From positions 1 through 32,438 of the forward strand of contig NZ_CADFDK010000026.1 of assembly GCF_902832885.1 (NCBI RefSeq): a stretch of 32,438 nucleotides of DNA, given 5' to 3'. Positions within the stretch are counted from its first letter, which is position 1; each line of letters starts with the position of its first letter. This document shows positions 1 through 32,438 of the stretch, piece after piece. Both the position numbers and the translations under genes were made by a program. The notes under the pieces are model-generated. The model made no database searches, had not been told where the DNA came from, and saw nothing but the letters and a program-made list of their open reading frames with translations. The DNA comes from Burkholderia seminalis DSM 23518 (GTDB lineage Bacteria > Pseudomonadota > Gammaproteobacteria > Burkholderiales > Burkholderiaceae).

Positions 1-125
1 CGGTCGACGGCGTGTTCACGACGGTGCAGGACGTCGCGCAGACGGTGCTGTTCCTGTCGGCGTTCCCGAGCGCCGCGCTCACGGGCCAGTCGCTCGTCGT
101 CAGCCACGGCTGGTTCATGCAGTAA
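1..125 (+). CDS. hbdH: 3-hydroxybutyrate dehydrogenase, C-terminal end (partial)
   Basis: The open frame runs in from the left edge and stops at TAA 123-125. It encodes the last 40 residues of a short-chain dehydrogenase/reductase, ending [15 protein letters not shown]. That ending is characteristic of D-3-hydroxybutyrate dehydrogenase, the NAD-dependent enzyme that interconverts 3-hydroxybutyrate and acetoacetate in ketone-body and polyhydroxybutyrate turnover. The [19 protein letters not shown] stretch is the usual C-terminal helix and strand of an SDR. The Rossmann motif and the catalytic Tyr/Lys lie outside the window. The gene converges on the aminotransferase gene and the two share a bidirectional terminator. 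The family is firm; the exact substrate is inferred from the C-terminal signature alone. Confidence 0.82.
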
Positions 126-170
126 CGCGGGGGCGGGCGGCATGGCCGCCTGCCGGGTAGGGCGGCAGAA

Positions 171-198
171 AAAAACGCGCTCCGTGGAGCGCGTTTTT
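171..198. terminator. Bidirectional intrinsic terminator
   Basis: A perfect 12-bp stem (AAAAACGCGCTC / GAGCGCGTTTTT) closes a CGTG loop. A-runs and T-runs flank both sides, so it can end transcription from the left gene (+) and from the aminotransferase gene (-), which converge here. Confidence 0.9.
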
Positions 199-243
199 CA
201 TGTCGGAGGGCGGAGCCGTTGACGGCTGCCACCCGGTGCCGCG

Positions 244-1443
244 TTACTTCAGGACGGCCGCAATCGCGTTGGCGACCGCGTCGAGGTTGCGCGTGTTCAG
301 CGCGGCAACGCAGATCCGGCCCGTGCCGACCGCATAGATGCCGAACTCGTCGCGCAGGCGATCGACTTGCGCCGAGGTCAGGCCCGAATACGAGAACATC
401 CCGCGCTGTGCGTTGATGAAGCTGAAATCGCGATCGACGCCGCTCGCCTTCAGGCGCTCGACGAGACCGTTACGCATCGCGCGGATCCGATCGCGCATCT
501 CGCCGAGTTCCTGCACCCACGAGGCGTGCAGTTCCGGCGACGCGAGCACGGCTGCGACGACGGCGCCGCCATGGGTCGGCGGGTTCGAGTAGTTCGTGCG
601 GATCACGCGCTTCAGTTGCGACAGCACGCGCGTCGCTTCTTCCTTGCTCGACGTGATGATCGACAGCGCGCCGACGCGCTCGCCGTACAGCGAGAACGAC
701 TTCGAGAACGACGACGACACGAATGCGTTCAGGTCGGCCGCGGCAAACAGACGCACGGCGGCGGCATCGGCCTCGATGTTCTCGCCGAAGCCCTGGTACG
801 CCATGTCGAGGAACGGCACGAGATTGCGCGCCTTCACGACGTCGACGACCTGTTGCCATTGCGCTTCGGTCAGGTCCACGCCGGTCGGGTTGTGGCAGCA
901 CGCGTGCAGCACGACGACCGTGCCGGCTTCGTAGCCGTTCAGCGCCGATAGCATGCCTTCGAAGTTCACGCCGTTGGTGGCCGCGTCGTAGTACGGGTAC
1001 GCGACGACTTCGAAGCCGGCGGCTTCGAACAGCGCGCGGTGGTTTTCCCAGCTCGGATCGCTGATCGCGACCTTCACGTTCGGGTTCACGGTGCGCAGGA
1101 AGTCTGCACCGATCTTCAACGCGCCCGTGCCGCCCAGTGCCTGGGCCGTGACCACGCGGCCCGCCGCGATCAGCGGCGAGTCGTTGCCGAGCAGCAGCTT
1201 CTGCACGGCCGCATCGTAGGCGGCGATCCCGTCGATCGGCAGGTAGCCGCGCGGCAGGCCGGCCTCGACACGCGCCTGCTCGGCCTCCCGAACCGCGCGC
1301 AGCAGCGGAATCTTGCCGTCTTCGTTCGTGTACACGCCAACGCCGAGGTTGACCTTGGTCGGACGCGCATCGGCGTTGAAGGCTTCGTTCAGGCCCAGGA
1401 TCGGGTCGCGGGGAGCAAGCTGGACAGCGGAGAAGAGCGACAT
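244..1443 (-). CDS. tyrB: Aromatic amino acid / aspartate aminotransferase (class I, PLP)
   Basis: This 399-residue cytoplasmic PLP enzyme belongs to fold-type I, subgroup Ia (AspC/TyrB). It moves the amino group between aspartate, tyrosine or phenylalanine and 2-oxoglutarate. Visible residues are HNPTG (N185), D213 and Y216 in FLDMAYQGF, the Schiff-base lysine K248 in SSSFSKSFSLYGER with R256 following, and a C-terminal GTGRICVAALN that carries the carboxylate-binding arginine. Length is normal for the family. The ATG at 1443 is kept because MSLFSAVQLAPRDPILGLNEAF is the usual TyrB/AspC N-terminus. The gene stands alone, divergent from uvrB and ending at the shared terminator. TyrB versus AspC cannot be decided from sequence alone. 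Confidence 0.9.
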   Translation of the reverse strand: MSLFSAVQLAPRDPILGLNEAFNADARPTKVNLGVGVYTNEDGKIPLLRAVREAEQARVEAGLPRGYLPIDGIAAYDAAVQKLLLGNDSPLIAAGRVVTAQALGGTGALKIGADFLRTVNPNVKVAISDPSWENHRALFEAAGFEVVAYPYYDAATNGVNFEGMLSALNGYEAGTVVVLHACCHNPTGVDLTEAQWQQVVDVVKARNLVPFLDMAYQGFGENIEADAAAVRLFAAADLNAFVSSSFSKSFSLYGERVGALSIITSSKEEATRVLSQLKRVIRTNYSNPPTHGGAVVAAVLASPELHASWVQELGEMRDRIRAMRNGLVERLKASGVDRDFSFINAQRGMFSYSGLTSAQVDRLRDEFGIYAVGTGRICVAALNTRNLDAVANAIAAVLK

Positions 1444-1666
1444 GATGATTCGGCAGTAGTGAAAAGAGGGTCAGGCTTTCAGCCGGCAGGGCGGGCGCAG
1501 CGGACCGCGCGCCAACGGCACGGCGCCGGAAAGCGCAGCAGCCTGATATTGTAGCGAATTCGCGCCGGCGGGGGCGGCGAATCCGTCGCGATTCGCCGCC
1601 GAATCGCGATTTCGGGCGGCCGTGGCGCGTCAGGAGCCGACAGCAGTTCGCGCGGCCGCGAAGCGC

Positions 1667-1672
1667 TAGAAT
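1667..1672 (+). promoter_or_regulatory. Possible -10 box for uvrB
   Basis: TAGAAT lies 32 bases before the preferred uvrB start, which would give a short leader. No convincing -35 box is seen, and no clear LexA site is recognised in the 1444-1703 gap. If this is the -10, the upstream in-frame ATG at 1671 would not be transcribed, which favours the ATG at 1704. Confidence 0.3.
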
Positions 1673-1703
1673 GCTTTCTTTGCCCTTGCTCCGGCCGCAC
1701 TCC

Positions 1704-3794
1704 ATGTCCGAACATCATGCCGAAGTCGGCGACGCGCTCGACGAATCCAAATTCGTCACCTTCGAAGGGTCGCCGTTCCAGCTGTACCAGCCGTATCTGC
1801 CCGCCGGCGACCAGCCGACCGCGATCGAGACGCTTGTCGAAGGCGTCGGCGACGGCCTTGCCTTCCAGACGCTGCTCGGCGTGACGGGGTCGGGCAAGAC
1901 CTTCACGATGGCCAACACGATCGCGCGGCTCGGCCGCCCGGCGATCGTGTTCGCGCCGAACAAGACGCTCGCGGCCCAGCTCTATGCGGAGTTCCGCGAG
2001 TTCTTCCCGCGCAACGCGGTCGAGTACTTCGTCTCGTACTACGACTACTACCAGCCTGAGGCGTATGTGCCGCAGCGCGACCTGTTCATCGAGAAGGATT
2101 CGTCGATCAACGAGCACATCGAGCAGATGCGGCTGTCGGCGACCAAGAGCCTGATGGAGCGCCGCGACGTGGTGATCGTCGCGACGGTGTCGGCGATCTA
2201 CGGTATCGGCAACCCGTCCGAATACCACCAGATGATCCTGACGCTGCGCACCGGCGACAAGCTCGGCCAGCGCGACGTGATCGCGCGGCTGATCGCGATG
2301 CAGTACACGCGCAACGAGCAGGATTTCCAGCGCGGCACGTTCCGCGTGCGCGGCGACACGATCGACATCTTCCCGGCCGAACACGCGGAAATGGCCGTAC
2401 GCGTCGAGCTGTTCGACGACGAGGTCGAGACGCTGCACTTGTTCGACCCGCTGACGGGGCGCGTGCGGCAGAAGATTCCGCGCTTCACCGTGTATCCGTC
2501 GTCGCACTACGTGACGCCGCGCGACACCGTGATGCGGGCCGTCGAGACGATCAAGGAAGAATTGCGCGAACGCCTCGAGTTCTTCCATCGCGAGGGCAAG
2601 CTCGTCGAGGCGCAGCGTCTCGAGCAGCGCACGCGCTTCGATCTCGAGATGCTGCAGGAGCTCGGCTTCTGCAAGGGTATCGAGAACTACTCGCGGCATT
2701 TCTCGGGAGCGGCGCCCGGCGACCCGCCGCCGACGCTCGTCGACTACCTGCCGCCCGATGCGCTGATGCTGCTCGACGAATCGCACGTGCTGATCGGCCA
2801 GTTGAACGGGATGTACAACGGCGACCGCGCGCGCAAGGAAAACCTCGTCAATTACGGGTTCCGCCTGCCGTCGGCGCTCGACAACCGGCCGCTGAAGTTC
2901 CCCGAGTTCGAGCGCAAGATGCGCCAGGTCGTGTTCGTGTCGGCCACGCCGGCCGACTACGAGAAGCGCGTGACGGGGCAGATCGCCGAGCAGGTCGTGC
3001 GGCCGACGGGCCTCGTCGATCCGGAAATCGAGGTGCGGCCCGCGAGCACGCAGGTCGACGACGTGCTGACCGAGATCAACGCGCGCGTGAAGGCCGGCGA
3101 GCGTGTGCTGATCACCGTGCTGACGAAGCGCATGGCCGAGCAGCTCACGGAATTCCTGGCCGACCACGGCGTCAAGGTGCGCTACCTGCACAGCGACATC
3201 GACACGGTCGAGCGCGTCGAGATCATCCGGGACCTGCGGCTCGGCACGTTCGACGTGCTGGTCGGGATCAACCTGCTGCGCGAGGGCCTCGACATTCCGG
3301 AAGTGTCGCTCGTCGCGATCCTCGACGCGGACAAGGAAGGCTTCCTGCGCGCCGAGCGCTCGCTGATCCAGACGATCGGCCGTGCCGCGCGGAACGTGAA
3401 CGGCAAGGCGATTCTCTATGCGGACAACATGACCGATTCGATGACGCGCGCGATCGGCGAGACCGAGCGGCGCCGCGCGAAGCAGATGGCCTACAACGAA
3501 AAGATGGGCATCACGCCGCGCGGCGTCGTGAAGCGCATCAAGGACATCATCGATGGCGTCTACAACGCCGACGACGCGCGTGCGGAGCTGAAAGAAGCGC
3601 AGCAGCGCGCGAAATTCGAGGACATGTCGGAAAAGCAACTCGCGAAGGAAATCAAGCGTCTCGAGAAGCAGATGGCCGATTACGCGAAGAACCTCGAATT
3701 CGAGAAGGCCGCCGCGACGCGCGACCAGCTTGCCGTGCTGCGCGAGCGCGTGTTCGGCGCGAACGTCGGCGACCACATCAGCGGCGGCCGGTAA
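1704..3794 (+). CDS. uvrB: Excinuclease ABC subunit B
   Basis: UvrB is the damage-verifying helicase-like subunit of nucleotide excision repair. It is loaded by UvrA, opens the lesion with its beta-hairpin and recruits UvrC. The 696-residue protein shows Walker A GVTGSGKT (59-66), the hairpin region [10 protein letters not shown] (about 112-121), a DESH motif in place of DEAD, and the helicase motifs [20 protein letters not shown] and QTIGRAARN. The C-terminal UVR domain ([20 protein letters not shown]) binds UvrC. An in-frame ATG exists at 1671, but [17 protein letters not shown] at 1704 is preferred because a possible -10 overlaps the upstream codon. The gene is monocistronic. No obvious T-run terminator follows it. 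Confidence 0.97.
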
Positions 3795-3910
3795 CTCTTT
3801 CCAAGCGTCACCGAAACCTTGCGGTAAAGCGCCTGTAAGCCTTGTCGGATCAGGGGTTTACGTGGCTCTTCGTTTGTTCCGAATCGGGTTCGGTGCTAAA
3901 CTTCGCCATG

Positions 3911-3929
3911 ATTGAGAATTGTTCGCATT
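3911..3929 (+). promoter_or_regulatory. Fur-box-like operator before ftrA
   Basis: ATTGAGAATTGTTCGCATT matches 15 of 19 positions of the Fur-like box before bfd. It sits 92 bases ahead of the ftrA start, in the 227-bp gap after uvrB. Iron repression of the ftr operon by Fur is the inferred role. Confidence 0.65.
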
Positions 3930-4021
3930 AACGTTCTTCGTCGCGTTAGTGTTTCCAGCGGGCGGCCCCGGCGGCGGCCCGGGTGTCGTCAAGATAGTCA
4001 GACAAATAACAAGGAGTGTCC

Positions 4022-4573
4022 ATGTTGGGTTCTTCGTTCATCCGCACGACGGTTGCGGTAGCGGCGGCGCTTGCCGCGATGTCGGCCTCGGCTGCCGAAT
4101 ATCCGATCGGCAAGCAGCAGATCCAGGGCGGCATGGAAATCGGCGCGGTGTACCTGCAGCCGATCACGATGGACCCGGAAGGGATGATGCGCAAGGCGTC
4201 GGATTCCGACATCCACCTCGAGGCCGACATCCATGCGGTCAAGAACAACCCGACGGGTTTCGCGGAGGGCGACTGGATGCCGTACCTGCAGGTCACGTAC
4301 AAGCTGACGAAGCAGGGCGACACGAAGTGGAAGGCTGAAGGCGACCTGATGGGCATGGTCGCGAGCGACGGCCCGCACTATGGCGACAACGTGAAGCTGA
4401 ACGGCCCCGGCAAGTATCACCTGACGATGGTCGTCAAGCCGCCGATGCAGTCGGGCCACATGGCATTCGGCCGCCACGTCGACAAGGAAACGGGCGTGGG
4501 TGCTTGGTTCAAGCCCATCACGCTCGAGTACGACTTCCCGTTCGCCGGTATCGGCAAGAAGGGCGGTTACTGA
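4022..4573 (+). CDS. ftrA: Periplasmic P19-type iron-binding protein FtrA
   Basis: This 183-residue exported protein belongs to the P19/Tp34 (iron transport) family, the periplasmic metal-binding component of FtrABCD-type ferrous iron uptake. A signal peptide occupies residues 1-25 (cleavage after MSASA). The mature part has the metal-site pattern DIHLEADIH (63-71) and a later KYHLTM histidine (about 133), followed by GHMAFGRHVDKETG. The ATG at 4022 follows AAGGAG (4011-4016) at ideal spacing, so it is preferred over the GTG at 4016. It is the first gene of a four-gene set (ftrA, ftrB, ftrC, ftrD), with a Fur-like box upstream. Homologous systems have been characterised in Bordetella, Brucella and Burkholderia; the exact metal chemistry here is inferred. 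Confidence 0.93.
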   Translation: MLGSSFIRTTVAVAAALAAMSASAAEYPIGKQQIQGGMEIGAVYLQPITMDPEGMMRKASDSDIHLEADIHAVKNNPTGFAEGDWMPYLQVTYKLTKQGDTKWKAEGDLMGMVASDGPHYGDNVKLNGPGKYHLTMVVKPPMQSGHMAFGRHVDKETGVGAWFKPITLEYDFPFAGIGKKGGY

Positions 4574-4588
4574 TCGGCAGCATCACGA

Positions 4589-4610
4589 ACGGCGCGCTTC
4601 GGCGCGCCGT
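4589..4610 (+). other. UUCG-loop hairpin between ftrA and ftrB
   Basis: A perfect 9-bp stem (ACGGCGCGC / GCGCGCCGT) closes a TTCG tetraloop, with no T-run after it. Such hairpins usually protect an upstream mRNA end or set relative expression inside an operon rather than terminate. Here it could keep ftrA transcripts more abundant than ftrBCD; that is inference. Confidence 0.6.
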
Positions 4611-4628
4611 CGGCGTAGAGAACCCAGA

Positions 4629-4961
4629 ATGAAAATTCCCCAGAAAATCGTTGCCGCAGCCGCTGCGCTGTGGCTTGCCGGCGCCGCACACGCGGCCGAT
4701 CTGCCGACGTTCAAGCTCGAGATGACGGACGGCAAGCTGAATCCCGCCCGCATCGAGGTGCCGGCCGGCCTGCGTTTCAAGATCGAGATCAAGAACACCG
4801 GCAAGGGCGCCGCCGAATTCGAGAGCGTGCAGTTGCGCAAGGAGAAGGTGCTTGCACCGGGCGCCGATTCGTTCGTGGTCGTCGCTCCGCTGTCGCCGGG
4901 CGAATACAAGTTTTTCGACGATTTCCACCAGCAGGCACAGGGCGTGATCGTCGCGAAGTAA
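4629..4961 (+). CDS. ftrB: Periplasmic cupredoxin-like protein FtrB
   Basis: This 110-residue exported protein has a signal peptide (1-22, ending GAAHA) and a single cupredoxin-like beta-sandwich (Cupredoxin_1 type): LEMTDGKLNPARIEVPAG, then FKIEIKNTGKGAAEFES, SPGEYKFFDDFH and GVIVAK. In FtrABCD systems this subunit is thought to help oxidise Fe(II) at the periplasmic face so the permease can import it. The classical His-Cys-His-Met copper set is not evident, which is common in this subfamily. The start at 4629 is chosen because the signal peptide begins there; an upstream extension in the same frame overlaps ftrA and has no signal sequence. It is the second gene of the operon. Confidence 0.88.
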   Translation: MKIPQKIVAAAAALWLAGAAHAADLPTFKLEMTDGKLNPARIEVPAGLRFKIEIKNTGKGAAEFESVQLRKEKVLAPGADSFVVVAPLSPGEYKFFDDFHQQAQGVIVAK

Positions 4962-5019
4962 CGCGTTTTATCTGCGTGCGGGCGTACGAGTCCCTTGCCC
5001 CGCGCGTCAGGAGGTATCG

Positions 5020-5862
5020 ATGGGTCAGATCTTGTTCATCGTCTGGCGGGAGAGCGTCGAAGCGCTGCTCGTCGTCGGCATTCTCTATGCATGGCTGAAA
5101 AACGGCGACGACGACGCGCGCCGCGGCCTGCCTTTCCTGTGGGCTGGCGTCGGCGTCGGCTTGCTGATGGCCGTCGGCCTCGGCGCCGCGCTGGTCGGTT
5201 TCACCGAAGTGCTGTCCGGCGACGCGCAGGACTACTTCCAGACCGCGATGGTGCTGATCGCGTGCGTGCTGATCGTGCAGATGGTGCTGTGGATGCGCCG
5301 GCACGGCCGCACGCTGAAGCGCGACATGGAGCAATCGCTGCAGCAGAGCACGCGCGATTCGAACTGGTGGGGCGTCGCCGTGCTGGTCGCACTCGCGATC
5401 GCGCGTGAAGGCAGCGAGACCGTGATCTTCCTGTACGGTCTCGGTTTCGGCCAGTCGGGTCACGTCGACGGCAACCAGATGCTCGCGGTCCTGATCGGTC
5501 TCGGCCTAGCGTTCTTCACGTTCTACCTGCTGCAGCTCGGCGGCAAGTACTTCTCGTGGCGGCATTTCTTCCGTGTCACCGAAGTGATGCTGCTGTTCCT
5601 CGGCGCGGGCCTGTTCCAGACGGGTGTCGACAAGCTGATCGACAAGGAAATCCTGCCGCTCGGCATCTCGCAGGTGTGGGATACGTCCGCGATCCTCGAT
5701 GACTCGGGCACGTTCGGCTCGCTCGTCGCGACGCTGACCGGCTATCGTGCGCACCCGGCACTGACCAACCTGGTCGCCTATGCGGTGTACTGGGCCGTCG
5801 TCTGGCTGCTGATGAAGCGCGCGAGCCGCCGTCCGGCCGTCGCCGCGGGCCGCGCGGCATGA
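5020..5862 (+). CDS. ftrC: Iron permease FtrC (FTR1 family)
   Basis: This 280-residue inner-membrane protein of the FTR1/OFeT family has about seven transmembrane helices. The two iron-conducting REXXE motifs are intact: RESVE at residues 10-14 and REGSE at 129-133. It forms the channel of the FtrABCD uptake system, receiving iron from FtrA/FtrB. AGGAGGT sits just before the ATG at 5020, an excellent ribosome binding site. Its stop codon overlaps the next gene (ATGA at 5859-5862), so ftrC and ftrD are probably translationally coupled. Confidence 0.95.
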   Translation: MGQILFIVWRESVEALLVVGILYAWLKNGDDDARRGLPFLWAGVGVGLLMAVGLGAALVGFTEVLSGDAQDYFQTAMVLIACVLIVQMVLWMRRHGRTLKRDMEQSLQQSTRDSNWWGVAVLVALAIAREGSETVIFLYGLGFGQSGHVDGNQMLAVLIGLGLAFFTFYLLQLGGKYFSWRHFFRVTEVMLLFLGAGLFQTGVDKLIDKEILPLGISQVWDTSAILDDSGTFGSLVATLTGYRAHPALTNLVAYAVYWAVVWLLMKRASRRPAVAAGRAA

Positions 5863-7256
5863 GCGTGGTCGCCGCAGTCAAGCCGGGCTGGCTCGCACAG
5901 GCCGGCCAGTGGATGCAGCGCCACGGCGCGCTGATCCGCGGCATCCAGTGGATCGTCGTCGCGGTCTACGCGTTCCTGATCATCGTCCCGGCGGTGTTGC
6001 CGCTGCCGGACGATTCCGCGCATCTGTGGAGCAATCTCACGCTGATCGCGCAGTTCGCGTTCTGGGGCATCTGGTGGCCGTTCGTGCTGCTGTCGATGGT
6101 GATGCTCGGCCGCGTGTGGTGCGGCGTGCTGTGCCCGGAAGGCGCGCTCACCGAATACGCGAGCAAGTTCGGTCGCGGCGGCCCGATTCCGCGCTGGATC
6201 CGGTGGGGCGGCTGGCCGTTCGTCGCGTTCGGGATCACGACGATCTACGGGCAGATGGTGAGCGTGTACCAGTACCCGCTCGCGGTGCTGTTCGTGCTCG
6301 GCGGCTCGACCGTCGGCGCGATCGTGATCGGCTTGCTGTATGGCCGCGAGAAGCGCGTGTGGTGCAAGTACCTGTGCCCGGTGAACGGCGTGTTCGGGCT
6401 GCTCGCGCGGCTCGCGCCGATGCGCTACAAGGTCGACGAGGATGCATGGCGCCGATCGTACAAGAACGGCGAGCACGGCCATCGCGTGATTCCGATCAAC
6501 TGCGCGCCGCTCGTGCCGTTGCGCAGCATGAAGGGGGCGGCGGCGTGCCATATGTGCGGCCGCTGCAGCGGGCATCGCGACGCGATCTCGCTGTCGTTGC
6601 GCTCGCCGTCCGACGAGGTCGTGAACCTCGGTGCGCAGCAGGCGAGCGCGTGGGACACCGCACTGATCCTGTACGGCCTGCTCGGTGTCGCGATCGGCGC
6701 GTTCCACTGGACCGTCAGCCCGTGGTTCGTGCAGATCAAGCAATGGCTCGCGGGCTGGCTGATCGACCGTGACATCACGTGGCCGCTCGAAACGAATGCG
6801 CCGTGGTTCCTGCTCACGCACTATCCGGATCGCAACGACGTGTTCTCCTGGCTCGACGGCGGGCTGATCGTCAGCTACATCGTCGGCACGGGGCTCGTGT
6901 ACGGCACGGCGCTGCTGATATTGCTGGGCGGCGCCACGCTGATGCTCGGCCGCTTCGATCGCGTGCGGCTGCATCATCTCGCGCAGGCACTGATCCCGAT
7001 CGCGGGAGCGGGCGTGTTCCTCGGCCTGTCGGCCACGACGCTGTCGCTGTTGCGCGCCGAGCATGTGCCGCTCGGGTGGGCGACCGACGTGCGCATCGCG
7101 ATCCTGGTCGGCGCCAATGCATGGAGCGCGTGGCTCGCATGGAAAGTGACGGGGCGCTATGCGGCGTGGCCGCGCCGGCTCGCGGCATTCGCGTGGTTCG
7201 CCGTCGGGTTGGCGGTCGTCGACAGTGCGTGGTGGCTGATGTTCTGGGGTTTCTGA
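5859..7256 (+). CDS. ftrD: Polyferredoxin-like membrane protein FtrD
   Basis: This 465-residue integral membrane protein of the NapH/RdxA-like polyferredoxin group is the fourth subunit of FtrABCD. Cysteine clusters are CGVLCPEG (C88, C92), CKYLCPVNG (C169, C173) and C215 with CHMCGRC (C230, C233, C236), enough for iron-sulfur or related redox centres. Hydrophobic helices flank them, including a group after residue 250. In Ftr systems it is proposed to carry electrons released when FtrB oxidises ferrous iron. It overlaps ftrC by four bases, is the last gene of the operon, and is followed by a strong terminator at 7341-7375. Confidence 0.92.
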   Translation: MSVVAAVKPGWLAQAGQWMQRHGALIRGIQWIVVAVYAFLIIVPAVLPLPDDSAHLWSNLTLIAQFAFWGIWWPFVLLSMVMLGRVWCGVLCPEGALTEYASKFGRGGPIPRWIRWGGWPFVAFGITTIYGQMVSVYQYPLAVLFVLGGSTVGAIVIGLLYGREKRVWCKYLCPVNGVFGLLARLAPMRYKVDEDAWRRSYKNGEHGHRVIPINCAPLVPLRSMKGAAACHMCGRCSGHRDAISLSLRSPSDEVVNLGAQQASAWDTALILYGLLGVAIGAFHWTVSPWFVQIKQWLAGWLIDRDITWPLETNAPWFLLTHYPDRNDVFSWLDGGLIVSYIVGTGLVYGTALLILLGGATLMLGRFDRVRLHHLAQALIPIAGAGVFLGLSATTLSLLRAEHVPLGWATDVRIAILVGANAWSAWLAWKVTGRYAAWPRRLAAFAWFAVGLAVVDSAWWLMFWGF

Positions 7257-7340
7257 CGGGTTTTGCATGCGGCTTCGGCGGCATGCATCAGCGTATCGAC
7301 GCAGGTGGACAGCATGCCTTCTGCATCGACCGCGCTAACA

Positions 7341-7375
7341 AAAAAGCGGCACGTCCTTCGACGTGCCGCTTTTTT
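7341..7375 (+). terminator. Intrinsic terminator of the ftr operon
   Basis: A 15-bp perfect stem (AAAAAGCGGCACGTC / GACGTGCCGCTTTTT) with a CTTC loop is followed by more T residues. It also has A residues on the left, so it could end hemP transcription from the other side. The bases from here to hemP (7376-7528) hold no gene I can support. Confidence 0.92.
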
Positions 7376-7528
7376 TCACCCTTGTGCGAGAACCAAAAAA
7401 AGTGGCTTGGCTTGCTGCAACGGCTGCTTGAGTGTGTTTGCACGAAGGGGTCTAGATCTCGCGTGCAAGCCGTTACGCTGGCTACTGCCCAACACCTCTC
7501 AGGGAGGTGGTCCCCACAATACTCTGTC

Positions 7529-7774
7529 TTACTTCGTCAGGATCAGTTTGCCGAGCCGCGTGGCACGCAACTGATACGTCTCTCCGTTGTGCGCGATGCT
7601 GATGTGGCTGTGGCCCTGCAATAGCGCGTCGCTATTTACGACCCGCGTGCCTGTGTCGCGGTTGCCGGCCGGTTTCGCCGGCGTGGTGACCGCTGCCGTC
7701 TTCTGGCGGCTGCTGGCCGCGGTGCCGGTCGTGCGGCGCAGGGTCAGCGTGGTCGGGCGCATGGTGTCGGTCAT
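7529..7774 (-). CDS. hemP: Hemin uptake protein HemP
   Basis: This 81-residue basic protein of the HemP/HmuP family has a conserved C-terminal half: VNSDALLQGHSHISIAHNG followed by YQLRATRLGKLILTK. HemP has been reported as a transcriptional activator of the hemin uptake operon in Burkholderia multivorans. The N-terminal 40 residues are low-complexity, rich in Thr, Ala and Arg. The start at 7774 is the first ATG; a second at residue 5 is possible, and no strong ribosome binding site is seen. A Fur box lies 42-62 bases upstream, so iron starvation should induce it. No haem receptor or ABC genes are adjacent, so it must act on genes elsewhere. Confidence 0.9.
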   Translation of the reverse strand: MTDTMRPTTLTLRRTTGTAASSRQKTAAVTTPAKPAGNRDTGTRVVNSDALLQGHSHISIAHNGETYQLRATRLGKLILTK

Positions 7775-7815
7775 TCGGTTTGATCGGTGACTGTCGATAC
7801 GATGGAATGAATTCT

Positions 7816-7836
7816 AAATGATAACTATTCCCATTT
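7816..7836 (-). promoter_or_regulatory. Fur box before hemP
   Basis: The central 19-mer AATGATAACTATTCCCATT matches the Fur-like box at bfd at 16 of 19 positions and the general GATAATGATAATCATTATC pattern. The surrounding 7795-7880 stretch is strikingly AT-rich, as expected for a promoter in this GC-rich genome. Confidence 0.75.
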
Positions 7837-7883
7837 ACAAAAACTCTTTATCGATCGAAACATCAGACTTGATAGCTTGAATC

Positions 7884-7905
7884 AAAAGGCGGCCCGCAGG
7901 CCGCC
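7884..7905 (-). terminator. Intrinsic terminator of the DUF1857 gene
   Basis: On the minus strand GGCGGCC-TGCG-GGCCGCC is followed by TTTT, starting 8 bases after the end of the gene at 7913. Confidence 0.75.
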
Positions 7906-7912
7906 GCCGCGG

Positions 7913-8431
7913 TCAGTGCAGCGGATCGGGGTCCTTGCGGCCCTGCGCGTATTCGCGGATCAGGCGCACCGTGTCGATGTCCGACGTGCGGTAGGCCTCC
8001 TTGACGATCCCGTGCGTCTGCCGCGCATCTTCGCTGTCGTCGGTGACGGTCAGCGTGGTGCGGTACTCGAAACGCAGGAACAGCGCGTGGTCGTCGCGTT
8101 CCTCGATCGTCATCGTCAGCGAGCCGCCGATCTCGCCATCGGCCGCGCGGATGTCGTAGCGAACCTGCTGGTTCGGCGTGAACGTGACGTGATCGCGCAC
8201 GGTCGCATGGCCGTAGTGCAACTCACGTTCGAGCGTCGTGTCCGTCCGTTCGAGGACGACGCAGCTGTCGAGGCCGAGTACGAACAGTTGCGGCTGTTCG
8301 GCGCGCAGCACGAGGCCCTCCCAGAGCTGGTCGCGGGTGAGGGTCGGCACGGCCGGATCGTCGGAATTGATCTGGATCAGGTGTTCGAAGTTCAAGGGGG
8401 CGGGTTCCTTCTGGGTGGCGGGCAGCCACAT
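7913..8431 (-). CDS. SRPBCC-fold protein (DUF1857 / AtaL-like)
   Basis: This 172-residue soluble protein has the START/Bet v1-like (SRPBCC) fold of the DUF1857 group. The clear family core is NFEHLIQINSDDP, then LTRDQLWEGLVLRAEQPQ and GLDSCVVLERTD. Such proteins have a deep hydrophobic pocket; the ligand is unknown. Homologues usually begin directly at KFEHLIQIN. A TTG codon at 8395 preceded by AAGGAA would give exactly that 160-residue form, so the annotated ATG at 8431 may be 12 codons too long. It is a single gene with its own terminator. Function is not predicted beyond the fold. Confidence 0.8.
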   Translation of the reverse strand: MWLPATQKEPAPLNFEHLIQINSDDPAVPTLTRDQLWEGLVLRAEQPQLFVLGLDSCVVLERTDTTLERELHYGHATVRDHVTFTPNQQVRYDIRAADGEIGGSLTMTIEERDDHALFLRFEYRTTLTVTDDSEDARQTHGIVKEAYRTSDIDTVRLIREYAQGRKDPDPLH

Positions 8432-8495
8432 GGTTCAAGAAGTTATTGTGACGCAAAACCACCGGTTTCGCGGCCCCTGCCGCCCCGATCGGGTG

Positions 8496-9368
8496 TCATG
8501 CGTCGATGCGGCCCATGCGGCCCGTCTGGTAGTCGACGACGGCTTGCCGGATCTCTTCCTCCGTATTCATCACGAACGGGCCGTAGCGGACGATCGGCTC
8601 GTTGAGTGGCACGCCGCCGATCAGCAGCAGGTCGAGCGGCGTGTCGCCGGCGGCGAACGCGACCGTGTCGCCGTCGTCGCCGTAGACGATCATGTGCCGG
8701 GCGTCGACAGCCTGCCTGTCGGGCCCGTAGAGCCCCGTTCCGTCGATCGGATAGGCGAACACGCGATAACCGGCCGGCACGGGCTGCGTGACCGTTGCGC
8801 CGGGCTCCAGCGTGAAATGCTGGTAGAGGATCGGCGTGCGCGTCTCGATCGCCGCCTGGACGCCGAACGCTTCGCCGGCGATCACGCGTACGTGCACGCG
8901 GCCGTCCGGCGATGTCGCGGTCGGGATGCGGTCGGCCGGGATCTCCTGGTAGCGCGGCGCGATCATCTTGTCGCGGCGCGGCAGGTTGACCCACAGCTGG
9001 AAGCCGTGCGAGCGGCCGCCCGCCTGTGCGAACGCGGGATCGGGCATCTCGCTGTGCACGACGCCGGCGCCGGCCGTCATCCATTGGACGTCGCCGGGGC
9101 CGAGCGTGCCGGCGTGGCCGGACGAGTCGCGATGGCGGAAGCGGCCGTCGAGCGCATACGTCACGGTTTCGAAGCCGCGATGCGGATGGTCGGGCGCGCC
9201 CACGGCTTCGCCGGGGCCGTAGTCGACGGGGCCCATTTCATCGAGCAGCAGGAACGGATCGAAGTCCATCAGCAATCGGGTCGGGAACGGACGGTGAACC
9301 ACGAACCCGCCGCCTTCGGTGGTGCGAAGCGCGGGGTAGGTACGGTCAAGCGAGCGAGCGGTCGTCAT
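8496..9368 (-). CDS. Pirin family protein
   Basis: This 290-residue bicupin protein is of the pirin/YhhW type. The N-terminal cupin carries the complete metal site, H61 and H63 in DHPHRGFETVTY plus H105 and E107 in GVVHSEMP, and the pirin C-terminal domain follows (LYGPDRQAVDARHMIVYGD, then GVPLNEPIVRYGPFVMN). Bacterial pirins are cytoplasmic Fe-binding proteins, some with quercetinase activity and others acting as redox-responsive regulators; which applies here is unknown. It is transcribed divergently from a LysR regulator across a 122-bp AT-rich gap, the usual layout for a LysR target gene. Confidence 0.92.
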   Translation of the reverse strand: MTTARSLDRTYPALRTTEGGGFVVHRPFPTRLLMDFDPFLLLDEMGPVDYGPGEAVGAPDHPHRGFETVTYALDGRFRHRDSSGHAGTLGPGDVQWMTAGAGVVHSEMPDPAFAQAGGRSHGFQLWVNLPRRDKMIAPRYQEIPADRIPTATSPDGRVHVRVIAGEAFGVQAAIETRTPILYQHFTLEPGATVTQPVPAGYRVFAYPIDGTGLYGPDRQAVDARHMIVYGDDGDTVAFAAGDTPLDLLLIGGVPLNEPIVRYGPFVMNTEEEIRQAVVDYQTGRMGRIDA

Positions 9369-9468
9369 GAGGAAGCCCTCGAGATCATCGGAATAGCGTC
9401 ATTTCTGAAACATAGCGCTATTATATTGGGCGCTTTACCGTTCGATTTGCGGTGGTTCGCAATGGATT

Positions 9469-9484
9469 GTTCTGAAATTGGAAC
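9469..9484. promoter_or_regulatory. Possible LysR operator in the pirin-lysR gap
   Basis: The short inverted repeat GTTC-N8-GAAC lies seven bases before the regulator start, within the AT-rich divergent promoter region 9369-9490. It is a candidate autoregulatory site; the assignment rests on position only. Confidence 0.3.
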
Positions 9485-9490
9485 GATGAG

Positions 9491-10465
9491 ATGAATATCG
9501 ATGCACATAACCTGAACGACCTGATGTACTTTTCCCAGGTCGTCGAACATGGCGGTTTCTCGGCCGCGGAGCGCGTGCTGGGCATCTCGAAATCGCGCCT
9601 GTCGCGGCGCCTGACCGAACTCGAGGCGGCGCTCGGCGTGCGCCTGCTGCAGCGCTCGACGCGCAAGCTCGCGCTGACCGAGGCGGGCGAGCTGTTCTAC
9701 CAGCATTGCCAGGCGATGCTGGCCGAAGCGCAGGCCGCGATGAACGCGGTGCAGCAGTTGCGCGCGTCGCCGCGCGGTTCGGTGCGGGTCAGCGTGCCCG
9801 TCACGCTGTCGCAGACGATGCTGTCGCGCATCCTGCCCGAATTCCTGCGCCGCTATCCCGAGGTGAAGGTGCACGTCCGCGTGACGAATCGCGTGATCGA
9901 CCTGTTCGAGGATTCGATCGACGTCGCGCTGCGCGTACGCTCGGAACCGCCGCAGAACGCCAACATCGTCGTGCGGCCGCTGTGGCGCACGGAACAGATG
10001 CTGGTCGGCGCGCCGAGCCTGCTGAGCCAGAATGCGCCGCCGCTGGTGCCGGACGACCTGACCGGTTTCGAGACGCTCGATACGCCGAGCGTCGACGGGC
10101 GGCACGTGTTCAACCTGATCGCGCCGGACGGCACGCGTCACGTGCACGAGCATGACCCGCGGCTCGTGACGGCCGACCTGATGACGATCCGCGAGGCCGT
10201 GCTCGACGGCCTCGGCATCGCGGCGCTGCCGGAGATGATGTACGGCAACGCGCTGCGTGCGGGGCAGCTGTCACCCGTGATGCCGGGCTGGACGCTGCCG
10301 GTGCCGCAACTGTATGCGGTGTTCGTGTCGCGGCAGGGGATGCCGCCCGCGGTGCGCGCGTTCGTCGACTACCTGGTCGAGAAGCTCGATCATGGCGCGT
10401 ACAAGGAGCCCGGCTGCCCCGAGCGCGCGAAGAAGGAAGCAGCGGCCGATGTTTCGGCGACCTGA
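9491..10465 (+). CDS. LysR-family transcriptional regulator
   Basis: This 324-residue regulator has an N-terminal winged helix-turn-helix (residues about 7-65: LNDLMYFSQVVEHGGFSAAE, then ISKSRLSRRLTELEAALGV) and a periplasmic-binding-like effector domain (about 95-300). It resembles LTTRs that control divergently encoded pirin or quinone/oxidoreductase genes, and the neighbouring pirin gene is its most likely target. The C-terminal 25 residues (KEPGCPERAKKEAAAD) extend beyond the usual domain. The ATG at 9491 has no strong ribosome binding site, but the HTH begins at the normal distance from it. Confidence 0.92.
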   Translation: MNIDAHNLNDLMYFSQVVEHGGFSAAERVLGISKSRLSRRLTELEAALGVRLLQRSTRKLALTEAGELFYQHCQAMLAEAQAAMNAVQQLRASPRGSVRVSVPVTLSQTMLSRILPEFLRRYPEVKVHVRVTNRVIDLFEDSIDVALRVRSEPPQNANIVVRPLWRTEQMLVGAPSLLSQNAPPLVPDDLTGFETLDTPSVDGRHVFNLIAPDGTRHVHEHDPRLVTADLMTIREAVLDGLGIAALPEMMYGNALRAGQLSPVMPGWTLPVPQLYAVFVSRQGMPPAVRAFVDYLVEKLDHGAYKEPGCPERAKKEAAADVSAT

Positions 10466-10750
10466 ACACAGCGTGCACGACGACGCAAATTTGTTTTGTC
10501 ATTGAAGCGTCGCCTGCAATCGCAAGTTTCAATCGCCGGAACCTTGAATGCGTGCGCGTGCGGGCCTATATTGAAATCCCATTTCGTGAAGGAAGTTCTG
10601 AGCGAAATCAGGTGGCCGCATATATTGTGAGCCAGATAGGGCAGAACGCGCAGTCCGTGCAGACCACGGCAGAGTCGCATTTGCGTTGCTCGAGGCGTAA
10701 CCGATACCGCCGAAGAGCCCGCCGCCCGAAGGCGCCCGCGTGCGCATGAA
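10466..10750. other. Intergenic stretch, no supported gene
   Basis: Between the regulator and the exbD-side terminator I see no convincing gene. Two short open frames on opposite strands (10552-10749 and 10529-10747) have no ribosome binding site and no recognisable protein. Locally AT-rich words (TATATT at about 10565 and 10620) might be promoter debris. Confidence 0.4.
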
Positions 10751-10782
10751 AAAAGGCCTTCATCTGGCGATGAAGGCCTTTT
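10751..10782. terminator. Bidirectional intrinsic terminator
   Basis: A 14-bp stem (AAAAGGCCTTCATC / GATGAAGGCCTTTT) closes a TGGC loop, with A/T runs on both sides. It separates the lysR gene (+) from the tonB-exbBD operon (-). Confidence 0.92.
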
Positions 10783-10866
10783 ACTTTGTGGGCGGCCGGC
10801 TAGGTGTGGCCGGCTAGGTGCGGCCGGCGAGGTGCCTGCGATGCGTTATCGCGAGACGGGCGCGTG

Positions 10867-11295
10867 TTACTTCGCTTTCGCGCCGGGCTCCGTGACGAAG
10901 CCGAGCTTCGTCAGGCCGCCGGCCTGCGCATCCGACATCACTTCCGCGACGTGCTCGTATGCCACCTTGCGATCCGCACGCAGGTGCAACTCGGGCTGCG
11001 GCGTGCGTTTCGCGGCTTCCGCGATGCGAGCCTGCAACTGTTCGCGCGTGACCGTGTGGTCGTCCCACAGGATCGTGCCGTCGCCCTGGATCGCTACGTC
11101 GACCGTCTGCGGTTTTTCGTCGACGGGCTGGCTGCTGGCGTGCGGCAGGTCGATCTTCACCGCATGCTGCATCGCCGGGATCGTCACGAGGAAAATGATC
11201 AGGAGTACGAGCATGACGTCGACGAGCGGCGTCATGTTGATCTCGCTCATCACTGCATCGTCGTCATCGTCGCTGAAACCGGTGTTCATGGCCAT
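10867..11295 (-). CDS. exbD: TonB-system energy transducer ExbD
   Basis: This 142-residue inner-membrane protein of the ExbD/TolR family has a short cytoplasmic N-terminus rich in Asp, one transmembrane helix (PLVDVMLVLLIIFLVTIP) carrying the essential proton-translocating aspartate, and a periplasmic domain. With ExbB it converts the proton motive force into conformational work by TonB on outer-membrane receptors. It lies 13 bases after exbB and is the last gene of tonB-exbB-exbD. A bidirectional terminator follows at 10751-10782. Confidence 0.95.
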   Translation of the reverse strand: MAMNTGFSDDDDDAVMSEINMTPLVDVMLVLLIIFLVTIPAMQHAVKIDLPHASSQPVDEKPQTVDVAIQGDGTILWDDHTVTREQLQARIAEAAKRTPQPELHLRADRKVAYEHVAEVMSDAQAGGLTKLGFVTEPGAKAK

Positions 11296-11308
11296 GGTTC
11301 ACCTCGTC

Positions 11309-12040
11309 TCAGCTGGCGCGCGTCGCGAGACGCAGGCCGTCGCGCGTCGACGACGATGCGAGCTTCGCGCCCGTCACGAAGTACGCGTGCAGGCCGTGCG
11401 CGAAGCGGCGCAGCTTGCTGACGACACCCTTGTTCGCGCGCGTCAGCGCGTTGTAGCCGAGCACGGCCGGGATCGCGACGAACAGGCCGAAGGCCGTCAT
11501 GATCAGCGATTCGCCGACCGGGCCGGCGACCTGGTCGATCGACGTCTGGCCGGTTGCGCCGATGGCGAGCAGCGCGTGGTAGATCCCCCAGACCGTGCCG
11601 AACAGGCCGACGAACGGTGCCGTGCTGCCGACCGACGCGAGGATCGCGAGGCCGCTCTGCATGCGCGAGATGCCTTCGTCCATCGTGTCCTTCAGGCAGC
11701 GCGTGACCCAGTCCGACACGTCCATGCGATCGTGCAGGTGCGGTTGCGTCTGGTGGTGGTGGTCGGCGGCTTCCTTGCCCGACAGCGCGAGCGCGAGGAA
11801 CGGGTTGTCGTTCGGCGTCGATGCGGCGAGACCGAGCTTCTTGATGCCGTCGTCGAAATTGTCCGAATGCCAGAATGCCTGTTCGGCATTCTTCGTGAGA
11901 CGGTTCAGGCGGATCACGTTCCAGCCCTTGATGACGATCACGATCCACGACAGGACCGACATCACGAGCAGCGTGATCGCGATGGCGCGCGTGACGAAAT
12001 CACCTTGCGCCCAGACGTGCGCGATACCGTAGCTTTGCAT
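11309..12040 (-). CDS. exbB: TonB-system proton channel ExbB
   Basis: This 243-residue protein of the MotA/TolQ/ExbB family has three transmembrane helices: about 16-38, then GLAILASVGSTAPFVGLFGT (about 128-150) and ESLIMTAFGLFVAIPAVLGY (about 175-200). It forms the pentameric channel around ExbD. AAAGGAAA lies shortly before the ATG at 12040. A histidine cluster (DHHHQTQPHLHD, H94-96, H101, H103) lies in the cytoplasmic loop between helix 1 and helix 2 and could bind metal. It is the second gene of the operon, 36 bases after tonB. Confidence 0.95.
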   Translation of the reverse strand: MQSYGIAHVWAQGDFVTRAIAITLLVMSVLSWIVIVIKGWNVIRLNRLTKNAEQAFWHSDNFDDGIKKLGLAASTPNDNPFLALALSGKEAADHHHQTQPHLHDRMDVSDWVTRCLKDTMDEGISRMQSGLAILASVGSTAPFVGLFGTVWGIYHALLAIGATGQTSIDQVAGPVGESLIMTAFGLFVAIPAVLGYNALTRANKGVVSKLRRFAHGLHAYFVTGAKLASSSTRDGLRLATRAS

Positions 12041-12076
12041 TTTCTTGTTTCCTTTGAATCTTCCGGATGAAGCAGG

Positions 12077-12808
12077 TTAGTCGGTGAGCCCGAAGCTGTA
12101 GGGCTGTGTGCGGGCGGCGCGGATCGCCTGGCCGTTCTCGATGTACGGACGGCAGGTGGTCGAGCGCATCGCGTCGAGTGCGGCGTCGTCGAGGCGCGGG
12201 TAGCCGCTGCTCTTCTGCAGGTCGATGCTTTCGATCTTGCCGGTCACGCCGACGACGAAGTGAACGTAGGCCGTACCCGATTCGCCGCGTCGGCGCGACA
12301 TCGACGGGTAGTCGGGCTTCACGAAGTTGCATTGGAGCGTCGGCACGTTCTTCGGCGCGCTGACCTGCATCGTTTCGCGCGCCGGGCCGGGGGCGGCGGC
12401 CGGTGCCGCGGGGGCGGGCGCGGCCGGCGCGGGCGTCGGATCGGCGGCCGGCGCCGGGGTGGGCGACGGGGCCGGCGATTGCGCAACCGGTTGAGGTGTC
12501 GGCTTCGCCGCTTTCTGCACCGGCTTCGGCTCGACCTTCGGCTTCACGCGCGGCACGGGCTTCGGCGGCGCGGGCTGCGGGATCGATTCGGCCGCAACCT
12601 GCTGCGCGATCGGGGCAGGCGTGATGAGCTGCGCGGTGATCGTCTGGACCTCGACCGATTTCGGCGGCGGCGCGTTGCGATGGAGCCAGGCGGCCGTCAG
12701 CATGATCGCGTGTGCGGCAAGCACACCGACCGCGACGACGATCACTCGGGAATTCATACGTGGTGCAGCCGGCATGGCGCCGGCAGGAGCGAGATGCGAA
12801 GCCTGCAT
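12077..12808 (-). CDS. tonB: TonB energy-transducing protein
   Basis: This 243-residue TonB spans the periplasm and opens TonB-dependent receptors for siderophores and haem. It has an N-terminal membrane anchor (about 19-43, SRVIVVAVGVLAAHAIML), a long Pro/Ala/Lys-rich spacer (about 48-150) and a C-terminal TonB domain (about 155-243: CNFVKPDYPSMSRRRGESG, then YVHFVVGVTGKIESI). The start at 12808 is the longest option and lacks a strong ribosome binding site; the methionine at residue 18, right before the anchor, is an alternative. It heads tonB-exbB-exbD. The nearest Fur-like box is about 480 bases upstream at bfd, so iron control may be indirect or through another promoter. Confidence 0.94.
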   Translation of the reverse strand: MQASHLAPAGAMPAAPRMNSRVIVVAVGVLAAHAIMLTAAWLHRNAPPPKSVEVQTITAQLITPAPIAQQVAAESIPQPAPPKPVPRVKPKVEPKPVQKAAKPTPQPVAQSPAPSPTPAPAADPTPAPAAPAPAAPAAAPGPARETMQVSAPKNVPTLQCNFVKPDYPSMSRRRGESGTAYVHFVVGVTGKIESIDLQKSSGYPRLDDAALDAMRSTTCRPYIENGQAIRAARTQPYSFGLTD

Positions 12809-12859
12809 GTTAGCTTGAAAGAACGATGTCGCACCCGGGGCGCGGCGGGTGAATCGGCA

Positions 12860-12922
12860 TCACTTGCGGAAGATCAGCAGCGAGATGCAAACGGTGGTCA
12901 CAAATCCGATCAGCAATTCCAT
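12860..12922 (-). CDS. Putative 20-residue membrane microprotein
   Basis: A 21-codon frame (ATG at 12922, TGA ending at 12860) encodes a peptide starting MELLIGF and ending LLIFRK. A hydrophobic segment of about 16 residues is followed by an Arg-Lys end, typical of a single-helix membrane microprotein with its C-terminus in the cytoplasm. AAGGAG lies exactly 6 bases before the ATG, the best ribosome binding site in this part of the window. It sits between bfd and tonB on the same strand, 51 bases before the tonB start. No family is recognised. A role with TonB/ExbB or in iron stress is inferred from position only. Confidence 0.6.
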   Translation of the reverse strand: MELLIGFVTTVCISLLIFRK

Positions 12923-12985
12923 GACAGGCTCCTTGGCAGGTAAGCCGCTGGCTCGCGCAGACGGTGGCTTGCTGACGGTCAAAAC

Positions 12986-13008
12986 AAAAAATGCGGCCTG
13001 GGCCGCAT
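12986..13008 (-). terminator. Terminator or attenuator after bfd
   Basis: On the minus strand ATGCGGCC / GGCCGCAT forms a tight hairpin followed by TTTTTGTTTT. It lies 19 bases after the bfd stop and before the microprotein and tonB, so it either ends bfd transcription or limits read-through into the tonB operon. Confidence 0.75.
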
Positions 13009-13026
13009 GTGCACGCTCGGCGCCGC

Positions 13027-13263
13027 TCAGGCTGCCTTGCGTTCGTAGAACGTGACCGGGATCGGGTGAGCGTGATGCTCGACACCGCACCGGCTTGCGC
13101 AGACGCCTTGCTCGGCCATGAGGTCGCGTACGGACTCCTCGCACTTGCCGCAGCACGTGGCCACGCCGAGTTCGAACTGGAGTTCATCGAAAGAGTGGAC
13201 GCCCTCGGCGAGGGACGCGCGAATCTTGCGATCGGAAACAGACTTGCACACGCAGACGATCAT
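13027..13263 (-). CDS. bfd: Bacterioferritin-associated ferredoxin
   Basis: This 78-residue [2Fe-2S] protein reduces the iron core of bacterioferritin so Fe(II) can be released when iron is scarce. Cluster ligands are visible: C4 and C6 in MIVCVCKSVSDRKI, and C38 and C41 in TCCGKC. The C-terminal 25 residues (with CASRCGVEHHAHP) are an extension with extra Cys and His. A Fur-like box lies 24-42 bases upstream of the ATG, so derepression under iron limitation is expected, matching the role. The partner bfr lies about 1 kb away on the same strand. Confidence 0.95.
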   Translation of the reverse strand: MIVCVCKSVSDRKIRASLAEGVHSFDELQFELGVATCCGKCEESVRDLMAEQGVCASRCGVEHHAHPIPVTFYERKAA

Positions 13264-13286
13264 GATGAGTTGCGATAGCTAACGTT

Positions 13287-13305
13287 AATGCGAATTATTA
13301 TCATT
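13287..13305 (-). promoter_or_regulatory. Fur box before bfd
   Basis: On the minus strand the sequence is AATGATAATAATTCGCATT, the best match to the Fur consensus in the window. It sits 24 bases upstream of the bfd start codon, overlapping the expected promoter. Confidence 0.85.
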
Positions 13306-13329
13306 AATTTTGCAGACGTTGACAAGCCT

Positions 13330-13360
13330 GGGTCCGGCTTTTTTTAAGGTCATCGGACCC
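13330..13360. other. Inverted repeat between bfd and murI
   Basis: GGGTCCG and CGGACCC (7-bp arms, 17-base spacer containing TTTTTTT) lie upstream of the bfd promoter and downstream of murI. The role is unknown. A second GC-rich hairpin (GCGGGCC-TGC-GGGCCCGC) just after the murI stop, about 13396-13413, may be its terminator but has no clear T-run. Confidence 0.45.
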
Positions 13361-13413
13361 TTGAAACGGCTGGGGCGGCGGAACTGCGGCGGGAGCGGGC
13401 CTGCGGGCCCGCG

Positions 13414-14277
13414 TCAGGCGGTCGCGCAGGCGCGCGCGTTCGGCGAGGAAATGGTGACGGATTCGACCGGCGCATCGAGGCCGAGCAGCGTCGACGCGAG
13501 GGCGCGCAGTTGCACGCCGTCGCTCGTCGAGCAGAAGCGGGGCGGCGCGGCCTGGGTGCCGGCCGGCGCGCGCAGGCCGCGTTCGTCGAGCACCCGGGAG
13601 AGCTGGCGCGCGATGGCGTCGCTCGTGTCGACGATCGTCAGGCGATCGCCAACAAGGTCACGAATCGTTTCCGTGAAGAACGGGTAGTGCGTGCAGCCGA
13701 GCACCAGCGTATCGGCGCCGTCGTCGAGCATCGGCTGCAGGTAACGCTCGAGCAACGCACGTAGGGCGGGTGAGTTCGTGTCGCCGCGTTCGATCGCCTC
13801 GACGAGCCCGTGGCCGGGCTGGCAGATGAAGCGGCGGCCGGCGCCGTAGCGATCCAGCAGCGCCCGGAAGCGCGGGCTGTTCAGTGTCGATTGCGTGGCG
13901 AGGACACCGGCGACGCCGGTCGCGGACAGCGCGGCGGCCGGCTTGATGCCCGGCTCGACGCCGACGAGCGGAATCGCCAGGCGTTCGCGGATGGCCGCGA
14001 TCGCGCGTGCGGTTGCCGTGTTGCACGCGATGACGAGCGCCTTCGCGCCTTCGCGCGCGAGCCATTCGCCGATCGCCAGCGTGCGCTCGGTAATGAACGC
14101 TTCGTCGCGCGGGCCATACGGCGCGTGATGCGAATCGGCGACGTAGACGAACGATTCCCCGGGCAGGTGCGCACGCACGGCGCGCAGCACCGACAGGCCG
14201 CCGAGCCCCGAGTCGAAGATGCCGACAGGGGCGGCGGGGCGGACCCCGGAGGCGACTGGCTGGTGCGTCATCGTCAT
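13414..14277 (-). CDS. murI: Glutamate racemase
   Basis: This 287-residue cofactor-independent enzyme makes D-glutamate for peptidoglycan. The two catalytic cysteines are present: C85 in VIACNTATA and C195 in LGCTHYPFF. The substrate loop FDSGLGGLSVLR is at 21-32, and H197 follows the second cysteine. The N-terminal 17 residues (MTMTHQPVASGVRPAAP) extend past the usual start at PVGIFDSG. It begins 28 bases after the bacterioferritin gene on the same strand and may be cotranscribed with it, an unusual link between iron storage and cell-wall synthesis. No strong ribosome binding site is seen. Confidence 0.95.
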   Translation of the reverse strand: MTMTHQPVASGVRPAAPVGIFDSGLGGLSVLRAVRAHLPGESFVYVADSHHAPYGPRDEAFITERTLAIGEWLAREGAKALVIACNTATARAIAAIRERLAIPLVGVEPGIKPAAALSATGVAGVLATQSTLNSPRFRALLDRYGAGRRFICQPGHGLVEAIERGDTNSPALRALLERYLQPMLDDGADTLVLGCTHYPFFTETIRDLVGDRLTIVDTSDAIARQLSRVLDERGLRAPAGTQAAPPRFCSTSDGVQLRALASTLLGLDAPVESVTISSPNARACATA

Positions 14278-14305
14278 GCGGACGGCAAGGTGGCGATGCG
14301 GCCGG

Positions 14306-14782
14306 TTACTCGGCCGAGCCCATCATCGTTTGCTGGTAGTTCTGCAGGCCGACCTTGCCGATCAGGTCGATCTGCGTTTCCAGCCAGTCGATGTGTTCTT
14401 CGGTGTCGTCGAGGATCTTTTCGAAGATCTCGCGCGACACGTAGTCGCGAACCGATTCGCAGTAGGCGATCGCTTCCTTGCAGGTGGACTGCGAGATCTG
14501 CTCGAGTTTCAGGTCGCACTTCAGGATCTCTTCGGTTTCCTCGCCGACGAGCAGCTTGTGCAGGTCCTGCAGGTTCGGCAGGCCGTCGAGCATGAACACG
14601 CGCTCGATCAGCCAGTCGGCGTGCTTCATCTCGCCGATCGACTCGTCGTACTCGTGCTTGCCGAGCTTGTCGAGACCCCAGTGCTTGTACATGCGGGCAT
14701 GCAGGAAGTACTGGTTGATCGCCGTGAGTTCGTTCTTCAGTTGGGCGTTCAGGTATTCGATGACTTTCTTGTCGCCTTGCAT
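14306..14782 (-). CDS. bfr: Bacterioferritin
   Basis: This 158-residue subunit belongs to the 24-mer haem-containing iron store. Residues aligned to E. coli Bfr without gaps give ferroxidase ligands E18, E51, H54, E94 and H130 and the haem ligand M52 ([12 protein letters not shown]). Position 127, a glutamate ligand in E. coli, is threonine here ([11 protein letters not shown]), with glutamates at 128 and 129. Length is normal. The ATG at 14782 is followed by [12 protein letters not shown], the standard N-terminus. Two TAATGAGAA words upstream may be regulatory. It precedes murI by 28 bases and lies in the same neighbourhood as its partner bfd. Confidence 0.96.
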
Positions 14783-14880
14783 GGCTGTTCCTTGTTCAGT
14801 GGGGCTTCAGAAACCGAACGATAATCGCTCGAACGAGAAAAGCCAAGCCTCGAAGCCTTATCTGGCCTGCCTTTTGCGTG

Positions 14881-14926
14881 TAATGAGAATCAGCCTCGAA
14901 CAACCGGCCGTACACAATAATGAGAA
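14881..14926 (-). promoter_or_regulatory. Paired TAATGAGAA words upstream of bfr
   Basis: TAATGAGAA occurs at 14881-14889 and again at 14918-14926, same orientation, 37 bases apart. On the bfr strand they read TTCTCATTA, like one half of a Fur box. They may be an iron-responsive operator pair; complete Fur dyads are not present. Confidence 0.4.
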
Positions 14927-14936
14927 CGAGAAGCAA

Positions 14937-14962
14937 AAAGGCCGGACGTCCGTCCGGCCTTT
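14937..14962 (-). terminator. Intrinsic terminator of fumA
   Basis: An 11-bp stem (AAAGGCCGGAC / GTCCGGCCTTT) with a GTCC loop lies 14 bases after the fumA stop. On the minus strand it runs into a T-rich tail. Confidence 0.85.
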
Positions 14963-14975
14963 CGTTCGATCGCCC

Positions 14976-16499
14976 TTAAGCGGTTGCGACCGGGATCTTG
15001 CCGATCTTCGCCTGCCACTCCTTCGGACCGGTCTGGTGCACCGACGTGCCCGACGAATCGACGGCGACCGTCACCGGCATGTCCTGCACGTCGAACTCGT
15101 AGATCGCTTCCATGCCGAGGTCTTCGAACGCGAGCACCTTCGCGCCGCGGATCGCCTTCGACACGAGGTAGGCCGCCCCGCCGACCGCCATCAGGTACGC
15201 AGCCTTGTGCTTCTTGATCGCATCGATCGCGACCGGGCCGCGCTCGGCCTTGCCGACCATCGAGATCAGGCCCGTCTGCGCGAGCATCGTCTCGGTGAAC
15301 TTGTCCATGCGCGTGGCCGTCGTCGGGCCGGCCGGGCCGACCACTTCGTCACGCACCGGATCGACCGGGCCGACGTAGTAGATCACGCGGTTCGTGAAGT
15401 CGACCGGCAGCTTCTCGCCCTTCGCGAGCATGTCGGCGATGCGCTTGTGCGCGGCGTCGCGGCCGGTGAGCATCTTGCCCGACAGCAGCAGCGTCTGGCC
15501 CGGCGTCCAGCTCGCGACTTCTTCCGGCGTCAGCGTGTTCAGGTCGACGCGCTTGCTCGTTTCCGTGTTCGGCTCCCACTGCACCTTCGGCCAGGCGTCG
15601 AGCGACGGCGCTTCGAGCTTGGCCGGGCCCGACCCGTCGAGCACGAAGTGCGCGTGGCGCGTGGCCGCGCAGTTCGGGATCAGCGCGACCGGCTTCGAGG
15701 CCGCGTGCGTCGGTGCCGCCATGATCTTCACGTCCAGCACGGTCGCGAGACCGCCGAGGCCCTGTGCGCCGATACCGAGCGCGTTGACCTTCTCGTGCAG
15801 TTCGACGCGCAGTTCCTCGACCCAGTCCTTCGGGCCGCGCGCGATGATTTCCTGGATGTCGATCGGCTCCATCAGCGATTCCTTCGCCATCAGCATCGCC
15901 TTCTCGGCCGTGCCGCCGATGCCGATCCCGAGCATGCCCGGCGGGCACCAGCCCGCGCCCATCGTCGGGACCGTCTTCAGCACCCAGTCGACGATCGAAT
16001 CGGACGGATTGAGCATCACGAACTTCGACTTGTTCTCCGAGCCGCCGCCCTTCGCCGCGACCTGCACGTCGACCTTGTCGCCCGGCACGATCTCGTAGTG
16101 GATCACGGCCGGCGTGTTGTCCTTCGTGTTCTTGCGGGCGCCTTCCGGCGGATTGACGATCGACGCGCGCAGCACGTTGTCCGGGTGCGTGTAACCGCGG
16201 CGCACGCCTTCGTTGATCATGTCGGTGAGGCCCATCGTCGCGCCGTCCCAGCGCACGTCCATGCCGACCTTCACGAAGATCGTGACGATGCCGGTGTCTT
16301 GGCAGATCGGGCGCTTGCCTTCCGCGCACATGCGGCTGTTCGTGAGGATCTGCGCGATCGCATCCTTCGCGGCCGGGCTCTCTTCCAGCTCGTACGCGCG
16401 GCCGAGGGCCTGGATGTAGTCGAGCGGGTGGTAGTAGCTGATGTACTGCAGCGAATCCGCGATGCTCTGGATCAGGTCTTCCTGTTTGATGACGGTCAT
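14976..16499 (-). CDS. fumA: Fumarate hydratase, class I (iron-sulfur)
   Basis: This 507-residue class I fumarase converts fumarate to malate in the TCA cycle using a labile [4Fe-4S] cluster. The three cluster cysteines are C66 (GKRPICQDTG), C185 (GAGWCPPGMLGIG) and C277 (LIPNCAATRHAHF). The N-terminal domain (1-290) and the C-terminal beta domain (about 320-500, with MDKFTETML, then VGGAAYL and STGTSVHQTGPKEW-like sequence) are both complete. The gene follows the YqhA-like gene by 34 bases on the same strand and ends at its own terminator. Being an iron-dependent enzyme next to bfr, its supply may depend on iron status. Confidence 0.96.
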   Translation of the reverse strand: MTVIKQEDLIQSIADSLQYISYYHPLDYIQALGRAYELEESPAAKDAIAQILTNSRMCAEGKRPICQDTGIVTIFVKVGMDVRWDGATMGLTDMINEGVRRGYTHPDNVLRASIVNPPEGARKNTKDNTPAVIHYEIVPGDKVDVQVAAKGGGSENKSKFVMLNPSDSIVDWVLKTVPTMGAGWCPPGMLGIGIGGTAEKAMLMAKESLMEPIDIQEIIARGPKDWVEELRVELHEKVNALGIGAQGLGGLATVLDVKIMAAPTHAASKPVALIPNCAATRHAHFVLDGSGPAKLEAPSLDAWPKVQWEPNTETSKRVDLNTLTPEEVASWTPGQTLLLSGKMLTGRDAAHKRIADMLAKGEKLPVDFTNRVIYYVGPVDPVRDEVVGPAGPTTATRMDKFTETMLAQTGLISMVGKAERGPVAIDAIKKHKAAYLMAVGGAAYLVSKAIRGAKVLAFEDLGMEAIYEFDVQDMPVTVAVDSSGTSVHQTGPKEWQAKIGKIPVATA

Positions 16500-16533
16500 G
16501 GCTGAGACTCTGTGGGGACAGTGGGGAATGCGT

Positions 16534-17151
16534 TTATGCGTTGGCGGCTGCTTCGGCCGGCTTGCGGGACGCGGGCACGGCGCTCGCGTGCGGCGCGTGC
16601 GTCTCGTGGAAATGGGCCGGGTGCGTGTGCGTCGTCAGGCGGTCGACCCACGCCATCACGAGCGCCGACACGAGGAACGACACGTGGATGATCACCTGCC
16701 ACATGATCGCGTGCGTCGTGTGCTGGTCGGGGTTGATGAAGGTCTTCAGCAGGTGGATCGACGAAATGCTGATCAGCGCCATCGACAGCTTGACCTTCAG
16801 CACGCCCGCGTTCACGTGGTCGAGCCATTCGGGTTCGTCGGGGTGGCCCTCGATGCCGAGGCGCGACACGAACGTTTCGTATCCGCCGACGATCACCATG
16901 ATCAGCAGGTTCGAGATCATCACCACGTCGATCAGGCCGAGCACCGCGAGCATCACGCTGATCTCGTCGAGACCGGCCGCATGCGACAGCAGGTGCCAGA
17001 CTTCCTTCAGGAACAGGAACACGTAGACGGCCTGCGCGACGATCAGGCCGAGGTAAAGCGGAACCTGGAGCCAGCGGCTCATGAAAATCAGCGCGGGAAG
17101 CGGGCGAAGCGGGCGGCGGGCCGGGTGGCCGGGCGAATGCGGGGCGGACAT
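16534..17151 (-). CDS. YqhA/UPF0114-family membrane protein
   Basis: This 205-residue inner-membrane protein of the UPF0114 (TIGR00645, YqhA) family has four predicted helices: [20 protein letters not shown], then [40 protein letters not shown] and [20 protein letters not shown]. The motif [11 protein letters not shown], followed by [15 protein letters not shown], is diagnostic. The function is unknown. The C-terminus is His- and Ala-rich. Family members usually begin close to SRWL, so the ATG at 17082 (residue 24) is an alternative start; neither start has a good ribosome binding site. It lies directly upstream of fumA and is probably cotranscribed. Confidence 0.88.
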
Positions 17152-17264
17152 GATGGAGGTACGGGCGCGGTGCGCAGGTATCGGGGGTAATCTTGAAAAG
17201 GCGCGCTATTGTAACGCGTCGGCCGGCGCGACTGCAGCGACGCGCCGGGTGTGCCGGGGACGGA

Positions 17265-18173
17265 TCAGGACGCGGCGGCCGGCACGCGTTTCACGCGCAG
17301 GCTCGCGAGCACGATGCCGGTGACCACGCAGGCGAGCGCAACGCCGTGCGCGAGCGTCGGGCGCTCGCCGAGGAACGCGATGCCGTATGCGGCCGCGGCG
17401 ATCGGCAGCACCGCGCTGAACACGCCGGCGAGGCTGCCCGGCACGTGCCGGATGCCTTTCATCCACAGCCAGAACGAGAAGATGCTGGCCGACAGGCCAT
17501 ACCAGACGACGAGCGCCCAGGTGCCGGCCGGCACGCTCGCGTAATCGAAATGCCACAGCGCGGTCGCGCCGAGCGGCAGCATCAGGAACAGGCCGAACAG
17601 GTGCGTGTACGCGCAGATGTCGATCGGCGCGAGCGTCTGCGTGAGCCGGCGCGACAGGATCACGTAGATCGATTCGCAGCACACGGCGCCGAGGATCAGC
17701 AGGTTGCCGGTCAGCGAGCCGGACGCGTCGCCGTGGCCGTCATGCCCGGCCGCGCCGCCGTTGGCGAGGTTGATCGTGACGACGCCGGCGATCGCGAGCG
17801 CGATCGACAAGAGCGCACGGCCGTTCGGTTTTTCACGCAGGATCAGCCATGCGAACAGCGCGACGATCGCCGGGATCGTGCTCGTGATCACGCCGGCCGC
17901 GACCGCGCTCGTGCGCTGCACGCCGTTGAGCATCAGCAGCGTAAACATGAAGGTGCCGAAGAACGCCTGCAGGAACAGGTTCAGCCATTCGCTGCGCTTG
18001 ACCGCGCGCATCTTCACGGGGCTGAACAGCGGCCACAGGACGGCGATCGCGATCACGAAGCGCAGCGTGGCGAGGATCGCGACGGGAACGAATGCGACGA
18101 TGGATTTACCGATACCGACGTTGCTGCCGACGAACAGCATCGACAGGATGAGGAAGAGGGCGTAGCGATTCAA
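17265..18173 (-). CDS. EamA/DMT-family transporter
   Basis: This 302-residue inner-membrane protein has about ten transmembrane helices arranged as two EamA repeats (about 5-137 and 155-295), in the drug/metabolite transporter superfamily. Typical features are SMLFVGSNVGIGKSIV near the start, AGVITSTIPAIVALFAWLILREKP at the end of repeat one, and SLAGVFSAVLPIAAAAYGIAFLGERP in repeat two. Members export amino acids, metabolites or drugs; the substrate cannot be told. It is a single gene, divergent from acs across a 316-bp gap. Confidence 0.9.
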   Translation of the reverse strand: MNRYALFLILSMLFVGSNVGIGKSIVAFVPVAILATLRFVIAIAVLWPLFSPVKMRAVKRSEWLNLFLQAFFGTFMFTLLMLNGVQRTSAVAAGVITSTIPAIVALFAWLILREKPNGRALLSIALAIAGVVTINLANGGAAGHDGHGDASGSLTGNLLILGAVCCESIYVILSRRLTQTLAPIDICAYTHLFGLFLMLPLGATALWHFDYASVPAGTWALVVWYGLSASIFSFWLWMKGIRHVPGSLAGVFSAVLPIAAAAYGIAFLGERPTLAHGVALACVVTGIVLASLRVKRVPAAAS

Positions 18174-18489
18174 GCTGGAATCCGGAAGGCGAGTTCAGTT
18201 AGGATTGTAGGGTCGCGGTTGTAACAGCGTAAAGCCGACCGTCATGCGGTGCCGCCCGGTGTGCGAAACGGCCATGCCGCGTAAGTGACGGGTAAGTTCG
18301 GGCGCTTATCGTGGAAACCGTCGGGCCGCCCGTTCACGTTCGCGTGATGTGGTGCGGTGCAGCATCGTGCGCGGCCTTCGTGGCCGCGTGCGGGTGGGTA
18401 GGAGACAGCGGCGCGCATGCGCCGGCCAAGACACGTGCGGCGCGCACGATCGCGCCGCCAGAGGATTCATGTTCACCAAGGGGTAGTCG
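18174..18489. other. Divergent promoter region eamA/acs
   Basis: This gap of 316 bases must hold both promoters. It contains a small hairpin TCACG-TTCG-CGTGA (18334-18347) and a 5-codon frame described separately. No protein gene longer than that is supported, and I cannot place -35/-10 boxes with confidence. Confidence 0.4.
18469..18486 (+). other. Five-codon leader ORF before acs
   Basis: ATG TTC ACC AAG GGG TAG follows AGAGGA (18460-18465), and its last codons overlap AAGGGG, the likely ribosome binding site of acs. The acs ATG begins four bases after the stop. A minimal upstream ORF could couple or limit acs translation; the 3-base spacing to its own binding site is short, so it may be chance. 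Confidence 0.3.
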
Positions 18490-20472
18490 ATGTCTGCGAT
18501 TGAATCGGTTCTTCACGAAACCCGTCAGTTCCCGCCGCCCGCGGCGCTCGAGAAGGCGGCGACCATTTCCGGCATGCCGGCCTATCGCGCGCTCGCCGCC
18601 GAGGCCGAGCAGGATTACGAAGGCTTCTGGGCGCGTCTCGCGCGCGAGGGCCTCACGTGGCACAAGCCGTTCTCGAAGGTGCTCGACGAGAGCAATGCGC
18701 CGTTCTACAAGTGGTTCGACGACGGCGAGCTGAACGCGTCGTACAACTGTCTCGACCGTCACGTCGAAGCCGGCAACGGCGAGCGCGTCGCGGTGATCTT
18801 CGAGGCCGACGACGGCACCGTCACGCGCGTCACCTATGCGGATCTGCTGGCGCGCGTGTCGCGCTTCGCGAATGCGCTGAAGAAACGCGGGATCGGCAAG
18901 GGCGACCGCGTCGTCATCTACATTCCGATGTCGATCGAAGGCATCGTCGCGATGCAGGCGTGCGCGCGCATCGGCGCGACGCACTCGGTCGTGTTCGGCG
19001 GCTTCTCCGCGAAATCGCTGAACGAGCGGCTCGTCGACGTCGGCGCGGTCGCGCTGATCACGGCCGACGAGCAGGCGCGCGGCGGCAAGACGCTGCCGCT
19101 CAAGAGCATTGCCGACGAGGCGCTCGCGCTGGGCGGCTGCGAAGCGGTGAAGAGCGTGATCGTCTATCGCCGCACCGGCGGCAAGATCGACTGGCATGCC
19201 GGCCGCGACCTGTGGATGCACGAACTGACCGACGGCGAGTCCGACACCTGCGAGCCGGAATGGGTCGGCGCCGAGCACCCGCTGTTCATCCTGTATACGT
19301 CGGGCTCGACCGGCAAGCCGAAGGGCGTGCAGCACAGCACGGGCGGCTACCTGCTGTGGGCCGCGCAAACGATGAAGTGGACCTTCGACTGGAAACCGAC
19401 CGACGTGTTCTGGTGCACGGCCGACATCGGCTGGGTCACGGGCCACACGTACATCACGTACGGCCCGCTCGCATGCGGCGGCACGCAGGTCGTGTTCGAA
19501 GGCGTGCCGACCTACCCGGACGCCGGCCGCTTCTGGAAGATGATCGGCGATCACAAGGTCACCGTGTTCTACACCGCGCCGACCGCGATCCGTTCGCTGA
19601 TCAAGGCGGCCGAAGCCGACGACAAGGTGCATCCGAAGAGCTACGACCTGTCGAGCCTGCGCATCATCGGCACGGTCGGCGAGCCGATCAATCCGGAAGC
19701 GTGGATGTGGTATCACAAGCACGTCGGCCAGGAGCGCTGCCCGATCGTCGATACGTGGTGGCAAACCGAAACCGGCGGCCACATGATCACGCCGCTGCCG
19801 GGCGCGACGCCGACCGTGCCCGGTTCGTGCACGCTGCCGCTGCCGGGCATCATGGCCGCGGTGGTCGACGAGACGGGCCAGGACGTGCCGAACGGGCAGG
19901 GCGGCATCCTCGTCGTCAAGCGCCCGTGGCCCGCGATGATCCGCACGATCTGGGGCGACCCGGAACGCTTCAAGAAGAGCTACTACCCGGAAGAACTCGG
20001 CGGCACGTTGTACCTTGCCGGCGACGGCACCGTGCGCGACAAGGACACCGGCTACTTCACGATCATGGGCCGGATCGACGACGTGCTGAACGTGTCGGGT
20101 CACCGGCTCGGCACGATGGAGATCGAATCGGCGCTGGTCTCGCACGAGCTCGTGGCCGAGGCCGCCGTGGTCGGCCGCCCGGACGACACGACGGGCGAGG
20201 CGGTCGTCGCGTTCGTCGTGCTCAAGCGTGCGCGTCCGGAAGGCGACGAAGCCGCGGCGCTCGCGAAGACGCTGCGCGACTGGGTCGGCAAGCAGATCGG
20301 GCCGATCGCGAAGCCGAAGGACATCCGCTTCGGCGACAACCTGCCGAAGACGCGTTCGGGCAAGATCATGCGGCGCCTGCTGCGCTCGCTCGCGAAGGGC
20401 GAGGCGATCACGCAGGATACGTCCACGCTCGAGAATCCGGCCATCCTCGAGCAGCTCGCCGAAGTGCGCTGA
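18490..20472 (+). CDS. acs: Acetyl-CoA synthetase
   Basis: This 660-residue AMP-forming enzyme turns acetate, ATP and CoA into acetyl-CoA. The adenylation signature is [26 protein letters not shown] and [17 protein letters not shown] (hinge region) follow, and [11 protein letters not shown] carries the acetylatable lysine K625, the site usually controlled by Pat/CobB-type enzymes. Length is standard. The ATG at 18490 has AAGGGG before it. A strong terminator follows, then the DUF4212/SSS symporter pair, suggesting an acetate uptake-and-activation locus. Confidence 0.97.
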
Positions 20473-20499
20473 TCGTACCGGCTGCGCGTCTCGCGCACG

Positions 20500-20542
20500 A
20501 GCCCCTGCGCGGCAATCCCGATTGCCCGCGCAGGGGCTTTTT
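20500..20542 (+). terminator. Intrinsic terminator of acs
   Basis: A long hairpin with arms AGCCCCTGCGCG and CGCGCAGGGGCT, plus an inner GCAATC/GATTGC stem, ends in TTTTT. It lies only 13 bases before the next ATG (20556), so the symporter genes either have a promoter hidden in acs or depend on read-through. Confidence 0.92.
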
Positions 20543-20555
20543 GCTACATAACGGC

Positions 20556-20903
20556 ATGACTGTTCCGACCCGTTCGGCGCCTGCGGCGCCACCGCCCGTT
20601 CCCGAGCCGCTCGCGCGTGCCCACGCGCGCTACTGGCGCTTCAACGTCGCGCTGATCGCGGTGCTGATGGCGATCGGTTTCGCGGTGTCGTTCATCGTGC
20701 CGTTCTTCGGGCCCGCGCTCGCCGCGGTCCGTTTCGCCGGCTTCAGCCTGCCGTTCTATGTCGGCGCGCAGGGCGCGATTCTCGTGTACCTCGTGCTGAT
20801 CGTCGTCTACATCGGGCTGATGCAGCGCGCGGACCGCACGCTGCGCCGCGCGTACGACGATCATGCGGCGCGCTCCGGCATCGCGAACGGCGGCGGGCGC
20901 TGA
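20556..20903 (+). CDS. DUF4212 small subunit of sodium:solute symporter
   Basis: This 115-residue membrane protein of the DUF4212 (TIGR03647) family is always found next to a VC_2705-type solute symporter and is regarded as its small subunit. A Pro/Ala-rich N-terminus leads to the signature ARYWRFNVALIAVLMAIGF, with two transmembrane helices (about 31-52 and 66-88) and a charged C-terminal tail (MQRADRTLRRAYDDH). The ATG at 20556 has no visible ribosome binding site and lies right after the acs terminator. Its stop is 3 bases before the next ATG, so the pair is tightly coupled. Confidence 0.9.
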   Translation: MTVPTRSAPAAPPPVPEPLARAHARYWRFNVALIAVLMAIGFAVSFIVPFFGPALAAVRFAGFSLPFYVGAQGAILVYLVLIVVYIGLMQRADRTLRRAYDDHAARSGIANGGGR

Positions 20904-20906
20904 CCC

Positions 20907-22922
20907 ATGCTGACGCATCGACTGATCCGCGCATACGCGCTCTATACGCTGGGGTTTCTCGGGTTCGTGCTGCTGATGTGGCGGATCGAGCGCGCGACCG
21001 GTTCGGGCGTCTGGATCGGCTATGTGTTCCTGTTCGTGCCGATCGCCGTGTATGCGGTGATCGGGCTGCTGTCGCGCACGTCCGATCTCGTCGAGTACTA
21101 CGTGGCCGGGCGGCGCGTGCCGTCCGCGTTCAACGGGATGGCGACGGCGGCCGACTGGCTGTCGGCCGCGTCGTTCATCGGCCTGGCCGGCTCGCTCTAC
21201 GCGACCGGCTACGACGCGCTCGCGTACATGATGGGCTGGACAGGCGGCTTCTGCCTCGTCGCGTTCCTGCTCGCGCCGTATGTGCGCAAGCTCGCGCGCT
21301 ACACGATTCCCGATTTTCTCGGCACGCGCTTCTCGAGCACGGCCGTGCGCGCGCTCGCGGCCGGCGCGGCGATCCTGTGTTCGTTCGTGTATCTGGTCGC
21401 GCAGATCCAGGGGATCGGCCTGATCGCGACGCGCTTCATCGGCGTCGATTTCGCGATCGGGATCTTCTGCGGGCTCGCCGGCATTCTCGTGTGCTCGTTT
21501 CTCGGCGGGATGCGTGCGGTCACGTGGACGCAGGTCGCGCAGTACATCATCCTGATCAGCGCGATCCTGATCCCGGTGTCGCTGATCGCGATGAAGAACG
21601 GGCTCGGACCCGTGCCGCAATTCAATTACGGCAAGCTGATGGAGCGCGTCGCGGCGCGCGAGGCGCAGGTGCGCGAGGCGTCCGACGAGCAGCGGGTACG
21701 CGACGCGTACCGCCGGCAGGCCGCGGAGATCCAGACGCGACTCGACCGGCTGCCGTCGTCGTATGCGGACGCGCGCCGGCATCTGGTCGACCAGCTGGCC
21801 GACCTGCGACGCCATAACGGGCCGCTGCGCGAGATCAGCCTGCGCGAGCGCGAACTGGCGGACTTCCCGCGCGACCCGGCAGCGGCGCGCGTCGCGTGGA
21901 CGCAGGCGCGCGACGACCTGCTGGCGCGCGCCGAGCCGCCCGTGCCGATGCACGAGCCGTTTCCGGCTGCAAGCGACGACGAACGCAAGCCGCGCGAGCG
22001 CAATTTTCTCGCGCTGCTGCTGTGCCTGTCGCTCGGCACCGCGAGCCTGCCGCACATCCTGACGCGCTACAACACGACGACCTCGGTCGCATCGGCACGA
22101 CGCTCGGTCGGCTGGACGCTGTTCTTCATCGCGCTGTTCTACCTGAGCGTGCCGGTGCTCGCGGTGCTGATCAAGTACGAGATCCTTGCGAACCTCGTCG
22201 GGCGGCCGTTCGCGGAATTGCCGGCGTGGGTCACGCAATGGCATCACTTCGAACCGGACCTGATCAGCGTCGTCGAGGTGATTCGCGACGGGATCGTGCA
22301 CTGGTCGGAAATCCAGATGCAGCCGGACATGGTCGTGCTGGCCGCGCCGGAGATCGCGGGGTTACCGTACGTCGTGTCGGGACTGATCGCGGCCGGTGCA
22401 CTGGCCGCCGCGCTGTCGACCGCTGACGGGCTGCTGCTGACGATCGCGAACGCGCTGTCGCACGACGTGTATTACTGCATGGTCGCACCCGATGCATCGA
22501 GCCAGCGGCGCGTGACGATCTCGAAGGTGCTGCTGCTCGGCGTCGCGCTGTTCGCGTCGTATGTCGCGTCGCTCAATACGGGGAAGATCCTGTTTCTGGT
22601 CGGCGCCGCGTTTTCGCTGGCGGCGTCGAGCTTCTTTCCGGTGCTGGTGCTCGGGGTGTTCTGGAAGCGCACGACGACGCGCGGGGCGATCGCGGGGATG
22701 GTGACGGGGTTGGCGGTGTGCGTGTACTACATCGTGTCGACGTATCCGTATTTCACGCAGTTGACCGGGTTCGCGGGGCGCACGTGGTTCGGGATCGAGC
22801 CGATCAGTTCGGGCGTGTTCGGCGTGCCGGCGGGGTTTGCGGTGGCGATCGCGGTGAGTCTGTGCGACAAGCGGCCGGATGAGTATACGCGGGCGCTGGT
22901 GGATTACATTCGGCATCCGTGA
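20907..22922 (+). CDS. Sodium:solute symporter, VC_2705 subfamily
   Basis: This 671-residue SSS-family transporter has an ActP/PutP-like fold with about 12-13 helices. Family motifs include EYYVAGRRVPSAFNGMATAA (63-82), GTRFSSTAVRA and LPHILTRYNTTT, and LSTADGLLLTIANALSHDVY near helix 10. A hydrophilic, charged, coiled-coil-like block of about 125 residues (about 238-366) interrupts the core, making the protein longer than typical SSS members (about 550). The small DUF4212 subunit precedes it and acs lies upstream, so acetate or another short organic acid is the likely substrate; this is inference. Confidence 0.92.
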   Translation: MLTHRLIRAYALYTLGFLGFVLLMWRIERATGSGVWIGYVFLFVPIAVYAVIGLLSRTSDLVEYYVAGRRVPSAFNGMATAADWLSAASFIGLAGSLYATGYDALAYMMGWTGGFCLVAFLLAPYVRKLARYTIPDFLGTRFSSTAVRALAAGAAILCSFVYLVAQIQGIGLIATRFIGVDFAIGIFCGLAGILVCSFLGGMRAVTWTQVAQYIILISAILIPVSLIAMKNGLGPVPQFNYGKLMERVAAREAQVREASDEQRVRDAYRRQAAEIQTRLDRLPSSYADARRHLVDQLADLRRHNGPLREISLRERELADFPRDPAAARVAWTQARDDLLARAEPPVPMHEPFPAASDDERKPRERNFLALLLCLSLGTASLPHILTRYNTTTSVASARRSVGWTLFFIALFYLSVPVLAVLIKYEILANLVGRPFAELPAWVTQWHHFEPDLISVVEVIRDGIVHWSEIQMQPDMVVLAAPEIAGLPYVVSGLIAAGALAAALSTADGLLLTIANALSHDVYYCMVAPDASSQRRVTISKVLLLGVALFASYVASLNTGKILFLVGAAFSLAASSFFPVLVLGVFWKRTTTRGAIAGMVTGLAVCVYYIVSTYPYFTQLTGFAGRTWFGIEPISSGVFGVPAGFAVAIAVSLCDKRPDEYTRALVDYIRHP

Positions 22923-22965
22923 GGCGGGCGGATGCCGGGCGTGCCGGCGCCCCAAATGAAAAACT

Positions 22966-22987
22966 CCTGATTTCTCGGGATATCAGG
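22966..22987. other. Hairpin after the symporter gene
   Basis: CCTGAT and ATCAGG arms flank a 10-base loop, preceded by AAAAA. It is a possible terminator for the symporter gene or, on the minus strand, the terminator-like hairpin next to the first tRNA-like relic. Confidence 0.45.
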
Positions 22988-23000
22988 GGCGTCATGCATT

Positions 23001-23025
23001 CTGGCGCAGAGAGGGATTCGCCCAC
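23001..23025 (-). other. Possible tRNA 3'-end relic (copy 1)
   Basis: On the minus strand the sequence reads GGGCGAATCCC then TCTCTGCGCCAG, resembling the T-arm, acceptor strand and encoded CCA of a tRNA(Ser)-type gene. The rest of the tRNA is not recognisable. It may be a scar of an earlier integration at the same target. Only 15 bases match the second copy (one mismatch), so this is tentative. Confidence 0.4.
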
Positions 23026-23040
23026 ACGAGCGCGGGCCGC

Positions 23041-23062
23041 GGATTCGCTGGCAAGCGAATCC
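23041..23062. repeat. Perfect hairpin GGATTCGCT/AGCGAATCC
   Basis: A 9-bp stem with a GGCA loop, no T-run. It is followed by TTCGAATCCCCC, which also looks like a tRNA T-loop fragment. It is part of a 170-bp block of stacked secondary structures at the element boundary. Confidence 0.55.
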
Positions 23063-23077
23063 CTTCGAATCCCCCGC

Positions 23078-23103
23078 GCAAGCCGAACTGTCGGCTTGCT
23101 TTT
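23078..23103 (+). terminator. Intrinsic terminator at element boundary
   Basis: The 9-bp stem GCAAGCCGA / TCGGCTTGC with an ACTG loop is followed by TTTTCT. It would stop plus-strand transcripts coming from the symporter side. Confidence 0.75.
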
Positions 23104-23115
23104 CTCCGGAAACGA

Positions 23116-23139
23116 AAATGCCCGCTGGCGCGGGCATTT
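23116..23139. terminator. AAATGCCCGC hairpin next to the att site
   Basis: A 10-bp stem (AAATGCCCGC / GCGGGCATTT) with a TGGC loop. On the minus strand it would follow directly after the tRNA-like 3' end at 23146-23159, the place where a tRNA terminator is expected. Confidence 0.65.
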
Positions 23140-23144
23140 GAATA

Positions 23145-23166
23145 CTGGCGGAGAGAGGGTCCGCCA
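23145..23166. other. Candidate attL of the integrated element
   Basis: CTGGCGGAGAGAGGG (23145-23159) reads on the minus strand as CCCTCTCTCCGCCAG, a typical 3' end of a tRNA(Ser)-type gene with encoded CCA. The sequence diverges from a tRNA after that, as expected where an integrase has joined foreign DNA. The site also forms a perfect 7-bp inverted repeat (TGGCGGA / TCCGCCA). The matching intact tRNA and attR should lie beyond the right edge of the window. Confidence 0.55.
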
Positions 23167-23288
23167 TAATTCAGTGTCGTTCGATGTCGTCAGCTATCCC
23201 GTATCCAGAAAAACCCAGAATAATCAGGGCTATCCCCCAAAAAATCCTCTTGTTTACTTCCAATTGATTGCATAGAATCGCATCAAAG

Positions 23289-23310
23289 GGTGTAGATAGA
23301 GGTGTGGATA
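23289..23310 (+). repeat. Tandem GGTGTNGATA element overlapping the int start (copy A)
   Basis: Two 10-base units, GGTGTAGATA and GGTGTGGATA, are separated by GA; the last base is the first base of the integrase ATG and GAGGTG serves as its ribosome binding site. A 20-of-22 identical copy lies inverted at 29855-29876. It may be an arm-type integrase site or an operator for autoregulation. Confidence 0.6.
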
Positions 23311-24599
23311 TGGCAACGAAATCGGCAGGCGGGCTCCACAAGCTTTCTCCGGTGGGTGTCAGCAAAATGAAGGATCCGGGCTTCCACAACGATGGAGGCG
23401 GCCTGTACCTGCAGGTGTCGCCGACTCTGACCAAGAGCTGGGTCTTTCGGTACAAGCTCCACGGGAAATCGAAGTGGATGGGGCTTGGCTCGCTCAATGC
23501 TGTATCCCTGGCTGATGCGCGCAAGAAGGCCGAGGACTGCCGCCGTTTGCTCGCTGACGGCACCGACCCGATGGAGGCGAAGAACACGCGCAAGGCCCAG
23601 GAGATGCTGAAGGCCGCCACATCGATGACTTTCTCGGAATGCGCAAAGGCATACATCGAGGCGCACTCGGCCGGTTGGAAGAACGCTAAGCACGCATCGC
23701 AGTGGACGAACACGATCGAAACCTACGCCGCGCCGGTGATCGGGGCGTTGGCGATCCAGGATGTCGATACTGGGCTGGTGTTGCGCATCCTCGAGCCGAT
23801 GTGGAAGGACAAGACCGAGACTGCCAGCCGCCTGCGCGGCCGCCTCGAAAACATCCTTGACTGGGCTACGGTTCGGGGACTCCGCCGCGGGGATAACCCT
23901 GCGCGCTGGCGCGGGCATCTCGAAGCGCTCCTGCCGGCCCGCGAGAAGGTCCGGGCTGTACGTCCCATGCCGGCATTGCCGTTCACCCAAGCCGGCGCCT
24001 TCATGGTCGATCTGCGTACTCGTGAAGGTCTCGCAGCGCTCGCGCTCGAGTTCCAAATCCTGACGGCGGCACGTTCCGGCGAGGTGCGTGGCGCAACTTG
24101 GGAAGAGTTCGATCTGGACGCGAAGGTCTGGACCATCCCCGCAGCGCGCATGAAGATGAAGGTTGAGCACTCGGTCCCGCTTTCCACACGCGCGGCGGCG
24201 ATCGTCGAGCGCCTGAGCAAGGCGAAGACCGGCCCGCTCGTCTTTTCCGCGGGCGAGAAGCCGCTTTCAGACATGACGCTGGCTGCCGTGATCAAGCGCA
24301 TGAACGGCGACGGTGAACTGCCGATATGGCGCGACCCGAAGCAACAAAATGCTGCGGTTGTCCCGCATGGTTTCCGCTCGACGTTCCGCGACTGGGCGGC
24401 CGAGCGCACGAGCTATGCCAGCGAAGTCGTCGAGATGGCACTCGCGCACGCAATCGGCAACAAGGTCGAAGCAGCGTATCGGCGCGGCGATCTGTTCGAG
24501 AAGCGCCGCCGGCTGATGAACGAGTGGGCGAAGTTCTGCGCGACAGCAGCCGCCTCGTCTACCGTGGCGTCGATCGGTACGGCGCGCACAGCAGCATAG
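23310..24599 (+). CDS. int: P4-type tyrosine integrase (DUF4102)
   Basis: This 429-residue site-specific recombinase inserts and excises the element. The N-terminal DUF4102 arm-binding domain covers about 8-95 (FHNDGGGLYLQVSPT, then KSKWMGLGSLNAVSLADARK). A SAM-like core-binding domain covers about 105-205. The catalytic domain carries R255 (LTAARSGEVRGATW), a lysine near 282-284, H353 and R356 (PHGFRSTFRDWA), H380 (MALAHAIGN) and the nucleophile Y390 (AAYRRGD), so it should be active. The ATG at 23310 follows GAGGTG; an upstream TTG at 23268 is less likely. It is the first gene of the element, adjacent to the tRNA-like att site, and homologues commonly use tRNA 3' ends. Confidence 0.96.
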   Translation: MATKSAGGLHKLSPVGVSKMKDPGFHNDGGGLYLQVSPTLTKSWVFRYKLHGKSKWMGLGSLNAVSLADARKKAEDCRRLLADGTDPMEAKNTRKAQEMLKAATSMTFSECAKAYIEAHSAGWKNAKHASQWTNTIETYAAPVIGALAIQDVDTGLVLRILEPMWKDKTETASRLRGRLENILDWATVRGLRRGDNPARWRGHLEALLPAREKVRAVRPMPALPFTQAGAFMVDLRTREGLAALALEFQILTAARSGEVRGATWEEFDLDAKVWTIPAARMKMKVEHSVPLSTRAAAIVERLSKAKTGPLVFSAGEKPLSDMTLAAVIKRMNGDGELPIWRDPKQQNAAVVPHGFRSTFRDWAAERTSYASEVVEMALAHAIGNKVEAAYRRGDLFEKRRRLMNEWAKFCATAAASSTVASIGTARTAA

Positions 24600-24697
24600 A
24601 TGAAGGACCGTGCCTGACGGTATCAGGGAGGCGGCGACGCGGGTGCTGGAACACTTTGCGTCGCCTGACCACAACCAAGCTTGAAGGAGCTTGAATC

Positions 24698-24976
24698 ATG
24701 GCTGAAGTCGATTGTATCGCTCGTAGCTCGGCCGCTACCGACGAGGAAGTTTCGCAGGTAGCTAACCGGATTGAGCATCTGCTCCAATCGCTCGTGGCAA
24801 TGCACGATCTGTGCGTCGAAAAAATCCGCAATCCGACCAATGACGAAACGTGGTCGTTTGTTCTCTTGCGGGAGTTGTTGCGTTCGGCCGCCCGCGATGC
24901 TGAAAACTGCACAGAAACTCTCCGTGGCACTCCGGGCGACATAGGTTACTTCCCGGGGCATTTCGGACGCATCTAG
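24698..24976 (+). CDS. Hypothetical protein, 92 residues
   Basis: An AAGGAG ribosome binding site lies 9 bases before the ATG. The protein is soluble and mostly helical (EEVSQVANRIEHLLQSLVAM, then TWSFVLLRELLRSAARDAEN), with three cysteines and a Gly-rich end (GDIGYFPGHFGRI). I do not recognise a family. It lies after the integrase in the same direction, with a 98-base gap and no terminator seen. It resembles other small early-region proteins of prophages and islands. Confidence 0.75.
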   Translation: MAEVDCIARSSAATDEEVSQVANRIEHLLQSLVAMHDLCVEKIRNPTNDETWSFVLLRELLRSAARDAENCTETLRGTPGDIGYFPGHFGRI

Positions 24977-25052
24977 TATCAGAGAGCGGCAGTCAAGGTG
25001 TTGGCGCACCAAGACCGCCTGACCAAAACACGGCCTATATAGGAGGTCCGTT

Positions 25053-25601
25053 ATGGCTAATAGCAATTCTACCCCTGCACAAGCGGCACCTGAAAATGCC
25101 ACGGAGTTGGCTCAACTCGACCGTTTGCTCGTCGACCAGATCGGCTCAGCCTGGAAGATCCACAACACGCTGGCATTCATGGTTGAAGCGCTGCCAGATG
25201 ATGTGGAGAGCGCACTGCCCGTGCACTGCACGCTTGTTGACTTGAAGCTCGACATGGATAAGTTGGCAAGCGCCATGATGAATCTCGGCGATCAGATGAG
25301 ACGGTGCGCCATGTCGAATCTCGGCGCAACCGAGAACGCCCCGTTCACCTCCGAATATCGGAAAGGCGTTGCCGCGGCAGTAGATCAACTGCGTGTGTGG
25401 AAAACGGTGGAAATGCCTAATCCCCGCAAGCTTGCGAGGCAGTGGGAAAGCGGAGTGAGTCAACGGCTTGGGGATCAGAGGGCGGGTTTTAGCGAAACTA
25501 TCGCCGCCTATCTGTGGGGTCTCATGTGCATGGGCGAACCGTACCTCGACAACTGGGATCCGCTCGAAGACATTGCCGAGACTGAGGTGAGCCATGGCTG
25601 A
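25053..25601 (+). CDS. Hypothetical protein, 182 residues
   Basis: AGGAGGT stands just before the ATG at 25053, a near-perfect ribosome binding site. The protein is soluble and helical without a recognised domain. The N-terminal part (AQLDRLLVDQIGSAWKIHN) and the middle (LVDLKLDMDKLASAMMNLGD) could pack as a helical bundle. Both this protein and the preceding 92-residue protein contain helices followed by acidic Asn/Asp-rich turns, but they are not clearly related. The last 8 bases overlap the next gene, indicating coupled translation. No function can be assigned. Confidence 0.8.
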   Translation: MANSNSTPAQAAPENATELAQLDRLLVDQIGSAWKIHNTLAFMVEALPDDVESALPVHCTLVDLKLDMDKLASAMMNLGDQMRRCAMSNLGATENAPFTSEYRKGVAAAVDQLRVWKTVEMPNPRKLARQWESGVSQRLGDQRAGFSETIAAYLWGLMCMGEPYLDNWDPLEDIAETEVSHG

Positions 25602-25833
25602 CAATGTTCGCGATCTTCCCGTTCCAAAGAGGTCGGGGCGCCGCCGGGTGAGATCCGTGTCAGACGCACCGACTGCCAAAGTACTGGAAATGGCACGACG
25701 TCGAGAGCCGCAACTTGAGACGCCCGAGCAAATGTCCGCGCGATTGAGGTCCGTACAAGATGAGATCGCTTGGCATCTTCTCCAGGCGATTCTTGCCGCT
25801 AAACGGATCTATCCCAAACCCACAACCACATGA
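25594..25833 (+). CDS. Hypothetical basic protein, 79 residues
   Basis: The ATG lies inside the end of the previous gene (8-base overlap) behind GAGGTGAG. The N-terminal half is strongly basic (PKRSGRRRVRSVS, then EMARRREPQ) and the C-terminal half is helical (ARLRSVQDEIAWHLLQAILA). This fits a small nucleic-acid-binding or accessory protein, but no family is recognised. Confidence 0.7.
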   Translation: MADNVRDLPVPKRSGRRRVRSVSDAPTAKVLEMARRREPQLETPEQMSARLRSVQDEIAWHLLQAILAAKRIYPKPTTT

Positions 25834-25887
25834 CCCACCATTGGTCGCGCGTAACCTCGCTTGAGCGTGCGCTTTCTGGAGCTGACT

Positions 25888-26355
25888 ATGAGGCTCGAAC
25901 AATACGAAACCCGCGATCGTGCCTATGGCATTTGGCATCGCGCCCCTTCGATCGGCCGTTACCTGCGCGCCGATCAAGCTGAAGCACTGACGATGGTCGA
26001 CCTGGACTCGGTGCTGTATGCCGAGTACGACAACGACGCGAAGGTTCCGTTGGCGCTCGTCGAGGTCGCACGTGACATCGGACAGGAGAAGCCGGCGGGC
26101 GTCATGCAGCACCTCGCGCGACTCGCGAACGTGCCAGCATACGTGGCTCTATACACGGCGGCGCCCGCGGCAAATCCGAGCAATCCAAACTGGGATGACA
26201 TCGCGAGTTTCCGCGTGCGGCGCATGTGGCCGCAGCCGGAGCCCGGGTGGCGCGTGCTCACGCCGAGGCAGTGGGCCCGAGCGCTCGTGCAAATCCGCGG
26301 CTGGCAGATGCGTCGGTTCGAGGCCAGGGAAGCCGCAAACGATCCGACGTTCTAG
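25888..26355 (+). CDS. Phage-type conserved hypothetical, nuclease-like pattern
   Basis: This 155-residue protein begins MRLEQYETRDRAYGIWHRAPS. Similar proteins occur in prophages of beta- and gammaproteobacteria. The middle shows an acidic beta-strand pattern, DLDSVLYAEYDND then VPLALVEVARD, followed by a helix and YVALYTA. This resembles the D-x(n)-E-x-K core of PD-(D/E)XK nucleases with Ala in place of Lys; that match is weak and purely visual. The ATG at 25888 with GGAG seven bases upstream is preferred over TTG at 25861. The C-terminus is Trp/Arg-rich (WPQPEPGWRVLTPRQW). Confidence 0.75.
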   Translation: MRLEQYETRDRAYGIWHRAPSIGRYLRADQAEALTMVDLDSVLYAEYDNDAKVPLALVEVARDIGQEKPAGVMQHLARLANVPAYVALYTAAPAANPSNPNWDDIASFRVRRMWPQPEPGWRVLTPRQWARALVQIRGWQMRRFEAREAANDPTF

Positions 26356-26479
26356 TGCGGCGTGTACGCGCTGCGAGGCGCATAATCGCTTTGCTCCCGT
26401 CTAGGCCGACGGGCCGAAAGCCGGACACCTTCGCCGGCCGGCGGGAGCGCCGAACGAGGGTTGCGTGTGAAGGTGCGCA

Positions 26480-27079
26480 ATGGATCAACAGAAGCGAGGC
26501 CGCGGGCGCCCGCGCAACGCTGAGTCGCCCGACCGTGAGCGGCGAGAGGATGTCCGGAAGGACGAAATCATTGCTCGTTGTGTGCACCATCTCGTCTGGT
26601 TCGGATTCCCAGAAGACAGGGTTTACGAAACCGTGGCACGTTGCGTGTTCGACGTGCTGCGCCGTCACAATCATGCAGATGAGCCTGGCCCCCTGCGCGG
26701 GCGCCAGATCGAGCACATCTATAAAACATGGCGAGAGCATGGCAGCGGCAGGCATGGACGAAGGCTCTTCACGAAAGAGTCTCTGCAGGCCCGTGCTCCC
26801 GCTGGGCGATCAATAGCAGATCTCGCAATCGAGATGCTGCGCAACGAGGGCGATCCTCAACTCGAAAGGCCAGTGCTCGAGTCGTTCACCTACGTTGATC
26901 CGTGGACGGGTGACGAGAAAGAGCAGACTCGCTACATCGAGAGCATGCCTGCCCCCGCCTTGGTCCTCACACCGAAGATGGCGGCGGAGCTTTTAGTGCG
27001 TCGGGCCGGCGGGCGTCTTGTTGCCCTCGGGAAAGATCGCGCATCCACCGTTCGCTTCAAGGGAAAACGGGGCAATTAA
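26480..27079 (+). CDS. Hypothetical protein with AT-hook-like N-terminus, 199 residues
   Basis: GAAGGTG lies five bases before the ATG. The N-terminal GRGRPRN (6-12) resembles an AT-hook, followed by charged helices (SPDRERREDVRKDEIIARCV). The middle (RGRQIEHIYKTWREHG) and the C-terminus (AAELLVRRAGGRLVALGKDR) are also basic. It is probably a DNA-associated protein; no family is recognised. It precedes the nested inverted repeat and alpA. The 124-base gap before it (26356-26479) contains only short GC-rich palindromes. Confidence 0.72.
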   Translation: MDQQKRGRGRPRNAESPDRERREDVRKDEIIARCVHHLVWFGFPEDRVYETVARCVFDVLRRHNHADEPGPLRGRQIEHIYKTWREHGSGRHGRRLFTKESLQARAPAGRSIADLAIEMLRNEGDPQLERPVLESFTYVDPWTGDEKEQTRYIESMPAPALVLTPKMAAELLVRRAGGRLVALGKDRASTVRFKGKRGN

Positions 27080-27094
27080 ATGGGCTTCTAGGAT

Positions 27095-27157
27095 CGCGCT
27101 CCGTAACCTGAGATCACTTGCTAACCAATGCAGGCAAGTGACCTCGAATGGAGCGCG
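27095..27157. repeat. Nested inverted repeat in front of alpA
   Basis: The outer arms CGCGCTCC (27095-27102) and GGAGCGCG (27150-27157) enclose inner arms TCACTTGC (27114-27121) and GCAAGTGA (27134-27141); GAG/CTC extends the inner stem past one mismatch. The outer right arm includes the alpA ribosome binding site (GGAG), so folding would hide it, or a dimeric regulator could bind the dyad. Confidence 0.7.
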
Positions 27158-27159
27158 TA

Positions 27160-27381
27160 ATGCAAGAGCCAACTATCCCCTTCGCCGATCGTTGCCTTCG
27201 CCCGAAGGCTGCCGCAGCCAAGCTCGGCATTAGTGTCAGCACCTTATTCCGGTACGCCAAGAATGATCCGGCCTTCCCGAAGGGCATCAAGATGTCCACC
27301 GCGTGCACTCTGTACCGCGAGTCGGAGCTTGAACGGTATCTGAGCTTCCGCGCTGCCCATCAACCGGCCGTTGCCGCGTAA
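27160..27381 (+). CDS. AlpA-family DNA-binding protein (excisionase/regulator)
   Basis: This 73-residue helix-turn-helix protein of the AlpA/MerR-like excisionase group has the core CLRPKAAAAKLGISVSTLFR then YAKNDPAFPKGIKMS. Family members direct P4-type integrases towards excision or activate int transcription, so this is the likely partner of the integrase at 23310. The ATG at 27160 is seven bases after GGAG; ATG at 27148 lies inside the inverted repeat and is less likely. Being placed nearly 4 kb from int and just before the replication genes is typical of satellites and prophages of this kind. Confidence 0.88.
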   Translation: MQEPTIPFADRCLRPKAAAAKLGISVSTLFRYAKNDPAFPKGIKMSTACTLYRESELERYLSFRAAHQPAVAA

Positions 27382-27392
27382 TCGGAGTGGCG

Positions 27393-27575
27393 ATGAATCC
27401 CACCGACTACATCGCCGGCGAGCGTGCAGCCGCTGAGGTACTGGCATACATACAGGTTGGCGTCGCGCTGCCCGATGAACTCGAATCGGCATTTTCCCGT
27501 TTGAGCAGCGAGGCGTCGCGTAGCGGGTTCTTCCGCGTTGTCCAGAAGCACATTGAACGGCGGCGGGAAGCCTGA
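27393..27575 (+). CDS. Hypothetical protein, 60 residues
   Basis: GGAG precedes the ATG at 27393 by five bases. The small acidic-to-basic helical protein (YIAGERAAAEVLAYIQVGVA, then SGFFRVVQKHIERRRE) starts 11 bases after alpA and its stop overlaps the next start (TGATG), so it is part of one operon. No family is recognised. Confidence 0.7.
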   Translation: MNPTDYIAGERAAAEVLAYIQVGVALPDELESAFSRLSSEASRSGFFRVVQKHIERRREA

Positions 27576-27829
27576 TGATCACAACCCGCGACCAGGCGCT
27601 CAAGACGCTGCACGCCACGCCGGCCGGCGACTATGAAGCGCGGATGCGCGCGGGGCTTGCGGCGCAGAAGGCTGGGCTTGATTTTCTGGACTGGGTGCAA
27701 TGGCTTGAGTCTCACGGCCATCCGGTCGACCGGGAAGTGCTGGACCGCTTGTGGTACCTGTTCCAATTCGTCTCTGCGCGCGCCATGCGGATCCTCTTCC
27801 TGACCACTCTGATCCGGGAGGCCGCTTGA
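27575..27829 (+). CDS. Hypothetical protein, 84 residues
   Basis: The start overlaps the previous stop by one base (TGATG). The protein is helical and amphipathic (DYEARMRAGLAAQKAGLDFL, then DREVLDRLWYLFQFVSARAM) and ends next to the ATPase start (TTGA overlap). It is a candidate accessory subunit of the replication ATPase by position only; no family is recognised. Confidence 0.7.
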   Translation: MITTRDQALKTLHATPAGDYEARMRAGLAAQKAGLDFLDWVQWLESHGHPVDREVLDRLWYLFQFVSARAMRILFLTTLIREAA

Positions 27830-28983
27830 GCACTGTCCGGAGCATGCGGGACATGAATGCCGTGCTCGCTACGGCACGCAGGGAGGCTGGAGAGGATATG
27901 CCGACCGGCTGGGATTCGTCACCGGCCTCGGACCGCCAGGCCTACGTGATCCGTCGCGCGAGCGAACTGTCCGATATTCCCGCGGCGCTGATGCGCATTA
28001 GCGGCGTAGCTCCGGAAGAAGGCTTGCTTGCCGTCTATGGCCCTCCTGGGTCCGGAAAGTCGTTCCTGGTGGACGACATGGCTATCGCAATCGCGGGCGG
28101 TACCTCTTGGTTCGGACGACACGTGGGGCAGGCACCTGTCGCGCTGGTCGTTCTTGAAGGCGCGGCCGGCAAGGGAAAGCGATTCAAGGCGTGGTGCACG
28201 CACAACCGCGAAGCGCTGCCCGATCAACTCTACGTCATCGTCTCGCAGCCGGTCGACCTTCGCTCGATCGATGACGTCAGCCGCCTTAACGAAGCTCTCG
28301 TGCAGGCCGGCGTCGTCAACGGCGTGGTGATTATCGACACGCTCGCCCAGGCGGCGCCTGGCTACGACGAGAACTCCGGGCAGGACATGAGCATGGTGCT
28401 GGCCGGCTGCCGGATGATTCAGCAAACCGTCGGCGGCCTTGTCGTGCTGGTGCATCACACCCGCAAGGATGACGCGAAGAGCCTGCGGGGCCATAGCAGT
28501 CTGCTCGCGGCACTGGACGGCGCAATCGAGGTCAGGCGTAGCGGTGATCAGCGGGAATGGGTGATCGCCAAGGCCAAGGACGATGCCGACGGCGGGTCTC
28601 ATTCATTCCGGCTGCAAACCGTCGATCTCGGCGTGGACGACGATGGTGAGCCGATCACCAGTTGCGTGGTCGTTCCGGAGGATGCGCCATCCGCTAGTGT
28701 GTCGCGTACAGGCCGGCTGCCCGCAGGATCCAAAATCGGACTAGAAGCGCTGCGTGAGGCGATCGCGGACAAGGGCCGGACGATGGCTGGCTCCAGCAGC
28801 ATCCCCAAGGGCGTGCGTGCGATTGAGGAAGAGGACTGGCGCCGTCAGTTCTATCTGCGCTACGGGAGTGACGAGGGCACGGCCGATACCAAAAGCAAGG
28901 CGTTTCGTCGCGCGAAGCAGGATCTCTTGGGCCGCGGACTTGTGATGATGTCGGCGCCGTTCGTCTGGATGGTGGGCAAGTGA
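27826..28983 (+). CDS. RepA/KaiC-like hexameric ATPase (AAA_25), putative replicative helicase
   Basis: This 385-residue RecA-fold ATPase resembles the hexameric RepA helicases of IncQ plasmids and many phage replication proteins. Walker A GPPGSGKS is at 72-79, Walker B VVIIDTL has D171, and HHTRKDD (210-216) matches the conserved HHTxK sensor. The C-terminal part (about 300-385) contains a helical, basic region that may bind DNA. The TTG at 27826 overlaps the previous stop (TTGA) and has GGGAGG five bases upstream, so it is preferred; ATG codons at 27844 and 27853 are alternatives. The CCGGACA-repeat region starts immediately after it, the layout expected of a replication initiator/helicase beside its origin. 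Confidence 0.9.
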   Translation: MSTVRSMRDMNAVLATARREAGEDMPTGWDSSPASDRQAYVIRRASELSDIPAALMRISGVAPEEGLLAVYGPPGSGKSFLVDDMAIAIAGGTSWFGRHVGQAPVALVVLEGAAGKGKRFKAWCTHNREALPDQLYVIVSQPVDLRSIDDVSRLNEALVQAGVVNGVVIIDTLAQAAPGYDENSGQDMSMVLAGCRMIQQTVGGLVVLVHHTRKDDAKSLRGHSSLLAALDGAIEVRRSGDQREWVIAKAKDDADGGSHSFRLQTVDLGVDDDGEPITSCVVVPEDAPSASVSRTGRLPAGSKIGLEALREAIADKGRTMAGSSSIPKGVRAIEEEDWRRQFYLRYGSDEGTADTKSKAFRRAKQDLLGRGLVMMSAPFVWMVGK

Positions 28984-28996
28984 GCGCGAAAAACAC

Positions 28997-29224
28997 CCGG
29001 ACAAACCGGACAAATTGCCTCCGGACAACCCCGGACACGACCCGGACAAATACGCACGCGCGTTCGCTCCTTCGGTTGATCACCCGAATCTCTGCAAGCC
29101 ATGCTGCATGGGCCTTCCGCCGCAATTGCGTACTTGCCACCCGGACATTTGTCCGGCCTATGTCCGGCCCTGTCCGCCCCGGACGGACACGGACACACCC
29201 CTATAAGGGGTGTCCGGTGTCCGG
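28997..29224. repeat. Cluster of CCGGACA repeats (candidate iterons/origin)
   Basis: CCGGACA occurs on the plus strand at 28997, 29006, 29021, 29031, 29042 and 29141, and on the minus strand (TGTCCGG) at 29150, 29161, 29211 and 29218. That is ten copies in 228 bases, with the first five spaced 9-15 bases apart. The 28984-29397 stretch has no well-supported gene. A frame starting GTG at 28980 crosses it, but its repeats translate to low-complexity Thr/Arg/Pro. Position between a hexameric ATPase and SSB/nuclease genes suggests an origin of replication. Confidence 0.7.
29185..29222. repeat. Long imperfect hairpin inside the repeat cluster
   Basis: A perfect 8-bp stem (ACACCCCT / AGGGGTGT, loop ATA, 29195-29213) sits at its centre. 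An alternative extended pairing stacks GGAC/GTCC and GGACAC/GTGTCC outside an inner 6-bp stem with small bulges. It could be a single-strand initiation site or transcription terminator; no T-run follows. Confidence 0.65.
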
Positions 29225-29397
29225 GTCCGGTGTCCAAGCAGGTGCAAGTGGTGCGGAAAACACAGCTTCAAGGAGCGTCGCGATCGGTGGTGATGACGCT
29301 GCAGGTGCTGACACGTTCAGGGGTGAGAAGAGGGCAATTTCCCCTGAAATATGTTGGCGAGCAGCATTTTTTGAAACACAACCCATAGGAGTGCTAA

Positions 29398-29586
29398 ATG
29401 GCGGCAGAGCAAGAACGGCTCAAATCCTGGAGCGACTTCATGGGCGCGGTGCATGCCGGCAAGCGTGGCGACTACGGTCCTGCCAAGGCGATCGTGGAGC
29501 GCGTGCGGGCTCGGTTTGGCGACCATGCGGCAGCAGCGCAGCGTCGGGAGCTGTGGCGGCTTATTCGAGCGGGAGTGCCGAAATGA
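29398..29586 (+). CDS. Hypothetical protein, 62 residues
   Basis: AGGAG lies seven bases before the ATG at 29398. The protein is small, basic and helical (WSDFMGAVHAGKRGDYGPAK, then AAAQRRELWRLIRAGVPK). Its stop overlaps the next gene by four bases (ATGA). It heads the post-origin operon. No family is recognised. Confidence 0.72.
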   Translation: MAAEQERLKSWSDFMGAVHAGKRGDYGPAKAIVERVRARFGDHAAAAQRRELWRLIRAGVPK

Positions 29587-29786
29587 TCTACGGAGAGATG
29601 GAGCGAGCGCAGAGCGTTGCTAGCCGATGCGCGCAGCAAGGAATCAAGGCTGATGGCAATGAGATCGTGCGCGAGCTAGTGGATGAGCTGTCCAGGTCCG
29701 GCGCGCGGATGCCGGAATCGACACGCGACGTTCTGCGACACGCTGCAGCTCAGGTGCTTTTGCTGCTGAGAGAGGTGTCGAAATGA
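29583..29786 (+). CDS. Hypothetical protein, 67 residues
   Basis: The start overlaps the previous stop (ATGA). The protein is helical: MERAQSVASRCAQQGIKADG, then IVRELVDELSRSGARMP and LRHAAAQVLLLLREVSK. It could be an accessory of the nuclease or SSB made from the same mRNA; no family is recognised. Its stop region also carries an ATG in the frame of the next gene. Confidence 0.72.
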   Translation: MIYGEMERAQSVASRCAQQGIKADGNEIVRELVDELSRSGARMPESTRDVLRHAAAQVLLLLREVSK

Positions 29787-29854
29787 GCGCACGGCGGAGG
29801 GTGTGTCCGCCTACTGGCTATATGCAGAAAGGCAATCGAGCCGATCAAGAATCG

Positions 29855-29876
29855 TATCCACACCTATATCAACACC
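29855..29876 (-). repeat. Tandem GGTGTNGATA element, inverted copy B
   Basis: On the minus strand GGTGTTGATA-TA-GGTGTGGATA, identical at 20 of 22 positions to copy A at the integrase start. It lies 12 bases before the preferred start of the nuclease gene, in a stretch with codon use unlike the genes on either side. Confidence 0.6.
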
Positions 29877-29887
29877 TGAGGCGAGAA

Positions 29888-30307
29888 ATGGGCCTGAAAT
29901 CGAGAGCGAAGGGAAAGGTCGGCGAGCGCGAGATCGCGCGCATTGTCGCCAGCCTGACCGGATGGACTGTGATCCGCAAGGTGCGCCAGCGCGACGGTGA
30001 ATCCGACCTTGAAGGTGTCCCCGGCTGGAGCGTGGAGTGCAAGCGGTATGCAACCGCGACCCGAGCCGATATCCGCGAGTGGTACGCGCAGGCAGCACGC
30101 CAGGCGACGGCAGAGGGCAAGCTGCCCGTCCTGTTTTATCGCCTCGATCGAGACGAATGGCGCGCCGTGTGGCCGGTGTCGATCGGGCTGGCGGTACAGC
30201 ACGGTTGCATGTGGAGCGGCTACGAGTGGACCTGCGAGGGTTCAGTTGAGGCCTGGGCGGCGATCGCTGCTGATTGCGTGGCGAGGCAGCAAGGAGCGAC
30301 GACATGA
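29888..30307 (+). CDS. PD-(D/E)XK nuclease, Holliday-junction-resolvase type
   Basis: This 139-residue protein resembles phage and archaeal Hjc-like resolvases. Residues E13 (VGEREIARIV), D40 (GESDLEG) and E50/K52 (SVECKRY) form the canonical alpha-D-ExK nuclease site, and a helix follows (REWYAQAARQA). It probably cleaves branched DNA arising during replication or recombination of the element. The start at 29888 (GAGG upstream) fits the usual MG-x-SR N-terminus. A longer form from ATG 29783, which overlaps the previous stop by four bases, would add 35 residues of atypical codon use that contain repeat copy B. Its stop overlaps the ssb-like start (ATGA). Confidence 0.85.
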   Translation: MGLKSRAKGKVGEREIARIVASLTGWTVIRKVRQRDGESDLEGVPGWSVECKRYATATRADIREWYAQAARQATAEGKLPVLFYRLDRDEWRAVWPVSIGLAVQHGCMWSGYEWTCEGSVEAWAAIAADCVARQQGATT

Positions 30308-30693
30308 CCATCGACGCACTGGTAGCAGGAACGCTGTTCAAGGAGCCGGAAGAGCGCCCAGGACAGAGCGGCAGGACCTTCGTCACGGCGACCGTCCGCG
30401 CGGCCGATGGCGGCGGCGAATCGCTGTTCGTCTCTGTTGTGGCGTTCAGCAACACGGCGAAGGCCACATTGCTTGCGCTTGAGGACGGCGACAGTGTGGC
30501 GCTCACCGGGGCGCTCAAGATCGGCACGTATGAGGCACGCGACGGGTCGGTGAAGCCGAACGTCAGCATGGTGGCGGCGCAGGTGCTCACTGCTTACCAC
30601 GTGCAGCGCAAGCGCAAGGCAGTTGCCGATGCCGGTGACAAGAAGCAACCCGCAATGGCTGGCGGGATGGACGACAGCCTCGACGACCTCTAA
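30304..30693 (+). CDS. ssb: Single-stranded DNA-binding protein
   Basis: This 129-residue OB-fold protein of the phage/plasmid SSB group has the core FVTATVRAADGGGESLFVSV, then VAFSNTAKATLLAL and DSVALTGALKIGTYEARDG. It ends in an acidic tip (MDDSLDDL) similar in character to, but not the same as, the DDIPF tip of housekeeping SSBs that recruits partner enzymes. It likely coats single strands made by the element's helicase. The ATG overlaps the nuclease stop (ATGA), so they are cotranslated. Confidence 0.88.
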   Translation: MTIDALVAGTLFKEPEERPGQSGRTFVTATVRAADGGGESLFVSVVAFSNTAKATLLALEDGDSVALTGALKIGTYEARDGSVKPNVSMVAAQVLTAYHVQRKRKAVADAGDKKQPAMAGGMDDSLDDL

Positions 30694-30714
30694 CCAACTC
30701 CGAAGGACACAGCT

Positions 30715-31086
30715 ATGTCTGACGTAACCGCAACCACCGACCAGCAACCCACGCTGCAGACGCTGGCGCAGCGCCTTGAAGACATGAGGCAGCGGCCATG
30801 GGTCGAGTTCACCGACATCGAGAAGATGCGGTGGGATCTGAGCCTCGACCTGTTGCTCGGTCTGGCACGCGCTGTCATTGCACTCCAGTCGGCGACGCCC
30901 GCTGCTGATAGCGCATCGCAGCCCGCCGCCGTCGCCAACCCGCCGACTGACGATCAACTGCGCGTGCTGATTGTGCCGCTCGTGGCCGAAGCCATCAGCG
31001 CTGCATTCGGCAAGCTCGAGACCGTCGCCGCTCCTGCCGCTGCTCCGCAGGCATCGAGTGACGTGATGCCCACCACGACCGCATGA
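30715..31086 (+). CDS. Hypothetical protein, 123 residues
   Basis: AAGGA precedes the ATG by nine bases. The N-terminal half has helices (TLQTLAQRLEDMRQRPWVEF, then MRWDLSLDLLLGLARAVIAL). An Ala/Pro-rich linker (about 60-77) leads to another helix (LRVLIVPLVAEAISAAFGKL) and a second Ala/Pro/Thr tail. The linker-rich build suggests a scaffold or adaptor. No family is recognised. It lies between ssb and the 428-residue gene, all in one direction with short gaps. Confidence 0.75.
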   Translation: MSDVTATTDQQPTLQTLAQRLEDMRQRPWVEFTDIEKMRWDLSLDLLLGLARAVIALQSATPAADSASQPAAVANPPTDDQLRVLIVPLVAEAISAAFGKLETVAAPAAAPQASSDVMPTTTA

Positions 31087-31097
31087 GGTAACGAACG

Positions 31098-32384
31098 ATG
31101 CAACAGATCAACGAACCCGAAGACCTGCCACGCGATTCCGAGGCCTTGGCGCCGCTCGTGCAATCCGATGCGTCTGCACACCAACCGGAGGCCGACGAGC
31201 CGCTGGCAGGTGAATCCGATGCACCGGCTGCAGTGATCGATGAATTTCCGCTCGACGATACTGCAGCCGGTAGCTGGATGCGCGCCGATGTCATGGCCTA
31301 CGCCAGGATGCAGACCGAGCCGTTCACCTCGAGCGATGTGCTTGTAGATGCCCTGCACATGGTCCGTGATGACGGTCCGCAGTGGAAAGCCGGCGAGATG
31401 GCTGTGGCGAAGATCCTACGCGAGCTGGGCTATGACAGGCATCAGCGCCGCGTCAACGGCGAACGTCAGAACCTCTGGAGCAAGCTAGCCGAACCTCAGG
31501 ACGAGGCGACGCAGGCCGCGCATGTCGATCAGACTCCATTCTTGACGGAGACACCCAACACCGTCATCGGCGACGCGGCGGACGATGACGTGGGCAATGC
31601 ACCGTCGACGTCGGCCGAGCCCGCGAAACCGACAGAGCCGGCCGAGAGCGCTTGCACGCGTTACCAAGAAATGACCGCTCGTCAGACCGAGATCAAGCGC
31701 AAGCTTGCCGACGCGAAGAGGGCCTCGCACTTCGCGACCGAATCTCGCAAGAAGGCAGCGCTTGCCGCTGTGGATGGCGGATTCAAAGCCGAGGCTGACT
31801 ATTACAAGGCAGTCGAGGCGGACAAGGCAGCCAGTGCGCACGTCGAGCAACTGACTGCAGCACTCGAGTCGCTGGATAGCGACCTCCAGCGTGCGAGCTT
31901 GTACGCCGAGGCTGAGCGACGCGTGCAGCAATGCAACGCCGTGCGTGATATGGCGCGCGTGGTTGAGGGCTACGGCCCCCGCATTGAAGGCTTGCTGGTT
32001 GATCTGGGCAAAGCTGTGTCCGGCTACATGCATGACATCAACGTCGTCTATCGGAGGTCGTGGTCCGTGATGACGGGGGCTCGAGAGGTCGCCGCGCCGC
32101 AGACTGACCCCGTTGCATGCGCTTTGATGGGCCAGTTCCTGCGCTCGTCCGGCCTCGATCCCGAGTTCTTCACTGACCTGACGTCGCATGGCATGAATGG
32201 ACTTTTGCGGTACGAGTCGCCCTCGCAGATCGTCGACATGCAGCTCGCCAACATCACCGATCGTCTGGTCGACAACTACATGGACATGATCGTGGTGCGC
32301 GAAGGCGAACCGGAAGCAGAGGACGACGACTGTAATGCTGCGGCGCGAGCCTATCCGAACTTTTGTGTGCGAGGCATAAACTGA
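31098..32384 (+). CDS. Large hypothetical protein, winged-helix-like plus coiled coil, 428 residues
   Basis: Residues 1-60 are acidic and low-complexity. Residues about 62-130 (FTSSDVLVDALHMV, then WKAGEMAVAKILRELGYDRH and GERQNLWSKL) look like the winged helix found at the C-terminus of VirE/primase-type phage proteins. A Pro/Thr linker follows (about 140-185), then a long coiled coil (about 188-290, EIKRKLADAKRASHFATESR), then a globular end with an acidic tail (EGEPEAEDDDCN). No family is confidently recognised. A DNA-binding structural or partitioning role within the replication module is a guess. It starts 11 bases after the previous gene. Confidence 0.78.
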   Translation: MQQINEPEDLPRDSEALAPLVQSDASAHQPEADEPLAGESDAPAAVIDEFPLDDTAAGSWMRADVMAYARMQTEPFTSSDVLVDALHMVRDDGPQWKAGEMAVAKILRELGYDRHQRRVNGERQNLWSKLAEPQDEATQAAHVDQTPFLTETPNTVIGDAADDDVGNAPSTSAEPAKPTEPAESACTRYQEMTARQTEIKRKLADAKRASHFATESRKKAALAAVDGGFKAEADYYKAVEADKAASAHVEQLTAALESLDSDLQRASLYAEAERRVQQCNAVRDMARVVEGYGPRIEGLLVDLGKAVSGYMHDINVVYRRSWSVMTGAREVAAPQTDPVACALMGQFLRSSGLDPEFFTDLTSHGMNGLLRYESPSQIVDMQLANITDRLVDNYMDMIVVREGEPEAEDDDCNAAARAYPNFCVRGIN

Positions 32385-32402
32385 CGGCCAAGGAGCCACG
32401 TT

Positions 32403-32438
32403 ATGCCACGCAAACGTAAGGAAGAAGCGACAGTAGAA
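32403..32438 (+). CDS. Start of the next gene (partial)
   Basis: AAGGAG sits seven bases before an ATG at 32403, giving MPRKRKEEATVE before the window ends. The basic N-terminus and short gap show the operon continues to the right. The product cannot be named. Confidence 0.6.
   Translation, partial: MPRKRKEEATVE

What the first reader, a model, noticed from the sequence alone, without database searches (positions are those of the whole stretch)
28984..29397. Candidate origin of replication made of ten CCGGACA words
Ten exact copies of a 7-mer, six direct and four inverted, fall within 228 bases, plus a long hairpin. They lie directly between a RepA-like hexameric ATPase and a nuclease/SSB operon. 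The direct block has spacings of 9, 15, 10 and 11 bases; the inverted block surrounds the hairpin. This fits iterons and a single-strand initiation site, so the element may replicate on its own after excision. The role is inference from layout.
Basis: partly seen in the sequence, partly recalled or inferred. Interest (0 to 1): 0.75.

Follow-up and report, generated by a model that had tools for sequence, protein, structure and literature searches.

The report
Helicase-read replication origin with changing words
A Burkholderia-type prophage carries, just behind its helicase gene, a cluster of repeated short words and a hairpin that is very probably its DNA replication origin, and the same layout spelled with other words recurs in phages and plasmids of other bacteria, each word apparently read by the tail end of the neighbouring helicase.

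Summary
The element is most likely a prophage in tRNA-Ser. Comparison supports an origin. The hairpin pattern hits 102 IMG/VR stretches, its reversal 3. In 70 of 104 hairpin loci (the window included) an AAA_25 (RepA-like) helicase ends beside it. From the helicase side, 72 of 116 non-redundant loci carry 7 or more copies of one six-mer just downstream, with 43 different six-mers, some of them shifted readings of one word; the sampling favoured array-bearing relatives. A common order is direct, inverted, direct, hairpin, inverted (31 of 70; shuffles 11). Word similarity tracks the helicase C-terminal domain (rho 0.33, 0 of 300 permutations) and only weakly the ATPase core (0.07). CCGGACA thus looks like one dialect of a widespread self-read origin, working like SaPI Rep-ori but with a RecA-fold helicase. 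Not shown: replication, binding, a hairpin role. GC-skew extremes fell at the array in 0 of 5 phages; the structure job never finished. Nine literature searches found no description.

The parts
23145..23159 (.). left attachment core CTGGCGGAGAGAGGG; second copy at the 3' end of tRNA-Ser(GGA) on contig C1:7650-7664
   Evidence: matches to relatives end at window 23159; sequences; tRNA-Ser
23268..24599 (+). tyrosine integrase of the prophage
   Evidence: Pfam Phage_integrase, Phage_int_M, Arm-DNA-bind_3
26394..26460 (+). int-alpA RNA
   Evidence: Rfam RF02996, 55.2 bits
27160..27382 (+). AlpA-type regulator
   Evidence: Pfam Phage_AlpA 2.8e-07
27826..28983 (+). RepA-like (AAA_25) helicase, proposed initiator; no primase domain found
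   Evidence: Pfam AAA_25 3.4e-33; PHROGs helicase/primase families
28711..28980 (+). C-terminal part of the helicase, proposed reader of the words (winged helix suspected from the motif, not shown)
   Evidence: word covariation; conserved W-R and R-AF-RA type motif; no convincing PDB match by sequence
28997..29048 (+). direct block: five CCGGACA words (28997, 29006, 29021, 29031, 29042)
29141..29167 (.). one direct (29141) and two inverted (29150, 29161) words
29191..29215 (.). hairpin GGACACACCC-CTATAAG-GGGTGTCC, left arm two bases (AC) longer than the right
29211..29224 (-). two inverted words at and after the hairpin's right arm
29398..29586 (+). small ORF, no PHROGs family
   Evidence: sequence
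29583..29786 (+). small ORF, no PHROGs family
29783..30307 (+). PDDEXK / RusA-like nuclease
   Evidence: Pfam PDDEXK_15 9.8e-10; phrog_244
30304..30693 (+). single-strand DNA-binding protein
   Evidence: Pfam SSB 6.7e-09

Best explanation
The stretch 28984-29240 is the replication origin of a tRNA-Ser prophage. The CCGGACA words are iterons bound as double-stranded DNA by the C-terminal domain of the RepA-like helicase encoded immediately upstream. Binding in both orientations around a palindromic hairpin with a CCCC-TATA-GGGG core would gather helicase subunits, open or extrude the hairpin, and let the ring helicase load itself on the exposed strand without a separate RepC-type initiator; the nearby SSB and a host or phage primase would follow. 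Shown by computation: the array, its linkage to the helicase, its layout across elements, the within-element change of word, and the tie between word and C-terminal domain. Inferred: binding, melting or cruciform formation, self-loading, and replication of the excised circle.
For: The hairpin pattern gives 102 IMG/VR stretches against 3 for the reversed control. In 70 of 104 hairpin loci (102 IMG/VR stretches, the window's own locus L126 and family genome locus L127), or 70 of 95 with at least 600 bp to the left, a RepA-like helicase on the same strand ends within -500..+120 of the hairpin; the 70 form 44 clusters at 70% identity. Of 116 non-redundant helicase loci, 72 have 7 or more copies of one six-mer from -60 to +400 of the stop; 66 exceed all 40 shuffles and every other window of their own locus; mean top count 7.58 against 3.42 in shuffles and 3.89 in other windows. 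The order direct-inverted-direct|inverted occurs in 31 of 70 against a sign-shuffle mean of 11.2 and maximum of 21 in 1000; the window has it. Word similarity against C-terminal identity: rho 0.325, 0 of 300 permutations; ATPase core 0.065; partial values 0.325 and -0.060 (78 loci). Of 362 same-orientation neighbour distances of 5-44 bases, 208 are 8-11, with the peak at 10. Circular plasmid records carry the module. PMC8965321 (passages) reports 5'-3' helicase activity for a phage protein related to RepA and AAA_25.
Against: No experiment. GC-skew extremes fell at the array in 0 of 5 complete phage genomes. 44 of 116 helicase loci have no six-mer with 7 or more copies in the window used (Azoarcus L009 is one only because its ORF runs through the array), and in 24 of 116 loci some other window also reaches 7. 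Caulobacter phage GB2A shows none; BcepGomr reaches 4. In pMRAD08 the array (9 copies) barely exceeds the best other window (8). The five other genus relatives (L004-L008) lack CCGGACA clusters; other words were not looked for there. In phage MW202711 the array lies about 3 kb from repA. 25 of 95 hairpin loci with enough flank did not meet the helicase criterion. The C-terminal domain matched no solved structure convincingly by sequence (best E 0.72). The protein queries A2 and A3 were built from hairpin-bearing loci, and at least 12 of the 158 loci they brought lie on contigs already found by the hairpin (compare), so frequencies are biased upward and the two sets are not independent.
Confidence: 0.75

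Rival explanations
1. Operator array: the words are binding sites through which the helicase or another regulator controls transcription of the downstream nuclease/SSB genes, and replication starts elsewhere.
For: The array lies between two co-directional genes; iteron arrays often also autoregulate (general knowledge). GC skew gives no origin signal.
Against: The helicase upstream is the linked gene in 70 of 104 hairpin loci, while the genes on the far side differ in the annotated cases. No sigma-70-like promoter was found in 28900-29450. The palindromic core with opposed words on both sides is not expected of plain operators (inference).
Confidence: 0.12
2. RNA element: the array is a structured leader, attenuator or terminator at the end of the helicase transcript.
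For: A hairpin right behind a gene; the region folds better than shuffles (DNA parameters).
Against: No T-run follows the 29191-29215 hairpin; the only terminator-like site is on the other strand at 29012-28994, with 0.6 expected in shuffles. No Rfam family reached its threshold here. Many direct copies with fewer inverted partners do not make one fold, and the 8-11 base spacing points to duplex DNA.
Confidence: 0.06
3. Packaging, recombination or partition site that happens to sit near the helicase.
For: A VRR-NUC nuclease gene follows in 16-3 and RHph_X2_25.
Against: Phage 16-3 has its cos end and attP annotated elsewhere. The word tracks the helicase C-terminus.
Confidence: 0.05
4. Coding or low-complexity repeat with no function as DNA.
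For: One frame, 28980-29786, is open through the array; in some relatives the helicase ORF runs into the repeats.
Against: Frames are not conserved: 46 of 72 arrays open in any forward frame, in three registers. Words occur in both orientations and differ between elements while the layout recurs.
Confidence: 0.02

Closest known systems
SaPI Rep-ori and SCCmec Cch2 (PMC7581432, passages); PICI pri-rep-ori (PMC6092414, passages)
   Same: Helicase gene with the origin directly downstream made of short iterons; the SaPI Rep C-terminal domain recognises them; AlpA and integrase in Gram-negative PICIs. The E. coli CFT073 island fetched, which I take from its gene content to be EcCICFT073, has integrase, HTH, primase-helicase, gap, ORF, SSB.
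   Different: The CFT073 island helicase matches D5_N and DUF5906, the SCC/SaPI ones D5_N or DUF927 types; here AAA_25. The PICI paper describes two iteron sets flanking an AT-rich region; here a GC-rich hairpin. The window element has terminase and tail families, so it looks like a prophage.
RSF1010 oriV with RepA and RepC (PMC8965321, passages; iteron and ssi details recalled)
   Same: Hexameric RepA-type helicase loaded at an iteron origin; hairpin single-strand start sites (recalled).
   Different: In RSF1010 a separate protein, RepC, first melts oriV. No RepC-like family was seen among the window ORFs scanned, and the word tracks the helicase's own C-terminus.
pRN1 ORF904 origin (PMC4234260, abstract and passages)
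   Same: A stem-loop just downstream of the replication gene is required and still works when moved; the protein has a C-terminal winged helix.
   Different: SF3 helicase, no iterons, and a stem-loop without sequence conservation; here iterons are present and the hairpin core recurs.
Phage P4 alpha protein with ori/crr (recalled; mentioned in passages)
   Same: Primase, helicase and origin binding in one protein.
   Different: Other helicase class, other sites and layout (recalled).

Membership tests
Iteron origin (general) | several short directly repeated words next to the rep gene | tested here: met
   ten words, P about 1e-21; 72 of 116 relatives have an array
Iteron origin (general) | initiator binds the words | not testable with these tools
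   only indirect: word tracks C-terminal domain
Iteron origin (general) | supports autonomous replication with its rep gene | not testable with these tools
   circular plasmid records with the module are consistent
SaPI/PICI pri-rep-ori | origin directly downstream of an initiator helicase whose C-terminus sets specificity | tested here: inconclusive
   position met; specificity only by covariation
SaPI/PICI pri-rep-ori | helicase of D5 or DUF927 type | tested here: not met
   AAA_25 in 36 of 36 aligned helicases, the window's included; comparator is D5_N
Phage-inducible chromosomal island | no own terminase large subunit and tail genes (definition recalled) | tested here: not met
   TerL-like and tail-spike families at C1:3033-6111; that C1 and C26 belong to one element is inferred from the att pair
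RSF1010-type oriV | RepA-type (RecA-fold) helicase | tested here: inconclusive
   Pfam AAA_25, which PMC8965321 groups with RepA; RepA is not among the 60 of 145 PDB matches shown; no model obtained
RSF1010-type oriV | separate RepC iteron-binding protein | tested here: inconclusive
   none among the window ORFs scanned; the element is not fully covered
pRN1-type stem-loop origin | stem-loop behind the replication gene, no iterons | tested here: not met
   stem-loop present, but so are iterons

The most novel reading that the evidence does not exclude
RepA-like (RecA-fold) helicases of phages, prophages and plasmids form a large class of self-loading initiators. Each reads its own iteron word through its C-terminal domain at a standard origin (direct, inverted, direct, hairpin, inverted), so that many word dialects have arisen on one recurring hairpin core, and the dialect sets which elements can share or exclude one another's replication.
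Probability: 0.55. Interest if true: 0.8.

Novelty: new variant of a known kind. Interest (0 to 1): 0.7.

Why it matters
RSF1010 RepA is loaded at an origin first melted by RepC (passage); I saw no account of how phage RepA-like helicases find their start. If this is right, one could point to the origin of many phages and plasmids from sequence alone, predict which helicase reads which word, and study how a DNA-reading domain and its target change together. It would also give a marker for replication compatibility between elements in one cell (inference).

Tried and rejected
Known RNA family: none at the array. Terminator or promoter: not supported. Protein frame: not conserved. GC skew as an origin marker: its extremes fell at the array in 0 of 5 genomes. 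Solved structures by sequence: the whole protein gave general AAA ATPases in the 60 of 145 rows shown, the C-terminal profile nothing convincing (6 matches, best E 0.72). DNA search of window 27700-29800 in named phages: no match. The CCGGACA cluster in L012 is a tandem repeat inside long ORFs and was set aside. Literature: nine searches of the open PMC library found no description; most subscription papers are not in it. Six papers were seen as passages only, the rest as listings.

Rows dropped or chosen before counts: 155 loci from L141-L298 (of 158; 157 had a helicase hit, 155 enough sequence) plus 23 others (L009-L023, six named-phage loci, L128, the window) were reduced from 178 to 116; L128 had been found through its hairpin. 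In one search, of 172 loci, 44 with two or more words inside the last 260 nt of the helicase ORF and 19 with short or weak arrays were removed, and 109 were reduced to 78. In one search, 2 of 72 arrays had no hairpin between opposed words. The core pattern counted (51 of 70) is loose and had no control. The 43 six-mers include shifted readings of one word (such as CGGACA and CCGGAC).

Full report
What was checked. The finding's words are there as described: ten exact CCGGACA in 28997-29224, six direct and four inverted, with the stated spacings. The expectation for that stretch is about 0.04, and no other 7-mer reaches more than 4 copies in 228 bases in the parts of the window searched, 1-28950 and from 29300 on. 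The hairpin at 29191-29215 reads GGACACACCC-CTATAAG-GGGTGTCC; its left arm is two bases (AC) longer than its right.

Where it lies. The window is a whole contig of an 8 Mb genome with Burkholderia RNAs. A query of the left flank (22700-23267) matched 61 of 61 genus genomes, own included. Four relatives match in one piece up to window 23159, and 14 more have a second piece that ends there. A 15-base core, CTGGCGGAGAGAGGG, recurs at the 3' end of a tRNA-Ser(GGA) on contig C1. C1:57-6114 carries a transposase, Bbp16, terminase small and large subunit and tail-spike families. The element is therefore most likely a prophage whose assembly is broken; that C26 and C1 belong to one element is inferred. 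Gene order from the left: integrase, int-alpA RNA, AlpA, AAA_25 helicase, array, two small ORFs, nuclease, SSB, with unassigned ORFs between.

First sign of conservation. An Azoarcus relative (42% identity in the helicase) has the same kind of hairpin and layout at the end of its helicase ORF, but with the word CGGGACA. The pattern GGACACACCCN{3,10}GGGTGTCC then hit 102 stretches of IMG/VR; the same pattern reversed hit 3. Read by eye, most show direct words before and inverted words after the hairpin, and the letters next to GGACA change together inside an element; some have few words. In the host family the pattern is rare: 2 of 299 genomes, own genome included.

Linked gene. The 104 loci are these 102, the window's own locus and one family genome. 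In 70 of 104, or 70 of 95 with at least 600 bp to the left, a RepA-like helicase on the same strand ends between -500 and +120 of the hairpin; the 70 fall into 44 clusters at 70% identity. Some of the others have a helicase that misses the criterion by distance, strand or score. Of 36 aligned helicases all 36 have AAA_25; primase parts differ or are missing (PriCT_2 in 11, Toprim_3 in 9, Prim-Pol in 8). No primase family was found in the window's helicase.

General form. Loci were then collected by helicase protein (earlier 19, 20; named phages 48). The queries came from hairpin-bearing loci, the lists were capped at 80, and at least 12 of the 158 loci lie on contigs already found by the hairpin. 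After reduction at 70% identity, 72 of 116 have seven or more copies of one six-mer from -60 to +400 around the helicase stop; 66 exceed all 40 shuffles and every other window of their own locus; in 24 of 116 some other window also reaches seven. There are 43 such six-mers, some being shifted readings of one word. Examples are GCGTGACA in Rhizobium phages 16-3 and RHph_X2_25, ACTACAAA in Roseobacter phage CRP-823, and CGCATA, CGCTAA, GGTTAT and GTACCG in metagenome contigs. In CRP-823 10 of 10 copies of the eight-letter word lie in the array, in 16-3 13 of 17, in RHph_X2_25 14 of 17; with six-letter words in two Manatee Spring phages only 8 of 20 and 5 of 25. Burkholderia phage BcepGomr has a similar hairpin behind its RepA gene, but its top six-mer count is only 4, and Caulobacter phage GB2A has nothing.

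Layout. A hairpin between opposed words was found in 70 of 72 arrays; 31 of 70 read direct-inverted-direct|inverted, while sign shuffles give 11.2 on average and 21 at most in 1000. The window reads ++++++---++|--. A loose C..T..A..G core pattern fits 51 of 70, without a control; in the hairpin-selected, redundant set CTATAG and CTTTAG are the commonest middles, 27 and 21 of 104. Of 362 same-orientation neighbour distances of 5-44 bases, 208 are 8 to 11, with the peak at 10, as expected for proteins on one face of duplex DNA.

Who reads the words. Over 14,356 pairs from 172 loci, word similarity does not follow identity of the ATPase core (rho 0.006) but follows the C-terminal part (0.293). 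Some ORFs run into the array, so the test was repeated with words counted only after the stop, without the last ten residues, without 44 loci whose ORF end contains words, and after dereplication (78 loci, the window included). The C-terminal domain gives rho 0.325 with 0 of 300 label permutations reaching it. The core gives 0.065 (14 of 300), its first half 0.088 (4 of 300), its second half 0.059 (28 of 300), the linker 0.084 (7 of 300). Partial values are 0.325 for the C-terminus given the core and -0.060 for the core given the C-terminus. The nearest neighbour by C-terminus has a similar word (score 5 or more) in 46%, by core in 32%. This is the strongest evidence that the helicase itself is the initiator. 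The permutation test does not model the tree.

Plasmids. The module is in three circular plasmid records with phage genes: pMRAD08 (21 kb; 9 words, but another window reaches 8), Methylobacterium currus unnamed4 (35 kb; 8 against 6) and Caenibius p1 (38 kb; 13 against 6). No other plasmid replication protein is named in their gene tables, which are incomplete. A copy inside a Xanthobacter plasmid has integrase, HTH, ATPase and array in that order with unassigned genes between.

Results against. GC-skew extremes fell at the array in 0 of 5 phages. 44 of 116 helicase loci lack an array at the threshold. Relatives L004-L008 in the genus have no CCGGACA cluster; other words were not sought there. 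Phage MW202711 has the array 3 kb from repA. The predicted structure could not be obtained, and no solved structure convincingly matches the C-terminal domain by sequence. One ORF runs open through the window array.

Compared with the known. Papers were seen as passages only: PMC7581432 (SaPI Rep recognises downstream iterons by its C-terminal domain; Cch2), PMC6092414 (SaPI and EfCIV Pri-Rep-ori drives plasmid replication; EcCICFT073 pri-rep-ori is tested, the outcome was cut off in what I saw), PMC4234260 (pRN1 stem-loop behind the replication gene, winged helix at the C-terminus), PMC8965321 (phage F13 GP46, related to RepA and AAA_25, is a 5'-3' helicase; RSF1010 RepA is loaded after RepC melts oriV), PMC7157519 and PMC7145576 (other RepA proteins). 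The principle is known; its use by RecA-fold RepA-like helicases, the recurring hairpin and the many words were not found in nine searches of an open-access library.

Verdict. Very likely an origin of replication, a new variant of a known kind. The window's CCGGACA array looks like one dialect of a widespread module.

Noticed in passing
window 26394-26460 and 26551: The int-alpA RNA (RF02996) contains a CCGGACA word (26421-26427), and an inverted copy sits at 26551; single copies outside the array were not studied.
   Followed up: no
L333 (G000:C1) 57-1316: Mutator-family transposase near the start of contig C1, next to prophage structural genes; perhaps why the assembly broke inside the prophage.
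   Followed up: partly
window 7394-7522 and 10578-10785: Burkholderia sRNAs BTH_s39 and ncS011 (Rfam) upstream of the prophage.
   Followed up: no
L012 1740-2190: Metagenome viral contig with a tandem repeat mixing CCGGACACC and CCGTCCACC units inside long ORFs; unlike the array.
   Followed up: partly
L105 and L117: Hairpin present, but the helicase-like ORF lies on the opposite strand over it; possible inverted arrangement.
   Followed up: no
L024, L044, L045, L059, L113: Hairpin with few words and no RepA-like helicase found within 4 kb (left flank short in L059 and L113); may use another replication protein.
   Followed up: no
L300 9996-10284 (E. coli CFT073 island): Between a D5-type primase-helicase and an ORF before SSB lies an array of GTAGAC-type words in both orientations, by eye without a CCCC-GGGG hairpin.
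   Followed up: partly
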